From Candidatus Nanosyncoccus alces (lineage in GTDB: Bacteria; Patescibacteriota; Saccharimonadia; Saccharimonadales; Saccharimonadaceae), in assembly GCF_004138395.1 (NCBI RefSeq), contig NZ_PRLM01000002.1, positions 1 through 64,000 of the forward strand: a stretch of 64,000 nucleotides of DNA, given 5' to 3'. A program made the translations under genes and the position numbers. This document shows, in pieces, positions 1 through 64,000 of the stretch. Position 1 is the first letter of the stretch, and each line of letters opens with the position of its first letter. Below the pieces are notes generated by a model. It was not told the DNA's origin and did not search any database. It worked only from the letters and a program-made list of their open reading frames with translations.

Positions 1-153
1 GAAGCCGGTGACGTAATGTTATTTGGTGATAACTGTCTCGTAATCTTCTATGAATCATTCGACACAAGTTATAGCTACTCAAAAATTGGGCATATTAACA
101 ATTTGCCAAGCCTAGATGATGGAAATATCTCAATAAGTATTGACGTGAAATAA
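1..153 (+). CDS. Cyclophilin-like fold protein, C-terminal 50 residues only
   Basis: The frame is open from the first base of the window and stops at TAA 151-153, so the N-terminus lies outside. The visible part includes GDVMLFGDNCLVIFYESF and then YSKIGHI, the pattern I know from the small cyclophilin-like domain proteins (about 110-130 residues, beta barrel, no shown isomerase activity). The next gene begins 2 bases after the stop, so the two are probably co-transcribed. Function is unknown; the family call comes from motif memory. Confidence 0.7.
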   Translation, partial: EAGDVMLFGDNCLVIFYESFDTSYSYSKIGHINNLPSLDDGNISISIDVK

Positions 154-155
154 AA

Positions 156-530
156 ATGAGCGAGAAAAGACAAGCGAACATAGTAGTGAAACATATTAAA
201 TCTGAATATGGAGCAAATCCAGAATTCTTATGGCCAGATCGCTATCCAGGTTACGCAGCCTTCCGCCATGACAATAACAAGAAATGGTTTGCATTGGTTG
301 CTACTATCTCTAGCAAAAGTTTAGGCCTAAAAGATGATAAAGCAATCGACGTTGTTAATCTCAAGTTCGATAAAAATCAGACTTATGACTTCGCCGAAAC
401 GAGTGACCATATCTTCCCGGCTTATCACATGAATAAGAACAACTGGATCACTATTTGGCTTGATGGGACTTTGTCGGACGGACTAATATTTGAACTCATT
501 AAGAAAAGCTACTTACTCTCAGCCAAATAA
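156..530 (+). CDS. MmcQ/YjbR family protein
   Basis: 124 residues, the usual length for this small cytoplasmic family with a double-wing DNA-binding-like fold. The C-terminal half has the family signature: a W-x-T-I-W-L-D-G strand (residues 96-104) followed by a helix and a conserved SY near the end. Proteins of this family are often called DNA-binding, but no precise role is known. It follows the cyclophilin-like gene by 2 bases without a clear Shine-Dalgarno site, which suggests translational coupling. It lies in the mobile island as cargo. Confidence 0.75.
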   Translation: MSEKRQANIVVKHIKSEYGANPEFLWPDRYPGYAAFRHDNNKKWFALVATISSKSLGLKDDKAIDVVNLKFDKNQTYDFAETSDHIFPAYHMNKNNWITIWLDGTLSDGLIFELIKKSYLLSAK

Positions 531-533
531 AAA

Positions 534-555
534 CACCGCCTTTCGGCGAGTTTAA
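534..555 (+). terminator. Weak hairpin after the YjbR-like gene
   Basis: CGCC (537-540) pairs with GGCG (545-548) around TTTC, preceded by A-rich sequence and followed by AGTTTAATAATT. The stem is only 4-5 bp and the T run is broken, so this is a weak or decayed terminator. Confidence 0.3.
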
Positions 556-605
556 TAATTCTTTCATTTGGTGAGGGGCGAGTAGACGTTGTTGCTCGGC
601 TTTGC

Positions 606-704
606 ATGGTGGTGGACTGGTGTATTGACCATCCCGAATACACGGCGAAGATCAAGGTTATACCTAAAAAGGATTACCCGGTGCTGATGCCGTGTGAGTT
701 CTGA
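606..704 (+). pseudogene. Short ORF, possible C-terminal remnant of a lost gene
   Basis: ATG at 606 opens a 32-residue frame that starts MVVDWCIDHPEYTAKI and ends in PCEF before TGA 702-704. The same frame is open back to 531 with no other good start. The residue mix is protein-like rather than random, with DHPEY and a basic then proline-containing end. There is no ribosome binding site before ATG 606. It reads most easily as the tail of a decayed island gene; a genuine micro-ORF is possible. I do not recognise the family. Confidence 0.25.
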
Positions 705-843
705 GGTATAGATATACAGGCAAAGAGATTCGAACTTTCGAGTAAATATGACTCTATTGGAGCCGTAGAGGCTTAAAACAATGACAATGAAGAAAATAAA
801 AGAATAACAATGTCAATGGCAAGAGCACACTTTGCATTTATGG

Positions 844-849
844 TATAAT
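844..849 (+). promoter_or_regulatory. Extended -10 box, leaderless start of the acetyltransferase
   Basis: TGGTATAAT is an extended -10 (TG at 842-843). The ATG at 857 follows 7 bases later, so transcription should begin at or next to the start codon. No Shine-Dalgarno sequence is present. Confidence 0.65.
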
Positions 850-856
850 AATAGTA

Positions 857-1498
857 ATGAAAGACGGAAAGATTCCAGATCCAAATGTAGTTCACCCAAT
901 AGCTGGTTACGATAAAGAAATCTACATTAAGCCGACAATTAAAAACCCAAACATCATCGTTGGGGATTTTTCATATATTGCCGATTCGGACTTTGAGAGT
1001 CATGTCACTCATCATTACGATTTCAACGGCGACAAGTTAATAATCGGTAAGTTCTGCCAAATAGCTCCTGGTGTTGAGTTTATAATGAATGGCGCAAATC
1101 ATCAAAGAAATGCTGCTACTACTTTTCCATTCTACACATTAGAGGGTTGGGAGCAGGCTTCGCCGACTGCCGAAGATTTGCAAATAAAGGGAAATACCGT
1201 CATTGGCAACGATGTATGGATTGGCCAAAATGCAGTAATTCTGCCGGGCGTACATATTGGAGATGGCGCAATTATTGGCACAAATAGCGTTGTAAGAGAC
1301 GACGTAGAACCATATACGGTAGTTATCGGTAACCCTAGTCAAGTACTGCGTAAAAGGTTTGACGACGAACTCATCAATCTTCTCGAAGAGTTTAAGTGGT
1401 GGGATAAGAGTATCGAAGAAATAAATAGCCTTATCCCAATTCTTACGTCTAGTAATCTAGATAATCTTAGGACCGAGCTAAAGAATCGTTTAGCATAA
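857..1498 (+). CDS. Vat/CatB-type xenobiotic acetyltransferase (left-handed beta-helix)
   Basis: 213 residues, the normal size of hexapeptide-repeat O-acetyltransferases that use acetyl-CoA on streptogramin A (Vat) or chloramphenicol (CatB). Seen: the NGANH motif (about residues 78-82) whose His is the catalytic base in Vat enzymes, a FPFYTLEGWE loop (about 91-100), then imperfect hexapeptide turns such as VIGNDVWIGQNAVILPGVHI and IIGTNSVV, and the family PYTVVIGNP end. The start at 857 is set by the promoter 7 bases upstream. Such enzymes may acetylate other xenobiotics or sugars, so resistance is an inference. It is cargo of the mobile island. Confidence 0.85.
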   Translation: MKDGKIPDPNVVHPIAGYDKEIYIKPTIKNPNIIVGDFSYIADSDFESHVTHHYDFNGDKLIIGKFCQIAPGVEFIMNGANHQRNAATTFPFYTLEGWEQASPTAEDLQIKGNTVIGNDVWIGQNAVILPGVHIGDGAIIGTNSVVRDDVEPYTVVIGNPSQVLRKRFDDELINLLEEFKWWDKSIEEINSLIPILTSSNLDNLRTELKNRLA

Positions 1499-1616
1499 TA
1501 CCGCTCTCGGAGCGCAACCTCAAAGAAACGAGGTCATTATAACAAAACGCCACCCATTTAAGAAGGCTAAACCCGGCGAACCAATACCGGTCACCGCACG
1601 ACAATTAGAAAGTTTC

Positions 1617-2003
1617 GTGCTCGAACACAACGGCAAATTTAACTCGCGCGATTACGATAAGTTCGAGCGCATGGAACTTACAGAATCACCGGTTCGTGAC
1701 GCAATCCACGAACTGAAGACCTATTCCCTAGAAACACTAGCGCAACGCTTCGATGTGCGCCTTTTTGGACGCGGTAAGCGCGTTTTTGCGAGGTTAGATG
1801 CCGAAGATGATAGTTGGTACTACTTTTCCCTCGCATACATTCCACGCGCACTAAATAACCGCGAAGTAAATGACGCGATAATTCAGATGTTCTTCATTGG
1901 CAAGTGGCGCGTTCACAAACTTTCGCTTTGGGCCGAGCCGGAAGATATTAACCACTACGGCAACGATCCCAACAAAACATTCTTCCATTTAGTCAATAGA
2001 TAA
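1617..2003 (+). CDS. Unknown island protein, start uncertain
   Basis: From GTG 1617 the frame gives 128 residues, but in-frame sequence upstream back to about 1536 also reads like protein (KRHPFKKAKPGEPIPV, then TARQLESF). That extension follows GAGG at 1530-1533 and would need ATT or ATA as start (1536-1541). Either a non-standard start is used, or the ATG has been lost by mutation. The protein is soluble, with an aromatic segment WYYFSLAYIP and a tryptophan-rich end. I do not recognise the family. Its codon use is CG-rich and differs from the AT-rich R-M genes that follow. Confidence 0.55.
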   Translation: MLEHNGKFNSRDYDKFERMELTESPVRDAIHELKTYSLETLAQRFDVRLFGRGKRVFARLDAEDDSWYYFSLAYIPRALNNREVNDAIIQMFFIGKWRVHKLSLWAEPEDINHYGNDPNKTFFHLVNR

Positions 2004-2111
2004 CATCTACTTGGGCACAATCGGGTTTTGAAAGTTATTGTGCAGAAAATAGAGGTGGGATTTTTTCTTGACATGAAACGGTGAAAAATGTTTTAAGATA
2101 AGCATTTTCAG

Positions 2112-2142
2112 ATCTAGTATTATTCTAGATTTGGAATATAAT
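2112..2142 (+). promoter_or_regulatory. Promoter with inverted-repeat operator before the R-M operon
   Basis: ATCTAG (2112-2117) and CTAGAT (2125-2130) form a perfect 6-bp inverted repeat with a 7-base spacer. A TATAAT -10 box lies at 2137-2142, so the repeat covers the expected -35 region. A GTGAGG ribosome site precedes ATG 2167. The first gene has an N-terminal HTH domain, so self-control through this repeat is a reasonable inference. The left arm is preceded by G, making GATC at 2111-2114, a site the system itself would methylate. Confidence 0.5.
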
Positions 2143-2166
2143 AGTAAATAGAACAAGTGAGGTAAA

Positions 2167-3231
2167 ATGAATTATATTTCAGCAAAAGAAACTGCTACAA
2201 AATGGGATATCTCTCAACGAAGAGTAGCTACTTTATGCTCAGAGGGGCGCATTATCGGTGCTATGTTCGTCGGAAATTCATGGGTAATTCCATGCGATGC
2301 CGTAAAGCCAATAGATGCACGAACAAAAGCCGCATCCTTAATTAATAACGAAGCAAAGCCATTTCTGAAATGGGCCGGCGGTAAAGGACAACTGCTTAAA
2401 GAAATCGAGCAATATTACCCTTTCACCAAAGACGTTACTATCACAAAGTACGCAGAACCATTTGTTGGCGGTGGTGCAGTACTTTTCGACATTTTAAATA
2501 AATATGAACTTCAGGAAGTCTATATTAGCGATATCAATGCAGAGCTCATAAACACGTACACGATAATCCGGGATGATATTGATACACTACTGGACGTTTT
2601 AAGGCGATTTGAGGGCGATTACCTAGCATTAGACAACAGCGGACGCAAGGAAGCCTATCTCGCCAAGCGTGCGCATTTTAACGAGCTTAAGAGCAAAAAT
2701 GAAAACAGGGTTGAGTTAGCCGCCCTAATGATATTCCTTAACAAAACCTGCTTTAACGGTTTATATCGCGTAAATCGCAAAGGTGAATATAACGTACCGA
2801 TTGGCGCATATAAGAACCCGCTCATTTGCAACGAGCACAATCTAAAGGCTGTATCTAAAAAATTACAAAACGTAAAGATAGTATGTGGCGACTACAAAGA
2901 GTCTGGTGATTTTATAGACGATAAGACTTTTGTATACTTTGATCCGCCATATCGCCCACTGACGCCAACCGCCAACTTTACGTCATATACAGAGGGTATG
3001 TTTGACGATAAAAACCAGCTAGAACTTGCGAAATTTGTTCAGGAGCTAGATCAAAAAGGTGCCAAGATAGTTGCAAGTAATTCTGATCCGAAGAATACCA
3101 ACGAAGATGATAATTTCTTCGATGACGCCTACGCAAAACAGAATATCAAACGCGTGTCTGCAACGCGTATGATAAATCGAAATAGTGACAAACGTGGAAA
3201 AATTAACGAATTATTAATATCAAACTTTTAA
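2167..3231 (+). CDS. HTH-fused Dam-class DNA adenine methyltransferase (DpnII-type M1)
   Basis: 354 residues. Residues 1-50 look like an excisionase/MerR-type winged helix (ISAKETATKWDISQRRVATL, later GNSWVIP). Residues 65-354 are an alpha-class (D12) N6-adenine methylase: FLKWAGGKGQLL (about 68-79) is the SAM-binding motif I, YAEPFVGGGAV follows, and DPPYRPLTPT (about 258-267) is catalytic motif IV. M.DpnIIA/Dam enzymes methylate adenine in GATC and are about 280 residues long, so the HTH part is an added domain. The DpnII-like nuclease starts 13 bases downstream. The fused HTH may control the operon through the inverted repeat at 2112-2130. Confidence 0.9.
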   Translation: MNYISAKETATKWDISQRRVATLCSEGRIIGAMFVGNSWVIPCDAVKPIDARTKAASLINNEAKPFLKWAGGKGQLLKEIEQYYPFTKDVTITKYAEPFVGGGAVLFDILNKYELQEVYISDINAELINTYTIIRDDIDTLLDVLRRFEGDYLALDNSGRKEAYLAKRAHFNELKSKNENRVELAALMIFLNKTCFNGLYRVNRKGEYNVPIGAYKNPLICNEHNLKAVSKKLQNVKIVCGDYKESGDFIDDKTFVYFDPPYRPLTPTANFTSYTEGMFDDKNQLELAKFVQELDQKGAKIVASNSDPKNTNEDDNFFDDAYAKQNIKRVSATRMINRNSDKRGKINELLISNF

Positions 3232-3244
3232 AGAAAGGAGCAAA

Positions 3245-4099
3245 ATGAAAAGAAATTTTAACGAATGGCTAGGAGAGTTTCGAGAAAGCATTGCCGACTA
3301 TGGCTATTATATCGATTTCCCGAAGATTCACAAAAACGTAGACGCTATCAAGGTAGAATTAAACATTCTAAACGCGCTTGTAGGCTCACAGAACATTGAG
3401 CAAGAATTCGACGACCTTATTGCAAAATATCCAGAAACGTTAAAGTGCATTCCTATTTTATTGGCAGTTCGTTCTAATGAAATATATGCGATAGATGAAG
3501 ATGGCGAATATAACTACAACTTCAGTAAAATGAACTATTCTGCCGAACAATATAAGGTATTCATGCGAAAGACTGGTCTATTTGACCTTATTGCAAATCA
3601 TATCATTAGTAATCTAGTAGATTATGCCACCGGCGTAGAAACTGGCCTAGACTCCAACGGTCGCAAGAATCGTGGTGGTCATTTGATGGAGAATCTCGTA
3701 GAGGGTTATATCCAAAAAGCCGGATACGTTAAGGGCGAAAATTACTTTAAAGAGATGAATCTTAGCGAAATCGAAAATAAATGGAACATCGACCTTTCTG
3801 CTATCTCTAACCAAGGCAAAGCCGAAAAACGATTTGATTTTGTAATTAAAACCAATGACAATATTTATGGAATTGAGACAAATTTCTATGGTAGCGGTGG
3901 CTCCAAACTTAACGAAACGGCCCGTAGTTACAAAACACTTGCACTTGAAGCTAAAACGATAGACGGCTTTAAGTTTGCATGGTTCACCGACGGAAAAGGC
4001 TGGAATAGCGCTAGAAACAACCTCGAAGAAACATTTGATGTATTGGATGACGTTTACAATATTAATGACCTCGAGAGTGGCGTAATCGGGAGGTTTTAG
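3245..4099 (+). CDS. DpnII family type II restriction endonuclease
   Basis: 284 residues, full length for R.DpnII-like enzymes, which cut unmethylated GATC. Recognisable family blocks: KNRGGHLMENLVEGYI (about 141-156), then KRFDFVIKT, then YGIETNFYGSGGSKLNETAR and FAWFTDGKGW near the C-terminus. The IETNFY block with the preceding RFDFVI is likely to hold the metal-binding Asp/Glu residues. ATG 3245 follows the ribosome site AAAGGAG. The gene sits between two methylases, as in the pneumococcal DpnII locus, which carries the same three functions in another order. The sequence appears intact. Confidence 0.92.
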   Translation: MKRNFNEWLGEFRESIADYGYYIDFPKIHKNVDAIKVELNILNALVGSQNIEQEFDDLIAKYPETLKCIPILLAVRSNEIYAIDEDGEYNYNFSKMNYSAEQYKVFMRKTGLFDLIANHIISNLVDYATGVETGLDSNGRKNRGGHLMENLVEGYIQKAGYVKGENYFKEMNLSEIENKWNIDLSAISNQGKAEKRFDFVIKTNDNIYGIETNFYGSGGSKLNETARSYKTLALEAKTIDGFKFAWFTDGKGWNSARNNLEETFDVLDDVYNINDLESGVIGRF

Positions 4100-4104
4100 T
4101 CTCT

Positions 4105-4875
4105 ATGCCCGACAAGAAAAAAGAAATAAAGAAATGGGGGCCAGACGATTTTGAACTAGAAATGACTAGCGTCTGGAGTTTCCCCAATCGTGGTAACTGG
4201 GCTACCCACGATGCGAAATGGCGCGGAAACTGGTCGCCATATATACCGAGAAATATTTTACTTCGCTATTCAAAAGAGGGCGATTGGGTATTAGACCAAT
4301 TTGCCGGCGGTGGCACTACGCTAGTAGAAGCAAAACTATTAAACCGCAACATAATTGGAATGGATGTTAATCCGACCGCACTTAAAAGATGTCGCGAAAA
4401 AGTCAAATTCAAACATGAGGGTGCAGATGGCATAGTTAAGGTATCGAAATGCGACGCGCGTAATCTAAAACCAATTCCGGACGAAAGCATTGACCTAATA
4501 TGCACGCATCCACCATATGCAAATATCATTCATTACAGCGAGGGGCAAGATATTCCACAGGATTTATCAAACTTTAAAGTTAATGATTTTCTAGAACAAA
4601 TGAAAAGTGTAGCGTCAGAAAGCTACCGCGTATTAAAGTTTGGCAAATTCTGCGCAATTCTAATGGGCGATACGCGCCAAAAAGGCCACGTAATTCCACT
4701 AAGCTTTAAGACGATGCGAGTATTCGAAGATGCAGGTTTCAAGCTAAAAGAAATCATTATGAAAGAACAACATAACTGCCGAGCGACCGGATATTGGAAA
4801 ACGAATAGCATAAAGTATAATTTTCTTTTGCTAGCGCACGAATATTTATTTATCTTTGAGAAGGAGAAGAAATAG
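4105..4875 (+). CDS. Second DNA methyltransferase of the R-M set (N-4/N-6 type)
   Basis: 256 residues. Motif I is VLDQFAGGGTTLVEA (about 62-76) and the catalytic motif is THPPYA (about 134-139), in the order catalytic motif after SAM motif. Motif THPPY differs from the DPPY of the first enzyme; it fits PF01555-type methylases acting on adenine N6 or cytosine N4. In DpnII systems a second methylase (DpnA) protects incoming single-stranded DNA, and this gene stands in that place, though homology to DpnA is not certain. Its stop shares one base with the GTG start of the PHP-ATPase gene, so the two may be translationally coupled. Confidence 0.8.
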   Translation: MPDKKKEIKKWGPDDFELEMTSVWSFPNRGNWATHDAKWRGNWSPYIPRNILLRYSKEGDWVLDQFAGGGTTLVEAKLLNRNIIGMDVNPTALKRCREKVKFKHEGADGIVKVSKCDARNLKPIPDESIDLICTHPPYANIIHYSEGQDIPQDLSNFKVNDFLEQMKSVASESYRVLKFGKFCAILMGDTRQKGHVIPLSFKTMRVFEDAGFKLKEIIMKEQHNCRATGYWKTNSIKYNFLLLAHEYLFIFEKEKK

Positions 4876-6992
4876 TGCTTATAGACTTTCACTGCCATAC
4901 AAAAGCTACCAAGAATGGCGAAACGCTATCGAGAAATATACCTAGCCCCCAATTCTTCTGCGAACAAGTAAAGAACGCCAATGTAAAAATGATTGCTATA
5001 ACCAATCATAATTCTTTTGACCTAGAACAATTCAACGAAATTCAAAAAGAAGCGAAGAACGAAATAATAATCTTTCCAGGCATAGAGCTCGACGTAATTG
5101 GTTTGAATAAAGAACGAGGTCATATCGTATTTTTCTACGACAATGCAAAGGTGGACGTTTTCGATAAACAAGTAAAAGAGCTACTAGGTAGCAGAAGTGC
5201 AGACTCTTTTGTGGTAGAAATCGATGAGTTTATCTCTTTTGCTAACAAGCTAAATACTGGCATCATAATGGCCCACTATCATAAGAGAGATGCATTAGAC
5301 GAAAAGTCGCTCTTGAAGATTAGAGATGGTCTAGATAATAAATTTAGATTCTTTTTCGAACCAAGTAATTATCGAACGCTTGGGATAATGATTAACAATA
5401 ATTTTCGAGTTTTAATGGGCTCTGACATACAAGACTGGTCAGACTATCAAAAACAAAAATTTGCCAGCATAAAGCTAGATATTGATTCTTATGACATGCT
5501 CTTTCGGTTTATAAAAAAAGATACTGAGGTAGTAGAAAGCATACTTAATAAATTAAGATATGAAAAAATCCCAATTTCCTATAGCCGAGACAGCAAAAAA
5601 GAAATATGTTTTTATCAAGATGTGAATATTATATTTGGCGAAAAGGGCTCGGGAAAAACGCAAACTCTAGACGAAGTTAAGCAGTATTTTGATGGGCTCA
5701 ATAACAGCGTTTCATACTATTCCCCTCAAAAAGCGAGCGATCATATGAAAGAAAAGTTATCGATTTCTCGAGACGAAAGAAAAAGCAGCTACTACAATAT
5801 TGACGCAAGAAAGAGCGAATTAGATTTTTTAGAGAGCTGGGAATCAACAAAAATCACGAAATTTGACGACTATAAAGAGCATATGCGAACGGCGTCGTTA
5901 AACGCCAATAAGGCAAAGATGCAGATACTAAATATTACCGATGAAGAATTTGGTGAAGATAAGAGCAATCTCGAAGAGACAGAAAAACATCTTAAACTAA
6001 TTAAGAAGTTAAGAGATATTATTGAAGAAATAGCACCAAGCGCATACTTAAAAGATGCCGAGCTCGACAACTTCAATGATTCATTCGATAGATTACGCGA
6101 AAGGATTCTGCAGAAATATAAAGAAGAGCTCGCTAATTCGTTCGGCATAAAGCTCGCCAAGCACTTCGTAAACACAATGAAGGAAATAACAGACAAAAAT
6201 ACTGATTCTAAATCACTACCTAGCACTACTGGTTTTGCTTTGTATGCTAAGTTGTTATTTAAGACAAATAATGCCGCAAATAAAATACTGAGTATCGAAA
6301 ACGAGTCAATAATCGATAAGCCAGAGTTTATTGGAGCGCTAGACAATGGCAAAAAGCTATATAGAAGAAAGAAGGTCCAAGGTTTGTCAAGTGATAGTAA
6401 AGCTGCAGATGGCTTCGAACAAATAACGAATTTGCGCCAAATAAGAAAGGCCTTAGTAGATATAAAGAATCATATATTCGATACGAATTTAGGAGAGTAT
6501 ATAAAGGAATATAAGAATTCAATAGCTTGTTTTGACGATTTTAGTATAGACACGATGATTGGCGTATCTAAATATTTCACGCTTGAAGACGGAAAGAAAT
6601 ATGTTCCATCCACTGGAGAAGAAACGATGATAGCACTAGATGAAGCTCTAAACGAAGAAAGTGACGTCTATATACTTGATGAGCCAGAGAAAAGCCTAGG
6701 AAATAGTTATATAAACGATACTGTCGTAGAAAGAGTTAACTATTTAGCAAAACTTAAGAAAACAATCGTCATAGTAACACATAATGCAAACATTGCTATC
6801 AGGACTTTACCATATCAAACAATTCTGAAGCTATATGATGGCGACTACGCAACATATACCGGAAATCTATATAGTGGTACCCTTAAAGATCTAGATAGCG
6901 GAGAGACAAAAGACTGGCGAGAAGAAAGTATACGAATTCTAGAAGGTGGCAAAGAAGCATTTAATGAGAGAGGAGATATTTATGCTCAATAA
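4875..6992 (+). CDS. PHP phosphoesterase-ABC/SMC-type ATPase fusion (TrlF-like)
   Basis: 705 residues from GTG 4875, with AAGGAG just upstream. Residues 1-190 form a PHP domain: FHCHT (5-9), TNHNS (43-47), PGIELD (68-73), GHIVFF (82-87), AHYH (133-136) and GSDIQDW (182-188) supply the metal-binding His/Asp/Glu set. Residues 245-705 are an ABC/SMC-like ATPase: Walker A GEKGSGKT (255-262), a helical insertion of over 300 residues, Walker B ILDEPEKSLG (about 599-608) and a VTHN switch (about 631). I recall this domain order from proteins annotated as TrlF-family AAA-like ATPases, often in defence islands. A nuclease or phosphatase gated by ATP hydrolysis is inferred. It overlaps the methylase by 1 base and the next gene by 11. 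Confidence 0.82.
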   Translation: MLIDFHCHTKATKNGETLSRNIPSPQFFCEQVKNANVKMIAITNHNSFDLEQFNEIQKEAKNEIIIFPGIELDVIGLNKERGHIVFFYDNAKVDVFDKQVKELLGSRSADSFVVEIDEFISFANKLNTGIIMAHYHKRDALDEKSLLKIRDGLDNKFRFFFEPSNYRTLGIMINNNFRVLMGSDIQDWSDYQKQKFASIKLDIDSYDMLFRFIKKDTEVVESILNKLRYEKIPISYSRDSKKEICFYQDVNIIFGEKGSGKTQTLDEVKQYFDGLNNSVSYYSPQKASDHMKEKLSISRDERKSSYYNIDARKSELDFLESWESTKITKFDDYKEHMRTASLNANKAKMQILNITDEEFGEDKSNLEETEKHLKLIKKLRDIIEEIAPSAYLKDAELDNFNDSFDRLRERILQKYKEELANSFGIKLAKHFVNTMKEITDKNTDSKSLPSTTGFALYAKLLFKTNNAANKILSIENESIIDKPEFIGALDNGKKLYRRKKVQGLSSDSKAADGFEQITNLRQIRKALVDIKNHIFDTNLGEYIKEYKNSIACFDDFSIDTMIGVSKYFTLEDGKKYVPSTGEETMIALDEALNEESDVYILDEPEKSLGNSYINDTVVERVNYLAKLKKTIVIVTHNANIAIRTLPYQTILKLYDGDYATYTGNLYSGTLKDLDSGETKDWREESIRILEGGKEAFNERGDIYAQ

Positions 6993-7314
6993 AACAATAT
7001 ATGTATTTCTCACGAAAGTTGACGATAGCAATACGCTAACATTTAAGTTCGATGACGGCCAAGTTAACATAAATCTCGAATCGAATGATACTAATACTAT
7101 AAAAGAAGTTTTTCAAAGGATAGCAAAAGAGCTATGCGAGAACGATATTGAGCTTGATTATTCTGTAAATGAGGAAAAGATAGATAGCAACAAAGATGGG
7201 CTGTTTATTGATGCTGCCGAAGAATATATTGAGCGGCTTAAGTTAGAAATTGAAAGCTTAAAAGAAGATGAACATCTAAAGATGATTCGATCCAATCAGA
7301 CCGATAATGTCTAG
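6982..7314 (+). CDS. Small partner protein of the PHP-ATPase
   Basis: 110 residues. An in-frame ATG at 6946 exists, but ATG 6982 follows GAGAGGAG at 6967-6974 and overlaps the end of the PHP-ATPase gene by 11 bases, so it is the likely start. The N-terminus is a beta-rich segment (YVFLTKVDD, LTFKFDDGQVNINLE); the C-terminal third is acidic and helical (AAEEYIERLKLEIESLKEDE). No membrane segment and no known motif. The overlap points to production with the ATPase, so a bound regulator, sensor or antitoxin-like partner is possible. Family not recognised. Confidence 0.7.
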   Translation: MLNKTIYVFLTKVDDSNTLTFKFDDGQVNINLESNDTNTIKEVFQRIAKELCENDIELDYSVNEEKIDSNKDGLFIDAAEEYIERLKLEIESLKEDEHLKMIRSNQTDNV

Positions 7315-7325
7315 CTCAGACTTTT

Positions 7326-7622
7326 TCATAGATCCACCGAGCAAACATGCTCTAACCCGAACTTTCGACCTAAGTCATCCCACATAGCGTCCGGCGCATC
7401 TTCGCCGAGAACACGATAAAGCGCATAGTCGTAATCGACAAAAATCTTAGCGACTTCTTGAGGATTCACCATAAGTTGGCAGAAATAGCCGGCAGACGTT
7501 TCGCCCTCGACCATAATTGGGTGGTCTTGCCCGTCTTCATTCGCGACGGATTCATATTCCTCGCGCCATTTGCGAATCTCTTTTTGTACGACCGCGACGG
7601 CATCTTCTAACTTAATAGCCAT
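7326..7622 (-). CDS. Unknown 98-residue protein
   Basis: Starts at ATG 7622 after a clear AGGAG (on the minus strand, at about 7630-7634), so it is a real translated gene. The protein is acidic and mostly helical at the N-terminus (LEDAVAVVQKEIRKWREEYE) and ends in a mixed segment with VDYDYALYRVLGEDAP. It converges with the small partner gene of the PHP-ATPase with an 11-base gap, so it is a separate transcript. I do not recognise the family; an island-encoded regulator or anti-restriction protein would fit the size and charge, without direct evidence. Confidence 0.6.
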   Translation of the reverse strand: MAIKLEDAVAVVQKEIRKWREEYESVANEDGQDHPIMVEGETSAGYFCQLMVNPQEVAKIFVDYDYALYRVLGEDAPDAMWDDLGRKFGLEHVCSVDL

Positions 7623-7935
7623 AATAAACTCCTAAAATGTTTTGCGTATTTAACCTTACCTTCGCAAGAATTGCAAGTTTTCGAACCCGACCAATAACAG
7701 AGATAATAGCAGCTAAAACGCACTCGTTCGCATATCTCCCCACACTTCCAAAGCGCTTATGCTTGGCTTTTTCGAACTTGTGTAATATACTTATGTTAAT
7801 TGCGGCGCAGGCTCTGCGCCTTTCTCGAGTAAGAGGGGGTAGCCCCTCATATTTTATGCACGGACTCTGCGTCACAAGTTACACTTGCCGATAAAATGGC
7901 AACACCTTGGGTGGAGAAAGTAACTAGTACTTTAA
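7623..7935. other. Intergenic stretch before the recombinase, with two hairpins
   Basis: No convincing gene in these 313 bases. GCGCAG (7804-7809) pairs with CTGCGC around GCT, and about 20 bases on GAGGGG pairs perfectly with CCCCTC around GTAG, followed by ATATTTTAT. Together they look like structured non-coding sequence: a terminator for minus or plus transcripts, or recombination-related repeats near the integrase. Frames through this region are short and lack ribosome sites. Confidence 0.5.
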
Positions 7936-8091
7936 ATGCAAAAGGAACAGCCGGTCGTAGAAGACCGAAAAGAAGCCGTCAAAAACCTAGTGCAATTACT
8001 TTGCGCATTGGACGACATAGACGATTCGCCAGACCGCGAGTCCAACAAAGAGAAAGGAGTGTGCGACGACGGAGTAGTTGTCGTGTTCTAA
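7936..8091 (+). CDS. Small acidic protein directly upstream of the recombinase
   Basis: ATG 7936 opens 51 codons ending at TAA 8089-8091, with a stop immediately before the ATG, so the frame is sharply bounded. The product begins MQKEQPVVEDRKEAVKNL, is acidic (LDDIDDSPDRE) and ends in a valine run. It ends 4 bases before the recombinase ATG, an operon-like spacing. No good Shine-Dalgarno sequence precedes it. Small proteins beside serine integrases can be recombination directionality factors; that is only a positional inference here. It may also be chance coding. Confidence 0.45.
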   Translation: MQKEQPVVEDRKEAVKNLVQLLCALDDIDDSPDRESNKEKGVCDDGVVVVF

Positions 8092-8095
8092 AACT

Positions 8096-9754
8096 ATGAA
8101 CAGAATGCTAATAAATGCAAATAGCGGCATAGTTCAGAAGCCACTACGCTACGTTATGTATGTACGTAAATCTTCCGAAGATGCCGAAGCCCAAGCCAAA
8201 TCATTACCAGACCAAATCGCAGATTGTAAAGAATATGCGAATAATCATGGTTTGCTCCTAGTTGGCGAACCGATCCAAGAATCTAAATCCGCGAAGAAAT
8301 CCGGTAACCGTCCACTTTTCTCGCAGATGCTAAAGGATATCGAGAAAGGTAAATACGACGCTATTCTCGCTTGGCACCCAGACCGCTTATCGAGAAATTC
8401 GCTCGAAGCCGGAATGGTTGTTGATATGGTCGATAACGGAGTCATTAAAGACTTACGTTTCCCGACTTTCGAATTCCATAACGATTCAAGCGGCAAGCTA
8501 ACGCTGAACATGCTCTTTGCCCTATCAAAGCAATATTCAGAGCATCTATCCGAGAGCGTGCAACGCGGCGTCGATTCTAACCTCGAACAAGGCAAGTCCG
8601 GCGGTATGCCAAAGTGGGGCTATATTAGAGACGACGTGTCCGGTTATTACAAACCAGACAAGAACTTCAAGATGATCCAGAAAGGTTGGCAAATGATTCT
8701 AAACGGCGCGTCACAAATGGAAGTCTATCGCTACTGGAAGATGAATAATGTAGAACGTTCTACAAAACTATCGCGCCGAAATAAGCATGTCAGAAGCTAC
8801 GGCGTCTGCGAAAGCACCGCGAACCGCATCTTCCACGATCCGTTCTACTATGGAATTCTCGAACAGGGCCGGAGCTGCGTAGACTTGCGTGTCGTAACGC
8901 CAAACTTCAAACCAATGGTAACTGAAGAAGAATTCAACCAAGTACAACACATGTTTAGAAAAGACCGCGGCTCGATCCAATCTTCCTGCTACGAGAACCA
9001 AAAAGCCACACATGGCAAATACTTCTTGCCGTTCCGCCACCTTATCAAATGCTCGGTGTGTGGCCACTATATGATTCCGGCCAGAAACCGCGGACATTCT
9101 GGCACGTATTACCTTAACTACCGTTGCCATAACAAGGCTTGTACGCGCCCAAAGAACAATGTACGCATGCATGTGATCATGGACCAACTCTACGAAGAAT
9201 TTGGTCGTATCAGCCAGAAATACGATTTTACAAGCTTTATCGACGATATGAGCGAATATGCTGACAAGAAGATGCAAGAGTTTGCCGTCGAAAAACACGA
9301 GCTACTCGGCCAGAAAACACAGAAACAAAGAAAAATCGACGACCTCGCCGAAAAGTATGCCGAACTTGACAAAGAATCGCCAAAAGCCGTCAAAGACAAA
9401 CTCAAAAAGGACATGGCGGATTTGCAAAATGATGTTGTAAATATAGACGAAAGAATCAAGCAAATTGAAGCTAAAATCAAGAATCCTGAAAAATTACGCA
9501 TGACCATCGAAAAGTTTTCGAACTCGCTAAATTCGCTAATTAACAGGTTAGAAAAAGGAGATCTCGTTGAAAAGGACATTTTAGTCAGAAATATGGTTTC
9601 GAACCTTGAAATTGATGCACAAAAAAGGGTGATTTACAGATATAAATCACCATTTAATTTCCTATTTGAACCTGAGTTTTCCACAGGTTCCCCTGTTGGT
9701 GAGCCGGGTGGGACTCGAACCCACGACACCAAGCTTAAGAGGCTCGTGCTCTAA
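8096..9754 (+). CDS. Large serine recombinase (island integrase)
   Basis: 552 residues from ATG 8096. The N-terminal resolvase domain has YVRKSSEDAEAQ with the nucleophile probably S26 in the Y-x-R-x-S motif, then WHPDRLSRNSLE, typical of the catalytic fold. A recombinase domain follows, then a zinc ribbon (CSVCGHYM ... CHNKAC, about 318-347) and a coiled coil (about 390-460), the standard large serine integrase order. It sits at the right end of the island, facing tRNA-Lys. The last about 18 residues (GEPGGTRTHDTKLKRLVL) are antisense tRNA sequence, so the natural C-terminus depends on the integration site. No Shine-Dalgarno precedes ATG 8096; TTG 8078 is an alternative. Confidence 0.9.
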   Translation: MNRMLINANSGIVQKPLRYVMYVRKSSEDAEAQAKSLPDQIADCKEYANNHGLLLVGEPIQESKSAKKSGNRPLFSQMLKDIEKGKYDAILAWHPDRLSRNSLEAGMVVDMVDNGVIKDLRFPTFEFHNDSSGKLTLNMLFALSKQYSEHLSESVQRGVDSNLEQGKSGGMPKWGYIRDDVSGYYKPDKNFKMIQKGWQMILNGASQMEVYRYWKMNNVERSTKLSRRNKHVRSYGVCESTANRIFHDPFYYGILEQGRSCVDLRVVTPNFKPMVTEEEFNQVQHMFRKDRGSIQSSCYENQKATHGKYFLPFRHLIKCSVCGHYMIPARNRGHSGTYYLNYRCHNKACTRPKNNVRMHVIMDQLYEEFGRISQKYDFTSFIDDMSEYADKKMQEFAVEKHELLGQKTQKQRKIDDLAEKYAELDKESPKAVKDKLKKDMADLQNDVVNIDERIKQIEAKIKNPEKLRMTIEKFSNSLNSLINRLEKGDLVEKDILVRNMVSNLEIDAQKRVIYRYKSPFNFLFEPEFSTGSPVGEPGGTRTHDTKLKRLVL

Positions 9755-9773
9755 CCAGCTGAGCTACCGGCCC
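9697..9773 (-). tRNA. tRNA-Lys (anticodon CTT), probable island attachment site
   Basis: 77 bases with encoded CCA (9697-9699). The acceptor stem is GGGCCGG with CCGGCTC (one G-U pair), the D arm GCTCAGCTGGTTAGAGC, the anticodon loop CTCTTAA giving CTT (reads AAG), and the T arm GTGGG-TTCGAGT-CCCAC. Its 3' end faces the island, and the integrase frame ends inside it, so the 3' part is probably the attachment core. A partial copy of this 3' end is expected at the far (left) island end, outside the window. Confidence 0.95.
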
Positions 9774-9805
9774 ACTCACAGTCCGCCAAAATACGAACTC
9801 TCTTA

Positions 9806-9811
9806 ATTATA
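9806..9811 (-). promoter_or_regulatory. -10 box of tRNA-Lys
   Basis: TATAAT on the minus strand, 33 bases before the mature tRNA 5' end, with GATATAAT context. This is a fitting distance for a precursor tRNA with a short 5' leader. Confidence 0.6.
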
Positions 9812-9870
9812 TCACAAAACCATTCTTTTAAAAAGCCCAAAAACCATCGCCACAGTAACCGCTCAAAAGA

Positions 9871-10194
9871 TCAATCGCAACCATCTAACACCACTTTTCC
9901 GTCCTCACCTACCTTCACCCCTTCCGCCATCAACCTAGCCCTCTGCTCTTCTACCCCGCCAAATCCAAAATTAACCGCTAGCCGCCCATCCTTAGCCACC
10001 ACCCGGTGACACGGCACCCATAGCTCCTTCGGCACCGAACCAGAACCCCACTCATACGGATTCACATGCAAGGCATTCCCCACCACTCGCGCCGCACCCG
10101 GTCTCCCAACCAAAGACGCTATCTCGCCATATGTCGCCACACGACCAGGCTTAATCTTCCGCACCGCCGCATAAACTTCTTCTCGAAAGTTCAA
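9871..10194 (-). CDS. MGMT-family single-domain protein with intact PCHR site
   Basis: 107 residues, starting at TTG 10194. It covers only the C-terminal DNA-binding/alkyl-acceptor domain of O6-methylguanine-DNA methyltransferase: GRVATYGEIA (18-27), RPGAARVVGNALH (31-43) and VPCHRVV (60-66). The acceptor Cys (C62) is present, unlike alkyltransferase-like ATL proteins, which usually carry Trp there. Full MGMT proteins have an extra N-terminal domain of about 80 residues. It may repair O6-alkylguanine directly or flag lesions. It follows the DUF1653 gene by 3 bases and uses a TTG start, which suggests coupling. Confidence 0.88.
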   Translation of the reverse strand: MNFREEVYAAVRKIKPGRVATYGEIASLVGRPGAARVVGNALHVNPYEWGSGSVPKELWVPCHRVVAKDGRLAVNFGFGGVEEQRARLMAEGVKVGEDGKVVLDGCD

Positions 10195-10197
10195 AGC

Positions 10198-10458
10198 CTA
10201 TTTTCCCGTATTTTTACTTTCAATTTCCGTAAGTTCAAACCTGTACTTCTGTTTTATCTCCGGATATTTCTCATGGTCCACCTCACTCACAAACATTTCT
10301 AAAGGCCGCGCATACAATTTACCCTCCCCATATAGCGCCCGATAAATCACCATCTTCTCCCTCGTTTCCGAATGTTCTGCAATATCTTCTACCAAATACA
10401 AATCTCCCTTAAAATGCCGGTATACCCGCCCAAGCTTCAATCTACCATCATTATTCAT
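10198..10458 (-). CDS. DUF1653 domain protein
   Basis: 86 residues from ATG 10458, which overlaps the end of the upstream gene by 8 bases (a longer reading from 10524 is unlikely). The core carries the DUF1653 pattern: [20 protein letters not shown] (about 9-28), then [15 protein letters not shown] and a RPLEMF block. The domain is a small beta fold of unknown role, common in bacteria. It lies between an unknown gene and the MGMT-like gene in one minus-strand operon starting at 10933. Confidence 0.8.
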
Positions 10459-10933
10459 CTTGTTTCTTCTTTCGCGATTTGAATAACTTTCCCAGATGCA
10501 TGGCGTAACTCGCTTTTTCTCCAATATCTATTGCGTCTCCTAACCCTGACACTTTCCTCACTTCATCATAAGCTTTCTGGTGCACCGCCGCCCGCGTTGG
10601 CAATACCGCTCGTTTGGCCTCATCTAAAGCTCTGTCAGCCACCCCTTCCATTACTCCATCAACTACAGCACTAGCACAATTTCCAGCCATACCGCCACCA
10701 CTCGCACCAGCACCCACTATCGACAGTTCCGTAAACAAATCCAAATATTTCTGATTTAGTGGACTTTTAGCAAATTCTGCCTCAAACTCGCCCACATCTT
10801 TACACTTATCACCTAACTCTTCAATTTCATCAAACAAGCCAGCGACTTTCTTCTTGCCCTCTGCACCAGCCCCATAGAATGCTTCAATCGCATCCCTTCG
10901 CGTACTGATACTTTGTTTTATATATTCATCCAT
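10451..10933 (-). CDS. Unknown 160-residue protein with glycine-rich centre
   Basis: First gene of the 10933-9871 operon. The N-terminal half is helical and charged, the middle has a small-residue stretch [19 protein letters not shown] (about 73-91) that could form a membrane-inserting or flexible hairpin, and the C-terminus is basic ([12 protein letters not shown]). A TATAAT box lies 6 bases before the ATG, so the transcript should be leaderless. I do not recognise the family; it may be specific to Saccharibacteria. Confidence 0.75.
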
Positions 10934-10939
10934 GCTTTT

Positions 10940-10945
10940 ATTATA
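10940..10945 (-). promoter_or_regulatory. -10 box, leaderless start of the 10933 operon
   Basis: TATAAT on the minus strand with 6 bases to the ATG at 10933, preceded by GA. No ribosome binding site fits between the box and the start. Confidence 0.65.
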
Positions 10946-10987
10946 TCACTCTAGTTCCTTCAACAACTCTCACCCATTAAGCTACAA

Positions 10988-11695
10988 TTATTTTCTCATC
11001 CTCCTCACCACTTCCTTCATATCTTCATCTACCCTATACGAATCGCAAATCTTCGATATCGTCTTATTAAATGTCCACCTCGGCAACTGCGAAACCTGCA
11101 AATATCCCAAAGTAACCTCCGGGAATTTTACGAAGCATTCCGCAATCAACCACGCAATTGCCATCCGTATATAATACTCTTCACGTCCCTTCAGCCTCTC
11201 CACCCGATCAAAAATCAAACCCAAATATTCAGGCTCTACATAAGCACACTTCAAAATCACCAACCCCGCCCGCACCGCAAACTCATCTCCACGTCCTCGC
11301 AAACCGTCTAGCAGCCCCTCAATCTTACCATCTAAAAACTCTTCTTTGCGCCCACGAATCACCCGACTTACCCCCAAACAAAACGTGTCACACGCACACC
11401 AATCATCAATATGCCTAAGTTGCGAATCAAACCATTTAAGCATCTCCTCATACGGCAACTTGCAAACCAGCATTCCCCTCGCCATCACTTCCTCAAACGC
11501 CACCGGTTGAACTCTCAAAAAATCCTCATACAAATCGCGCGGTACCAAGTCCACTACTTTCCGAATCAAAGGCACTCTCACTCCCAGAAACGGCCTTTCA
11601 CTCGGGATCCCCTTGATTATAAAGTCCCTGTATTCATCTTCCGCATAAAAAGCCAGTTGTTCACGTAACTCACGATATTCCCTAATCTCTTTCAT
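10988..11695 (-). CDS. DNA alkylation repair protein, AlkD-like HEAT repeat fold
   Basis: 235 residues, the size of AlkC/AlkD-family DNA glycosylases, which remove 3- and 7-alkyl purines. Family features: FLGVRVPLIRK near residues 36-46, the W-x-D-S-Q and HIDDWCACDTF block (about 95-105; the DDW/CD region holds the catalytic Asp in AlkD-type enzymes), and repeated helical pairs. The end WTFNKTISKICDS also fits. It lies close to the MGMT-like gene, so two alkyl-damage repair genes are neighbours. The start has no strong ribosome site. Confidence 0.85.
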   Translation of the reverse strand: MKEIREYRELREQLAFYAEDEYRDFIIKGIPSERPFLGVRVPLIRKVVDLVPRDLYEDFLRVQPVAFEEVMARGMLVCKLPYEEMLKWFDSQLRHIDDWCACDTFCLGVSRVIRGRKEEFLDGKIEGLLDGLRGRGDEFAVRAGLVILKCAYVEPEYLGLIFDRVERLKGREEYYIRMAIAWLIAECFVKFPEVTLGYLQVSQLPRWTFNKTISKICDSYRVDEDMKEVVRRMRK

Positions 11696-11750
11696 ATCAA
11701 AATACCAACTCTACATTACACAAACACTATAAACAACAAATAAATCGAAG

Positions 11751-13268
11751 CTACTTCGCGTATTCTACCGCGCGGGTCTCACGAATCACATTCACCTTAA
11801 TTACACCCGGGTAACTCATCGTCGCTTCAATCTTGTTTGCAATATCGCGTGCCAACTTCAACGCCGACAAATCATCAATTTGCTTTGGCTCTACAATTAC
11901 ACGAATTTCACGACCTGCTGATATTGCATAAGCCTTCTCAATACCAGGGAACGAAGTAGCAATATTTTCCAAATCTCGCATCCGCTCAGCAAAGTTCTCC
12001 GCCGAAATGTTCCTAGCTCCCGGCCGTGCTGCCGATATTGCATCCACAATCTTTACAATCACCGCTTCTGGCGTAGTCGGTTCAATATCTTCATGATGCG
12101 CCGCAATTGCATGCACCACTTCATCCGGCATCCCATACTTTTTCGCTAATTCCGCACCAATTTCTGCGTGCTTACCCTCAATCTTATGAGTCACTGCCTT
12201 ACCCATATCGTGCAACAACGTCGCCGTCTTCGCTATCCGTTTATCCGCGCCAATCTCTTCCGCAATCATGCCCGCCATATGCGCCATCTCAATAGAATGA
12301 AGCAACACATTCTGCCCATAAGAAGTCCTAAACTTTAACTCGCCCAGTAAGTGTAAAATCTCTCGCGGAATACCTACTACGCCTACCTCACGTGCTGCAT
12401 CCTCCCCAGCCCGCACTACTTCTTTTTCTATCTCGCGCTCAGCTTTTGCTACCGCATCCTCAATAGACGAAGGGTTAATTCGCCCATCTTTCATCAAACG
12501 TTCCAACGCATACCGCGCTACCTGGCGGCGAATCGGATCAAACGACGACAAAACTACCATCCCAGGCGTATCGTCTACCATAATATCTACACCAGTAGCC
12601 CGCTGCAAAGCCTGAATATTTCGCCCCTCTTTACCAATAATTCGACCTTTCATATCATCATCTGGCAACTTCAACGCCGTAATCGTACGATCTGCCGTCA
12701 CTTCCGAACTCATCCGCTCCATCGCTGTAAGCAACGCTGCCTGCGCTGTTTCATCTATCTCGTGCTTAATCTCCTTCTGTTCCTTTATCACGAGTCCAGC
12801 CAAATCTTGCTTGATATCATTCTCCGTCATCTTCATCAACTTGTCTCGCGCTTCCGTCTTTGACAATCCAGCAATCTTTTCCAATTTCTCATGTTGCTTC
12901 GCCCGAATCTCCCGTACCTCATTCTTCAACTCTTCCAATTCTCGCTCTTCTTTATTCAACTTTTCCGTCTTCTTCTCTAGCTGATCCAACTTTGCATCCA
13001 ACGTCGTCTCCCGCTCGGTTAAGCGCTTTTCGGTCGCACGCCACTCCTTACGACGATCGTTTTCTTCCGCCTGGTTCTTCTCTGTCAAACGCGAAGCCTC
13101 TTTTTTGGCGTTCAAAACTATTTCACTTGCTTCGTGCTTAGCCTTACGCACCAAATCATCCGCCTTGTTCTTACCCCCGTTCTCGTTCCGCTTATTATAA
13201 GCAAAAATCCCGCCCGCACCAACAGCAAGTCCTGCCACTGCGGCAATAATTGGGATCACTACTTCCAT
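11751..13268 (-). CDS. rny: Ribonuclease Y
   Basis: 505 residues, normal length. The N-terminus is a single membrane anchor (about 3-25), then a long charged coiled coil to about residue 195, a KH domain with GRIIGKEGRNIQALQ, and an HD phosphohydrolase domain with LLHDMGKAVTH and AAHHEDIEP, whose His/Asp residues bind the metals. RNase Y is a membrane-bound endonuclease that begins mRNA decay. The ATG follows GAAAGGGA. It is one of the few genes here with a long 5' leader (about 80 bases), which contains a hairpin. Confidence 0.97.
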   Translation of the reverse strand: MEVVIPIIAAVAGLAVGAGGIFAYNKRNENGGKNKADDLVRKAKHEASEIVLNAKKEASRLTEKNQAEENDRRKEWRATEKRLTERETTLDAKLDQLEKKTEKLNKEERELEELKNEVREIRAKQHEKLEKIAGLSKTEARDKLMKMTENDIKQDLAGLVIKEQKEIKHEIDETAQAALLTAMERMSSEVTADRTITALKLPDDDMKGRIIGKEGRNIQALQRATGVDIMVDDTPGMVVLSSFDPIRRQVARYALERLMKDGRINPSSIEDAVAKAEREIEKEVVRAGEDAAREVGVVGIPREILHLLGELKFRTSYGQNVLLHSIEMAHMAGMIAEEIGADKRIAKTATLLHDMGKAVTHKIEGKHAEIGAELAKKYGMPDEVVHAIAAHHEDIEPTTPEAVIVKIVDAISAARPGARNISAENFAERMRDLENIATSFPGIEKAYAISAGREIRVIVEPKQIDDLSALKLARDIANKIEATMSYPGVIKVNVIRETRAVEYAK

Positions 13269-13360
13269 AATTCCCTTTCTAATTGTTTTTGCTGATATTT
13301 TTCTCTATATCAGCGGGTTAACAAATAACATCAATTAATAAATTTCCACTATCTATTATA
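13269..13360 (-). promoter_or_regulatory. rny promoter and hairpin-bearing 5' leader
   Basis: On the minus strand an extended -10 TGGTATAAT (TATAAT at 13355-13360) starts a leader of about 80 bases. In it GCTGATAT pairs with ATATCAGC (13291-13298 with 13307-13314) around an 8-base loop, shortly before the ribosome site. RNase Y acts on such structures in other bacteria, so feedback on its own mRNA is possible but inferred. Confidence 0.5.
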
Positions 13361-13386
13361 CCACGAAAATAATCAAACTCATAAGA

Positions 13387-13602
13387 CTACGCCGCAATGC
13401 GCATCTCTACAAACCCCGTGGAAGTATTTCGCACCACCAAATCCACTCCGTTAGACGCACGTTCTATTCTATGCGTCACCCATCCAGAAGAATTTCTTAC
13501 CACTAATGAATTTGATAATAAACTTCCTTCTATATGAGAACTGGTACCATCTGCCATCTTGCAGATCACACCATTGCTCACAAGCATTTCCTCTAACCGC
13601 AC
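13387..13602 (-). CDS. Unknown 71-residue protein with two internal repeats
   Basis: GTG 13602 follows GAGGGAG by 6 bases, so this start is favoured over the internal ATG. The sequence contains two similar units, SLVVRNSSGWVTHRIE (about 32-47) and LVVRNTSTGFVEMRI (about 54-68), which read as a repeated beta hairpin. There is no membrane segment or known motif. A TAAAAT box lies further upstream. A small beta-rich cytoplasmic protein of unknown function; I do not recognise the family. Confidence 0.6.
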   Translation of the reverse strand: MRLEEMLVSNGVICKMADGTSSHIEGSLLSNSLVVRNSSGWVTHRIERASNGVDLVVRNTSTGFVEMRIAA

Positions 13603-13692
13603 CGATTTCTCCCTCTTATTTATTAAAACATTTTTCCTAGTTTATTTTACTCACCCAGAAAAATCAAGCTCTAGCATAAATAATCTCATATT

Positions 13693-13730
13693 TTAGCACT
13701 CTTGCTTTTTGAGTGCCAACGCGCTATAAT
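13693..13730 (+). promoter_or_regulatory. CIRCE operator overlapping the dnaJ-like promoter
   Basis: TTAGCACTC (13693-13701), 9 bases, then GAGTGCCAA (13711-13719) matches the HrcA-binding CIRCE element with one mismatch in the arms. TTGCTT at 13702-13707 can serve as -35 and TATAAT at 13725-13730 as -10 with a 17-base spacer, so HrcA bound here would block the polymerase directly. The ATG at 13737 follows the -10 by 6 bases. Confidence 0.92.
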
Positions 13731-13736
13731 TATTCT

Positions 13737-14642
13737 ATGTCTAAACGTGATTATTACGAAGTTCTTGGCGTCTCCAAAAACGCCTCTGATGATGAAATCA
13801 AAAAAGCCTATCGTAAACTAGCTGTTAAATACCATCCAGACAAAAACCCCGGCGACAAAGAAGCCGAAGCCAAATTCAAAGAAGTTTCCGAAGCACACGA
13901 AGTCTTAAGTGACAAACAAAAACGTGCCCGCTATGACCAATTTGGCCACGCCGGCGTGGGCGGCAATACTGGCAACCCCTTTGGCGGCAGCAATCCATTC
14001 GGCAACGGTGGCAATTTCAACTTCAATGGCCAATCTTTCAATTTCGATTTCGGTGGCGGCGGTCTAGACGACATTCTCGGCAGTATTTTTGGCTTCGGCG
14101 GTGGAGCTAGACGCCCCCGTCGTGGCGCAGATTATCAGACTTCCGTTACTGTCAGTTTCGAAGATGCCATTTTTGGCACCACCAAAACCATCTCGCATAA
14201 CGGCAGCGACATTAAAGTCAAAATTCCTGCCGGCATCGACGATGGCATGTCTATCCGTTTACGCGGCAAGGGTGGCGACGCTCCCGAAGGTGGCGAAAAA
14301 GGCGACCTCTATATCCGCATACGCGTCAAACCCCACAAACATCTCACCCGCGAAGGCGCTATCATCCTATCCGAAGAGCACATCAATATGGTGGACGCCG
14401 CACTTGGCACCGAAATCGAAGTCGAAACCGTAGACGGCAAAATCACTATGAAAGTCCCCGCCGGCACTCAATCTGGCACCCCATTCAAACTCTCTGGCCA
14501 CGGTGTGCCTTTTCGTTCTGACGGCGATCGTGGTCCACACATCGTCACCATCATTGTAGAAACTCCTAAAAACCTCAGCAAAAAACAAAAAGAACTCCTC
14601 GAAGAGTTCAAAAACTCCAAAAAACGCAGCTTTTGGGGCTAG
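13737..14642 (+). CDS. DnaJ-like co-chaperone without the zinc-finger domain
   Basis: 301 residues from ATG 13737; an earlier in-frame ATG at 13713 lies upstream of the -10 box and cannot be used. Residues 1-70 are a J domain with HPD at 33-35, which stimulates DnaK. A Gly/Phe-rich linker follows (about 75-130). The four CxxCxGxG repeats of classic DnaJ are absent, and the chain goes straight to the substrate-binding beta domains ([12 protein letters not shown] onward). This is the CbpA/DnaJB-like layout. A CIRCE element controls it, so it belongs to the heat-shock regulon. The transcript should be leaderless. Confidence 0.92.
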
Positions 14643-14670
14643 AACAACCCCCTGCAAAAAACACCCCCAC

Positions 14671-14698
14671 AAAGGACCGTAAACTATACGGTCCTTTT
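14671..14698. terminator. Bidirectional terminator between dnaJ-like and virB4
   Basis: AAAGGACCGTA and TACGGTCCTTTT pair perfectly over 8 GC-containing base pairs plus the A/T flanks, around AACTA (14682-14686). It works on both strands. The TAG stop of the minus-strand VirB4 gene lies inside the hairpin. Confidence 0.88.
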
Positions 14699-16510
14699 AG
14701 CATTTGGATTCGTAGTAATCAAGCCTTCCTCAGTCTCTGATGCAATAATCTGGATATGCACATGATTTTGTCCAGCAAAGAACAACCCCTGACCCACCGG
14801 AAAGTTAGACAGCCGTCTTTTTTCTTCTTCAGTCAATTTAAACACATCAGACAGCACATCCACCGCCGATGCCGACTGTTTCAAGAGCAACTGCATCGAC
14901 GAGTTTGCCACAATCGCACGTCCCATCTTCGAACCCATGAAATCCTCTACGTCCTGCGTAATTGTAGTGAGCCCCAAATAGTACTTACGCGCTCGCTTCG
15001 CTAGTGAGAACAAGAAATTTGAAGAATCTTCGTATTTCATCAATTGCCAAGCCTCATCCACGATCAGCAACCGCTTCTTCTGCTCAGCACGTACAATATT
15101 CCAAATGTGTGACAATACAATATACATCGCCACTGGCCTTAGCTCATCCTCTAAATCGCGAATGTTAAACACTACCATCTGGTTATTAATATCTACATTG
15201 CTCTGTTGTGAAAAAATCCCTGCAAAGGTCCCTGTAGTATACTTACGTAACCGTTGCGCCAACTGCGGTCCCGAACCTTCCATATGCAAAAGCGTATCAT
15301 ATAAATTCATAATCGTCGGCGGAGTAGACTGGTGCGTCAACGGGTCCGACGTAATCCCTGCCCGCGCATAAGTATCAATCAACGCCTGGTCCAAATCCGC
15401 TTCTTCATTAGCCGTCAAAGCCGGCACTACTTGGCCGCTCGCCGACATCTGATTCCCGCCTAACATTAGTCTAAACAACCCATGCAAAGTCACCAAGTTC
15501 GCTCTCAGAGCATCATTTGCATCTTCCGAATCCACTACTTTCGGCAAATCAAACGGGTTAATCCGCACGTCCGAGTTTAGCGACAATCTGATATAAGATC
15601 CGCCCACCGCATCACACAACTTCTGATACTCATTCTCTGGGTCAATAATCAAAATCTCGCTCCCCACCATCATCGAACGCAATGCCTCAAGTTTCACCGT
15701 AAATGATTTACCAGCACCAGACTTCGCAAATACCACCATATTAGCATTCTCTAAAGAAAACCGATCAAATATCACCAAGCCATTATTATGCATATTAATA
15801 CCATATAATATGCCCTTGTCCTGCGTAAGATCCGCCGAAGTAAACGGGAACGACGTCGAAATTGCACCAGTATTCATATTTCGTCGAATCTGTAGCTGAT
15901 CCGTACATTGCGGCATTATCGAATTCATCCCCTGCTCTTGTTGCGAATTCGCCACCTTCGAAAAGATCATCTGCTGTCCAAAAATCGTCTCAATCTTCTG
16001 TTGTACAAATTTTAGCTCATCCAAAGAATCCGCCCATAAAGTAATATACAGCCCAAACCGGAAGAATTTTTCTGCCCCCACCTGTAACTGGTCACGCAAT
16101 TCCTCAGCATCGTTAATCGCCGCCTCAAGCTCCGGATCACGCACCCGTCCTTTTTCCGCATTGATATTCATCGACGCTTCTAGCTGAGTCACCTTGGTCC
16201 GCAAGTTTTTCATCACCACCGCTGATTCTACCGGGTAAATATACATTGACACGTCAATCACTTCATCGATGTTAATAATCGGTGAAATCCACCCCGTATA
16301 AAGCGACCGCGGGTAACCATATACATACAAAGTCCGCCCATACTTATTCCCTAACCTAAAATAATCCGAATGAATTTCAATCGCTGACGGCGAAATCAAA
16401 TCCCTTAGAGTGTTTGTCCCCTGCTCAAACGCCTGCTGAATTTGCGCCGCTTCCATTGCCTCATTTTGCGCCGCAATTTCTGCCGCCGTCAATTTCTTCT
16501 TTTTAGCCAT
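14684..16510 (-). CDS. VirB4/TraC-type secretion ATPase (ATPase half)
   Basis: 608 residues. Walker A is FAKSGAGKSFT (about 258-268), followed by LIIDPENEY; Walker B is LLIVDEAWQL (about 478-487), and later LTTITQDVEDFM fits the VirB4/TraC motif set. VirB4 ATPases power type IV secretion and pilus assembly at the inner membrane. The N-terminal VirB4 domain is not here but in the gene just upstream, so the usual 800-residue protein is split in two. Start ATG 16510 follows GGGAGAG and overlaps the upstream gene by 8 bases. Confidence 0.93.
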   Translation of the reverse strand: MAKKKKLTAAEIAAQNEAMEAAQIQQAFEQGTNTLRDLISPSAIEIHSDYFRLGNKYGRTLYVYGYPRSLYTGWISPIINIDEVIDVSMYIYPVESAVVMKNLRTKVTQLEASMNINAEKGRVRDPELEAAINDAEELRDQLQVGAEKFFRFGLYITLWADSLDELKFVQQKIETIFGQQMIFSKVANSQQEQGMNSIMPQCTDQLQIRRNMNTGAISTSFPFTSADLTQDKGILYGINMHNNGLVIFDRFSLENANMVVFAKSGAGKSFTVKLEALRSMMVGSEILIIDPENEYQKLCDAVGGSYIRLSLNSDVRINPFDLPKVVDSEDANDALRANLVTLHGLFRLMLGGNQMSASGQVVPALTANEEADLDQALIDTYARAGITSDPLTHQSTPPTIMNLYDTLLHMEGSGPQLAQRLRKYTTGTFAGIFSQQSNVDINNQMVVFNIRDLEDELRPVAMYIVLSHIWNIVRAEQKKRLLIVDEAWQLMKYEDSSNFLFSLAKRARKYYLGLTTITQDVEDFMGSKMGRAIVANSSMQLLLKQSASAVDVLSDVFKLTEEEKRRLSNFPVGQGLFFAGQNHVHIQIIASETEEGLITTNPNAKRTV

Positions 16511-17393
16511 TATTCTCTCCCTTCCTCACATACATAGTTGCTAGCTTAGAAAAGTCCACCAACGGCTCCCTTACTGCAGTATCTGGATTATTAAAGTTAT
16601 AATAAAGCTCTGCCAACTCTCTCGTATTCAAACGCACCGAACTGATCCCAATCTGGAACAACCCAGAAATAATCGTATCTACACGATTAGTTAGTTCGGA
16701 CAAAGCCTTGTCATAAGTAGGACGATCAATTCGCGTCACTTCCGGCGCCTTATTTTTTGATAAAGTCTTAAAGAAGTTCTTTGTCTGTTGTAAAACCTTC
16801 TCTGCATCAGCCGAGGTATAATACGGCACCACGATAAAGAATGATTTGTCCATAATATTTGCTTCTTGCGACAAAATATCGATAAAGTTGATGTAATCGT
16901 CCATCAATACACCGAGCAACATATTATCGTTATTGCGCCGGATCTCAGACAGCCGCTCAATGTACGGCCCAATGTCTACCCTCTGTGACCGCACCAATAT
17001 CTGGGTCGTAAATTTCAAAGAGTTCAAAAAGTTTTGATAAGAATACTCAATCCCTTCCCGCTCCGCATCGCTCATCAAATCAAAGTTGATTGACTTGCAC
17101 GCCACCACCGCGCGGAACGATCCGTCTTTCATAATCACCACATTATCCCGCAACTCCGAAATCAACAAAGTAGATTGCGTCGAAGTCGGCACATCCTTAT
17201 TCGACGACACCGGTGCCGCCTGATTCGCCGCCACTGCCGCTGCGCCTAAGTTCGCCATATTTTGTTGTTGCATCTGTTGATTTGGCATAATCATCTGCGG
17301 CCCAGCCTGCATCATCCCAGGATTATTCACTGGCTGATTTGGCATAATCATTTGTGGCGCGCCTTGCATATTTGCGTAATCTTGTGGATTCAT
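16503..17393 (-). CDS. VirB4 N-terminal domain-like protein (split VirB4)
   Basis: 296 residues. The first 60 residues are Met/Gln/Pro/Asn-rich, with the motif PQMIMPNQ repeated at 13-20 and 32-39. From about residue 70 (TQSTLLISELRDNVVIMKDG, then FRAVVACKSINF) it matches the N-terminal domain of VirB4/TraC ATPases, which binds partner proteins. No P-loop is present. It overlaps the ATPase gene by 8 bases and follows the PrgI gene, so PrgI-VirB4N-VirB4C form one operon. The split seems designed rather than a frameshift, because the second gene has its own ribosome site and a basic N-terminus. Confidence 0.85.
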   Translation of the reverse strand: MNPQDYANMQGAPQMIMPNQPVNNPGMMQAGPQMIMPNQQMQQQNMANLGAAAVAANQAAPVSSNKDVPTSTQSTLLISELRDNVVIMKDGSFRAVVACKSINFDLMSDAEREGIEYSYQNFLNSLKFTTQILVRSQRVDIGPYIERLSEIRRNNDNMLLGVLMDDYINFIDILSQEANIMDKSFFIVVPYYTSADAEKVLQQTKNFFKTLSKNKAPEVTRIDRPTYDKALSELTNRVDTIISGLFQIGISSVRLNTRELAELYYNFNNPDTAVREPLVDFSKLATMYVRKGENNG

Positions 17394-17396
17394 AAT

Positions 17397-18317
17397 CTAA
17401 TGTAGCGATATAAAAACCTCGCCCTCGTCCCTTTCTTTTATACGTTTAGCTTGCTTAGCAATCGTCTCTACAGAAAAATCATCATTATTTGCTAATTCAA
17501 TTATACTAGGTTTCGGTGGAGTTTCTGGAATTTTCTTGGCCGGTTCCCGCACTACTCGGTTGGACTTTTCCACAGGTTTTTCCACCACCGGCGAATTTGG
17601 CAAAACCACTGTCGGTGAGCTAAAGATATCCGTCGGGTCATTCGGTCTCCTCACCTGCGCCACCGGAACACTAGGTTTCAACTCTTCAAATCTCCGTTTC
17701 ACAGCAGCGTTACTAGCCGCAATACTCTCAGTCTTATCAATCGCTTCGCGCATTTCCCGCACAACCTCTTGATGCCTCTCGTTCTCATCTTTCTGAATTA
17801 CACTATTTAAGCTATCAAAATGATGCCCTTCAAACATATCTACCGTCGCGTTGGCTTCTGCCACCAAATCCTCTCGCATCGGATTACTACTTGCTCCCTT
17901 AATTGCATATCCACCAGTATCCACAATATCTGCCAAAAAGGACAACCTGTGCGTAGCTTCCTCACCCGTAATATCCCGCGTCCGGCTTTCTTCTACAATC
18001 TTCGGCGCGGTAATCCTAATCGTGGATTCCCTCTGCCCCGGCGCCCACAACCTAGTATGTGGTTTCAGATAATACGATACTATCGCCGCTAAATATGTTT
18101 CCATCGGCTGATCTTTTTTCAACGGCAACGCTAGCGCTACGAACAACAGCACCGGCGGCAAAGGTATTATCGCTAGCAACGGAAAAAGTTGAAAAAGCCC
18201 AACCGCTAATGCGATCAACCCTCCGGCAACCAAAAGATAAACAAACTGCCGAAAACTAAACGGGCCTAAGAGCTTATCGTCGGCCTCAACGTCTTGAGGG
18301 ACTTTATACTGCGCCAT
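17397..18317 (-). CDS. PrgI family (VirB3-like) membrane protein
   Basis: 306 residues. Residues 1-100 match PrgI proteins: a short KVPQDVEADDKLLGPFSFRQ start, two close membrane helices (about 24-45 and 47-68), and a following YLAAIVSYYLKPHTRLW segment. PrgI stands where VirB3 stands in other type IV secretion systems, beside VirB4. The remaining 200 residues are an unusual hydrophilic tail with prolines (about 215-275) that may face the cytoplasm and bind the ATPase. First gene of the operon; a TATAAT box 9 bases before the ATG indicates a leaderless start. Confidence 0.88.
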   Translation of the reverse strand: MAQYKVPQDVEADDKLLGPFSFRQFVYLLVAGGLIALAVGLFQLFPLLAIIPLPPVLLFVALALPLKKDQPMETYLAAIVSYYLKPHTRLWAPGQRESTIRITAPKIVEESRTRDITGEEATHRLSFLADIVDTGGYAIKGASSNPMREDLVAEANATVDMFEGHHFDSLNSVIQKDENERHQEVVREMREAIDKTESIAASNAAVKRRFEELKPSVPVAQVRRPNDPTDIFSSPTVVLPNSPVVEKPVEKSNRVVREPAKKIPETPPKPSIIELANNDDFSVETIAKQAKRIKERDEGEVFISLH

Positions 18318-18326
18318 ATACCATAT

Positions 18327-18332
18327 ATTATA
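18327..18332 (-). promoter_or_regulatory. -10 box of the prgI-virB4 operon
   Basis: TATAAT on the minus strand with 9 bases to the ATG at 18317. No ribosome site is visible between them. Confidence 0.6.
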
Positions 18333-18358
18333 ACATACTTACCCATTTAGACATAACC

Positions 18359-18387
18359 AAAAAGCTGCCGGACTAAGTCCAGCAGCT
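18359..18387 (-). terminator. Terminator of the VirB6/TrbL-like gene
   Basis: On the minus strand AGCTGC-T-GGAC-TTA-GTCC-G-GCAGCT forms a 10-bp stem with one mismatch, followed by T5. It separates the 18413-21826 gene from the prgI operon. Confidence 0.85.
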
Positions 18388-18412
18388 CTGCCAAAATCCG
18401 CCACAATTCACC

Positions 18413-21400
18413 CTAATAATTATCCGGGTCGTTCAAAAGATCTTCCAAGAACTCTTTCATAGCATGGCTATCCGCATAAGGATCGTTCTTCCTAAAGTGT
18501 TTATACATAGCGGCAATAAAACTGTCCTCGCCTAGATTTTGATTAATGTATTCAAGAGATTCTCTGTAAAAGACCTCATCATCCTCTTCTCTCAAATTAT
18601 TCCAGAGATCATCTATATGAGAGACAAATCCCGCCCTATCCACATCGCTATAAATGCCACTGTGTCCTTCCACCTCTTCAGGAGTATCGCTACCAGACTT
18701 CTTCTCTATTCCTTTTTTCCTTCTTTCTTCTTCAACCTCTGCCTTCATTCTCCTCTTATCTTCTTCTAGCTTCATCGTAATCAATACTTCATTATCAAGA
18801 TCCAACCACTCACGCACCCAGTCTTTTGCATTGTTGGCAGCACCAGAACGTCTCGTCCTGTAGATCTGATTCAACTTACCGCGCGAATCCAACAACTGTC
18901 TAAATTGCGCGCCCGCCATACTGTTTCTCAACTTCTTCAAATCCGCTGCACGTCGTTCTTGCGCCTTCTCGGCCGGCAAATCACCATACCTCGTTTGGAT
19001 ATCCGCAAGCTCCGCCATATACTCCCTACGTTCTTCCTTAGCTTCATCGCTCCAGCCTTTCATATCACTGCCTTCATACTCTTTTGCCAAATGTTCCATC
19101 AAAGGATTATAGTAGTCCGACCTCAACCCCAAAAGCTGCGTTGGAGTCTGATCTTTCAAATATTTCAAAGTCTTCCCCCGGAAATATTCCTCTGCAAATG
19201 CCGCATCGCCAGACAAATCACCACCATCTGCCCAACGTGCATTTCCACTACCATCGTAACCAGTCAAGAAGCTCACCATACTCTTCAGCTGCTCACTACC
19301 AGACAAATACTTCAAGCTGGCCGAAATAAATTGTGGTCCAATCGCAGTTTCGATCTTATCTCTTTGTGCCAAATATTTTCTTACATCCAAATTACCATCT
19401 TTATCACTATATGCGCCGACCAACATATCATCCAAGTTCTTCATCGCCGTCCGTTCAATGTTGTCAAGTGACGTACCTTCCATCAACACTGCCATCGGCC
19501 GCTTAGCTTGCCTCTTTACCATTACTCCTGGATTACTTGGGTCTTCCTCTTCGTATTCACCAGTCACATATTCATCCAACGTCAACGTATGATTTTTACG
19601 TTTACTCTTATTATAAACTTGCGCCGTCTCCAAATTAATATACTTACCAAACCGTCTGAGAAACGGGTCGTTATCCTTCACTTCAAACATCAAGAAACTT
19701 GCCAAAGACTGTGACGCATGTGAACCCAAATCCACTCCATGGCTCAAAACATTCTCCAATTGTTCTCTCACCAAGTCCGTATCACCACGCTGATTCAGTA
19801 TCCTCATGCCAGCAATGATTTGGTCTATATTCTGAATCGCACTACTATCCTTAGTAAACTCAGACAATCTATATTCCACATCCTTCGTCGGTGGAGTCAG
19901 CTCAAAGTACTTTTGCATCTTAGTCTCCACAATCTTCTTCTGCGTATCATAAGCATGCGCCGCTGTTGCTGCCGCATATTGTACATCCTGAGCATTCCCC
20001 TCCATGATCTTACTCATGGCACTATACCGCGCTCTCGCTTCTGCACCAGCCTGTGTATCCGCAAAATGGAATTCGTAGTCTCCCCTCTTCACCTTCTGAC
20101 CAGTATTAGTATCCGTGGTATAACCGTTTATATCGTCCATATGCACGTTTATTGCATCTTCCATCCTCTTATGCAAACCTACTGCATTTTCGTATTCAAT
20201 CTTCTCGCCACGCGCCTGCTCCACTTTCAGCATATCCGCAGCATTCACATTGGCCATATCCAAGTTGTATAGCCTCTTATGTCTAGACGTTCCCTCTGCC
20301 GCAAGATACGAGAAACCTTTATTAAAGTTATTCTTATCTCTCAAGCTAGTCCTCTGATATTCCATCACCCGGGCCTGTCGCTCATAGGCTTCCTCACCCT
20401 TCTTCGACAAAATCCCACTCTCCACATCTCCATTCTTATAATTTCTCCGTGCCCGGTAGGCTAACCCTCTCTCTTTTGCCGCAGCAGATCGCTCATCAAT
20501 CATCGCTTCCCGCGCAATCCGTCTATCCGACACAAATTGCATCAACCTAAGCGATGGAGTAGACGCTCTCCCCGAAGACAAATACTTCTGTTTCGTCGCC
20601 ATCCGATGCGAATCTGCCCACGCCCGGTTCGTCGCCAACGGCTTCTCTGCCAACCCCCGCATCTTCGCGTTGATCGTCCCCAGAAATGTTCCGGACATCT
20701 TCATCAAGCTCCAAGAGAAGAACAACGGGAAAATCTGCACCGCCGTCCCTAACAGCACGCCAAATCCATCTTTTGCACTAGCAATTATCGCAAAACCCGC
20801 CAGGCTGGACGCCCCAAACAACAAAGAAAACATCGGGTAAAACACCAACATTTTTATAAATAAATCTTTCCATTTTTTGTACCATTGTTCAGTATTCGGC
20901 AAGATATACGCTACAATCGCCATCGGCGAGATCATAATCAGTAGCACTACCACCGCTTGCCTTAACGCAATCGTAATCAACCCCGACGCTACTGCCACGA
21001 TCGCCCCCAACACTACCGGTATCAACATCCAAATCGCACCAGTTTCAAACGCAATCACCGCGCCACCAATCGTCAACGCCGCACCACCCGCAATCGAACT
21101 ATACATTCCTGCATAAGATAATTTCGCTTCTGCAGTCAAATCGCCCGTCGCTGTTGTCATCCCGCCACCTGCGCTATTCGCTACTACCGACTCTTCAATC
21201 GTCGTAAACACCCCCCTCAGACTATGCCCCACAATATTAGACACATCCACCGCTAGCGAACAAATCAAAAAGCTCAAGTTTACTAATACCGCCGCCACAA
21301 TCAACTTCGGCAACGCTTTCTTTAGCCCATAGTTAGATATCCCCACCCCTGTAATCTGCGAATAAATCACCACTAGCAAAAATATCACAAACACTATGTT

Positions 21401-21826
21401 TGTTAAGCTCAAACAATATTTCCAAATCTCATAAATCGGTGACCCATCCTCCATTGATACTGGGTCAATCTCCAAGATCCCCTCCAACTTCCCATAAAGC
21501 CAATCTACTGCCTCGGCAATCTTCCCAGTCACCGGGCACACCAGCCAACTAATTTCCCCCAAACTATTCTTACAGCTATCCCCCGTCGCACTCAGTGTCG
21601 TGCTAGAGCTACTTTGGTCGCCTGAACCCTCTTCACCAGATTCACCATTATCCGTATTCCCCTCATTATTCTCCGTCTCCGTAGTCTCACTTGTCTCTTC
21701 GTCAGCATACACGTCACCAGTGTTTACCACTGGACTCATCAACCCCACAACCATTCCTATCACAACGAAAAAAATGCCAAAAACAGCTCTAAAGAGGTCT
21801 CTTTTCGATCTTTTTTTCACTATCAT
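18413..21826 (-). CDS. Large VirB6/TrbL-like polytopic protein of the type IV system
   Basis: 1137 residues from ATG 21826; an earlier in-frame ATG at 21889 lies upstream of the -10 box (21861-21866). The N-terminus has a hydrophobic segment ending near VYA (about 40), then a Glu/Ser/Thr/Gly-rich acidic region, then at least six membrane helices (about 140-400) with ISPMAIVAYILPNTEQWYKKW, as in VirB6/TrbL channel proteins. The last roughly 700 residues are charged and helical, ending in a very acidic tail, probably cytoplasmic. VirB6 proteins line the secretion channel; the huge soluble tail is unusual. It is monocistronic, with its own promoter and terminator, next to PrgI/VirB4. Confidence 0.8.
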   Translation of the reverse strand: MIVKKRSKRDLFRAVFGIFFVVIGMVVGLMSPVVNTGDVYADEETSETTETENNEGNTDNGESGEEGSGDQSSSSTTLSATGDSCKNSLGEISWLVCPVTGKIAEAVDWLYGKLEGILEIDPVSMEDGSPIYEIWKYCLSLTNIVFVIFLLVVIYSQITGVGISNYGLKKALPKLIVAAVLVNLSFLICSLAVDVSNIVGHSLRGVFTTIEESVVANSAGGGMTTATGDLTAEAKLSYAGMYSSIAGGAALTIGGAVIAFETGAIWMLIPVVLGAIVAVASGLITIALRQAVVVLLIMISPMAIVAYILPNTEQWYKKWKDLFIKMLVFYPMFSLLFGASSLAGFAIIASAKDGFGVLLGTAVQIFPLFFSWSLMKMSGTFLGTINAKMRGLAEKPLATNRAWADSHRMATKQKYLSSGRASTPSLRLMQFVSDRRIAREAMIDERSAAAKERGLAYRARRNYKNGDVESGILSKKGEEAYERQARVMEYQRTSLRDKNNFNKGFSYLAAEGTSRHKRLYNLDMANVNAADMLKVEQARGEKIEYENAVGLHKRMEDAINVHMDDINGYTTDTNTGQKVKRGDYEFHFADTQAGAEARARYSAMSKIMEGNAQDVQYAAATAAHAYDTQKKIVETKMQKYFELTPPTKDVEYRLSEFTKDSSAIQNIDQIIAGMRILNQRGDTDLVREQLENVLSHGVDLGSHASQSLASFLMFEVKDNDPFLRRFGKYINLETAQVYNKSKRKNHTLTLDEYVTGEYEEEDPSNPGVMVKRQAKRPMAVLMEGTSLDNIERTAMKNLDDMLVGAYSDKDGNLDVRKYLAQRDKIETAIGPQFISASLKYLSGSEQLKSMVSFLTGYDGSGNARWADGGDLSGDAAFAEEYFRGKTLKYLKDQTPTQLLGLRSDYYNPLMEHLAKEYEGSDMKGWSDEAKEERREYMAELADIQTRYGDLPAEKAQERRAADLKKLRNSMAGAQFRQLLDSRGKLNQIYRTRRSGAANNAKDWVREWLDLDNEVLITMKLEEDKRRMKAEVEEERRKKGIEKKSGSDTPEEVEGHSGIYSDVDRAGFVSHIDDLWNNLREEDDEVFYRESLEYINQNLGEDSFIAAMYKHFRKNDPYADSHAMKEFLEDLLNDPDNY

Positions 21827-21850
21827 AGATAAACCCGCCTCCCTTTCAGG

Positions 21851-21872
21851 GCGTGCTTTTATTATAGCACGC
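21851..21872 (-). promoter_or_regulatory. Promoter with inverted repeat around the -10 box
   Basis: On the minus strand an extended -10 TGCTATAAT (TATAAT at 21861-21866) is enclosed by the inverted repeat GCGTGC-N10-GCACGC (21851-21856 with 21867-21872). The symmetry centred on the -10 looks like an operator. A ribosome site GGGAGG lies in the short leader before ATG 21826. Confidence 0.55.
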
Positions 21873-21982
21873 ATAAGCTTTTTTGTCAATAGTCAACATC
21901 ACGTTTTACCGCTTATGTCAAAACAAAACTTTTGGCCTTTTTCAAAATATATGGTAATATAAAATCAAATAAACTAATCCAT

Positions 21983-22750
21983 ATGAAAAACTTATTCAAA
22001 AAAATCTTAGTCATTATCGCAATTGTCTTAACTTCATCTATTACTGTTGGCACCCTAGTATCTGCGCCCTCATATGCTGATGGCTATTTCGAAGGGCGTT
22101 CAAACGACGCAGACTGTGAAAAAGGCTTTCTCGGGCTCAAACCATGGGATTGTAATGTAGGCGCAATCAAAGACGACACAGATCTCAAAAATAATATCTG
22201 GCAAATCGCTGCCAACATTGCCATCGATATCACAATAATAGCCGCATACCTTGTACTAGGCTATGTTATATATGGCGGCTATCTCTATACCTTCTCTAGC
22301 GGTGACCCAAGCAAAGTTGCTACAGGCAAAAAAACTCTCTACCAGGCCTTTCTTGGCCTAGCTATTGTTCTATTAGCCTACGTAATCATGAGCTCCATCC
22401 GCTTCGCCCTCCTCGGTACTAGCGGCAAACTAGATAACTGCATATCCATAGACTACACCAGCAGCGACCCGAACGTAATTGGCACGGTGACCCCAACTTA
22501 CGAAGGATGTGAAACTATAGCCTCTAGTGCCATAAGCAATGCCATTACCTGGGTTACAGGCATCGCAGGTGTCATATCCGCTATCTTTGTAATCTACGGC
22601 GGCATTTCCTACGCTACATCCGCAGGCGACCCTGGCAAGCTACAAAAAGCCAAAAGTATGATTACCTACGCCCTCATTGGCTTGGCTATCGTCGCGCTTG
22701 CCCAAATCATCACCGCATTCGTCACCGGGATAATCAACAACGCTACATAA
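21983..22750 (+). CDS. VirB2-like pilin with two tandem pilin domains
   Basis: 255 residues from ATG 21983. A signal peptide is clear (KK start, hydrophobic core, cut after SYA, about residue 33). Two VirB2/TrbC-like units follow: the first around VLGYVIYGGYLYTFSSGDPS, the second around VIYGGISYATSAGDPGKLQ. Each has a long hydrophobic helix, a GG-x-x-Y-x-x-S-x-GDP loop and a second helix. The other pilins here have one unit, so this gene arose by internal duplication. It heads a four-gene + strand array; the region before it has a TAATAT-like -10. Confidence 0.85.
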   Translation: MKNLFKKILVIIAIVLTSSITVGTLVSAPSYADGYFEGRSNDADCEKGFLGLKPWDCNVGAIKDDTDLKNNIWQIAANIAIDITIIAAYLVLGYVIYGGYLYTFSSGDPSKVATGKKTLYQAFLGLAIVLLAYVIMSSIRFALLGTSGKLDNCISIDYTSSDPNVIGTVTPTYEGCETIASSAISNAITWVTGIAGVISAIFVIYGGISYATSAGDPGKLQKAKSMITYALIGLAIVALAQIITAFVTGIINNAT

Positions 22751-22763
22751 CAAGGAGGCTAAC

Positions 22764-23231
22764 ATGAAAAAAATTGTTAAAATATCACTTTCTATAATCT
22801 TAGGGCTCGTAGGAGTTACCACACTTATAGCGCCACCAGTTTTTGCCGCCGATGACGTATGTTCCAAACAAGGAGTAGTTCCAAATGAAGTATATGAAGC
22901 CGCCGGTTGTAGTGGTAACAAAAACGAACTACAATCAGCAATTACCAGCATCCTCAGTGCAATCATTGGTGTAGTAGGGCTCATTTCCGTTATCTACATC
23001 ATTATCGGCGGCATCCAATATATGTCATCCAGCGGGGACCCAAGCAAAATAGAAAAAGCTAAAAAAACCATCCTCTATGCATGTATTGGCCTCATAATTT
23101 CTGCCCTCGCATTTATTATCGTAAATTTTGTAATCAACAACATCTTAGGACAAGCCCAGACTACCGAAGAAGAGGAGAAAACTCCGCCCACAGGTCTCAT
23201 TGAATTACCCATTGCTTTTTCAGAGAAATAG
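22764..23231 (+). CDS. VirB2-like pilin
   Basis: 155 residues after a strong AAGGAGG site, 13 bases behind the first pilin gene. Signal peptide to about residue 28 (PPVFAADD), a short Cys-containing linker (C near 31 and 49), then the pilin unit: helix, IIGGIQYMSSSGDPSKIEKA loop, second helix. The C-terminus has an acidic, proline-containing tail (TEEEEKTPPTG). VirB2 subunits form the pilus or channel filament of type IV systems. The two cysteines may make an exposed disulfide. Confidence 0.85.
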   Translation: MKKIVKISLSIILGLVGVTTLIAPPVFAADDVCSKQGVVPNEVYEAAGCSGNKNELQSAITSILSAIIGVVGLISVIYIIIGGIQYMSSSGDPSKIEKAKKTILYACIGLIISALAFIIVNFVINNILGQAQTTEEEEKTPPTGLIELPIAFSEK

Positions 23232-23266
23232 TTATAAAATAAAATTAAGCTAAATAAAGGATAAAA

Positions 23267-23563
23267 ATGAAAGATCTTATCACAAAGTTCGCAGAAATTG
23301 GTGTCGAACTAAAACCAGTCACCGAAGAAGATACGCTAAAAGACAATGTCACCACTATTCTTAGCACTATCATCGGAGTACTTGGTTTCGTCTGTGTAGT
23401 AGTTATGATCATTGGCGGTGTCAACTATATGACTTCTTCTGGCGATGCTGGTAAAGTTAAAAAAGCCAAAGACACTATTCTCTACGGTCTTATCGGACTT
23501 ATCGTCTGCGTACTAGCATTTGCACTAGTCCAATTTGTCATCAATACTATCCTAGAAAACTAG
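23267..23563 (+). CDS. VirB2-like pilin, short form without signal peptide
   Basis: 98 residues, after AAAGGA. There is no N-terminal signal sequence; the first 25 residues are amphipathic and charged (MKDLITKFAEIGVELK), then the pilin unit with VVMIIGGVNYMTSSGDAGKV and two membrane helices. It closely resembles the next gene in order of segments, which suggests recent tandem duplication. Lack of a cleavable signal means it may stay as an inner-membrane subunit or use the first helix for insertion. Confidence 0.82.
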   Translation: MKDLITKFAEIGVELKPVTEEDTLKDNVTTILSTIIGVLGFVCVVVMIIGGVNYMTSSGDAGKVKKAKDTILYGLIGLIVCVLAFALVQFVINTILEN

Positions 23564-23584
23564 CGCTAATCGCGAGGAGGTAAC

Positions 23585-23947
23585 ATGAAAACAATTGTTT
23601 CGCAATTAGCCGTGGGCAGCACAGTAAACCCCATCCAGGGAGCTGGTAGTAATCTAGAGAGCAATGTCACGACTATCCTTTCAAACATCATTGCCGTACT
23701 CGGTGTAGCATGTGTCGTAGTTATGATTATTGGCGGCGTCCAATATATGACATCTACCGGAGACGCCAGCAAAGTAGAAAAAGGAAAAAAGACTATTCTC
23801 TACGGTCTTATCGGACTTATCGTTGCCGCATTAGCTTTTGTAATCGTCAATTTCGTCATAGGTACTATCTTAGGCAACAACATGTCAAATAGCTGCGGAG
23901 AAGGCACACACTGGGATGCAACAACCAAAACCTGTGTTGCCGACTAA
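23585..23947 (+). CDS. VirB2-like pilin with Cys-bounded C-terminal tail
   Basis: 120 residues after GAGGAGG. The body repeats the preceding gene's plan (VVMIIGGVQYMTSTGDASKV, two helices). Beyond it is a tail CGEGTHWDATTKTC, two cysteines bounding a 12-residue loop with Trp, a pattern seen in small extracellular binding loops. The tail would be exposed on the filament surface if this is a pilin, so it could be an adhesive tip variant. The last gene of the array; a strong terminator follows. Confidence 0.83.
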   Translation: MKTIVSQLAVGSTVNPIQGAGSNLESNVTTILSNIIAVLGVACVVVMIIGGVQYMTSTGDASKVEKGKKTILYGLIGLIVAALAFVIVNFVIGTILGNNMSNSCGEGTHWDATTKTCVAD

Positions 23948-23965
23948 CAACCAAAGTCTTTACGA

Positions 23966-23992
23966 ATATCTCCCCTCCGGGAGATATTTTTT
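23966..23992 (+). terminator. Terminator of the pilin array
   Basis: ATATCTCCC and GGGAGATAT form a perfect 9-bp stem around CTCC (23966-23974 with 23979-23987), followed by T5. Confidence 0.92.
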
Positions 23993-24015
23993 ACACTATT
24001 CTATAACTCACCAAC

Positions 24016-24043
24016 AAAAAAGCACCCTTCCAGGTGCTTTTTT
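24016..24043. terminator. Bidirectional terminator before hsp20
   Basis: AAAAAGCACC and GGTGCTTTTT pair around CTTCCA. On the minus strand it ends the Hsp20 transcript, on the plus strand it is a second stop for the pilin array. Confidence 0.88.
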
Positions 24044-24056
24044 AAGATCTCAAAGA

Positions 24057-24566
24057 TTATTGAATCGCAATCTTCTTCGGCGCTTCTGTCTTTTCCTTCT
24101 CAAAGGTAATCGTAAGCACACCATCCTTAAGCTCTGCCTTCACGCTATTTTCGTCTTCACGCACCTGTACCGGCAAAGCGATTGTTCGCGAGAACTCTCC
24201 CCAATAGCACTCTTGAATGTGCCAACGCGTCGTTTGTTCGTCTTCACCACCAGACAACACACCCGAAATCGTCAAAATATTGTCGGAAATACTTACGTCA
24301 AGATCCGACTTTGAGATGCCAGCAGTGCGGGCTTTTACTACTAATTTATCGGCGGTTTCGTAGACATCTACAGCAAGTTGTCCCGGAAAGTCGTCGGTAT
24401 TTTCCCACTCATCTTCGACTGGTTCGCTAGACTCTGGGGTCTCTTCTTCTACTGCCACTACCTCTTCTTCCGTTTCTACCGGAGCAGCAAGTTCTTCGTC
24501 TCCACCCAAGAACGCAGCAGCGAGATCGTCTTCCATCAGCAAATCGTCACTGTTTGTACGAGCCAT
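24057..24566 (-). CDS. Hsp20/alpha-crystallin small heat-shock protein
   Basis: 169 residues. The first 60 are acidic and disordered (many Glu), then an alpha-crystallin domain (about 68-160): LAVDVYETADKLVVKA, later GEFSRTIALP, and the closing LKDGVLTITFEK. The terminal IAIQ resembles the I-x-I motif that joins oligomers. Small heat-shock proteins hold unfolding proteins until DnaK/GroEL act. No CIRCE is present here, unlike the other chaperone genes in the window. ATG follows GGAGG; the -10 TATAAT is at 24596-24601, giving a short leader. Confidence 0.93.
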   Translation of the reverse strand: MARTNSDDLLMEDDLAAAFLGGDEELAAPVETEEEVVAVEEETPESSEPVEDEWENTDDFPGQLAVDVYETADKLVVKARTAGISKSDLDVSISDNILTISGVLSGGEDEQTTRWHIQECYWGEFSRTIALPVQVREDENSVKAELKDGVLTITFEKEKTEAPKKIAIQ

Positions 24567-24595
24567 ATTTCCTCCACTTATGTTTGTTATGCTTT

Positions 24596-24621
24596 ATTAT
24601 AGACCACTTCCATAGTAAAAT
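24596..24621. promoter_or_regulatory. Divergent promoters of hsp20 (-) and comF (+)
   Basis: TATAAT on the minus strand at 24596-24601 serves hsp20 with a 29-base leader containing GGAGG. TAAAAT on the plus strand at 24616-24621 lies 10 bases before the comF ATG. The two promoters share about 65 bases. Confidence 0.5.
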
Positions 24622-24631
24622 CAAGAGAAAT

Positions 24632-25324
24632 ATGAGTTTTATTGTAAAAAATACAACACTTCCGAGCCTCTTCGACCTCCTCGCGCCTCACTCCTGTAGG
24701 GGTTGTGGTCATACCGGCACTGTCCTTTGCGATCGTTGTAAAAATGACATTATTTCTCACCGTCATAATTTTTACCCTCATTGCAAGTCTCCCAGTCCTA
24801 CCGGCAAATGCCCAAAATGCAATCCTTTACCGCCCACTTTTGTTGTCGACTACCGCACTGGCCTTATCGACGCACTCATCCACGATTTCAAATACAATTC
24901 CGTCCGCGCTCTTGCTGCTCCCCTAGCCGAAATTCTGCACCAAGCCCTCCCCGCCACTACCGACCCAACCATCATAGTTCCACTCCCCACCATTAGCCGT
25001 CACGTCCGCGCACGTGGCCTAGATCACACTTATCTTCTCGCCAAACATCTTACTAAATTCCAGCCCAACTCCAAAGTTTCTCGAATCCTCATCCGCAATC
25101 AAAACACCGTTCAGGTCGGTTCCAAACGCAAAGACCGTCTCTCTCAGGCTTCCACTGCCTATGCCATCGCCCCCAACACCATCGTAGATCCCAAATCTAC
25201 CTACCTACTCCTAGATGATGTTTGGACTACTGGTGCCAGTATGCAAGCAGCCGTCAAAAAACTCCGGCAAGCCGGAGTCCAAAACATCTTTATCGCAGTC
25301 TTAGCAGTCAGCAACATCGATTAA
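24632..25324 (+). CDS. comF: ComF family phosphoribosyltransferase-like protein
   Basis: 230 residues from ATG 24632. The N-terminus has a zinc-binding set (CRGCG ... CDRC, then HCKS ... CPKC, residues about 17-60). The core is a PRPP-type phosphoribosyltransferase fold with YLLLDDVWTTGASMQ (about 192-206) and the arginine-rich RHVRARGLDHTYLLAKHL block. ComF proteins take part in DNA uptake by transformation, downstream of the entry channel. It is close to type IV secretion genes, which fits a DNA-traffic role. Its end overlaps the convergent pilin gene by 24 bases. Confidence 0.92.
   Translation: MSFIVKNTTLPSLFDLLAPHSCRGCGHTGTVLCDRCKNDIISHRHNFYPHCKSPSPTGKCPKCNPLPPTFVVDYRTGLIDALIHDFKYNSVRALAAPLAEILHQALPATTDPTIIVPLPTISRHVRARGLDHTYLLAKHLTKFQPNSKVSRILIRNQNTVQVGSKRKDRLSQASTAYAIAPNTIVDPKSTYLLLDDVWTTGASMQAAVKKLRQAGVQNIFIAVLAVSNID
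25256..25278 (-). terminator. Minus-strand terminator inside the comF coding region
   Basis: Read on the minus strand, ACTCCGG-CTTG-CCGGAGT is a perfect 7-bp stem followed by T5 (25256-25260). It lies 23 bases after the stop of the minus-strand pilin gene, within the C-terminal codons of comF. On the plus strand no T run follows, so comF itself would not be stopped. Confidence 0.8.
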
Positions 25325-25729
25325 AACCGAAGTCGACGTTTCTTCCGCCTTATTAGTACTAGAAGGCAAAGCCGAAATTACAAAGTTCACAATCGCAAAC
25401 GCCAAAAATGCAATCACTAATCCAATAATCGCATAAAGCACCGTGTTCTTTGCATCTGTCACTTTCTTTGCATCGCCCCCAGAAGTCACATAACGAATCC
25501 CGCCAATAATCAGCATAATCACCGCCACAATCCCTACGATATAAAGAATCGTATTTGTAATCTGCTTAAACACTCCCGTATCACCGAACAAATCCTTCGG
25601 GCAGCCATCACATCTCGCTGCTTCAGCACCCTCTTGCAAAGTCAACGCCGACACGCTCCCGGACGCTAACGCCACCACAGCTATACTCATTATCAACATT
25701 GGTAAAACGATTTTCAAAATCTTTTTCAT
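25301..25729 (-). CDS. VirB2-like pilin, fifth copy, opposite strand
   Basis: 142 residues from ATG 25729 (an in-frame ATG at 25753 lies upstream of the -10). Signal peptide to about residue 28 (GSVSALT), a C-x-x-C pair (RCDGCPKD), then the pilin unit with LIIGGIRYVTSGGDAKKV and two helices, and a Ser/Thr/Glu tail ending in Cys. It has the same unit as the four + strand pilins but stands alone behind comF, with its own leaderless promoter (TATAAT 6 bases before ATG), so it can be expressed separately. Confidence 0.85.
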   Translation of the reverse strand: MKKILKIVLPMLIMSIAVVALASGSVSALTLQEGAEAARCDGCPKDLFGDTGVFKQITNTILYIVGIVAVIMLIIGGIRYVTSGGDAKKVTDAKNTVLYAIIGLVIAFLAFAIVNFVISALPSSTNKAEETSTSVLIDVADC

Positions 25730-25735
25730 ACCACA

Positions 25736-25741
25736 ATTATA
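25736..25741 (-). promoter_or_regulatory. -10 box of the solitary pilin gene
   Basis: Extended TGGTATAAT on the minus strand, 6 bases before ATG 25729; leaderless start expected. Confidence 0.65.
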
Positions 25742-25758
25742 CCACATATTCAAAATTT

Positions 25759-25851
25759 TGGCGGAGGGTGAGGGATTTGAACCCTCGCTCCAGATTGCTC
25801 CGGACTATCTCGTTAGCAATGAGACCCCTTCAACCACTTGGGTAACCCTCC
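25759..25851 (-). tRNA. tRNA-Ser (anticodon GCT)
   Basis: 93 bases with encoded CCA. Acceptor GGAGGGT with ACCCTCC, anticodon stem TCTCA/CGAGA (4 pairs plus an A-C mismatch at the outer or inner end) with loop TTGCTAA giving GCT (reads AGC/AGU), a long variable arm typical of serine, and T arm GAGGG-TTCAAAT-CCCTC. Discriminator G at 25762. Confidence 0.93.
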
Positions 25852-25926
25852 GTTCCCCTAATTTTATCATTTTACAACCTATTTCGCAATATTGTAATAA
25901 CGCATCAAGCACTCGCCCCACCCACC

Positions 25927-25965
25927 AACTTTCTTTCTTGTAAGAAAGTTCAGGTATGCTATAAT
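25927..25965 (+). promoter_or_regulatory. Leaderless promoter with 9-bp inverted repeat over the -35
   Basis: AACTTTCTT (25927-25935) and AAGAAAGTT (25942-25950) form a perfect inverted repeat with a 6-base spacer. TTGTAA at 25939-25944 falls on it as a likely -35, and the extended -10 TGCTATAAT has TATAAT at 25960-25965. ATG 25972 follows after 6 bases. The repeat has no T run after it, so an operator is more likely than a terminator. Confidence 0.55.
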
Positions 25966-25971
25966 AAACTT

Positions 25972-26439
25972 ATGGCAAAAGCTATACAGACTGTCTCTTG
26001 GGAGGCAGAGGAATATCTTACCCGCGATCGTAATGTTTGGTGGTACGTTGGTTTATTCGCCGTAGGTACTGGGCTCTGTGTGCTTTCGTTCTTCTTAAAA
26101 TGGTGGTCTTTCATCGCACTAATCGTTGTCTGTGTTATCGCCATCCTTGTCACCTCCACTCGTCCACCTAGAAAAATCCAATACACTCTCGATAAAGACG
26201 GCCTCACCGAAGGCGGCAAACTTCACAAATACGAAGAATTCCGCGCCTTCGGCATCTTAAAAGAAGGTTCCCACTTCTCTGCCGTCCTCATTCCCAAGAA
26301 GCGTTTCGCCCTTCAAGTCAAAGTATATTTCCCTGGTGGCAGCGGTGAAGCTATCGTTGACGCTTTAGGCGCACGTCTTCCTATGGAAGAAGTCAAACTA
26401 GATTTCCTCGACAAAATCGTAAATTTCTTGCGTATTTAG
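25972..26439 (+). CDS. Membrane protein of unknown function (two helices)
   Basis: 155 residues. A short N-terminal part (TVSWEAEEYLTRDRN) precedes two membrane helices (about 23-41 and 44-61), then a cytoplasmic beta-rich domain with YTLDKDGL, ALQVKVYFPGG and a C-terminal helix. I recall similar proteins (aromatic WWYVG before two helices, then a PH-like beta domain) as conserved hypotheticals in Saccharibacteria and other CPR; function unknown. It has a leaderless promoter with an operator-like repeat and is followed by a Pro-rich protein gene. Confidence 0.8.
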   Translation: MAKAIQTVSWEAEEYLTRDRNVWWYVGLFAVGTGLCVLSFFLKWWSFIALIVVCVIAILVTSTRPPRKIQYTLDKDGLTEGGKLHKYEEFRAFGILKEGSHFSAVLIPKKRFALQVKVYFPGGSGEAIVDALGARLPMEEVKLDFLDKIVNFLRI

Positions 26440-26450
26440 AGTATCCGTGC

Positions 26451-26456
26451 TATTAT
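26451..26456 (+). promoter_or_regulatory. Extended -10 before the proline-rich gene
   Basis: TGCTATTAT, an extended -10 with TATTAT. It lies 31 bases before ATG 26488; the leader carries AAGGTGG as ribosome site. The box is just after the stop of the preceding gene. Confidence 0.4.
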
Positions 26457-26487
26457 AAACATAAGTTTAATATAAAAAGGTGGGCAA

Positions 26488-27084
26488 ATGGACCAAAATC
26501 AAACCGTAGACAACGATCTACAAAAAGCTATCGACGACATCACTAACACTACCAATGTTGATCCCGTTTTTTCGGATCCCGTCGCAGCACCATCCTCAGT
26601 ACCTGAAGGTGATACCGGCGAGCTCGACGAGCCAGTCGGCCCTTTCCCAGAACCCAAAGTCGAAATGGTCACCCCCGGTCCAGAACCCATTGCTCCTTTT
26701 GAGCCTATCGATATTCCAGATCTTAGCGCTCCTACTCCAGCCACTCCATCAATGCCACCCATGCCAGAACCTACGGTTCAACCAGCTCCAACACCCGAGC
26801 CAACTCCTTCAGTAGCTCCCACCACTTTCAACACTACTGCGCCAGCCCCAGCGGGCCTCAACACCCACCAAGTCAAGGAAGCTGCTTTGCGCGACCTCAT
26901 TCCCTTGCTCGACCACATCAACATGACTCCTTCACAAAAATTCAACATCTGCCGAAACATCTTTGAAGATCTCCGCGATTATACAGTCCTAGAGCAAGCT
27001 TATCGCGCCGCTTCCGAAATCCCTGATGAAACCGAACGCGCTGAAGCTCTCCTCTATCTCGTCGAATCTATCGACAAAATGTAA
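26488..27084 (+). CDS. Proline-rich protein with helical C-terminal domain
   Basis: 198 residues. Residues 25-120 are dominated by Pro, Glu, Thr and Ala (PEPTVQPAPTPEPTPS), with no membrane segment or signal. Residues 125-198 form a compact helical domain (VKEAALRDLIPLLDHIN, then ICRNIFEDLRDYTVLEQAY) that looks well conserved. The layout suggests a flexible linker joined to a small interaction domain, as in chromosome or envelope scaffold proteins. Family not recognised. ATG follows AAGGTGG; a strong bidirectional terminator follows the stop. Confidence 0.75.
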   Translation: MDQNQTVDNDLQKAIDDITNTTNVDPVFSDPVAAPSSVPEGDTGELDEPVGPFPEPKVEMVTPGPEPIAPFEPIDIPDLSAPTPATPSMPPMPEPTVQPAPTPEPTPSVAPTTFNTTAPAPAGLNTHQVKEAALRDLIPLLDHINMTPSQKFNICRNIFEDLRDYTVLEQAYRAASEIPDETERAEALLYLVESIDKM

Positions 27085-27098
27085 AACTTCCTCCCAAC

Positions 27099-27128
27099 AA
27101 AAAATAACCCCTTTCGGGGTTATTTTTT
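27099..27128. terminator. Bidirectional terminator between the proline-rich gene and groEL
   Basis: TAACCCC and GGGGTTA pair around TTTC, with an A run before and T6 after, so it acts on both strands. The groEL stop codon begins at the right edge. Confidence 0.92.
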
Positions 27129-28745
27129 CTAGTACATTCCACCCATATCCGGGGCAGCAGGCTTTTCTTCTGGAATCTCGCAAATCAGCGCTCCCATCGT
27201 AATTGCCGTTGCCGCAATAGAAGTAGCGTTTTTTACCGCTTCTTTCGTTACTTTTGCCGGATCAATCACGCCAGACTTCTTCAAATCAATCAAACCTTTC
27301 TCTGGAGCCATCACATTAATACCAAATCCAACCTTACCAGATTTTTCCGCTTCAGCCAACAACGCTTGCGCATTCAACCCCGCGTTCTCCATAATATGTA
27401 CGAATGGTGCCTTCAGAGCATTCTTTACGATCTTTGCCCCGTCATCCGCACCAGTCACTTTCTCAGCCAAATTTACTAACGTTACGCCACCGCCAGCCAC
27501 AATACCTTCTGCAAGCGCTGCCTTTGTCGCTGCCACTGCGTCATCTACTCGGAATTTCTTCTCGTCAATTTCCGTTTCAGTCGCACCACCTACTTTTATC
27601 ACCGCTACCTTACCAGACAAAGCTGCCGCTCGTTTCTCAAACTCTTCACGTTCATAATCAGACTTCGCTATCTCTGCCTGCGCGTGGATCAACTTAATCC
27701 TATCCGCTACCGCCTTTGCATCACCTGCACCTTTGATAATTGTTGTTTCGTCCTTCGTCGCCAACACCTTTGCCGCTGAGCCCAACACTTCCAACCCTAC
27801 TTCTTCTAACTTCAATCCTTTGTCTGCCGACACCACCGTCGCATCCGTCAGAATCGCGATATCTTCCATAACCTCTTTACGACGGTCACCAAAAGATGGA
27901 GCCTTCAAAACTAGCGAATTAAACACGCCTTTCAACTTGTTTAGCACTAGTAGCGACAAAGCCTCACCTTCCACTTCTTCCGCAATAATCACTAAATCTT
28001 TCTTCCCAGCCTGTGCGCATTTTTCCAGTAGTGGCAAAATATCACTCGCCGCCGAAATCTTCTTATCAGTAACCAGTACCAAAGGCTTGTCAAACACTGC
28101 TTCTTGACGGTTAACATCAGTTACAAAGAATGGCGAAGAATACCCCTTATCATAGCTAAAGCCTTCTACGATTTCCTCTTCCATTTCTAGACCTTGCCCA
28201 GCCTCCACTGTCACTACACCGTCTTTACCGATTTTCGAAATTACTTCTGCTATCAGCTCACCGATCTTCTCATCGCCTGCCGAAATCGTCGCCACTTCAG
28301 CCACCTTCTTGTCATCCCCTTCAATCTTCTCGGCCATCTTATCAATTTCTGCTACAATTTCCGCGCCGGCCTTTTCAATACCACGTCGAAGCTCCATCGG
28401 ATTCACCCCAGCTGCAATCAATTTATTCGCTTCATTCAAAATATTATAGGTCAACACCGTCACTGTAGTAGTACCGTCACCGGCTACCTTATTCAACTTT
28501 TGCGCAGCAGTTTTAATCAACTTTGCCCCCACTGCCTCACCCAAAGCTTCATCTTTATTTGGCAATTCCACTGCTTCTGCTACTGTTACACCATCATGCG
28601 TAATCACCGGAGCACCGTATTCTTTCTCTATAATTACATTCTTGCCTTTTGGTCCAAAAGTTACCTTTACCGCATCATACAGCTGTTTTGCCCCTAATAA
28701 AACTTTCTCTCGGGCTTCCGCTTCGTAATAAATCTTTTTTGCCAT
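27129..28745 (-). CDS. groEL: GroEL chaperonin
   Basis: 538 residues, full length. Recognisable parts: VTFGPKGKNVIIEKEYG (about 28-44), the nucleotide-binding GDGTTT, AKVTKEAVKNATSIAA near the end, and a short Gly/Met-containing tail (DMGGMY) instead of a longer GGM repeat. GroEL makes the 14-subunit folding chamber with GroES as lid. ATG follows AAAGGAG. It is the second gene of the CIRCE-controlled groESL operon, 48 bases behind groES. Confidence 0.98.
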   Translation of the reverse strand: MAKKIYYEAEAREKVLLGAKQLYDAVKVTFGPKGKNVIIEKEYGAPVITHDGVTVAEAVELPNKDEALGEAVGAKLIKTAAQKLNKVAGDGTTTVTVLTYNILNEANKLIAAGVNPMELRRGIEKAGAEIVAEIDKMAEKIEGDDKKVAEVATISAGDEKIGELIAEVISKIGKDGVVTVEAGQGLEMEEEIVEGFSYDKGYSSPFFVTDVNRQEAVFDKPLVLVTDKKISAASDILPLLEKCAQAGKKDLVIIAEEVEGEALSLLVLNKLKGVFNSLVLKAPSFGDRRKEVMEDIAILTDATVVSADKGLKLEEVGLEVLGSAAKVLATKDETTIIKGAGDAKAVADRIKLIHAQAEIAKSDYEREEFEKRAAALSGKVAVIKVGGATETEIDEKKFRVDDAVAATKAALAEGIVAGGGVTLVNLAEKVTGADDGAKIVKNALKAPFVHIMENAGLNAQALLAEAEKSGKVGFGINVMAPEKGLIDLKKSGVIDPAKVTKEAVKNATSIAATAITMGALICEIPEEKPAAPDMGGMY

Positions 28746-28793
28746 ATTTTCTCCTTTTTAAAAATTTTCCACAAGTTTTTCCAAATCTAGCGC

Positions 28794-29048
28794 TTACAAA
28801 GTCGCCAAAATATCTTCTTCTTTCAAGATAATATAATCAGTCTCATCTACCTTAATCTCGGTCGTAGAATATTCTTTATATACAATCTTATCTCCCTTTT
28901 TTACGACTTTCACCTCTGGCCCCACTGACTCCACTACTGCATAAGCCGGTTTTTCTTTTGCCTCTCCCAAAAGTATCCCTGACTTCGTTTTCTCTAGTGG
29001 CTTTTCTACTTTCGCCACTACTCTGTCTTTCAACGGTTTTAACGCCAT
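28794..29048 (-). CDS. groES: GroES co-chaperonin
   Basis: 84 residues from ATG 29048 (an ATG at 29087 lies just before the -10 box and is not used). It starts ALKPLKDRVVAKVEK and contains the mobile-loop region EKTKSGILLGEAKEKP and the closing YIILKEEDILA, all typical. It is slightly shorter than the usual 95 residues, which is within family range. The lead gene of the groESL operon; the ribosome site is GGAGAA. Confidence 0.97.
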   Translation of the reverse strand: MALKPLKDRVVAKVEKPLEKTKSGILLGEAKEKPAYAVVESVGPEVKVVKKGDKIVYKEYSTTEIKVDETDYIILKEEDILATL

Positions 29049-29075
29049 ATCTGTTCTCCTTTTTTTTCTACCCCC

Positions 29076-29117
29076 ATTATAGCACAAAAACTAGCACTTA
29101 CAACCCCCGAGTGCCAA
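29076..29117 (-). promoter_or_regulatory. CIRCE operator and promoter of groESL
   Basis: On the minus strand TTGGCACTC-N9-AAGTGCTAG (29091-29117) is a CIRCE element with slightly imperfect arms. TATAAT (29076-29081) is the -10, with extended TGC before it; TTGTAA, 16 bases upstream, is a possible -35 inside the CIRCE. Control by HrcA is inferred; hrcA is not in the window. Confidence 0.9.
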
Positions 29118-29120
29118 TTA

Positions 29121-29687
29121 TTAAACCTGCTCTGTCAAAGCCCCCAACCTCTGTCGGATCGTCGCTGTTAAATACATAATATCCGCTAGCACCCTCATTT
29201 CGTCCTCCACAAACCCACCCCTTCTCCAACCGTCTATCACCCCTGCAATCTCCTTTTCGTATATCCTCAACATTTTGCCACAATCCTCTGGCAACCTATA
29301 AATTTTCATAATCTTTGGTTCCATCCTCCTAATCATCTTCTCTAATATATTTTCGTTACCTTTATCCATAATTATCTTAAACACTCTTTTATTCCTCAAA
29401 ATAAAAATCAGCATCTGGTGAAATGCTGTTTTTAATCTTATATTTCTTTTTATTAATCCCCTCATCAGATTATCGTATTTTTTCAAAATATATTCTTCGT
29501 AATCTGGCACAATCTCATAGACTGTCTTGTGATGACGATACAAAGTAGAACGCGAAATCCTCGCCCGCTTTACTATTATTCGTGCATTTAACACCTTCTT
29601 ACTACCAAAAAAGGCTCCTAAAATAGCCTCTTCCGTTTGCCTAAATCTTTGGTTACCCAACTTCTTGTCGGTAATTTGCCTCGTCAC
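29121..29687 (-). CDS. TetR/AcrR family regulator
   Basis: 188 residues from GTG 29687. The N-terminal HTH is clear: RQTEEAILGAFF (about 16-27), then IIVKRARISRSTLYRHHKTV (about 37-56), where STLYRHH is the recognition helix. The rest is all-helical, as in TetR ligand/dimer domains. It starts 4 bases after the TylF-like gene and ends 3 bases before the groESL CIRCE, so it is the last gene of the ackA-tylF-tetR operon. Target and ligand are unknown. Read-through from this operon could reach groESL, since no terminator lies between them. Confidence 0.85.
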   Translation of the reverse strand: MTRQITDKKLGNQRFRQTEEAILGAFFGSKKVLNARIIVKRARISRSTLYRHHKTVYEIVPDYEEYILKKYDNLMRGLIKRNIRLKTAFHQMLIFILRNKRVFKIIMDKGNENILEKMIRRMEPKIMKIYRLPEDCGKMLRIYEKEIAGVIDGWRRGGFVEDEMRVLADIMYLTATIRQRLGALTEQV

Positions 29688-29691
29688 ACTC

Positions 29692-30306
29692 TCATTTTAT
29701 CACTATTACAGCCAAGCTTTCGTACCTCATTAACTTATAATCTTTGCTAGCCATCCACTCATCCACCGCCTTCGCCACCCCTGGTAAAGCCTCGTTTGTA
29801 TAATCATGCACCATTATCACGCCCCCAGCATTCATTCTGTCTTCAACTAGCCTTAAACTATCTCTGATCGAGCCGTACAAATCCCCGTCCAAAAAAGCAA
29901 ATGCAATCTTCTCTGGCAAATCTTCTCCAGTTAGCTCACTAAACCAAGCTTTTTTAATTATCGGCACCGGAAGCCCTGCTCTTAAGAATCTCGCCTTGAC
30001 TTCCTTTTTCCCAACCATCAACTCCCCCTTCCTAAAATCTCTCCCTATCTCAGACTCATCTTCCTTACCTTTTTCCGGCAACCCCTCAAAGGAATCATAT
30101 ATCCACAGCTTTTTCGCAGACTTTTCCACCAAGTTTTCCACAGGATTACTGCCAAAGTCTCGCAAAACCTCCGCAATCAACAGGGAAGTATCACCCTTGT
30201 AGCAACCCAACTCCACAAAATCCCCCTCTATCGCTAGACATTCCCTAGCGATAGATATTATCTTCTCTGTCTCCTTAGCGGAAACCTGATCATTATGCCA
30301 AGTCAT
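29692..30306 (-). CDS. TylF/MycF-type class I SAM methyltransferase
   Basis: 204 residues. Motif I is GDFVELGCYKGDTSLLIAEV (about 28-47), then LWIYDSFEGLPE (about 68-79) is highly typical of the TylF/MycF family, and AFLDGDLYGSIRDSL and GGVIMVHDYTNEA carry the metal-binding Asp residues. Family members O-methylate sugars of macrolides or surface glycans; the substrate here is unknown. It overlaps acetate kinase by 14 bases. The position beside a glycan region suggests a sugar methylase, but this is inference. Confidence 0.87.
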   Translation of the reverse strand: MTWHNDQVSAKETEKIISIARECLAIEGDFVELGCYKGDTSLLIAEVLRDFGSNPVENLVEKSAKKLWIYDSFEGLPEKGKEDESEIGRDFRKGELMVGKKEVKARFLRAGLPVPIIKKAWFSELTGEDLPEKIAFAFLDGDLYGSIRDSLRLVEDRMNAGGVIMVHDYTNEALPGVAKAVDEWMASKDYKLMRYESLAVIVIK

Positions 30307-31489
30307 CCAATAGTTCGCCGGCTTTTTTGATCATATATGCCGCTTCATTGGTCGGGATAATATAGATCGGCTTAGAATCTTCTTCTGCCGCATTCGCATA
30401 TCCCTTAGATTTGTCCAATTTCACATCATTTTTGATCTTAAAGCCCATAAATTCCAACTTCGAAATAATCGAATTCCTTACCGGTATAGATCTTTCTCCA
30501 ATCGTCGCTGTGAATACAATCGCATCAATCCCGCCCATTTTTGCCGCAAATTCACCAATTTTCCCCGCTACACCGTCAATAAATAAATTGTACGCTGCTG
30601 CCGCATTTGCGTTATCCTCTTCCGCTCCAGCAATAATCTCTCGCATATCATTAGATCCTGCCATTGCTAAAAGACCAGACTGTTTGTTCATCAATTTGAT
30701 CGCTTCCGCTGCACCTAGCTTTTCACCAAGTAACGCCCCAATCGTTGGGTCTATAGAACCCGTCCTAGTAGAAGACATCAGCCCTTCGAGCGGTGTCTCA
30801 CCCATCGAAGTGTAAGCTGGTTTACCATCCACCAATGCCGTCACCGAACAACCTGAGCCCAAATGACATACTACCATTTTTTTCTCAAGCAACCCTAACT
30901 CTGGAATCCGGCCCATCATATAGCCATAGCTCGCCCCGTGTGCCCCCCAACGTCCCAAGTCAAATTCATCTACAATTTCACGTGGCAATGCATATTCTGT
31001 GTCACGTCGACTATCCCGCGTCAAAGCCTCCGAATCGCTCATTACCATTACCGGCACTCCAGCAAAAGTTTCTCTGGCGTTCTTAATCCCTCGCTCCGTG
31101 CCTGGCACGTGCAACGGATTCGTCACCTGCACTTTCTCAAGCTCTTTCATCGTTTCGTCATCAACAATGTGGTTGGCCGAGAAATACTTCCCCGCTGCCA
31201 CCACTCGCACCAAAATCCCATCTAGCGGATGTGCTTCATTAATGAATCCCTCTTTTTCAAAAATCGCCTTCGCTTCTTTAAAGGCCACATCCAGCGAATT
31301 CCAAGTTTTGTCAATTCTCTCTTCACTCCCGTCTGCCCGCGTCAATGTGCAAATAAACTGTTTCTTCCCGTCCTCCTCAACACCTTCAAAATACAGTGAA
31401 CAAATCTCATCTTCTCCCTCATATAGTGAAAATTTCTCACTGCTCGATCCCGAATTAAGAACCAAAAAAACTTTTGTATTGTTTGTCAT
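30293..31489 (-). CDS. ackA: Acetate kinase
   Basis: 398 residues, full length. N-terminal VLNSGSSSEKFSLY (about 10-23), then RVVAAGKYF, CHLGSGCSVTALVDGKPAYT, then TSMGETPLEGLMSSTRTGSIDP with catalytic Arg, and TATIGERSIPVR at the end are all family marks. It makes ATP from acetyl phosphate in fermentation, one of the few energy steps kept by Saccharibacteria. ATG follows AAAGGAG. Its -10 (TATAAT, 31508-31513) overlaps the stop of uvrA. Confidence 0.95.
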   Translation of the reverse strand: MTNNTKVFLVLNSGSSSEKFSLYEGEDEICSLYFEGVEEDGKKQFICTLTRADGSEERIDKTWNSLDVAFKEAKAIFEKEGFINEAHPLDGILVRVVAAGKYFSANHIVDDETMKELEKVQVTNPLHVPGTERGIKNARETFAGVPVMVMSDSEALTRDSRRDTEYALPREIVDEFDLGRWGAHGASYGYMMGRIPELGLLEKKMVVCHLGSGCSVTALVDGKPAYTSMGETPLEGLMSSTRTGSIDPTIGALLGEKLGAAEAIKLMNKQSGLLAMAGSNDMREIIAGAEEDNANAAAAYNLFIDGVAGKIGEFAAKMGGIDAIVFTATIGERSIPVRNSIISKLEFMGFKIKNDVKLDKSKGYANAAEEDSKPIYIIPTNEAAYMIKKAGELLDDLA

Positions 31490-31507
31490 ATAAACTCCTT
31501 TGCCAAA

Positions 31508-31513
31508 ATTATA
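31508..31513 (-). promoter_or_regulatory. ackA promoter inside the uvrA stop region
   Basis: TGTTATAAT on the minus strand; the TATAAT shares bases with the last codon and TAA stop of uvrA. It lies 18 bases before ATG 31489. Confidence 0.5.
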
Positions 31514-34439
31514 ACATCTTCTTCAGATATTCACCAGTCGGTGTATTGGCTTTTTTCGCCAACTCTTCTGGCGTACCTTCCGCACACACTGTGCCCCCCT
31601 TTAAGCCACCCTCCGGCCCCATATCTATCACCCAGTCCGCCGACTTTATCACGTGCAAATTATGCTCAATAATTATCATTGAGTTCCCCCCGTCCACCAA
31701 CTTGTTCAATATCGCAAGCAACCTCTTCACGTCATATGTATGTAGCCCCGTCGTCGGTTCATCCAAAATATATAAAGTTTTACCGGTGGACCGCCGCGCT
31801 AATTCCGTTGCTAGTTTAATTCGCTGTGCCTCCCCACCACTAAACGTCGTTGCCGGTTGGCCCAAACGTATATATCCTAGCCCCACTTCTTGTATCGTAC
31901 GAAGCTTCGAGGCGATCGATGGGATATTAGCAAAGAACTCTACCGCCTCGTCTATCGTCATGTCTAACACTTGCGAGATATCTTTACCTTTGTACTTAAT
32001 CTCTAGCGCCTCCGCATTATACCTTCGCCCATGACACTTTGGACAAGTCACATATACATCTGGCAAAAAGTGCATTTCGATCTTATTTACGCCATCGCCT
32101 TGACAATTCTCGCACCGCCCACCTTTAACGTTAAAACTAAACCGTCCTGCTTTATATCCTCGCACTTCTGCCTCTGGCTGCGCAGCAAATAGCTCTCGTA
32201 TCGCCGTAAACACTCCGGTGTAAGTAGCCGGGTTGCTCCTTGGCGTCCGCCCAATCGGGCTTTGATCTATTACAATCACCTTATTAATGTTTTCAATTCC
32301 CTCAATTTTTTCATGCGTACCACTCACTGTTTGCGCTCGGTGCAATCTCGCCAAAAGCTCATTCGCCAAAATGTTATTTACCAAAGTAGATTTTCCCGAA
32401 CCCGACACACCCGATACTACCGTCATCACCCCTAACGGGAAATGCACATCTATATTCTTCAAATTATTTTCCCTGGCTCCCACCACCACCAGCTCTTGAC
32501 CTCTTTTCGCTTTTCTTCTCTTCTTCGGCACGGCAATCGTCATTTCTCCAGACAAATACTTACCGGTTATAGACTCTGGATTTTCCATTATTTCTTCTGG
32601 CGTCCCCGCTGCTACCAAAAGTCCTCCCTTAGATCCCGCTCCCGGACCAATATCTATAATATAGTCAGATGAAAGCATCGTATCTTCGTCATGTTCTACC
32701 ACCAATACTGTATTTTTAAGATCCCTAAGATGTTTCAAAGTCGCAATCAGCTTATCATTATCTCGTTGATGCAGTCCGATCGATGGCTCATCTAGCACAT
32801 ATAGCACCCCCTGCAGTCCCGAGCCAATCTGCGTCGCTAATCTTATCCGCTGCGCTTCGCCACCAGAAAGCGTATTTGCTGCTCGCCCAAGCTCCAAGTA
32901 CCCCAGCCCCACATCTTGCATGAACTTCACTCGTTCCCGAATTTCCTTCAAAATCGGCTTTGCTATCATTTCTTCAGCGTCAGTAAAGCCCAAATCCTGA
33001 TTCAGCACTTCTAAAGTTGCATCTACATCCAAATTACACATGTCTACAATGTTAAGATCATGCACCGTTACCGCTAACACCGCCGGTTTCAACCTTGCCC
33101 CATTACAAGTCTGACACTTATGTACTCGCATAAACCTCTCAATATCATGTTTCATAAACTCTGATATCTTCGGATCGTTATATCTCCGCTCTAAAGTCGG
33201 GATCACCCCTTCATAAGTCGTCTCATACACCGTACCATCCGCAAATCTACCACTACCGGTAATTTTCATCTCATATTTTTCATCACCCGTTCCGTACAAA
33301 ATCAAATGTTTTATATCTTCAGACAATTCACCAATCGGTGTATATACATTGAACCCATGCTTTACCCCTACTTGCATCAACCTTTTTAACCACCACGAAT
33401 CCTGCCCCACTCGGTTAAATGGCCGAATCCCGCCTTCCGCAATCGTCAGGTTATTATTAAATACCAACCCTGGGTCAATTTCCATCCGCGACCCTAGCCC
33501 CGTACAAGTCGGACACGCTCCTTCCGGCGCATTAAAAGAAAACAACCTCGGCGAAAGCTCCGGTATTAATTCGTCTGGATGGTCTGGGCACGCATATCGT
33601 TGCGAGTAAGTTAAAACTTCCGTATTTTCCGTGCCAATCTTTTTCTCGCCTACTGCCGTCGCATTATCCGTCACGCGCAAAAGTTGGATAATCCCCTGTC
33701 CCATCTCTAACGCTTGTTCTATAGAGCCCGCAATTCGTGTCTTGAGCTCCGGGTTTAGTACAAACCGGTCCACTACTATTTCTATACTATGTCTTTCATT
33801 TTTATTTAATTCTGGAAATTCGTCCAAGGCATAAATTATCCCGTCCACCCTCACTCGCGAAAACCCTTTAGCCAAATACTGCTCCGAAACATGCAAAAAC
33901 TCACCTTTTTTAGAAGATACAATCGGCGCCAACAGCATTAGCTTCGAACCTAGTGGCAGCTTCATCACTTCGTTTACAATATCCTCCGCCGAACGCCTTG
34001 ATACCGGCTTGTGACAAATCGGGCAATGTGGCACCCCTACTCGCGCAAACAAAAGTCGCAAATAATCATATACTTCCGTCACCGTCGCCACCGTCGAACG
34101 TGGATTTCGCGATGTAGACTTTTGGTCTATCGAGATCGCCGGCGAAAGCCCCGTAATCGAATCCACGTCTGGCTTATCCATAATCCCAAGAAACATTCGC
34201 GCATAAGAAGACAACGATTCCACATATCGCCGTTGCCCTTCTGCATATACCGTATCAAACGCCAAAGACGACTTCCCCGAACCAGATAACCCCGTAATAA
34301 TCACCAGTTTATCGCGCGGAATATCTACATCAATATCTTTCAAATTATTCTGCCTCGCCCCCCTTACTCGGATCATATTCTCATCACCAAAAATCCCCCC
34401 TTCTATCTGCTCTATTTTCTTGTCTTCATCTTCCGCCAT
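31509..34439 (-). CDS. uvrA: UvrA excinuclease ABC subunit A
   Basis: 976 residues, full length. Two ABC modules: Walker A GLSGSGKS near residue 53 and GVSGSGKS near 670, with signatures LSGGEAQRI and FSGGEAQRI and Walker B YVLDEPSIGLH and YILDEPTTGLH. Zinc-finger cysteine pairs occur in both halves (CPIC, and CENCQGDG ... CPKCHGRR). UvrA finds bulky DNA damage and loads UvrB. A long uncharacterised insert is not seen. The gene appears to start its own transcript; ATG follows GAGGA. Confidence 0.98.
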   Translation of the reverse strand: MAEDEDKKIEQIEGGIFGDENMIRVRGARQNNLKDIDVDIPRDKLVIITGLSGSGKSSLAFDTVYAEGQRRYVESLSSYARMFLGIMDKPDVDSITGLSPAISIDQKSTSRNPRSTVATVTEVYDYLRLLFARVGVPHCPICHKPVSRRSAEDIVNEVMKLPLGSKLMLLAPIVSSKKGEFLHVSEQYLAKGFSRVRVDGIIYALDEFPELNKNERHSIEIVVDRFVLNPELKTRIAGSIEQALEMGQGIIQLLRVTDNATAVGEKKIGTENTEVLTYSQRYACPDHPDELIPELSPRLFSFNAPEGACPTCTGLGSRMEIDPGLVFNNNLTIAEGGIRPFNRVGQDSWWLKRLMQVGVKHGFNVYTPIGELSEDIKHLILYGTGDEKYEMKITGSGRFADGTVYETTYEGVIPTLERRYNDPKISEFMKHDIERFMRVHKCQTCNGARLKPAVLAVTVHDLNIVDMCNLDVDATLEVLNQDLGFTDAEEMIAKPILKEIRERVKFMQDVGLGYLELGRAANTLSGGEAQRIRLATQIGSGLQGVLYVLDEPSIGLHQRDNDKLIATLKHLRDLKNTVLVVEHDEDTMLSSDYIIDIGPGAGSKGGLLVAAGTPEEIMENPESITGKYLSGEMTIAVPKKRRKAKRGQELVVVGARENNLKNIDVHFPLGVMTVVSGVSGSGKSTLVNNILANELLARLHRAQTVSGTHEKIEGIENINKVIVIDQSPIGRTPRSNPATYTGVFTAIRELFAAQPEAEVRGYKAGRFSFNVKGGRCENCQGDGVNKIEMHFLPDVYVTCPKCHGRRYNAEALEIKYKGKDISQVLDMTIDEAVEFFANIPSIASKLRTIQEVGLGYIRLGQPATTFSGGEAQRIKLATELARRSTGKTLYILDEPTTGLHTYDVKRLLAILNKLVDGGNSMIIIEHNLHVIKSADWVIDMGPEGGLKGGTVCAEGTPEELAKKANTPTGEYLKKML

Positions 34440-34505
34440 TATATGTCCTCACTCAAGTAAACGCACATATTATACCTCAAAACCGAGCAAAAGTCCAGAC
34501 CATGC

Positions 34506-34511
34506 TATAAT
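34506..34511 (+). promoter_or_regulatory. -10 box, leaderless start of the gtrA-galE operon
   Basis: Extended TGCTATAAT with 6 bases to ATG 34518; no ribosome site. Confidence 0.65.
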
Positions 34512-34517
34512 TAAACA

Positions 34518-35045
34518 ATGGAAACTGATAAATCTGAAAAACATGCTACCTCCAGCGCTCAAAAAGACGTCAAAACTTCCAAACATGCCGTACGTTACCT
34601 GATAGTAGGGATTTCTATCACCATTTTTAACTATGTCTTGTACACTATCCTCTCAAACCTAATCATCAAGAATAACGACCTCCTCTGGCTATCTACCCTT
34701 ATTGCTACCACCATCACCACAATTGTAGCCTACATCCTCCACTCCAAAATCACCTGGAAGGAACGACCCATCACCAAATCTGCCAAATACAAATTCTTCA
34801 TCTGGAATGCTCTTCTCGCTGTAGCTATTGGCCCACTACTCACTCAACTCTTCAGCCTCATCACCCCACTCTATGATTTTGCCTTCAATGTATTTCAAGC
34901 CATCAGCCTACCTTTCACTTACGAATTCATTCTTACCACCGGGGCTTTTGTCCTTACTTCTGTTGTCGTCATGTTTATTAATTTCCTCTTCTATGATCGT
35001 TTTGTCTTTGGCAAATCCAAAAAATCACAGAAAGAAGAAGCATGA
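34518..35045 (+). CDS. GtrA family membrane protein
   Basis: 175 residues with four membrane helices (about 26-46, 55-76, 92-115, 137-158) in a GtrA pattern: VRYLIVGISITIFNYVLY at the start, IVAYILHSKITWKE between helices 2 and 3, INFLFYDRFVFG at the end. GtrA proteins are thought to move polyprenyl-linked sugars across the membrane for surface glycans. The N-terminal 25 residues are hydrophilic and the C-terminus is basic. It overlaps galE by 4 bases (ATGA), so both act in one pathway. Confidence 0.88.
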   Translation: METDKSEKHATSSAQKDVKTSKHAVRYLIVGISITIFNYVLYTILSNLIIKNNDLLWLSTLIATTITTIVAYILHSKITWKERPITKSAKYKFFIWNALLAVAIGPLLTQLFSLITPLYDFAFNVFQAISLPFTYEFILTTGAFVLTSVVVMFINFLFYDRFVFGKSKKSQKEEA

Positions 35046-36037
35046 AGATCTTGATTACCGGCGGCACAGGTTATATCGGCTCACACGTCGTCGTCGAACT
35101 TTTAAATCAAGATTACGACGTCGAAATTCTCGACAATCTCGTCAACAGCAAAATTACCGCCCTAGATCAAATCCAAAGAATCGCCAACAAAAAACCAACT
35201 TTTCACCAAATTGATCTACTCGATCAACCTAGTCTCGACGATCTTTTCAAAAGCACCCACTTCGACCTAGTTATGCATTTCGCTGGGCTCAAAGCCGTTG
35301 GCGAATCTGTCAAACAGCCTCTTAAATACTATCAAAATAATGTCGCCGGCACTATCAACCTACTCGAAGCCATGCAAAAACACAAAGTCAAAAACTTTAT
35401 CTTTTCATCTTCCGCCACTGTCTACGGCGATCCAGGTACCCCAGAATACACCGAAAATTTACCTACCGGCCAAAATATCTCTAGCCCCTACGGCAAAACC
35501 AAATATATGATTGAGGAAATCCTCAAGGATTTAGCCCTTTCCGACAAAAGCTTCAGCGCTGTCGCTCTTCGCTATTTCAACCCCATTGGCAACCATCCCT
35601 CTGGCCTCATCGGCGAAGATCCTAACGGTATCCCCAACAACCTTATGCCATACATCATGAAAGTCGCCAAAGGTGAGCTAAAAGAACTTTCCATTTATGG
35701 CAACGACTATCCTACCGCCGACGGCACCTGCCGACGCGACTACATTCATGTCATTGACCTCGCTAAAGGCCACCTTGCCGCCATTAATGTTCTAAAACCT
35801 GGTTTCAGGGCCTACAACCTAGCTACAGGCAAACCAACTTCGGTCCTCGAAATGGTCAAAACTTTCGAAAAAGTTTCTGGCAAACCTCTGCCACACAAAT
35901 TTGTCGCTCGCCGTCCCGGCGATCTACCAGAATACTGGACCAATCCTTCCCTCGCCAAACAAAAGCTAAACTGGGAAGCAAAGCTCACCATCGAAGATGC
36001 CTTCCGCGACACCCTCGCCTTCTTGCAACACAACTAG
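35042..36037 (+). CDS. galE: UDP-glucose 4-epimerase
   Basis: 331 residues. The Rossmann start LITGGTGYIGSHVVVEL (about 4-20), catalytic SSSATVYG and the Y-x-x-x-K of SPYGKTKYMIE (about 145-155), and RYFNPIGNHPSGLIGEDP fit GalE. It interconverts UDP-glucose and UDP-galactose (perhaps also the N-acetyl forms) using bound NAD. The family normally has about 330-340 residues. It overlaps gtrA by 4 bases and converges on the 36042 gene with a 4-base gap. Confidence 0.95.
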   Translation: MKILITGGTGYIGSHVVVELLNQDYDVEILDNLVNSKITALDQIQRIANKKPTFHQIDLLDQPSLDDLFKSTHFDLVMHFAGLKAVGESVKQPLKYYQNNVAGTINLLEAMQKHKVKNFIFSSSATVYGDPGTPEYTENLPTGQNISSPYGKTKYMIEEILKDLALSDKSFSAVALRYFNPIGNHPSGLIGEDPNGIPNNLMPYIMKVAKGELKELSIYGNDYPTADGTCRRDYIHVIDLAKGHLAAINVLKPGFRAYNLATGKPTSVLEMVKTFEKVSGKPLPHKFVARRPGDLPEYWTNPSLAKQKLNWEAKLTIEDAFRDTLAFLQHN

Positions 36038-36041
36038 CTAT

Positions 36042-37409
36042 TTATAATCCAAATTTAGTATATTCCGCGCTCGGGCCCCAATCAAACGGCGGCAACTGCT
36101 TCAAGTTGAATACTGGTGACGGCATCATCGTATAGCCACCATCAACCGGTGCAATCACCAAATCCCCTCCCGGATTAAACTCAATTGCGTTCAGTTTTGA
36201 AGCCATCTGACAATGATATAAGCCAAACGCGAAAGTCATATCCACAACTAATACCCCGCTCAATATAATCATTATTACAGCAGACCTCTTTAAGACTTTT
36301 TCTGAAAGTTTCGCTCGCTCAATCACATGTTCTACGAACAGCAAAGTCGCCAACAATATAGCTATGAACATTGGGACCATAAACCTTGGATATAAGTCGT
36401 CGTGTACCGCAATCAAAGACGTTGCCCCCACAAACAATACACAAAAACCAAACAATAATACTTGCCACCGTAAGTATTTAACCTTCTCTTTTTTAAACAA
36501 CGCTACTTCCACAAAAATATACATCAACATCAGTGGGATTGCAAAAAATATGTACCTGATGTTGTACCACAAATGATGCGCCAATGTATATAAAGTCTCC
36601 ACCGGAGCCCGCAACAATCCCTTCAAAGAAACATATTCATAGACCTCAGCATACCCCCCTCCGGTCCGAGCGCCCATACCACCACCTAGATAAAAGAACG
36701 CCAACCCAGCAACCAACCCAATTACTGCAAAACTTTGCAACTTATATTTCCCCCACAAATCTTTCCAAGCAACCTCTTTCTTTATCATTTTTATTAATGT
36801 CCATAATCCAATCAAAATCAAGAATGCCACAGGCGCCAATTCCGTAGAAATTCCAAAAGCAAATCCCAAGACAATTACGCCCAACAGCTTCCACCATCTA
36901 TCGCCCGCCGCTCCTAGCCTGAACAATGCCAAAAACCCTACTGCAACTAAAAGTCCTAACACATAATTGTTCGCATAGCTAAACCGGTAAGTAAATGCCT
37001 CACTAAAAATTGAAACCATAATCAACAACATAACACCCAAATAAACAATCACATCCTTATATTGCAACCTTAGCCTTCTCCCTAAGACAAATACAGCGGA
37101 CAAATACACCACACCAGATGCAATTGCTGCAGTAATAAGCCTAAACACCATATCCCAACCAAATGACAATTGTGGCGTCATAGAATGAACCGCAATATGC
37201 TGGTAAAACTCTCCCAAACGAGGTATATAATGGTAAATTTTATTCATAATCCCCCCCACCGACAATAACGCCTCCGAATTACCCTGCATTATATCTTCAT
37301 AAGTTTCTGTCATCAAGAAATATAAAATCACAAAAAACACCGGCACTAAGGCATACCCAAAAATACACAACCACCTTTCACGTTTACCTAACTCACCTCT
37401 CTTTATCAT
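36042..37409 (-). CDS. Polytopic membrane protein, DUF6056-like
   Basis: 455 residues with about ten membrane helices and short loops; the second half of the first loop (YHYIPRLGEFYQHIAVHSM) and SEAFTYRFSYANNYVLG resemble the DUF6056 group, which has a GT-C-like layout. The C-terminal soluble part contains FNPGGDLVIAP. A GT-C glycosyltransferase using lipid-linked sugars would fit, but the catalytic acidic motif is not clear. A TAGACT box lies 6 bases before the ATG, so it may be leaderless with a weak promoter. It sits inside the glycan region. Confidence 0.65.
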   Translation of the reverse strand: MIKRGELGKRERWLCIFGYALVPVFFVILYFLMTETYEDIMQGNSEALLSVGGIMNKIYHYIPRLGEFYQHIAVHSMTPQLSFGWDMVFRLITAAIASGVVYLSAVFVLGRRLRLQYKDVIVYLGVMLLIMVSIFSEAFTYRFSYANNYVLGLLVAVGFLALFRLGAAGDRWWKLLGVIVLGFAFGISTELAPVAFLILIGLWTLIKMIKKEVAWKDLWGKYKLQSFAVIGLVAGLAFFYLGGGMGARTGGGYAEVYEYVSLKGLLRAPVETLYTLAHHLWYNIRYIFFAIPLMLMYIFVEVALFKKEKVKYLRWQVLLFGFCVLFVGATSLIAVHDDLYPRFMVPMFIAILLATLLFVEHVIERAKLSEKVLKRSAVIMIILSGVLVVDMTFAFGLYHCQMASKLNAIEFNPGGDLVIAPVDGGYTMMPSPVFNLKQLPPFDWGPSAEYTKFGL

Positions 37410-37463
37410 AACACCAGTCTAACACAAAACAGCTAGGCAAGCAACGACTAGTTCCAAATATGG

Positions 37464-37469
37464 TATAAT
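37464..37469 (+). promoter_or_regulatory. -10 box of the glycosyltransferase/ABC exporter cluster
   Basis: Extended TGGTATAAT, 9 bases before ATG 37479. Confidence 0.6.
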
Positions 37470-37478
37470 AAAATCATT

Positions 37479-38438
37479 ATGGGAAAGCAGAAATTATTGT
37501 CTATCATTACCCCAGTCCATAACGAGGCCGAAGGGATCAAGAAATTCATAAACGATTCCTTAGTACCAGTCGCCGAAAAGCTTGATTTAAACTATGAGCT
37601 TATCATAGTTAACGACGGGTCAACCGACAACACCCTAAAAATTATCCAAATCCTTGCCAATCAGAACCCAAAAATCAAAATTCTTTCTTTGTCTCGCAAT
37701 TTCGGCAAAGAGCCCGCCCTATCCGCCGGTCTTCGCTATGCAAAAGGAGACGCTGCGCTCACTATTGATGCCGACGGACAACAGCCTCCCAAACTAATTC
37801 CAGATTTCATCAAAAAATGGAATTCAGGCGCAGAAATTATAACCGGTGTGCGCAGCCAATACACCAAACACGGTCTTATCCAAAAACTAGGCAGCAAACT
37901 ATTTTATAAACTTCTCCATATAATGGGCAACAAAAGTACAGTTCCAGGATCAACCGATTTCCGACTCATAGACCGCGTGGTAATAAACGAATTCAACAAA
38001 CTTTCTGAACACAACCGCATCACAAGAGGCCTTATCGACTGGCTTGGCTTTAAACAAGAGTACATAGAATATGTTTACGGTGTCCGTGCCGCCGGCAGAC
38101 CCTCATATAATATCAAGAAGTTGTTCCACCTAGCAATCGATAGTTTTGTGTCCATGTCAACAACACCACTCGTAATTTTTGGTTATCTTGGTATCTTCAT
38201 CACCGTAGGTAGCTTTATTCTTGGTCTCTTTTGCATAATTAATCAATACATACTAGGCGACCCATTACAATTATATTGGAATGGGTCCGTACAATTGGCT
38301 ATCTTCATCACATTTCTCATCGGCCTATTAATGATTTCTGAATCCATTACAGCCCTCTATATTTCACACATTCACGCCGAAACCCAAAATCGCCCGCTTT
38401 TCGTCGTAGATGAGAAAGAATCTCGTAACCTTAATTAG
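37479..38438 (+). CDS. GT2 glycosyltransferase, DPM/GtrB type, with two membrane helices
   Basis: 319 residues. GT-A fold with IITPVHNEAEG (9-19), IIVNDGSTDNT (about 43-53), LSRNFGKEPALSAGLRYA, DADGQQPP (DxD, metal-binding) and GSTDFRLIDR, all typical of GtrB/dolichol-phosphate sugar synthases. Two C-terminal helices (about 228-255, 268-292) anchor it. Such enzymes load one sugar onto polyprenyl phosphate, the donor used by GtrA partners, so it may serve the nearby GtrA. Confidence 0.9.
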   Translation: MGKQKLLSIITPVHNEAEGIKKFINDSLVPVAEKLDLNYELIIVNDGSTDNTLKIIQILANQNPKIKILSLSRNFGKEPALSAGLRYAKGDAALTIDADGQQPPKLIPDFIKKWNSGAEIITGVRSQYTKHGLIQKLGSKLFYKLLHIMGNKSTVPGSTDFRLIDRVVINEFNKLSEHNRITRGLIDWLGFKQEYIEYVYGVRAAGRPSYNIKKLFHLAIDSFVSMSTTPLVIFGYLGIFITVGSFILGLFCIINQYILGDPLQLYWNGSVQLAIFITFLIGLLMISESITALYISHIHAETQNRPLFVVDEKESRNLN

Positions 38439-38445
38439 CTCTCCC

Positions 38446-39279
38446 ATGAATCCTAAAATCTCTATTATCATTCCAGTTTATAATACCGAAAAATACCTGA
38501 GTTCTTGTTTAGATACCGTTCTAAACCAAACCTACCAAAACACAGAAATCATCCTAGTAGATGACGGTTCTACTGACAATTCTGCTCAAATTATTAATCA
38601 ATACGCAAAAAAAGATCCTCGCATCAGAACAATACACCAAAAAAACTCCGGACAATCAGCTGCTCGTAACACAGGGCTCAAAAAAGCTACTGGTGACTTC
38701 ATTAGTTTTATAGATTCCGATGATACGGTATCCAAAACCTTCATCAAAGAACTCCTTAATCCATACCTCCAAGATTCCAATATTTCTCTGTCAGTCTGTG
38801 GACTTCGATATCACTGGCTTAAAACCAACACTACTAAAGACGTGTTCCTAAACCCCCTCCGTAAACGCAAAAAACACGAATCAAAGACCAATTATATCTT
38901 ATACTTACTTACCGTAGATGGCCGCCTCTATTCCGCATTTAATAAACTTTACCGTAGAGAATTCTTAAAAAACATACACTTTGACCAGAATATCAATTTT
39001 GCCGAAGACACTAAATTCGTCCTCGACTATCTCAAAAACACCCCCGAACACTCCGAAATCTCTTTCATTTTAAAACCTCTTTGCCACTATAACTACGGTA
39101 CCGAAACCAGCACACTCAAAAAGACTGCCATTAACTGGGAGAATTGGCAAACCTCTTACAAAAATCTCAACCAATGGGTTGGACCTTCACCAACTCTTCA
39201 GGAAAGGTTCTGGCTCTTTCTTATCTTATGTCGTTGGCATATATCCCACATTCGAGCAAAAAAACGCAACAGGGCATGA
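38446..39279 (+). CDS. GT2 family glycosyltransferase
   Basis: 277 residues from ATG 38446, 7 bases after the previous stop. N-terminal SIIIPVYNTEKYLSSCLDTV (about 5-24), then VDDGSTDNSAQII, SGQSAARNTGLKKA and FIDSDDTVS (the metal-binding DxD variant) mark a soluble GT2 enzyme. It is like those that add rhamnose, galactose or amino sugars in capsule and teichoic-type glycans; the exact sugar is not predictable. No ribosome site is seen, so coupling with the preceding gene is likely. Confidence 0.88.
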   Translation: MNPKISIIIPVYNTEKYLSSCLDTVLNQTYQNTEIILVDDGSTDNSAQIINQYAKKDPRIRTIHQKNSGQSAARNTGLKKATGDFISFIDSDDTVSKTFIKELLNPYLQDSNISLSVCGLRYHWLKTNTTKDVFLNPLRKRKKHESKTNYILYLLTVDGRLYSAFNKLYRREFLKNIHFDQNINFAEDTKFVLDYLKNTPEHSEISFILKPLCHYNYGTETSTLKKTAINWENWQTSYKNLNQWVGPSPTLQERFWLFLILCRWHISHIRAKKRNRA

Positions 39280-39302
39280 TAAATATAATCCATAATGTAT
39301 GG

Positions 39303-39308
39303 TAAAAT
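39303..39308 (+). promoter_or_regulatory. -10 box at the start of the ABC exporter genes
   Basis: Extended TGGTAAAAT, 7 bases before ATG 39316. A second candidate TATAAT (39284-39289) lies 5 bases before the in-frame ATG 39295. Confidence 0.45.
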
Positions 39309-39315
39309 ATATCAT

Positions 39316-40125
39316 ATGAATATTCCGCTAGTTCTCAATCGCAGAAATCGAATCCTCCTTAAAGAACTGACAAAGACAGACTTTAAACTCCGCTACCAAG
39401 GATCAGTCTTAGGATACCTGTGGGCTCTTCTTCGCCCGCTCATGATGTTCGCTATACTTTATATCGTCTTCGCTAAACTCCTAAAAATCGGCGGAGATAT
39501 TCCGCATTATCCAGTCTACCTACTCTGTGGTACTACTATGTGGAGCTTTTTCACCGAGTGCACCTCTCAAGGCATCCAAGCCGTCGTTGCTCGTGGTGAT
39601 TTACTCCGTAAAATTAGTTTTCCAAAATACATTGTAGTAGTCTCAGCCACCCTAACTGCAGTCATAAACATGCTAATCAATCTTGTAGTCATAATTATAT
39701 TTGCACTAATAAACGGAGTTTCTCCAGACTGGAGCTGGCTCCTAACCATCCCTGCCATCCTCGAACTATATATCCTGTCCCTCGGTATAGCCTTCCTGCT
39801 AGGATCAATAAACGTCAAATACCGAGACATCACCTCCATTTGGGATGTATTTGTTCAAGCGCTTTTTTATACAATACCAATCATTTATCCTATTTCTATG
39901 GTAGCCGACACCAGCACTACTGCTGCCAAAATCATCCTTCTAAATCCCATAGCCCAAACCATCCAAGATATTCGTTTCAGTCTTATCACCCACGACTCCA
40001 TTACTACATGGAATTACATCTCAAATCCATTAGTCATTACACCTATAATCATCACGTTAAGTATTCTCATTTTCGGAGCGCTCAGTTTTCGTAAAAAATC
40101 TAAATTTTTTGCAGAGGAAGTCTAA
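39316..40125 (+). CDS. ABC-2 polysaccharide exporter permease (Wzm/TagG-like)
   Basis: 269 residues with six membrane helices. The N-terminal LVLNRRNRILLKELTKTDF then KLRYQGSVLGYLWALLRPL is a strong mark of Wzm/TagG/RfbA permeases, and INVKYRDITSIWDVFVQALF is their conserved cytoplasmic loop. It moves lipid-linked polysaccharide or teichoic acid across the membrane with the ATPase coded next. ATG 39295 is an alternative start that would add 7 residues. The stop overlaps the ATPase start by one base. Confidence 0.92.
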   Translation: MNIPLVLNRRNRILLKELTKTDFKLRYQGSVLGYLWALLRPLMMFAILYIVFAKLLKIGGDIPHYPVYLLCGTTMWSFFTECTSQGIQAVVARGDLLRKISFPKYIVVVSATLTAVINMLINLVVIIIFALINGVSPDWSWLLTIPAILELYILSLGIAFLLGSINVKYRDITSIWDVFVQALFYTIPIIYPISMVADTSTTAAKIILLNPIAQTIQDIRFSLITHDSITTWNYISNPLVITPIIITLSILIFGALSFRKKSKFFAEEV

Positions 40126-40913
40126 TGAAACAACCAATCGGCCACCGTACAGAAATTAACGACAACAAAAACGATACAGCCATAAAAGTTGAAAATCTCC
40201 ATAAAAGCTTCAAACTCCCCACTGAACAAGCTTTCGGTCTAAAACAGGCTATCTTTAACCGTCTACGTGGAGTTAAAGGATACACAGAGCAAAAAGTCCT
40301 AAAAGGACTAAACTTCGAAATCAAAAAGGGCGAGTTCGTTGGCATTGTCGGTCGTAATGGGTCAGGAAAGTCCACACTACTGAAAATTCTCGCTGGAATT
40401 TACTATCCGGAAAAAGGAGACATTACGATAAATGGAAGTCTTATACCGTTTATCGAACTCGGTGTCGGCTTCAACCCAGAATTAACGGGCCGAGAAAATG
40501 TCTACTTAAATGGAGCTCTTCTCGGGTTTTCTAATGAAGAAATGAACAAAATGTACAATGATATCTGGAAATTCGCCGAGCTAGAACAATTCCAAGATCA
40601 AAAGCTCAAGAACTATTCTTCCGGAATGCAGGTCCGTCTTGCATTCTCTATCGCCATTAGAGCTAAGGGGAACATCCTTCTTTTAGACGAAGTCCTGGCC
40701 GTTGGAGATGCTGCCTTTCAACAAAAATGCAACGACTACTTCGAATCACTCAAAGAGCAGAATCAAACCGTTATATTGGTAACACATTCCATGGAAAATG
40801 TTACCAGATTCTGTACCCGAGGCATACTTATTGAAAATGGCAAAATCATCAAAGATGGCGACCCCAAAGAAGTCGCCAACCACTACACAAAGATGTTTAT
40901 CCACAACAATTAA
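40125..40913 (+). CDS. ABC polysaccharide exporter ATPase (Wzt/TagH-like)
   Basis: 262 residues. Walker A GIVGRNGSGKST (about 73-84), ABC signature YSSGMQVRLAFS (about 165-176), Walker B ILLLDEVLAVGD (about 185-196) and an H-switch VTHSMENV. The start VENLHKSFKLPTEQAF is typical for this subfamily. The C-terminal carbohydrate-binding domain of some Wzt proteins is absent, so the substrate is chosen by the permease or not capped. Pairs with 39316-40125. Confidence 0.95.
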   Translation: MKQPIGHRTEINDNKNDTAIKVENLHKSFKLPTEQAFGLKQAIFNRLRGVKGYTEQKVLKGLNFEIKKGEFVGIVGRNGSGKSTLLKILAGIYYPEKGDITINGSLIPFIELGVGFNPELTGRENVYLNGALLGFSNEEMNKMYNDIWKFAELEQFQDQKLKNYSSGMQVRLAFSIAIRAKGNILLLDEVLAVGDAAFQQKCNDYFESLKEQNQTVILVTHSMENVTRFCTRGILIENGKIIKDGDPKEVANHYTKMFIHNN

Positions 40914-40919
40914 AGAATC

Positions 40920-42263
40920 TCAACTCAACGCCTCTATTACTCGTTGCACCCGCTTTTCCCAAGTATTTTCGTTCGCCTGAGCCAAAAGTTTTCGCCTATT
41001 TTCAATCTTTCCGTATGCCGCAATGGCCTTACCTATATTTTGTTCAAACTCCTTATCATCTTTCGACATATAAACTAAATCATATCCCTCACATTCTCGC
41101 AAGTCCCTCGTACAAACCGTAGGCAAACCAGCAGCCATATACTCAAACAACTTTACTGGCGAAGTCGCTTTTGCAATTTCTCCCCGTTTAAACGGTATCA
41201 ACGCACAATCAAAGTACTTTGCATACCTAGGCAACATCTCATAATTCTTCGCTCCTAAATTATAGACATTTTCCGCCTTCTTCAAGTCCACTGCGGCCCC
41301 GTTGTAATCCACTCCTAAATACACAAAAGACCATTCTTTATGCTTTTCTGCTACGTCGTTCAACAGCTCAAAATCTATCCATGGCGCTAAAGCTCCATAA
41401 AATCCCACTATAGGATTCCCTTTCTTGACAACATTCCTCAAGTCATTTGGTGGTACTGTAGTTTTATTTTTTTCAAAATCAAAATGTCGCACATTTACTG
41501 CATTGCTTGCCATCACAATCTTCTGATCTTTACCTAAATGTTTTTTAAGTTCATCGTGTAGCCTCGTAGCAGTAGCCATACATAACACTGGATCCAAATC
41601 GGCCAATTTATCCCAAACTTCCATTTGAATACTCAAATCACCTGAAATATCTTCATGAAATTCATCTAAATAATCATATATAAAACCAAAGCCCAAATCC
41701 TTCATTTTTTTCAAAACTTTATATCTGGTTGGCATATTATTAGGTGACAAGAAATAACATTTTTCACACACTTCCGGCAATTTTCCCAAATACACCTCTG
41801 AATTTACCACTATCAAATTGTCTTTTATCGTCCGGAAGTTCTGCAAAACATTGTCATATTCTAGATAGACCACAAAAAAGCCCTTCTTGCTAAACTCTGT
41901 CGCTAAGTGGTGCGGACGTTGCTTCAGCTTTAAATCCCACGGCACACTATTCAATACGATAACCTTCTCGTACTTACTGGCCATCTTTGAAATATTTTTT
42001 GCAATCTCCCTAATTTGCCGCTCTCTTTTTTTTGCAGCAACAACTTTACTCACACTGCCAACCTTCTCTATCGCATTACGCCGCTTTGTATTTTTCGGGA
42101 AAACCCCATTATATCCGTTAGCAACTCTTTCCGCAAATTTAAAACGCTTCGAACTTGTTAACTTTTTCAGATACTTATTTTCCCTTCTCAAAATCTCATT
42201 CTCACGAATCAGTGCATCAACTTCCTCTTGAGACAACTTATTCTTCTTATTCTGCTTTATCAT
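40920..42263 (-). CDS. GT4-like glycosyltransferase with N-terminal coiled coil
   Basis: 447 residues from ATG 42263, which follows GGGAGGTGAT and overlaps wecB by 17 bases. Residues 1-45 form a coiled coil (LSQEEVDALIRENEILRREN). The rest has two Rossmann-like halves: KVIVLNSVPWDLKLKQRPHH, then GFYGALAPWIDFELLNDVAE and the C-terminal PVKLFEYMAAGLPTV, where the E of KLFEYMA is the usual donor-binding Glu. The family resembles capsule or O-antigen enzymes that act on nucleotide sugars. Probably works with WecB, which supplies UDP-ManNAc. Confidence 0.85.
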   Translation of the reverse strand: MIKQNKKNKLSQEEVDALIRENEILRRENKYLKKLTSSKRFKFAERVANGYNGVFPKNTKRRNAIEKVGSVSKVVAAKKRERQIREIAKNISKMASKYEKVIVLNSVPWDLKLKQRPHHLATEFSKKGFFVVYLEYDNVLQNFRTIKDNLIVVNSEVYLGKLPEVCEKCYFLSPNNMPTRYKVLKKMKDLGFGFIYDYLDEFHEDISGDLSIQMEVWDKLADLDPVLCMATATRLHDELKKHLGKDQKIVMASNAVNVRHFDFEKNKTTVPPNDLRNVVKKGNPIVGFYGALAPWIDFELLNDVAEKHKEWSFVYLGVDYNGAAVDLKKAENVYNLGAKNYEMLPRYAKYFDCALIPFKRGEIAKATSPVKLFEYMAAGLPTVCTRDLRECEGYDLVYMSKDDKEFEQNIGKAIAAYGKIENRRKLLAQANENTWEKRVQRVIEALS

Positions 42264-43356
42264 TATCACCTCCCAAAATCGCATCTACAATATATCTACT
42301 TGCAAACCCATCACCATACGGATTTTTAGCTTCAGACATCTCTTTGTATGCCGCTTCGTCAGACAACAAAGTCTTAGCCATATCGTAAACATCCTTTACG
42401 CTAGTTCCCACTAGTTTCAACGTCCCGGCAGCTAATCCCTCTGGCCGTTCAGTCGTATCACGTAACACCAATACGGGCTTACCAAGAGATGGGGCCTCCT
42501 CTTGCACCCCACCACTATCAGACATAATCAGGCATGCTCTCTCCATAAAGTTATGAAAGTCCACCGCATCCAACGGCTTAATCAATCTGATCCTATCACT
42601 ATTACCAAGTACTTCTTTAGCCACTTCTTGTACTTTCGGATTCAAATGCACCGGATAAATTACCTTCACATCCGAAAAGTCATCCACGATTTGCCTAATC
42701 GCCTTAAATATATTCCTCATCGGCTCACCCAAATTTTCTCGCCGATGTGCCGTTACCAAAATCAATCGACTATCCGCCGCCCATTCCAAATCAGGATGCG
42801 AATAATCTTCTGACACCGTTGTCCTCAATGCGTCAATCACAGTATTCCCTGTTACAAATATCTTCTGCCCTTTATTCAACTTCTCACTCAAATTCTTCTC
42901 GTTCACCTCTGTCGGTGCAAACAAATAATCAGCAATTCTGTCAATAATCTGTCTATTCATTTCTTCCGGAAACGGAGAGTACTTGTCAAAAGTCCTCAAT
43001 CCAGCCTCTACATGCCCCACTCTAACCCGCTGATAAAATGCCGCGAGAGCCGCCGCCATCGCGGTAGTAGTATCACCATGCACCAACACCAAATCTGGCC
43101 TTTCCTTTATTATTACCTCTTCAATCCCCTTCAAGACCTCCGCCGTAATATGCGTCAAAGTCTGACCAGGCCTCATGATATTAAGATCGTAATCTGGTTT
43201 AATCTTGAAAATTTCCAAAACTTGATCCAACATATCCCTATGTTGCGCAGTCACGCAAACTATCGATTCAATCCCGCCACGAGATTCCAATTCTTTTACT
43301 ACCGGGGCCATCTTAATAGCTTCTGGACGCGTCCCAAAAACAGATAAAACTCTCAT
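42247..43356 (-). CDS. wecB: UDP-N-acetylglucosamine 2-epimerase (non-hydrolysing)
   Basis: 369 residues, full length. FGTRPEAIKMAPVVKEL (7-23), QHRDMLDQVL, GDTTTAMAAALAAFY (about 97-111), GHVEAGLRTFDKYSPFPEE (about 115-133), TAHRRENLG and SDSGGVQEEAPSLGKPVLVL are the family motifs. It makes UDP-ManNAc, a precursor of teichoic acid linkage units and capsules. A TATAAT box lies 6 bases before the ATG, so the transcript should be leaderless. GT4-type gene 42263-40920 follows in the same operon. Confidence 0.96.
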   Translation of the reverse strand: MRVLSVFGTRPEAIKMAPVVKELESRGGIESIVCVTAQHRDMLDQVLEIFKIKPDYDLNIMRPGQTLTHITAEVLKGIEEVIIKERPDLVLVHGDTTTAMAAALAAFYQRVRVGHVEAGLRTFDKYSPFPEEMNRQIIDRIADYLFAPTEVNEKNLSEKLNKGQKIFVTGNTVIDALRTTVSEDYSHPDLEWAADSRLILVTAHRRENLGEPMRNIFKAIRQIVDDFSDVKVIYPVHLNPKVQEVAKEVLGNSDRIRLIKPLDAVDFHNFMERACLIMSDSGGVQEEAPSLGKPVLVLRDTTERPEGLAAGTLKLVGTSVKDVYDMAKTLLSDEAAYKEMSEAKNPYGDGFASRYIVDAILGGDNDKAE

Positions 43357-43362
43357 CCCTCA

Positions 43363-43368
43363 ATTATA
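43363..43368 (-). promoter_or_regulatory. -10 box of the wecB operon
   Basis: TATAAT on the minus strand, 6 bases from ATG 43356. The six bases TGAGGG could also act as a weak ribosome site. Confidence 0.6.
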
Positions 43369-43461
43369 ACACGCCCACTATAAGATTCCAACTTTCACAA
43401 ATTAACCATTTTTATACCTCTTAGATTTTAGTAGCTTAATTACCACCGCAATATGATATGA

Positions 43462-43467
43462 TATAAT
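43462..43467 (+). promoter_or_regulatory. -10 box of the GT4-like gene at 43474
   Basis: TATAAT, 6 bases before ATG 43474; leaderless start expected. Confidence 0.6.
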
Positions 43468-43473
43468 ATCAAC

Positions 43474-44859
43474 ATGAAGAACATTCTCATTGTAAGCGAC
43501 GGTTTTTTATATGGCGGCTTCGAAACGAGAACATTAAGAGAACTGATCGAAGCAAAAAAACATCATTACAACGTCTTTCTTGCTTGTATCGATTATAACC
43601 ATAAATACAATGTTTTTAAACAGGTCCTCATATTAAAACATCCTCTTTCTGACTATAGCGACTCTATCAAAACAAAAAATATACTTGCAACGCGAGATCA
43701 AATTATCAATTTCTGCAAAGAAAATCACATTGACATCATAGAATGTCATCCATACTGGTGTCTATTACCAACAGCCCTAGCCGCCGAAAAACTTCATATT
43801 CCTATTACATGTACTCTACATGGAGTCGCTTCTGGAAACTTCATTAACCCATCACTCACAAACATCGGGCTCCGTACCATCTATTATCTCACCCTCAAAT
43901 ACGGCTTCGACCAAATTATCGCTGTCGCCGAATATTTATTCAAACAATACTCATATCTATCTTCAAACATAATCATAACAAGAAACGGCATCGATGTTTC
44001 AGAAAAACCTAGACCACCCTATTCTCCACACGATGGATATTTTTGCATAGCATCCAGACTAGACGTTCCTAAGACGAAGCTTATTAAAGAATTTTTGCCA
44101 ACCCTCCACGCTTTGCCAGAAACACAACATGTCGATATTTTTGGTGATGGTGACCAACTAGATCCATTAAAAACATTCGTCAATCAAAATCACTTCAATA
44201 AGATCTCCGTAAAAGGCTGGGGAAGAAACCTGCCTCAAGTTTTCGCCAATAACCACTATGCCGCTATTTTTGGAATGGGGCAAGTCGTCTTAGAAGCACT
44301 CAACTCTAACACTCCAGCAGGCGTCTTAGGTTACGGCGGCTTTGCTGGTCTCATTAATGGAGACAAAAACCTTTCCTACTTTGCAGAAAATAATTTTACA
44401 GACTGGAAAACCCACAAAACAGACTTAAAAAAAGAATTGCAAAAACTTAAAAAAAATCCCGACGATTATTTATTATCCTACCAAGAAATCTCAAAATTCA
44501 ACCAAAGCAATATTTGGGACATTCATTTCAAAACCGAAGAATCTTTTACATATTCGGAAAAACCAATTTTTAATACCCTCAACTACCTGCTCGATAACCA
44601 CCACAACGCAAAACTAGACCTCAAAAATTTTCTCTCCAAGACTGATCTACCAAACATGCAAAATGACGTCGTTTATCAACTTTTTTTAGAAAATATCAAA
44701 AACGGCTCAAAAGCAATCAAAGTCAACGAACTTAAACAAAGCAACATCTCGAAGACAATCGAAATCGATACTCTCAAGAAAGAGTTAAATAACATTACAA
44801 GTTCCGGTTTCTGGAAAGCCACCAAGCCTTTACGTGAAATTCTAAACAAATTACACTAA
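43474..44859 (+). CDS. GT4-like glycosyltransferase with C-terminal extension
   Basis: 461 residues. The first half begins NILIVSDGFLYGGFETRTLR and has CHPYWCLLPTALAAEK and TCTLHGVASG; the second half has CIASRLDVPKTKLIKEFLP and FGMGQVVLEALNSNTPAGV, where VVLEALN holds the usual donor-binding Glu. Beyond about residue 330 lie 130 residues of helical and charged sequence, similar to tail regions of wall teichoic acid enzymes. The third base is A/T-rich compared with its neighbours, so it may have been acquired. Monocistronic. Confidence 0.82.
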   Translation: MKNILIVSDGFLYGGFETRTLRELIEAKKHHYNVFLACIDYNHKYNVFKQVLILKHPLSDYSDSIKTKNILATRDQIINFCKENHIDIIECHPYWCLLPTALAAEKLHIPITCTLHGVASGNFINPSLTNIGLRTIYYLTLKYGFDQIIAVAEYLFKQYSYLSSNIIITRNGIDVSEKPRPPYSPHDGYFCIASRLDVPKTKLIKEFLPTLHALPETQHVDIFGDGDQLDPLKTFVNQNHFNKISVKGWGRNLPQVFANNHYAAIFGMGQVVLEALNSNTPAGVLGYGGFAGLINGDKNLSYFAENNFTDWKTHKTDLKKELQKLKKNPDDYLLSYQEISKFNQSNIWDIHFKTEESFTYSEKPIFNTLNYLLDNHHNAKLDLKNFLSKTDLPNMQNDVVYQLFLENIKNGSKAIKVNELKQSNISKTIEIDTLKKELNNITSSGFWKATKPLREILNKLH

Positions 44860-44984
44860 AATTATTCAACCAAATTGCTATTCTTAAACAATTATCAATA
44901 TTTGCAATATCTTCACTCTCTTAACAAAATTCGTCACAATTTTACAGAAACTATCAAGAAAATCGCATCAAAACTCCAACACTC

Positions 44985-46925
44985 TCATTCTTCCAGATCA
45001 GTATACATTATACATCTATATAGATTTTGTTTTGCATCGGCTTCTGTTCTTAAACATAAATTACCATTTATGTTTATTTTATCCACAAAATACATCTTGT
45101 TATTTTCTATTGAAATATTATTTTGCTTACCACTAACTAATTCTTGGTATCGTGCGCTACTTTTTACAACAATATACCTCGGTATGACCATTTTTGAAAA
45201 ATTCTCAACTTCCCCCAAATCACTGTATAACACACAAGCATCTTTACTTATAAAATCCTCGTCACTACTTTTTAGGCACAATCCTTCATTTATATTTACT
45301 TTTTTATCAAAAAATACTACCTTCTCATTCTCAATGATCCCAGCACCTTCACCAGTAGCCGCATTTATAACTTTTGCGCCAACTTTAATCTTCATGAATC
45401 TAGGTACCGTCATATTAGAAAAATCTATCCCCACAACCTCTCGTAGACTACTATAAGGTATACATTTTTTGGTCCCCTCATCGCTTTTTCTTTGCAAACA
45501 TAGTTCGCCAAACCAACTAGCGCGTCCAGTAAAGTAAGCTCTTTCCCCACCATTAATCTTCTCCGAAATTCCATCATCCAAGTTTATTACTTCTGCGTTC
45601 TTTTTTACATAAATTTCCCTTGGGACTGCCATTCCGTCAATTTCAAAATTCGGTAATTCTTGTAATTTATAATACGGAACACATCTTCCCATCTTTACAT
45701 CCTCATCGGTCTGTAAACAAAGTTGCCCGTTTATATTGATTTTCTTCGTAAACACAATTCTAGAATTATTAGTAACTCTATCTCCAAATAATCTTCCTTT
45801 ATAATCCAGATAATTAGTATCGCTAGACACGATCAGTATTCGCTTTTTTGCCATCACCTCAGTTTCATCAATCTCTATCTCCTCTAAATCTGAGTAGATA
45901 TAACAATCTTTATTATTACCAATTGACAAACACAATCTATCCCCAAAATAGTTAAGATGAGTAAAATATTCAAAGCTCGAAAAGGCTCTAACACCAACCA
46001 TATTGTTGTTTGGGTCTATATATCTAGCGCCTGCCTTCACATATAAAAGCCTTGGTACCACCATATTACCAAAGACACCTAATTTTCCTTCACTCTTTAT
46101 CCCCCCAAACCAATCCTCAAAATAGCTATAAAAATTCCTATTCCCATAGGCCGAACAACCGTCGCCATACCCATACCCAGCATTCAAAGCTGCTGCATTC
46201 GGCTGATATGGTGTATACCTATACAGCGCCGAAGTCGCAAGCGACCTTATGTTCACCACACTCCCCCCACACCCTGCGTTCGGATTGTACTGCACGTAGT
46301 TATTTCCTAACGGGTAGTTCGTCCACCCCCCGTCTAACACTGTCCGAAATAGTGCTGCCGCATTCCTCACTTGGTTCTTAAACCCATAATATTTCGACGA
46401 GCATGCCGCCGTATCTGGGCATCCGTACCCCGTCGCCTTCCGATAATCACCATTGTTTGGGATTGGGTCTGTTATCAGCCCTGTTTCCTTCTGCAATAGT
46501 ACTATCAGCACCTGTGGATTAATCCGATAATCTTGCGCTGCTTGCCAAATAATATGCGCTGCTGTATCGCCCGACCCAATCGTCTCTCCATCACCAAACC
46601 TTTCTTCCGACAAACACACAAAATGTCCATTCGCCCAATGCCAAGTATAATTCTTGTTCGCCGAAAGTTGCAAATAATAACTATAATTATTATTCGCGCA
46701 AGGATTCTTCGCAGTCAAAAAACTTTGAATCTCCGCCTCATTCATCGCATTATAATTGCTCATCTGATAATCCGATATAATATATCCCGCATCAAACGCC
46801 CCCAAATTTGCCGCGTCAGCTTCCTCATTATCCTTAAATTTCGCTGTCAAAAACGTAAACAAAAACACCGCCACAAACACTCCTAGCGCCACTGCCCAAA
46901 TCCGTTTGCTTCGCCTTATCCTCAT
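44985..46925 (-). CDS. Anchored wall-hydrolase-like protein with five surface repeats
   Basis: 646 residues. Membrane anchor at about 8-29. Residues 40-275 have INPQVLIVLLQKETGLI (about 129-145), which resembles the lytic-transglycosylase motif with E as acid, followed by GYGCPDTAAC, YYGFKNQVRNAAALFR, TPYQPNAAALNAGYGYGD and YGNRNFYSYFEDWFG, known from actinobacterial and Saccharibacteria surface proteins annotated as hemagglutinin. Residues about 285-646 hold five SH3b-like repeats with VPR(F/L)-x-(K/Y)VK-x-x-A, LCL and C-(I/V)-x-Y-(S/T)-D-L marks. The repeats may bind the host wall. It overlaps the next gene by 4 bases. Start is ATG 46925. Confidence 0.72.
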   Translation of the reverse strand: MRIRRSKRIWAVALGVFVAVFLFTFLTAKFKDNEEADAANLGAFDAGYIISDYQMSNYNAMNEAEIQSFLTAKNPCANNNYSYYLQLSANKNYTWHWANGHFVCLSEERFGDGETIGSGDTAAHIIWQAAQDYRINPQVLIVLLQKETGLITDPIPNNGDYRKATGYGCPDTAACSSKYYGFKNQVRNAAALFRTVLDGGWTNYPLGNNYVQYNPNAGCGGSVVNIRSLATSALYRYTPYQPNAAALNAGYGYGDGCSAYGNRNFYSYFEDWFGGIKSEGKLGVFGNMVVPRLLYVKAGARYIDPNNNMVGVRAFSSFEYFTHLNYFGDRLCLSIGNNKDCYIYSDLEEIEIDETEVMAKKRILIVSSDTNYLDYKGRLFGDRVTNNSRIVFTKKININGQLCLQTDEDVKMGRCVPYYKLQELPNFEIDGMAVPREIYVKKNAEVINLDDGISEKINGGERAYFTGRASWFGELCLQRKSDEGTKKCIPYSSLREVVGIDFSNMTVPRFMKIKVGAKVINAATGEGAGIIENEKVVFFDKKVNINEGLCLKSSDEDFISKDACVLYSDLGEVENFSKMVIPRYIVVKSSARYQELVSGKQNNISIENNKMYFVDKININGNLCLRTEADAKQNLYRCIMYTDLEE

Positions 46926-47470
46926 ACGTTTACCTCCCCATTTATCGTTCCAGTTCTCTCACCAGAACTTATTTTTATTTTTATTTGATAACTACCTACA
47001 CCGAGCCTACTTACCGGCACATTAAAACCTTCGCACGTTGCCGTCGTCGCTCCCCCTGCAATACTCACTACCTCACTATACGCCACTCCGTTCTGTTCCA
47101 AATTTAGCTCACAGCTGCCGCCATCCAAATACTGGTCAATGTTTACCCTTATCATCAAATACTCGCCCGAAACTCCCGCGTAAGTCACCACACCAGTCAA
47201 ACCTTCTTTCTCGTTTGGATCATCGCCCTCATATAACACTATCTTTTCTTTTTCTATTACTTCCTCATCTTCAGCATTGCTAGAGCCCTTACCTTCGTCA
47301 TCATTCTCTTTTTTCCCCTCCACTATCTCAATAGTATCTTCCTTCTTCTCGCTCTTATCTTTGAAGTAATTATCCCACACTAAGTAAGCCACCACCCCAG
47401 CTGTCACAAAAAGCACCAATGTCACTATCCAATACAACTTCTTTTTGTTCTTTTTCCGTTTTTGTGCCAT
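46922..47470 (-). CDS. Membrane-anchored acidic protein with a beta domain
   Basis: 182 residues. A basic N-terminus (KRKKNKKK), one membrane helix (about 12-33), an acidic linker (about 40-80) and a beta-rich domain (about 90-182, with VNIDQYLDGGSCELNLEQNG and CEGFNVPVSRLGVG). The domain is extracellular if the helix is a type II anchor, and two cysteines could bridge. ATG follows AGGAG. It is the first gene of a two-gene operon with the wall-hydrolase-like protein, so it may be its partner. Family not recognised. Confidence 0.7.
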   Translation of the reverse strand: MAQKRKKNKKKLYWIVTLVLFVTAGVVAYLVWDNYFKDKSEKKEDTIEIVEGKKENDDEGKGSSNAEDEEVIEKEKIVLYEGDDPNEKEGLTGVVTYAGVSGEYLMIRVNIDQYLDGGSCELNLEQNGVAYSEVVSIAGGATTATCEGFNVPVSRLGVGSYQIKIKISSGERTGTINGEVNV

Positions 47471-47582
47471 AAATTACAATTCTCCTACTATAATTATAAG
47501 CATTTTCTCTTATCTTGTAAACCCCTATTCCTAATATGCAACTCCCGTTCCCATAGTTTTTACTTCCATACAAGCAAAAACT

Positions 47583-47909
47583 CTAACCTAGGTCCAACCC
47601 CAATATCTCCGCTGCCTGCCCCAAAACCTTCTTTTCCTCTTCAGTACAATCCACCATCCTCGCCTTAAACAACCCTACCGTTTCCTCATGTTTATAATCC
47701 AAAACTTCCAGCGATCGTGCCGCCCCCGGCACCTTCTTTAAAACACCTTTTTCCACCAAGTTTTCCACATGTTCCGCCACTGCCGATACCGACGTTAGTC
47801 CTAGCCCCGTCATAATCTCACGATAAGACGGTGAATACCCATTTTCCTCTGTAAAATCCTGCAAAAAATCCAAAACTGCTAATTGTTTTTTTGTAAGCTT
47901 AACTGCCAT
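47583..47909 (-). CDS. LexA-type winged-helix regulator without peptidase domain
   Basis: 108 residues from ATG 47909. Residues 1-65 match the LexA DNA-binding domain: LTKKQLAVLDFLQDFTEENG then YSPSYREIMTGLGLTSVSAV as the HTH, then a wing with VEKGVLKKVPGAARS. The S24 autoprotease half of LexA is missing, so it cannot self-cleave in the usual way. The short tail is acidic and helical. It is divergent from the LCP gene with only 19 bases between the starts, so it may act on their shared promoter. Target unknown. Confidence 0.85.
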   Translation of the reverse strand: MAVKLTKKQLAVLDFLQDFTEENGYSPSYREIMTGLGLTSVSAVAEHVENLVEKGVLKKVPGAARSLEVLDYKHEETVGLFKARMVDCTEEEKKVLGQAAEILGLDLG

Positions 47910-47928
47910 TATGTTATAATTATAAACA
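47910..47928. promoter_or_regulatory. Nineteen-base divergent leaderless promoter on one palindrome
   Basis: The whole space between the two ATGs is 19 bases. It contains the palindrome TTATAATTATAA (47914-47925). TATAAT on the plus strand (47915-47920) lies 8 bases before ATG 47929; TATAAT on the minus strand (47919-47924) lies 9 bases before ATG 47909. So the two -10 boxes overlap, and each -35 must lie in the coding part of the other gene. Confidence 0.75.
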
Positions 47929-49584
47929 ATGGAAAAAAATAAATCAATTGACGGTCTTACTCCTCGTCGCTCTAAAAAAGCGCCTACTTCCACTACCAAA
48001 AAATCATCTTCCAAAAAATCCGCCACCTCTGCCAAAACCGTCAAATCCGCTAAAACGACCAAGACATCCAAACCAGTTAAAATTCCAGTTACTGAGAATG
48101 TTAAACCTACTCAATCAGCAGCACCTACCCCAGAGCCAACTCCTACCAAGACCGATATTACCGAAGATTTCCTTAAGCCCACTCAAGTCTTTGATTTTGA
48201 CGAACAAAGCGGTGAATTAAAAGCCGCCAAAGATCCTTCCGATACGCTATCCACCAAAAAATCTAAAAAGCAGAAAAAACCTATGTCAAAAAAACGCAAA
48301 ATTATCACCTGGACCTCCCTTATCATCGTATTTTTACTCATTGGCGCCGTAATTTGGTTTATTATTTGGGGCAACGACATCATTGCCAAAATCACCGGCG
48401 GCCAAGGTACTATATTTGACCTCTTCGTCGAAAGTTACGAACCCCTCAAAACCGACGAAAACGGTCGCACTAACATCCTCGCCTTCGGCACTAGCGGTTA
48501 CAACATGGAAGGCGACGAAGGTAACGGCACTCACGATGGTGCTCAACTCACCGACTCTATTATGGTCATTAGCCTCGATCAAGAAACTGGTGACGTAGCC
48601 ATGCTTTCCCTACCTCGCGACCTCAAAGCTTCCCCTACTTGTACCGCTACCGGCAAAATCAACGAAGTCTACTGGTGTAACAACATGAATGGCGATAACG
48701 AACAGGCTGGCGCCGAAGCTCTCATGTCTGAAGTCAGCAGTATCCTCGGTGTAGACTTCCAATATTACGCTCATCTCAACTGGGGGTCGCTCGTCCAAAT
48801 TGTTGATACCTTAGGTGGCATCAACGTCACTCTAGACGAAGATATTGCCGACTATTACTACACTGGCGCCGTATTTGAGGCTGGTACCGAATACACTATT
48901 AATGGTGAGCAGGCCTTAGGTCTCGCCCGTGCTCGTCACGGCACCACTAGTGGTGACTTTTCCCGCGGTGCCTCTCAGCAAAAAATCCTTATTGGCATCA
49001 AAAACAAAGCCTTCGAAAAAGAACTTTCCATTACCGACCTCCTCAGCCTTGCTTCTACTCTTGGCGATAATCTCCGCACCAATTTCTCTATTGAAGAAAT
49101 GCGGACTCTAGCTCATCTCTCTTCTGTCTTTGATTTAGAAAACATGCGCCAAGTCTCTCTCCTCGAACCAGAACGCCTAATGACCACTGGCACCATCAAT
49201 GGCATCTCTTACGTTTTACCTTCCGCCGGCGTCGGCAATTACAACGCCATCCGAAATTATGTAGCCAAAATGTTCTCTAGCGACCCACGCTCTTACGAAG
49301 ATTACACCATTCTAGTCCTCAATGCTACCGAAACTCCCGGCCTCGCCTCTACTGAACAAACCACCCTAGAAGAAGCCGGCTATGACAACATCTATATAGA
49401 CGACGCCCCAGTTGGTGAATACGCAGAAGGGTACACTCTTTACTCTCTCAGCGATACTGCTCCCGGTACCAAAAAACTCCTCGAAGAAAAATACGGTTTA
49501 ACCGCCCAATCCACCGACACCCTCCCCGATTCAATCAGCCACGACTACGACTTTGTGCTAATAATAAACACCGTAACAGAATAA
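47929..49584 (+). CDS. LytR-CpsA-Psr (LCP) family wall-polymer ligase
   Basis: 551 residues. The first 120 are basic and Lys/Pro/Thr/Ser-rich (cytoplasmic), then a membrane helix (about 125-148). The LCP domain follows: TNILAFGTSG, LTDSIMVISLD, VAMLSLPRDLKASP, INEVYW, GINVTLDED and GLARARHGTTSGDFSRGASQQ, with the conserved Arg and Asp residues. The C-terminal 80 residues (ILVLNATETPGLASTEQTTL) form a LytR_C domain. LCP enzymes link teichoic acids or capsule to peptidoglycan, so it should receive what the ABC exporter upstream delivers. Leaderless transcript from the palindromic promoter. Confidence 0.94.
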   Translation: MEKNKSIDGLTPRRSKKAPTSTTKKSSSKKSATSAKTVKSAKTTKTSKPVKIPVTENVKPTQSAAPTPEPTPTKTDITEDFLKPTQVFDFDEQSGELKAAKDPSDTLSTKKSKKQKKPMSKKRKIITWTSLIIVFLLIGAVIWFIIWGNDIIAKITGGQGTIFDLFVESYEPLKTDENGRTNILAFGTSGYNMEGDEGNGTHDGAQLTDSIMVISLDQETGDVAMLSLPRDLKASPTCTATGKINEVYWCNNMNGDNEQAGAEALMSEVSSILGVDFQYYAHLNWGSLVQIVDTLGGINVTLDEDIADYYYTGAVFEAGTEYTINGEQALGLARARHGTTSGDFSRGASQQKILIGIKNKAFEKELSITDLLSLASTLGDNLRTNFSIEEMRTLAHLSSVFDLENMRQVSLLEPERLMTTGTINGISYVLPSAGVGNYNAIRNYVAKMFSSDPRSYEDYTILVLNATETPGLASTEQTTLEEAGYDNIYIDDAPVGEYAEGYTLYSLSDTAPGTKKLLEEKYGLTAQSTDTLPDSISHDYDFVLIINTVTE

Positions 49585-49750
49585 ACTTTCTAAATGGCAT
49601 AATGAGATTTAGACCAGATTTTTGAACGTTGTTTTCACAACTTAACAATGAAAAATCTCCCTAGCGTAGCAACTAAGGAGATTTTTCTTGCCTTATGTTG
49701 TAAAAACAACAAGTTCAAAAGTCAAAGCCATTTAGAAAGTTTATTCTGTT
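49575..49750. repeat. Long inverted-repeat structure spanning two stop codons
   Basis: The 24 bases at 49575-49598 and 49727-49750 are exact reverse complements. Each arm contains the last codons and TAA stop of one gene (LCP on +, jag on -), both ending in T-E-stop. Inside, the two halves continue as an imperfect inverted repeat (both halves contain a TTTTGAAC-like stretch, GTTGTTTT and ACAAC in matching order) down to the hairpin at 49650-49687. It may be a small MITE-like or palindromic element, or a duplicated gene end. No transposase is linked to it. Confidence 0.8.
49650..49687. terminator. Bidirectional terminator at the centre of the inverted repeat
   Basis: GAAAAATCTCC and GGAGATTTTTC pair perfectly over 11 bp around a 16-base loop, with A and T runs on the flanks. 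It stops the LCP gene on + and the rpmH-jag operon on -. Confidence 0.85.
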
Positions 49751-50205
49751 GCAATTTTGCTTATTATTAGCTTTCGTTCTCGCCCTTCCCCCTCCGAATG
49801 AGTCTCTATATCCGAATAATCTTGCGCCACCTTATGTACCACACGCCTATCCGCTGCATTCAAATTAATCTCCATCGGTTCGCCATTTTGGCGCACTTTC
49901 GCAATCCATTCTTCTGCTTTTTCCGCAATCCTATCTGCTCGTTGCCTTTTATAATTTGCCACATCTACATTCACTCGTGTCACTTCCGCACCATTTGATA
50001 TCAACGCCATCGATACCACATGCTGTAAAGCTCTTAAATTATCCGCATTCCGCCCAATTAATAACGAGTTCAACGAAGTAGATGGCACCGACAACTGAAT
50101 CACTTCATCATCAATCGTTGAAGTCACTGCCACATTGATCCCAAAAAAGCTTAGCAGATCTTCCAAATACCGTGCTGCAAATCGTATTGATTCATCTTTA
50201 CTCAT
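49741..50205 (-). CDS. jag: Jag/KhpB RNA-binding protein
   Basis: 154 residues. A KH domain (about 30-85, with SLLIGRNADNLRALQHVVS, the G-x-x-x-D-x-L loop) and an R3H domain (about 90-154, with RQRADRIAEKAEEWI and LNAADRRVVHKVAQD). The N-terminal Jag_N domain of longer homologues is absent; the size fits short CPR forms. Jag binds RNA and is linked to cell-wall growth control, beside yidC. It is the last gene of the rpmH operon, and its stop lies in the inverted repeat. Confidence 0.93.
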   Translation of the reverse strand: MSKDESIRFAARYLEDLLSFFGINVAVTSTIDDEVIQLSVPSTSLNSLLIGRNADNLRALQHVVSMALISNGAEVTRVNVDVANYKRQRADRIAEKAEEWIAKVRQNGEPMEINLNAADRRVVHKVAQDYSDIETHSEGEGRERKLIISKIATE

Positions 50206-50208
50206 TAT

Positions 50209-51318
50209 TTATCTCCTTTTCTTTTTAATATCTTTTGCGGAGATTCTAGTTATTTTTGTACCTGTTTTTTTATTTTTCACCACCTCAGCTTCTTTTATAT
50301 TTCTAAGTTCTTTTAGCACCGCCTTATCAGTCGTAGCGTCAATTTCCGCATCAACCTTTTTAAGTACTAACCTCTGTTGTATCACCGTGATCACGTTACT
50401 AAGGAAATAATAAAATGCCAACGCACCATTCAGATTAAACATAATGATAAACATCATAATTGGCATCATCGCCGACATCTGCCCAGTCGTCATGCTACTA
50501 ATATCCGACTCGTCAATCTCTTTACCATCCTTCGCTTCTTTCAAAATATCACGAAACTTCTTTTTCTTCTCGGACTTACCAGATGGCATTTGCTGCTTCG
50601 TAGCCCAATACTGTACCACCGACGCCATCACCGCACACACCAATATAAAGAGCGCTGACCAACTAAACTTCCCCATCAAGGCATCACTGGCCTTTACATT
50701 CAAGTTAATTAACCCAAAAAGCTGTGGTTGAAAATCATAAGCTGCTTTCTCCTCTGCCGGAATCTCCGTATTCGTCAAATCCGCCAAGTACACTTCTTGC
50801 TTTTCCTCTAAATCTTTAATCTCTGAACCTTCATATGCCACAATATCGTACGCTCGGTTCATCAAATTATCTTGCGGCAACGGCGTTGCTATTACCCGTA
50901 TTGCTGAAAAAATCGCAATAAATATTGGCAGCTGTATAATTAGAGTCAAAATCGAAGCAAACGGCTTTACATTATATCGTTTATAAAGATCCATCGTCTG
51001 CAAAGACTCTAATTGTTTATTGCCTTTACAATTCTTTTTAATCTGTGTTAACTCTGGTTGAATTTTCCGAATCAACTTTGTCTGATTCAACTGCCTCTTA
51101 GTTAGCGGCATCATCAATAATTTCACTAATATCGTAAAGATAATAATCGCCAATCCAAAATCATGTACTAGATTAAATATCACAAATAGAATGTTCACAA
51201 TTGGCCGTACTACAATCATATCAATCAAATTGAACGGACTCCCTGTCGCAATTGACCCAATCACGAACAAAATAAATATCCCCCAATAGATATACTTTTT
51301 CACACTCTTTCTATCCAT
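50209..51318 (-). CDS. yidC: YidC/Oxa1 membrane protein insertase
   Basis: 369 residues. N-terminal helix (about 7-25), then the YidC core: FNLVHDFGLAIIIFTILVKL (about 46-65) with LMMPLTKRQLNQTKLIRKIQ after it, a long helical hairpin with PASILTLIIQLP-like residues, and two closing helices around MPIMMFIIMFNLNGALAFYY. The loop between helices 2 and 3 (about 155-200) is extended. It inserts proteins into the membrane alone or with Sec. The C-terminal Lys/Arg-rich tail may touch the ribosome. It overlaps rnpA by 8 bases. Confidence 0.95.
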   Translation of the reverse strand: MDRKSVKKYIYWGIFILFVIGSIATGSPFNLIDMIVVRPIVNILFVIFNLVHDFGLAIIIFTILVKLLMMPLTKRQLNQTKLIRKIQPELTQIKKNCKGNKQLESLQTMDLYKRYNVKPFASILTLIIQLPIFIAIFSAIRVIATPLPQDNLMNRAYDIVAYEGSEIKDLEEKQEVYLADLTNTEIPAEEKAAYDFQPQLFGLINLNVKASDALMGKFSWSALFILVCAVMASVVQYWATKQQMPSGKSEKKKKFRDILKEAKDGKEIDESDISSMTTGQMSAMMPIMMFIIMFNLNGALAFYYFLSNVITVIQQRLVLKKVDAEIDATTDKAVLKELRNIKEAEVVKNKKTGTKITRISAKDIKKKRR

Positions 51319-51670
51319 TCTCTTTATTATAGCACACCTTAGCTTCCATAACTAGCTCCCCCAACAGCTTCTCTAACTCCGAAAACGGCATCTTCACCAA
51401 ATCTTTCGAATACACTATAAATATATAATCACGTTTTTTTGGTATATCCTCAAAATTCAATCTCAACGCTTCGTAAATCCTTCTCCTAATCCTATTCCTC
51501 CCTACGGCGCTCTTCTCTACCTTCTTAGACACAACTACTGCCACCCTCGTAAACCCCCTCGTATTATCCGCAAAAACCAAAGACATCTTCGGTTTACGAA
51601 TCGTCTTACCTTTCTGATAAACATACCTCACCCCTCCCCGCGAGTGAAACCGATACTTCCGATTCAACAT
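51311..51670 (-). CDS. rnpA: Ribonuclease P protein component
   Basis: 119 residues. The family signature is VVSKKVEKSAVGRNRIRRRI (about 46-65), plus an N-terminal KYRFHSRGGVRYVYQKGKTI segment and a closing PFSELEKLLGELV. The protein helps RNase P RNA cut tRNA 5' leaders. The ATG follows directly on the rpmH stop codon with no gap, so translation is probably coupled. The C-terminus overlaps yidC. Confidence 0.95.
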   Translation of the reverse strand: MLNRKYRFHSRGGVRYVYQKGKTIRKPKMSLVFADNTRGFTRVAVVVSKKVEKSAVGRNRIRRRIYEALRLNFEDIPKKRDYIFIVYSKDLVKMPFSELEKLLGELVMEAKVCYNKENG

Positions 51671-51808
51671 TTAATAAGAAAGTCTTGCACGACCCTTCAA
51701 ACGTCGCCGAGCCAATACCTTTCGTCCATTTTTCGTAGCATTCCTCTTCATAAAGCCATGCTCTTGCTTGCGCTGCCTTTTGTGTGGCTGATATGTTCGT
51801 TTTGGCAT
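51671..51808 (-). CDS. rpmH: Ribosomal protein L34
   Basis: 45 residues, too short to be found by length alone. The sequence begins [19 protein letters not shown] and continues with [20 protein letters not shown], the standard L34 pattern. It is the first gene of the rpmH-rnpA-yidC-jag operon. A -35 TTGAAA and -10 TATACT with a 17-base spacer lie upstream (-10 at 51849-51854), and one DnaA-box-like repeat falls in the spacer, so DnaA may affect the operon. Confidence 0.97.
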
Positions 51809-52035
51809 ATTATTCCTCAAACTTTAATTTATTTCAAATTCTTTTCATAGTATACCGCATTTTTCCACAATTTTCAAGCAGTTTTCCACACTCTCTCTAG
51901 AGAAACTCAAAAACTTGTGGAAAACTACACCCCTATTTTCTTGCTAACATATTACACCATATTTTCTCACCCCAAAAAACCTGTGGAAAACTCCCTCCTC
52001 TGTGCTATAATATCCTAAAAGGAGGTCAAATTCAG
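51809..52035. other. Probable replication origin (oriC) between rpmH and dnaA
   Basis: Four copies of TTTTCCACA or its complement: plus at 51861-51869 and 51882-51890, minus (TGTGGAAAA) at 51916-51924 and 51982-51990. This is the DnaA box TTATCCACA with T for A at position 3. The copies are arranged as two facing pairs. An A/T-rich stretch (about 51930-51967) can serve as unwinding element. The rpmH -10 and the dnaA promoter are both inside. GC-skew reversal by eye also points here. Confidence 0.78.
52006..52011 (+). promoter_or_regulatory. dnaA promoter -10 box
   Basis: Extended TGCTATAAT; the leader of about 20 bases has AAGGAGG before ATG 52036. The DnaA box at 51982-51990 lies in the -35 region, which would allow autorepression. 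Confidence 0.7.
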
Positions 52036-53394
52036 ATGTATGACGTTTGGAAAAACGTGCTTGCCGAAATCGAACAGCAAATTTCCACTGCTAATTTTTC
52101 CACCTGGTTCCAAGACACCTCCCTTATCTCTACCGATAATGGTGAAATCAAAATCGGTGTCAAAAACTCTTTCTATGTCAAACAACTTCGTAATCGCTAC
52201 TTAGACCTCATCAAAACCGCCTTACAAAACAACAACGTCTCTGTTTCTACTATTGATTTTGAAGTCCAATCTAACGCCAAACCCAAAGTCCGCCCTCGTG
52301 AAATCACTCCGACCAATACTACCGTCAAAACTCGCATCAAAAAGGTCAAAGAAGAACTCAAACCTCAAACTTCCAACACCGGTCTTAATGAAAAATACAC
52401 TTTAGAAAGTTTCATCGTTGGCTCCAATAACGATGTAGCTGTCGCGGCTGCTCAAAGCATCGTTGATGCTCCTGGCACCCGTTATAACCCTTTCTTTCTT
52501 TATGGTGGACCGGGGCTCGGCAAAACCCATCTCGTCCAAGCTATCGGTAACGCTCTCATTTCTCGTAACCCTAATCTCAAAATTCTCTACACTCCTATTT
52601 CAAACTTTTATTCCGATTTTGTCGACGCCGTCCGCAACGGTAAAGGTAAAGAATTCAATCGTAAATTCCAAGATCTCGACTGCCTCATCATCGACGACAT
52701 TCAATTCATCGTCAATAAAGAAAAATCTCAAGAAGAATTCTTCAATATTTTTAATAGCCTCTATCAACTCAACAAGCAAATTATTATTACTTCCGACCGT
52801 TTACCTAACCAAATTAAATCCGTCGACGAACGTCTTACTTCTCGTCTCGCTATGGCTGGTGCTTTCGATCTTCAACTCCCCAAGTTCGAAGATAAATGCG
52901 CTATTCTTCGTGCCAAAGCCGAACTCATGGGTGCCGAAATCGAACCCGAAGCTATCGAATACATTGCTGAAAACGTCAACACTAATATCCGTGATCTCGA
53001 AGGTGAACTTTCCACCATTCTTCTCATGTCTGAAGTCCGTGGCCTCACTCCACTAGAACTCATCGAGAACGGTTCTGTTAGTGTTAATAAATCCTCCAAA
53101 CTCCGCCCCGTTTCTTCTAAACAAATTGTCGAAAAAGTTGCCAAATATTACAATCTGCCAATCAAAGAAATGTGTGGCAAATCTCGTGTCGCTCATATCA
53201 AAACCGCTCGCCAAGTCACTATGTTCCTTCTTTCTAAAGAGCTAAACCTCAGCACCAACAAAATCGCCGCCGAAGTTGGCGTTAAAGACCACACCACAGT
53301 CATGCACGGCGTCAAAAAAATCGAAAAGGACCTCAAGCTAGATTTCACCCTCCGTGATCAAATCGAAGAAATCAAGGAGAAAATCTATGGTTAA
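52036..53394 (+). CDS. dnaA: Chromosomal replication initiator DnaA
   Basis: 452 residues. N-terminal domain (VWKNVLAEIEQQISTANFST, 4-23), a Lys/Pro linker, AAA+ domain with Walker A GGPGLGKTHLVQAIGN (about 156-171) and Walker B CLIIDDIQFI (about 216-225), and the DNA-binding domain IV with KIAAEVGVKDHTTVMHGVKK near the end, the family signature. It binds the TTTTCCACA boxes next to it and opens the origin. Normal length; ATG follows AAGGAGG. Confidence 0.99.
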   Translation: MYDVWKNVLAEIEQQISTANFSTWFQDTSLISTDNGEIKIGVKNSFYVKQLRNRYLDLIKTALQNNNVSVSTIDFEVQSNAKPKVRPREITPTNTTVKTRIKKVKEELKPQTSNTGLNEKYTLESFIVGSNNDVAVAAAQSIVDAPGTRYNPFFLYGGPGLGKTHLVQAIGNALISRNPNLKILYTPISNFYSDFVDAVRNGKGKEFNRKFQDLDCLIIDDIQFIVNKEKSQEEFFNIFNSLYQLNKQIIITSDRLPNQIKSVDERLTSRLAMAGAFDLQLPKFEDKCAILRAKAELMGAEIEPEAIEYIAENVNTNIRDLEGELSTILLMSEVRGLTPLELIENGSVSVNKSSKLRPVSSKQIVEKVAKYYNLPIKEMCGKSRVAHIKTARQVTMFLLSKELNLSTNKIAAEVGVKDHTTVMHGVKKIEKDLKLDFTLRDQIEEIKEKIYG

Positions 53395-53657
53395 TAATTT
53401 TGTTCAAGTGGAAAACCTGTGCAAAACCACCTGGAAATCTCCGTGCAAATCTAGCGCAAAAAAATGTGTACAACTTACCTCTTTTTATAACACCTGTGCA
53501 AAAAATAATTTATTCACCACATTTTCCCATTCATTCCACCAAGTTTTTCGCAATTATTTTACCCCAATAAATATACTGTCTTTTCCACTATTCCACACCC
53601 CCTACTATTACGACTACAATATATTTATATAGTAAAGAATTTTAAAAAGGAGTTCAT
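53395..53657 (+). other. dnaA-dnaN intergenic region with further DnaA-box-like repeats
   Basis: AGTGGAAAA (53407-53415), TGTGCAAAA (53418-53426 and 53495-53503) and CGTGCAAAT (53442-53450) resemble the box TGTGGAAAA with one or two changes. The rest is A/T-rich (down to about 53635). This may be the second half of a split origin, as in Bacillus. AAAGGAG precedes dnaN. No gene is visible here. Confidence 0.5.
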
Positions 53658-54761
53658 ATGAAAATCAAAGTCACCCAAGAAAAACTAAGCAAAGCTTTAA
53701 ATAATGTCAGTCGCATTGCAATAGGTAAAGTAACTTTACCTATACTTAATAATGTTCTTATCCGTGTAGACAATAAAAAAGTTTCTCTAATCACCACCAA
53801 TTTAGATATGGCAATCATTGATTTTCTTCCAGTCTCCAGCTCCGAAGATGGTGTAGTTACAGTTCCAGCCAAACTCCTTGCTGAATTTGTCTCAAACCTA
53901 CCCAAAGGTGAGACGATCGAAATCTCTTCTAATGATACTAAAGTCACCATTTCGTCTGGTAAATATTCTTCAACTATCAATGGTACTTTAGCGGATGACT
54001 TTCCAGAACTTCCCGAAATCAACGAAAAAACCGCAGTAGTTTATAAAATTGGCGTCAACGAGTTCAAAAATAGTGTTGGCCAAATTATTATAGCAAGTTC
54101 TAATGATCTTACTCGTCCAGCTCTTACTGGCGTGTATTTTAACACTACAGACGATAATGCTCTTGCAATTGCCGCTACCGATGGTTATCGTCTAGCCGAA
54201 AAGAAGCTCATCGATAAGGTAGAAAGCGAAGTTAAAGCTATTGTTCCATCGAACTCTTTACAAGAAGTTCTTCGCTCTATTAATGACGAGATGGAAGAAG
54301 TCGAAGTATCCTTCAATGAGGATCTGGTTCGTTTTCGACTTGGTGAAGTAGAGATTATCTCTAAACTTATCGATGCTAGCTTTCCTGATTATCAAAAACT
54401 AATCCCTAAGGAAAATAATATTAAAGTTGTACTAAATCGCGACGAACTAGTACGTGTTACTAAGCTAGCTGCCCTCTTTGCGCGTTCTGTCGGTGGATCT
54501 ATTGTTTGTGAAACCAAGGCCCCAGATCTTTTCTTGGTTAAATCTATCGCTAATGAATTTGGTGAAAACGATTCAGTGATTGAAACCAAGGTTGAAACTC
54601 CTGGTAGAATTAATCTCAACTCTAGGTTTTTAATTGATGCCCTTAATGCTTTAGAAGAAAAAGAAATTAAATTTGAATTCTCTGATCGTATTGCTCCAGT
54701 TGTTCTAAAAAATAAAAAGAACAACAATTATACTCACATTATAATGCCACTAAATTCATGA
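53658..54761 (+). CDS. dnaN: DNA polymerase III beta sliding clamp
   Basis: 367 residues, full length, with three repeats of the clamp fold. Visible marks: ALNNVSRIAIGKVTLPILNN, GDYSSTINGT-like loops (KYSSTINGTLADDFPELPE), and RPALTGVYFNTTDDNALAIA, then ATDGYRLAEKK. The clamp holds the polymerase on DNA. ATG follows AAAGGAG. The stop overlaps recF by 4 bases (ATGA). Confidence 0.97.
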   Translation: MKIKVTQEKLSKALNNVSRIAIGKVTLPILNNVLIRVDNKKVSLITTNLDMAIIDFLPVSSSEDGVVTVPAKLLAEFVSNLPKGETIEISSNDTKVTISSGKYSSTINGTLADDFPELPEINEKTAVVYKIGVNEFKNSVGQIIIASSNDLTRPALTGVYFNTTDDNALAIAATDGYRLAEKKLIDKVESEVKAIVPSNSLQEVLRSINDEMEEVEVSFNEDLVRFRLGEVEIISKLIDASFPDYQKLIPKENNIKVVLNRDELVRVTKLAALFARSVGGSIVCETKAPDLFLVKSIANEFGENDSVIETKVETPGRINLNSRFLIDALNALEEKEIKFEFSDRIAPVVLKNKKNNNYTHIIMPLNS

Positions 54762-55765
54762 TCGTAAAATCCATTAAATTATTTAATTTTCGTAACCATA
54801 CCGAGTATTCATTATTATGTGAAGATGAAATTTCCTTGATTCTCGGTGAAAACGGCAGCGGCAAAACTTCTGTCTTAGAGGCGATTTATATCCTTACTCG
54901 TGGTAAAAGTTTTCGCGCCACAGATCCTGAAATCCTCAAACGAGGCACCACATTCTATCGTATCGAAATTGAATACAGTAACGGCGAAACTAATATTGCG
55001 ACTTATGATGGTAATCATAAAACTTTCCTCATTACAGATAAAAAGTCCCGTCGTTTACCTAAAAAGAATAAATATCCGGTGGTTCTTTTTCAGCCTTCAG
55101 ACCTTAATCTTATTAGCCATTCCCCTTCGCGTCGTCGTGATTATTTTGACCGTATTTTTAGCCAATTTAACGAAAATTACGCCACTAATCTTTCTAGATA
55201 TGAAAAAGCCCTCAAACAACGTAACGAATTATTAAAAAACGAGCATCTTACTAAAGAGTCTGTTTTTTCTTGGAATATCCTCCTCGCTAAATATGGCATA
55301 GATTTATACAATTCTCGTAATAAGTTTATTCAAGAAATCAACTCACATGTCACAGATGTTTATCGTTCTATTGCTGAAAATAATGATGAGATTAGCATTA
55401 TTTATAAAACCGATATTAATAGTGCAGACGATAATGAATATCTCCAAACCCTCGAACGTAACTTCGAAAAAGACAGTTATCTTGGCCACACTAACTTTGG
55501 GGTTCATCGCGACGACTATATTTTCGAATTTAATCACAAAAACGCCGACGGCTCTGCTTCACGTGGCGAATCGCGTTCTATTATCCTCGCTCTTAAATTT
55601 ATCGAGGCTGATCTCATCTACCAAAAAACCAATCTTAAACCAATTATTTTGCTAGACGATGTCTTCTCTGAGCTAGACGAAACTCGTCGCAAGTGCTTAA
55701 TTAAAAATTTCAAAAACAATCAAGTGATTATCACGAGTGTAGAAAACATCACTCAACCGGAATAG
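54758..55765 (+). CDS. recF: RecF recombination protein
   Basis: 335 residues. Walker A GENGSGKTSVLEAI (about 29-42), an SMC-like coiled insertion, signature GESRSIILALKF (about 270-281) and Walker B PIILLDDVFSELDE (about 302-315). RecF loads RecA at gapped DNA and is usually about 360 residues long. Order dnaA-dnaN-recF is the common one. gyrB does not follow; instead a minus-strand gene converges with a 1-base gap. Confidence 0.96.
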   Translation: MIVKSIKLFNFRNHTEYSLLCEDEISLILGENGSGKTSVLEAIYILTRGKSFRATDPEILKRGTTFYRIEIEYSNGETNIATYDGNHKTFLITDKKSRRLPKKNKYPVVLFQPSDLNLISHSPSRRRDYFDRIFSQFNENYATNLSRYEKALKQRNELLKNEHLTKESVFSWNILLAKYGIDLYNSRNKFIQEINSHVTDVYRSIAENNDEISIIYKTDINSADDNEYLQTLERNFEKDSYLGHTNFGVHRDDYIFEFNHKNADGSASRGESRSIILALKFIEADLIYQKTNLKPIILLDDVFSELDETRRKCLIKNFKNNQVIITSVENITQPE

Positions 55766-55766
55766 C

Positions 55767-58004
55767 CTATTTGTTTGCTAATGTCTTATTATATTGTTCA
55801 ATAAAGGCTAGTACAGGGTTTTCTTCCCCTTCAAAAAATTTCAAATTAGTATAAGCAGTTTTATCGTTGGCGTATCGCCTTAGTGCACTAGTGGCTCTAG
55901 CTAGTGATACGTACCTTTGTGCATATTTGTAAGTTTGCCAATCTGGGTTGGCACTAGAATTCACAAACGCCTCACCCGAAGCAACCCTCTTATCCTGGTC
56001 TGATGATCCCAAGAATACCTCTATCATTCTTAAAATATCTGATACAAACGAGACTGAGTTAGAATCTTTATTAATTGAATCTAATATCCCTCCATCCGTC
56101 ACTCCTAAAGGAGTTTTTCTTTCGTTGTTATATATAATAAAATCCGCCAAAGTAGAGCCCTCATTAATCTTTCTCACTCCAGAGGAAGTCAAAGTCGTAT
56201 TATTATTTACAAACTCAATAAACCCCGGATCATTGAAGGGATCATTAAGCGTAGAAGTATCAAAGGTTGCAATCTCTGCACACTGTGCCGAACCGACCGC
56301 ACCGATCGTAGCATATGTTTCGCAATCCCCAAACGTAGTCAAATATCCATCCGACGCATCCGCATAAGAAACCGGAAGTAGCGAAGCCACTGCATTGCTC
56401 ACAACAGTAGAAAAGGTTCTCACATTAGCCAAATTTCCTACGATTTTCGCACTACCTATTGCAAACTTATAAATAATAGAACCTAAGAAAGTGTTCTTAG
56501 AGGTAATATCGAATGGGCTCCGATTTAGTCGATCTTCTTCTGCATTCATAGCAACAATTTTATTATTTAATCTAGCATACGAATCTACTGCCGCTGCATC
56601 TCCAGCTGTTGCGCCACTCCTCTTTGCTAGCTTACTCCCTACTACCACTGCCCCTTCTACCAACATCTCTCCCGCATCTACACCCTTTATTGTTTCGTAA
56701 GAATTATCAACTAGTGAACTATTAACTGTTGGTTCAACGAGTGACAGTATAGCGCTAGACGCCGTCTCGATCCCATCTTCGATAAACCTTCCAATCGAGC
56801 CTTTTTGTTGTGAATTAACCGAAGCTACAGTGTTTTCTATCGTCTCGCTCCCACCCACGGTATTTACCTGATTTTCCACGGTTTTCAAGATTCTCTCGTT
56901 TGAATAATTTTCTACCGCTTCTGTATCAACTTTATTTCCCGACAAAATCGCATACAAACTTGGAGAATCTAACGCTGTTCCGGTTACCTTTGTCACCTTT
57001 CCGGTTTTTACATCCACTACCTCAGTTTCTTCTTTATCATATAAATAATTCATTGCGTCATTAAGTTTTGATTCGCTCCCGTCCCCCGCCTTCATTTTGC
57101 TAACATTCTCCATAAACAAAGCAAAAAATAAACTTGATCTCTGTTCCCTTGATGTTGTATCAGCTACTTTAAGTTGATCTGCTGCGTTTAAGGTTGCCGT
57201 ATCCGTATCGGCTGCAGAATTTTTATTTTTCACCGCTTCAATAAAATCTGTTGCATCAGTGCCAGAATTTGCTTTAGTCCCATTTTCTACATATTCATAA
57301 TAAGTCTCTGTTTCACCAGTTTCAGAATTTGTCTCAGTTTTTTGTACTAGTGATACGCTATTTATATTAATATTACTGCCGTCCCCCATCAGAGTATTCA
57401 TTTTTTCACTAAAATCATCTTCGCTGGTGAAATTATTTCTTTTGGTTCCAATTTCGTCAAATACTTCGTAGGCGTCCTCGTCGTAATAGTAGGCTGCACA
57501 TCTGTAAGTGGCATCGTTTACTCCGCTATATAAGGATATATCCGTGCCAACTTTATCCATAAAGTCTCCCGCACTGATAATTTCGCCGTCCTTTTTTAAC
57601 GATAAACTTGTCCCAGCCTCATTATTATCCTCTACGAACTCACCGTTATTATCAACATAACCAACTAATATCCCTTTTCTCTTCAAAATTTCCGCAGTAC
57701 CATCTGGGATTTCTCCACTCTCTAAAGCTTGCTGAAAGGCCAAATTCTTACTCGCTGTCATGTCTGCACATTGCATATCAGTCTCTTCTATTAATCCTTC
57801 GTAAATCGTAGTTGGGATAATATTCCCCGCGCTAAACACTACTGCCACCAGTACAATCATCGCCGTAATAAAACCAGCCGCCCCCCAAGATTTCAATTTT
57901 TTTGTAGACTTTATTTTTGAGTTTTTACCAGTCACATGCGAAACAAACTGGTTATTATTCAGTGCAGACCTTTCGCTCGACCTTAAAGTTTCCTCAGCCG
58001 ACAT
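55767..58004 (-). CDS. Large anchored protein of unknown function
   Basis: 745 residues. A hydrophilic N-terminus (Ser/Lys/Asn), one membrane helix (about 42-64) and then about 680 residues predicted outside the cytoplasm. The chain is rich in Asn, Ser, Thr, Asp and Glu, with a hydrophobic stretch near 540-560 (FAIGSAKIVGNLA). Cysteines occur in DMQCADM, YRCAAYYY, GDCETY and AQCAEI, possible disulfides. I do not recognise a domain, but similar long single-anchor proteins occur in Saccharibacteria genomes. Its promoter stacks two TATAAT boxes 5 and 11 bases before the ATG. Confidence 0.7.
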   Translation of the reverse strand: MSAEETLRSSERSALNNNQFVSHVTGKNSKIKSTKKLKSWGAAGFITAMIVLVAVVFSAGNIIPTTIYEGLIEETDMQCADMTASKNLAFQQALESGEIPDGTAEILKRKGILVGYVDNNGEFVEDNNEAGTSLSLKKDGEIISAGDFMDKVGTDISLYSGVNDATYRCAAYYYDEDAYEVFDEIGTKRNNFTSEDDFSEKMNTLMGDGSNININSVSLVQKTETNSETGETETYYEYVENGTKANSGTDATDFIEAVKNKNSAADTDTATLNAADQLKVADTTSREQRSSLFFALFMENVSKMKAGDGSESKLNDAMNYLYDKEETEVVDVKTGKVTKVTGTALDSPSLYAILSGNKVDTEAVENYSNERILKTVENQVNTVGGSETIENTVASVNSQQKGSIGRFIEDGIETASSAILSLVEPTVNSSLVDNSYETIKGVDAGEMLVEGAVVVGSKLAKRSGATAGDAAAVDSYARLNNKIVAMNAEEDRLNRSPFDITSKNTFLGSIIYKFAIGSAKIVGNLANVRTFSTVVSNAVASLLPVSYADASDGYLTTFGDCETYATIGAVGSAQCAEIATFDTSTLNDPFNDPGFIEFVNNNTTLTSSGVRKINEGSTLADFIIYNNERKTPLGVTDGGILDSINKDSNSVSFVSDILRMIEVFLGSSDQDKRVASGEAFVNSSANPDWQTYKYAQRYVSLARATSALRRYANDKTAYTNLKFFEGEENPVLAFIEQYNKTLANK

Positions 58005-58009
58005 AATTA

Positions 58010-58021
58010 ATTATAATTATA
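58010..58021 (-). promoter_or_regulatory. Tandem -10 boxes of the 58004 gene
   Basis: On the minus strand TATAAT occurs twice in a row (58016-58021 and 58010-58015), 11 and 5 bases before ATG 58004. The nearer one would give a leaderless start. Confidence 0.5.
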
Positions 58022-58052
58022 ACATACTTAAGAGAAAAGTAAAGAAACATGC

Positions 58053-58058
58053 TATAAT
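58053..58058 (+). promoter_or_regulatory. -10 box of the RNA methyltransferase gene
   Basis: Extended TGCTATAAT, 7 bases before ATG 58066; leaderless start expected. Confidence 0.65.
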
Positions 58059-58065
58059 ATACCGT

Positions 58066-59265
58066 ATGATTAAAGTCGAAAAGATTATCCCGGGTGGCTT
58101 TGGTTTAGGTACGCATGAAGATGGCCGTAAAGTTTTCTTTTGGAATGCTCTACCTGGCGAAGTTGTTACTGAGTATGATATTACCAAACAAAAATCACAC
58201 TATCTTGAAGCTGTTGCTACCAAAATAGATCACCGGTCCAAATATCGCGTAGACCCCAAAGATGATTGTTTTCTCTCTACTTCTCCCTGGCAAATCTTTG
58301 ATTGGAATTACGAAAACCAGCTCAAAGCCGAACTAGTCGTTGAAGTCTTTCATGAACACCATATTGATATTGATCAGCCAAAAATCTTTACAGACAACCA
58401 ACCATACTATTACCGCAACAAAATGGAGTATGCCCTTTATTGGAATAATGAATCAAACAGAATTGAGTTAGCTTTCCATGCTCGCGGATCTCATCGTAAA
58501 ACCCCAATCCAAACTTCTTCCATTGAACGGCCCGAGATATTTTCTGCTGCAAAGGCTATTGTAGATAAATTAAATTCCGCACACGAGGAAGCTCGCCGCT
58601 ATCAGTCGCTTTTATTGAGATGCAATCAACAAGGTGAAGTTTCTGGTGGTTTATATGAAAATCACCAACCTCACCCAGTTTTTAAAAATCTTACCGATAA
58701 AATCCTAGGCCGTACTTATTCTTATTCGCCCAATGGATTCTTTCAAATCAACCTCCCAGTTTATGAGCTTGCCCTTCAAGAAATTCAAAAACACACTAAT
58801 ACCGACAACGTCTTAGACCTTTACTCTGGTGTAGGCACCATCGGTCTTTCCGTCGCCCGAGGCAAGCGCTTGGTTTTGGTTGAAGTTGATAAGAGCGCCT
58901 ATAAAGAATTAGAAAGAAATTGTTCTATCGAGCAAGGTGATACTACTTCTTCGGAACGCTCCCTCGGAAGTAATATTACCTTGCCTAAGCCAATCCTAGC
59001 CAAATCGGAAGATGCGCTAGACTTTATTGATTCCAACCAAACCGTCATCCTTGATCCTCCTCGCGCCGGTTGCGACGTCAAATTAATCAATAAGCTACTT
59101 GAGGCTGCTCCACCAAAAATCATCTACTTATCTTGTAACCCTGCTACCCAGGCTCGCGATACTAAGATGTTACTAGACAAATACCAAATTGAAGATATCA
59201 AGACTTTTAACTTTTTTCCTCGTACTCCACACATCGAAAATCTCGTAATTCTATCTTTAAAATAA
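58066..59265 (+). CDS. RNA (uracil-5-)-methyltransferase, RlmD/TrmA/RumA family
   Basis: 399 residues. N-terminal small beta barrel (TRAM-like, about 1-50, starting KVEKIIPGGFGLGTHEDGRK), then a long central part with YYYRNKMEYALY, the SAM-binding NVLDLYSGVGTIGLSVA (about 244-260), ILDPPRAGCD (about 328-337) and the nucleophile Cys in YLSCNPATQARD (about 351-362). It adds a methyl group to C5 of a uridine in 23S rRNA or tRNA; which one is not predictable. The Fe-S cysteines of E. coli RlmD are not evident (FLSTSPWQ replaces the usual Cys cluster start). Confidence 0.92.
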   Translation: MIKVEKIIPGGFGLGTHEDGRKVFFWNALPGEVVTEYDITKQKSHYLEAVATKIDHRSKYRVDPKDDCFLSTSPWQIFDWNYENQLKAELVVEVFHEHHIDIDQPKIFTDNQPYYYRNKMEYALYWNNESNRIELAFHARGSHRKTPIQTSSIERPEIFSAAKAIVDKLNSAHEEARRYQSLLLRCNQQGEVSGGLYENHQPHPVFKNLTDKILGRTYSYSPNGFFQINLPVYELALQEIQKHTNTDNVLDLYSGVGTIGLSVARGKRLVLVEVDKSAYKELERNCSIEQGDTTSSERSLGSNITLPKPILAKSEDALDFIDSNQTVILDPPRAGCDVKLINKLLEAAPPKIIYLSCNPATQARDTKMLLDKYQIEDIKTFNFFPRTPHIENLVILSLK

Positions 59266-59294
59266 CCCCAAAACATGCTAAACTAAGTCTAGAC

Positions 59295-59384
59295 GGAAAG
59301 GTGGCCGAGTGGTTTAAGGCGCACGCTTGGAAAGCGTGTGAACTCGCAAGGGTTCCGCAAGTTCGAATCTTGTCCTTTCCGCCA
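59295..59384 (+). tRNA. tRNA-Ser (anticodon GGA)
   Basis: 90 bases with encoded CCA. Acceptor GGAAAGG with CCTTTCC, anticodon stem CACGC/GCGTG with loop TTGGAAA giving GGA (reads UCC/UCU), a long variable arm with a stem typical of serine, and T arm CAAG-TTCGAATC-TTG. Discriminator G. Confidence 0.95.
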
Positions 59385-59403
59385 TAAAATTTTGGAGCAG
59401 AAG

Positions 59404-60222
59404 GTGAGTGAGAATATTGTCATAGAATTAAAAGGTTTAACTAAACGGTATGGCTACGGCGATACCGAATCTTTCGCCCTCAAAGATTTTGATCTTACAA
59501 TCAAACGGGGCGAATTTATTATGATTATGGGCCCTTCTGGTTGTGGCAAAACTACCCTGCTTAATATCATTGGTCTATTGGATCGCGCTACTCGCGGCGA
59601 ATATTTCCTCAACGGTGAAGATGTTGCTGGTATTTCTGCTCGTCGCCAGGCTCGTCTTCGTGCCAAAAAAATCGGCTTCATTTTTCAGAACTTCAATCTT
59701 ATCGAAGACTTGCCAATTATCGAAAACGTAGCTCTGCCACTAGTTTATACTGGATATTCCAAAACTGCCCGACTCAAAAATGCTTCTTCGGCTCTTAAGA
59801 GGTTTAACCTCCAAGAGCGTGAGTATTATCTACCATACCAACTTTCTGGTGGCCAACAACAGCGTGTAGCTATTGCTCGTGCCATTGTTGGTAACCCCGA
59901 AATTATCCTGGCAGATGAGCCTACCGGTAATCTTGATTCTCGTTCTTCTCATACTGTTATGGAAGAGCTAAAAGCTATCCATGCCGAAGGTAATACCATC
60001 ATTATGGTGACGCACAACCCTGCCCTTACTACTTATGCTACACGTGTCATTAATATGCTGGATGGCCACATTGATACCGACACCAAAACCGTCGCTGACC
60101 AAGATCTTCCTCAACCGATTGACGTCAAAATCAAAAAACGTAAGCAAAAACCAGAGGTCATCTTAGGCAAAATCGAACCAGCCAAAAAACGCAAACGTAA
60201 AAAATCCCGGAGAAAAAAATAA
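59404..60222 (+). CDS. ABC transporter ATPase, MacB/LolD type
   Basis: 272 residues from GTG 59404; GGAG at 59394-59397 supports it, and the longer frame would run into tRNA-Ser. Walker [14 protein letters not shown] (about 43-55), Q-loop [10 protein letters not shown], signature [15 protein letters not shown] (about 145-159) and Walker [14 protein letters not shown]. The C-terminal 45 residues are very basic ([12 protein letters not shown]), which is unusual and may bind the membrane surface or nucleic acid. Works with the permease coded next, 1-base overlap. Confidence 0.93.
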
Positions 60223-61454
60223 TGGCTTTACTTCTCAAAACTCATTTTAAGCTTGCTAAAACCTCCATCAAAGAAAATCGCACTCGTTCATTCTTAACTT
60301 GTCTTGGTATTGCAATTGGTGTAGCTAGTATCATCTTGATTCTTTCTCTTATGGGCAGTATCTCTAACTTGATCAAATCAGAAGTTAGCGAAATCGGCTC
60401 AGACCTCATTGTAGTGCGACCTAGCTCCGCTAAAAATTCTCTCACTAATATCATCGAAGAGCTTACTTCAGCTAATACTTTCCAGCAATCCAGCTTGTCT
60501 CTCTCTGATGTCTCGACCATTTCCGAAATAGAAAACATTTCTGCTGTCGCACCAATTGCGCTATCTACTAATACTATAGATTCAGAAAAGAATAACTTTT
60601 CTTCCGTACCGATTCTAGGTACTACTCCAGATTTTGAAAAAATTGAGCCGCTCGCTTTACGTTACGGTACTTTCTTCACCGATAACAACAAAACTAACGG
60701 TGTCGTACTCGGGCATACCTTATCTTTAGCTCTCTTTAATACTATTAATAGTACAGTCGGCAAAACTATCACTATTATGGGTGAAAAATTCATGGTTGTA
60801 GGCGTACTTGACCAAATTGATAAGTCGATTAACTTCGACAATGTCGATTTCGATAACGCACTCATCATGGATATCGGCACCCTAGACAAACTAATCGGCT
60901 CTACTCAGATTCAACAGATTAATATCAAAGCCACTAACACCGACAGCTTAGCTGCCATTTCAGACAATATCCAGACTACGCTCAAAAATAGCAAATCTGG
61001 TGACGAAAACTTCACTGTTACCTACGGCGATGACATCACTCACCCTTCTAGTTCCCTTTTTGTCATCGTATCCGGTATGTTGGCAATCGTTGCTGCTATT
61101 TCGCTCGTAGTCGGTGGGATTGGTGTGATGAATATCATGTTGGTATCCGTAGCAGAACGTACTCACGAGATCGGTATCCGCAAAGCCGTTGGCGCCTCAT
61201 CTCGCAATATCTTGATGCAATTTCTCTTTGAAGCCCTCATCCTCTCTGTTCTCGGTGGCATTTTTGGCTTAATTCTCGGCTACATTTTAGCTTTCCTCCT
61301 TTCTATTATTACTCCTTTCGCTCCGTTTATTAGTTGGGAAATTCTTGCCATTACCTTCCTTACCACACTCATAGTCGGTATCATCTTCGGTATTTACCCG
61401 GCTCTCAAAGCTGCCTCCAAAGATCCTATCGAATCTCTCAAGCATTACCGCTAG
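60222..61454 (+). CDS. ABC transporter permease, MacB/FtsX type
   Basis: 410 residues. N-terminal RSFLTCLGIAIGVASIILIL (about 22-41) begins helix 1, a large extracytoplasmic domain of about 220 residues follows (periplasmic core of MacB-like proteins), and three helices close the chain, with GIGVMNIMLVSVAERTHEIGIRK between them and LGLILGYILA-like helices after. Such mechanotransmission transporters move peptides, lipids or toxins, or act on wall hydrolases. No outer partner (MacA) is coded nearby. Start ATG 60222 overlaps the ATPase stop. Confidence 0.92.
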   Translation: MALLLKTHFKLAKTSIKENRTRSFLTCLGIAIGVASIILILSLMGSISNLIKSEVSEIGSDLIVVRPSSAKNSLTNIIEELTSANTFQQSSLSLSDVSTISEIENISAVAPIALSTNTIDSEKNNFSSVPILGTTPDFEKIEPLALRYGTFFTDNNKTNGVVLGHTLSLALFNTINSTVGKTITIMGEKFMVVGVLDQIDKSINFDNVDFDNALIMDIGTLDKLIGSTQIQQINIKATNTDSLAAISDNIQTTLKNSKSGDENFTVTYGDDITHPSSSLFVIVSGMLAIVAAISLVVGGIGVMNIMLVSVAERTHEIGIRKAVGASSRNILMQFLFEALILSVLGGIFGLILGYILAFLLSIITPFAPFISWEILAITFLTTLIVGIIFGIYPALKAASKDPIESLKHYR

Positions 61455-61457
61455 TGA

Positions 61458-61463
61458 TATAAT
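61458..61463 (+). promoter_or_regulatory. -10 box of the MurE-like gene
   Basis: TATAAT, 7 bases before ATG 61471 and 4 bases after the permease stop; leaderless start expected. Confidence 0.6.
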
Positions 61464-61470
61464 AGTAACC

Positions 61471-62715
61471 ATGAAACAACTCTTAGAAAAATTACCCTTT
61501 TACAACCAAGCGGTGCTCCCCTATCATTTCGCACAATCTGCTATTGCTGGGGTTAAATATCATTTCCCCGGGAAAAATCTTCGCGTTATCGGTATTACTG
61601 GTACCAATGGTAAAACTACTACCGCTTTTATGGTCTGGCAAATGTTAAATCACGCTGGCTTCAAAACTGGTCTCATGACCACCGTAGCTTGGGGTGTCAA
61701 TAAGCTAAAACCTGAACTAGGCCACATGACTACAGTAGATGCTTTTACCCTAAATAGCCGCATTGCTGATATCAAAAACCAGGGAGCTGAATTTCTTGTC
61801 CTTGAAGTCACCTCACATGCCTTAGCCCAATTCCGTACTCTTGGTATTCCTATTGAGATTGCCGTATTCACCAATCTCACCCACGATCATCTAGACTATC
61901 ATAAAACCCTCACCAAGTACCGCGCCGCAAAAGGTAAACTATTCAAAAAAGCCAAGTTCAGCATCTTGAATGCCGACGATTCAGCTACCAAATATTATCA
62001 AACTCTCGCCCAAGAATATACCACCTATGGTATAAAATCTGGCCAAAATCGTGCCGAGTCTCTTAAATTAACAGTAAACGGTGTCAAATATTCACTTGGT
62101 GATATAAATATCGAAACCAAAATCCCTGGCGAGTTCAACGTATACAATTCCATGGCTGCTGCTCTTGTTGGGCAAAAACTTGGTCTCACCCCCAAACAAA
62201 TCCATGACGGCATCAAATCCCTAGAAGCCGTCGAAGGTCGCATGAATATTATTGATGAAGGCCAACCTTTCACGGTTATTGTAGATTACGCTCATGCCCC
62301 AGACGCTCTAGAAAAGGTTTTTGACTCCGTCAAAGACCATAAAGGCCGTATCATCTCGGTGCACGGTGGTGCTGGGCGGCGGGATTCTTCCACTCGCCCT
62401 ATTCGTGGTGCAATTTTAGCTCAACATTCCGATATTGTTATTATTACCGAAGACGATTCGCGTGACGAAGATCCCGAAGCTATCGCTGCCGGTTTTATTA
62501 AAGGTGCCGAAAAACACGGTAAAGTCATAGATAAAGATTTATTCAAAGAACTAGACCGTGGCAAAGCTATCGCACTAGCTATCAAGATGGCCAAAAAAGG
62601 TGACCTTGTCCTAATTCTTGGCAAAGGCCATGAAAAAACCATTCTCCGTGCTGACGGCCCACATGATTTTGAAGATATCAAAGTCGCCCAAAAACTACTT
62701 AAAGCTCGTAGTTAG
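61471..62715 (+). CDS. MurE-like Mur ligase lacking the N-terminal domain
   Basis: 414 residues; MurE is usually about 490. It begins almost at the central domain: VIGITGTNGKTTTAFMVWQM (about 38-57), then LEVTSHALAQFR, NLTHDHLDYHKT (about 132-143) and the C-terminal domain with GRMNIIDEGQPFTVIVDYAH. Where MurE has the DNPR (mDAP) or D(D/N)P(N/A) (Lys) motif, this protein has DDSR (about 329-332), so the amino acid added is open. The N-terminal uridine-binding domain is missing. It may still ligate with another substrate handle. It overlaps the convergent Mur-like gene by 17 bases. Confidence 0.85.
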   Translation: MKQLLEKLPFYNQAVLPYHFAQSAIAGVKYHFPGKNLRVIGITGTNGKTTTAFMVWQMLNHAGFKTGLMTTVAWGVNKLKPELGHMTTVDAFTLNSRIADIKNQGAEFLVLEVTSHALAQFRTLGIPIEIAVFTNLTHDHLDYHKTLTKYRAAKGKLFKKAKFSILNADDSATKYYQTLAQEYTTYGIKSGQNRAESLKLTVNGVKYSLGDINIETKIPGEFNVYNSMAAALVGQKLGLTPKQIHDGIKSLEAVEGRMNIIDEGQPFTVIVDYAHAPDALEKVFDSVKDHKGRIISVHGGAGRRDSSTRPIRGAILAQHSDIVIITEDDSRDEDPEAIAAGFIKGAEKHGKVIDKDLFKELDRGKAIALAIKMAKKGDLVLILGKGHEKTILRADGPHDFEDIKVAQKLLKARS

Positions 62716-63445
62716 CAATACCGTCAATAATATTGTCAGTAGAAATCCCTAGCCCACTCGCAATCGCTGTCGCGCAAGCCATATATGATACTGCCGTTTC
62801 TCCAGCTACAAAAGTTGCCACCGAGATTACTTCAGATTTGATGGACAATGTTGCCTCTGTTCCTTTTGGATAAAGTTTTGAATTCAAAATCTTTACTTCC
62901 GCACCACTTTGCCCGAAGCTAATAGTTTCTTTAGTTCCCTTAAACTCTGCAAACGTATCGTAGTTTATGTCGTCACTATTTAGCACGACAATTTCCGGTT
63001 TCATGTCAAACAACGTCTTCTCGTTATCTAGGTATTCTTCCGGCTCCATATCGTGTAGTCCAGCCGTTACAAAGTTGGTCATCGCTGCTACATTTACCGG
63101 CAAACCATAGAATATATTATCGCGCAGACCTTCCGCTGGTACCGTCACAATCACATAATTCGCTCCCGCCTTCCAGGCATCGCTCAAAAACTTGTGCAAC
63201 ATACCCATCTTGAAGGGTTGGTCACTTGCTAGTACTGCTACCTGTTCCCCGCTTGCGCGCAAAATCTCGTGTACATAATGAGCAACCACAGTCTTACCGG
63301 TCGTACCGGTAATCGCGATCAGCTTCATATCTTTAGCTGGGTTACCATAATAAGATTTCAAAAGCTTCGCTTTAATTTTCTGTGAACTCGCTTTTACTCC
63401 ACCTTTTTTATTTTTCGCTTGGTTACTTCTCTCGCGCCTTTTCAT
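62699..63445 (-). CDS. Truncated Mur ligase-like protein (central domain only)
   Basis: 248 residues. A basic N-terminus (MKRRERSNQAKNKKGGVKAS), then a Mur central domain: LIAITGTTGKTVVAHYVHEI (about 42-61), later NFVTAGLHDMEPEEYLDNEK (compare THDHLDYH in the neighbour) and LNSDDINYD. The C-terminal ligase domain is absent and the HDH motif is altered, so ligase activity is doubtful. It may bind a Mur-like nucleotide or act as a regulator. It is convergent with the MurE-like gene, from which it may have arisen long ago. A TAGAAT box lies 6 bases before the ATG. Confidence 0.78.
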   Translation of the reverse strand: MKRRERSNQAKNKKGGVKASSQKIKAKLLKSYYGNPAKDMKLIAITGTTGKTVVAHYVHEILRASGEQVAVLASDQPFKMGMLHKFLSDAWKAGANYVIVTVPAEGLRDNIFYGLPVNVAAMTNFVTAGLHDMEPEEYLDNEKTLFDMKPEIVVLNSDDINYDTFAEFKGTKETISFGQSGAEVKILNSKLYPKGTEATLSIKSEVISVATFVAGETAVSYMACATAIASGLGISTDNIIDGIANYEL

Positions 63446-63528
63446 ACCTTAATTCTATCACCTTTCCCTAAAATCACAAACTTCCCCCTTGCCACCACCA
63501 AACTGTTTATGATAATATAAAAACATAT

Positions 63529-64000
63529 ATGCAGGAAGGTGAACCAATTCTTGGTGGTGGGTCTCAAATAAATCCTAATAATACCCAACCAACCAATAAT
63601 CCCGGTATACAACAACCGGTAGTTTCTACTACTACTTTTGCACCATCTAATACCACTGGGGGGGGGCAACAGCTTAATCGCTTAGCACCCCAACCACAAC
63701 CATACAATCAACCCTTCCAACAATTTCAACAACCAGCACAGTTCCCTGCTCAACTAATCACACCTGCCACAAACGATATAATTTTGTCTCCTACCCAGCC
63801 TAAGAAGTCTAGAAAATGGATAATTATTGTTGCAGCCTCCATAATATTGGTCGCAACCATATCCTGTATCTTTCTTCTCTTTCATAAACCCAGTTCTAAA
63901 TCTTCTAGTGCCGCCGATGTAAAAACTTCGTTTAATATCTATGCAAACTACCTTCTTTTTGAAAAAAATGACTCAAATAACCCCAACATAGATACCTGGT
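63529..64000 (+). CDS. Q/P-rich membrane-anchored protein, N-terminal part
   Basis: Open from ATG 63529 to the window end (157 codons seen). The first 95 residues are rich in Gln, Pro, Asn and Thr (NNTQPTNNPGIQQPVVS, later QPQPYNQPFQQFQQPAQ), probably cytoplasmic. A basic KKSRK precedes a membrane helix (about 102-124, IIIVAASIILVATISCIFLL). The part beyond is extracytoplasmic and cut by the window end. A G9 run at 63658-63666 codes three glycines and could slip. The N-terminal layout resembles other Patescibacteria anchored surface proteins. Function unknown. Confidence 0.7.
   Translation, partial: MQEGEPILGGGSQINPNNTQPTNNPGIQQPVVSTTTFAPSNTTGGGQQLNRLAPQPQPYNQPFQQFQQPAQFPAQLITPATNDIILSPTQPKKSRKWIIIVAASIILVATISCIFLLFHKPSSKSSSAADVKTSFNIYANYLLFEKNDSNNPNIDTW

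Follow-up and report, generated by a model that had tools for sequence, protein, structure and literature searches.

Probable composite of two independent defence units, a GATC-type restriction-modification cassette and a PHP-ATPase gene pair, on an integrative island of Candidatus Nanosyncoccus alces

Introduction

The DpnII/MboI type II restriction-modification (R-M) sets, which target GATC, combine a Dam-class methylase, a DpnII-family nuclease and a second methylase. Other described systems couple an ATPase to an effector. In the EcoprrI type I operon, prrC lies between the R-M genes and is the classic case of a restriction-system guard (PMC12707154). AriA, the ATPase of the two-gene PARIS system (AriA-AriB), senses anti-restriction proteins (PMC11455837), and BREX systems are reported to recruit PARIS-like modules (PMC12839542). 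Ppl and TrlF are single long proteins in which a PHP domain is followed by an ATPase, and among the papers that we found, Ppl is the one PHP-ATPase linked to phage resistance (PMC13152194). PDC-M49 is a candidate system of PADLOC with the components A and B. Our literature search found no paper on PDC-M49 and none on DpnII in Saccharibacteria.

Here we describe a locus in which a DpnII-like set is directly followed by a PHP-ATPase gene and a small gene. It lies in a window of 64,000 nucleotides, the whole stretch of DNA that was analysed, from Candidatus Nanosyncoccus alces (contig NZ_PRLM01000002.1).

Results

Five open reading frames, M1, R, M2, A and B, occupy positions 2167 to 7314 of the window on the plus strand (Table 1). 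M1 and R are separated by 13 nt and R and M2 by 5 nt, while M2 overlaps A by 1 nt and A overlaps B by 11 nt. The coordinates bear out the initial annotation, which had listed five co-directional genes with just these gaps and overlaps, and its description of a tight same-strand R-M set joined to a PHP-ATPase pair, both halves defence-like, was equally sound. We regard the five genes as real because their order is kept elsewhere, for M1-R-M2 and for A-B separately, and their catalytic motifs are intact.

Table 1. Features of the locus and of the adjoining island (positions in the window)
Feature	Position	Strand	Description
Promoter/operator of the cassette	2109-2166	+	AGATC, dyad, TATAAT box; left edge of the conserved cassette
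M1	2167-3231	+	354 aa; Dam/DpnM-family adenine methylase, N-terminal HTH extension
R	3245-4099	+	284 aa; DpnII-family restriction endonuclease
M2	4105-4875	+	256 aa; second methylase, THPPY motif IV; final gene of the conserved core
Slot junction	4875	+	TAG stop of M2 and GTG start of A share one nt; point of divergence of eight cassette tails
A	4875-6992	+	705 aa, GTG start; PHP metallo-phosphoesterase domain (about 1-215) fused to an AriA/Rad50-like ABC ATPase
B	6982-7314	+	110 aa; dedicated partner of A, small alpha/beta protein, no family match
Conserved 98-aa ORF of the island backbone	7326-7622	-	Directly 3' of the slot; 95% identical in G100
Serine recombinase	8078-9754	+	3' end enters tRNA-Lys; G055 has a 97% identical copy at this tRNA
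tRNA-Lys(CTT)	9697-9773	-	Probable integration site of the island

M1 is a Dam/DpnM-class methylase with a DPPY motif, matching TIGR00571 (1.7e-83) and D12 (5.7e-62) in profile searches and having DpnM (2dpm, 2.3e-49) as its best solved relative. Its N terminus gave a weak HTH_17 match (19.9 bits, under the 27-bit cut-off); the HTH-like N terminus is present in the aligned cassettes, and more distant M1 copies (G476, G417, Fusobacterium and IMG/VR) align only from residues 54-64 on. R belongs to the DpnII endonuclease family (Pfam DpnII, PF04556, 9.7e-110), with full-length copies 78-98% identical in related genomes. M2, which is 87-98% identical in close cassettes, matches the N6_N4 methylase profile (1.5e-25) and has a permuted motif order, the SAM motif I (FAGGG) preceding the catalytic motif IV (THPPY). 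The DpnA-like methylases of staphylococcal and lactobacillar DpnII sets have the opposite order, and BLAST aligns their two halves with those of M2 in swapped order. The permutation, with its THPPY motif, rules out M2 as a DpnA-like second methylase, and the label "DpnII-type" given to the set in the initial annotation is thus right for M1 and R but not for M2. The cassette shares its Dam-class M1, DpnII-family nuclease and two methylases with the DpnII/MboI sets and differs from them in the HTH of M1, in M2 and in its order, M-R-M as compared with M-M-R in the annotated Firmicutes plasmid sets. From these family assignments we predict that it is a GATC-type R-M system.

A dyad, TTTCAGATCTAGTAT/ATTCTAGATTTGGAA, lies at positions 2106-2136 in front of M1. 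AGATC is invariant in 10 of 10 cassettes, and a GATC sits inside the promoter dyad in all 10 aligned. Over the 38 nt from AGATC the compared cassettes have an identity to the window of 0.74-1.0; upstream of AGATC it is 0.30-0.42 in all cassettes except G033, the value for random pairs being 0.26. Homology of the core extends from this promoter AGATC to the stop codon of M2, and we therefore take promoter to M2 stop as the conserved unit.

A search for R was positive in 9 of 174 genus members and 14 of 394 family members, a count that includes the genome of the window, and A was not found in any other R-bearing genome covered by both the R and the A searches. Eight cassettes, the window among them, could be read past M2. 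In this small series M1, R and M2 are about 71-98% identical, the 3' tails diverge at the M2 stop, and the genes that follow, here called payloads, are mutually unrelated. A and B overlap M2 by 1 nt in the window. In G033 the payload is the Shedu gene sduA (6.1e-113), joined to M2 by an ATGA overlap and followed by a gene for 322 aa; in G025 and G422 it is a DUF2726 nuclease-like gene (1.2e-25), in G055 an Abi_C/AbiJ gene (AbiJ/Abi_C, 3.4e-13 / 1e-15) and in G438 an OLD/AriA-like ATPase (OLD-like, 5.3e-48). A DUF2268 protease gene (4e-25) is attached more loosely in G226, 65 nt after M2. G100 carries no payload: about 130 nt separate M2 from the conserved 98-aa island ORF, and neither A nor B lies in this interval. 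The DUF2268 gene is not a known defence gene.

The junctions are precise. In five payload types the payload begins at the M2 stop or within 20 nt of it. M2 always ends in AHEYLF(I/V)F(E/K)K, to which up to four residues peculiar to the payload may be added; the codons of these residues can include the Shine-Dalgarno sequence of the payload, and AAGGAG, the Shine-Dalgarno sequence of A, sits in the last M2 codons. A single strong promoter-like match within M2 (TTGGAA-16-TATAAT, 4794-4821) could drive A-B separately; as a conserved internal promoter it was rejected, its TATAAT being absent from M2 of G100, G055 and G033, and it is probably a product of codon chance. Co-transcription of A-B from the GATC promoter is likely, and methylation may plausibly control the operon as a whole, including its tail.

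Several copies of the cassette lie in islands with a tRNA and a serine recombinase. The window (G000) and G055 have a common tRNA-Lys site and recombinases that are 97% identical, with different payloads, and G025 (at tRNA-Leu) and G438 have a second recombinase in common, again with different payloads. The contig begins at base 1 of the window, and the left end of the window's island lies beyond it.

A matches two PDC-M49A models of PADLOC over residues 3-704 (8.1e-29 and 5.8e-26), and profile comparison with PDC-M49A gave 3.3e-38. As in PDC-M49, a full-length homologous PHP-ABC protein is encoded together with a small overlapping gene. The partners in Staphylococcus, Enterococcus and Phaeobacter match PDC-M49B, while B of the window has no match at E<=1 (hhalign probability 0.1); the partners at loci L003, L010, L016 and L117 have none either, and the L116 partner gave 0.00079. 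A matches PDC-M49A but the partner on the window's branch does not match PDC-M49B, and we therefore place the pair on a sister branch of PDC-M49, divergent from it, whose partner has diverged or been replaced. A has the order of Ppl and TrlF, a PHP domain and then an ATPase, but fails their family models: the TrlF model scored 97.1 bits on A against a cut-off of 350, and ppl had no PADLOC match in A at 0.1. The AriA model matched A with 6.8e-07, and among solved structures the ATPase part came closest in sequence to AriA of PARIS (1.7e-9, over about 70 residues only). A-B resembles PARIS in its two-gene layout and perhaps in an AriA-like ATPase head, and differs from it in having as effector a PHP domain fused to the ATPase; profile searches found no match to TOPRIM, the nuclease domain of AriB, in A or B, and B is not a nuclease by any match.

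The catalytic residues of A are intact. The PHP ligands H6, H8, H45, E71, H83, H134 and D184 and the ATPase residues K261, S579, G581, E582, D602, E603 and H636 are invariant in 27 A sequences. In the predicted structure of A (AF2, pLDDT 86) the PHP fold is closest to endonuclease Q (EndoQ; Z 15.9, rmsd 3.2, 213 aligned) and also near RNase AM (Z 14.4, 183 aligned), and the ABC parts resemble the heads of SMC, Rad50 and UvrA. Because several chains score within 2 Z units, we leave the substrate as either DNA or RNA. B is predicted to be a small alpha/beta protein (AF2, pLDDT 89.5) with no Foldseek match in the PDB at E<=0.001; a fold assignment was dropped, the best Z for VIA being 4.9, with RNase-H-like arrangements only, which means little. 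Taken with the conserved residues, the model suggests that A and B probably act as an ATPase-gated PHP nuclease with an RNA or DNA target.

A scan of one genome per species for relatives of A gave 39 loci, in Bacillota, Pseudomonadota, Planctomycetota, Verrucomicrobiota, Bacteroidota and others. A small gene of 93-111 aa, always with an ATG start, overlaps the 3' end of A by 8-19 nt in 38 of the 39, and the A-B layout also occurs on plasmids of Photobacterium, Staphylococcus, Enterococcus and Phaeobacter. A usually opens a separate unit, with 100-600 nt between it and the preceding gene, and the neighbours of A-B are defence-rich and mixed (DRT, AbiEii, AbiL/RloB, SoFic and R-M types I-III). 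None of the 39 loci has a homologue of M1, R or M2 in the DNA covered, which included 1 kb or more upstream of A in 29 of them and 3 kb or more in 25. Type I or III R-M genes stand just upstream of A in 3 of the 39: A follows hsdR by 72 nt in L022, res by 116 nt in L038 and, in L034, a GIY-YIG gene by 13 nt that is itself behind hsdS. Two further genomes of the window's family carry A-B. In G410 the pair stands alone and adjoins a recombinase; in G281 a type I operon encloses it, in the order hsdM, a 265-aa gene, hsdS, A (4-nt overlap), B, more genes and hsdR. A-B is therefore embedded in an R-M operon in the window (DpnII) and in G281 (type I), a minority of its loci. Judged by this distribution, A-B is an autonomous two-gene module.

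Discussion

The initial annotation held the locus to be a fixed five-gene unit. This is refuted from both sides: the seven other readable cassettes carry different genes after M2 (five other tails) or nothing, and the neighbourhood comparison that the annotation had proposed places A and B mainly away from R-M genes and at none of 39 loci with DpnII genes. We consider it probable that the locus is instead composite, two mutually independent defence units having come together on an integrative island: a GATC R-M cassette that is mobile and ends in an exchangeable slot, and the A-B module. This reading builds on what is directly observed, namely that the parts are present, that A is paired with B, that the slot changes its contents, that the core has conserved edges and that the catalytic residues are intact.

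In this composite, the first unit would be a mobile R-M cassette with its own promoter, an HTH-Dam methylase, a DpnII nuclease and a second methylase, and a defence gene that enters the slot directly behind M2 would become the last cistron of the operon. The current occupant would be the second unit, in which A joins a metal-dependent PHP nuclease domain to an ABC ATPase head, with B as its dedicated small partner. We hypothesize that the ATPase head of A senses an infection cue and that B holds or licenses the complex, and that ATP then drives a rearrangement which releases the PHP domain for cleavage of nucleic acid, either RNA or DNA. Restriction would come first, and A-B would act on phage that escape cutting. 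The idea of a layered defence, raised in the initial annotation, survives here in a looser form, in that the slot repeatedly takes defence genes and A-B also occurs in a type I operon; it fails as a property of a fixed unit.

The same tight packing can be read in other ways. Tight spacing on one strand and the 1-nt overlap would also suit a single integrated defence system of five genes, in which GATC cutting feeds signals to the PHP-ATPase, but the exchange of the tail and the occurrence of A-B without DpnII largely refute this, and we regard it as highly improbable. There is a modest chance that the genes are mere neighbours in an ordinary defence island and that the slot has no functional or regulatory meaning, given that defence genes cluster and that the neighbours of A-B elsewhere are mixed. 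What speaks against chance is the junction, which keeps its place at the M2 stop in five payload types, with the payload Shine-Dalgarno sequence in or beside the last M2 codons and the end residues of M2 remodelled accordingly.

At a minority of loci A-B adjoins an R-M gene, and in G281 it is enclosed in a type I operon; this would suit a stronger functional connection than simple hitch-hiking. A-B could then be a guard of R-M systems of the PrrC or PARIS kind, which senses phage restriction inhibitors or a broken R-M system and shuts the cell down with its PHP nuclease. Its position in G281 between hsdS and hsdR has the layout of prrC in ecoprrI, with an ABC-type ATPase effector within an R-M operon in both cases, and the close succession to hsdR, res or hsdS in L022, L038 and L034 points the same way. 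However, A has a PHP domain and not an anticodon nuclease, neither TOPRIM nor HEPN domains occur in A-B, the match to AriA is short, and several different R-M types would need guarding. We keep this alternative because of the type I embedding in G281 and the AriA match, and do not prefer it because most A-B loci have no adjoining R-M gene; on balance it is unlikely. Still further from what we expect is an extension of the composite reading in which the cassette serves as a platform where restriction and an exchangeable effector are coupled under one methylation sensor, formed by the GATC in the promoter dyad and the HTH/GATC-methylase M1. Loss of methylation, by phage inhibition of M1 or upon entry into a new cell, would then de-repress restriction together with the slot effector. 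If this doubtful proposal were true, a swap of the tail would be a swap of the second line of defence under one sensor.

For the composite reading, the cassettes form a natural swap series, with one type II R-M core, several coupled payloads and one empty version. The series offers a way to test R-M operons as docking sites for second-line defences, as has been proposed for BREX and type I loci. The analysis also defines a PHP-ABC module with a small partner across many phyla, outside the partner models of PDC-M49.

A phage origin was considered and rejected: a viral scan with the single sequence was empty, a scan with the alignment gave one weak partial match, and for A a phage collection gave partial matches only. 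One DpnII relative turned up in the viral and one in the phage collection, the former on an IMG/VR contig and the latter in an unverified fecal "Bacteriophage sp." clone.

Additional observations on the island and related cassettes

The 3' end of the serine recombinase reading frame lies within the tRNA-Lys gene, and because the frame ends there, the C-terminal residues of the recombinase are supplied by the tRNA attachment site. At L086 in genome G034, the same tRNA is accompanied by two recombinases, one of which is broken. Upstream of the cassette, the hexapeptide acetyltransferase is similar to Vat streptogramin A acetyltransferases, with a family match of 265.7 bits that falls under the cut-off of 300.

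The closest relatives of the second methylase, M2, are found in related cassettes and in Fusobacterium (72%), and further relatives, about 30% identical, are located on plasmids of Vibrio and others. The cassette of Fusobacterium vincentii (L106) is close apart from an insert of about 860 nt between R and M2. In the distant cassette of G476 (L101), the core is 40 to 56% identical, and the gene convergent to M2 encodes a relative of the G438 payload, an OLD-like ATPase.

In G281, a genome of the same family, the A-B pair interrupts a type I hsd operon (L117, reverse strand) between hsdS and hsdR, alongside a SocA/Panacea-HTH gene and others.

GATC is rarer in the window (positions 1 to 64,000, to which the count is limited) than in dinucleotide shuffles (166 versus 225; sd, 13.6).

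Coordinates of the features described
Feature	Location	Position	Type
Acetyltransferase	Window	857-1498	Hexapeptide
M2	Window	4105-4875	N6/N4 methylase, permuted, with THPPY
Serine recombinase and tRNA-Lys	Window	8078-9773	Overlapping
Insert	L106	7837-8700
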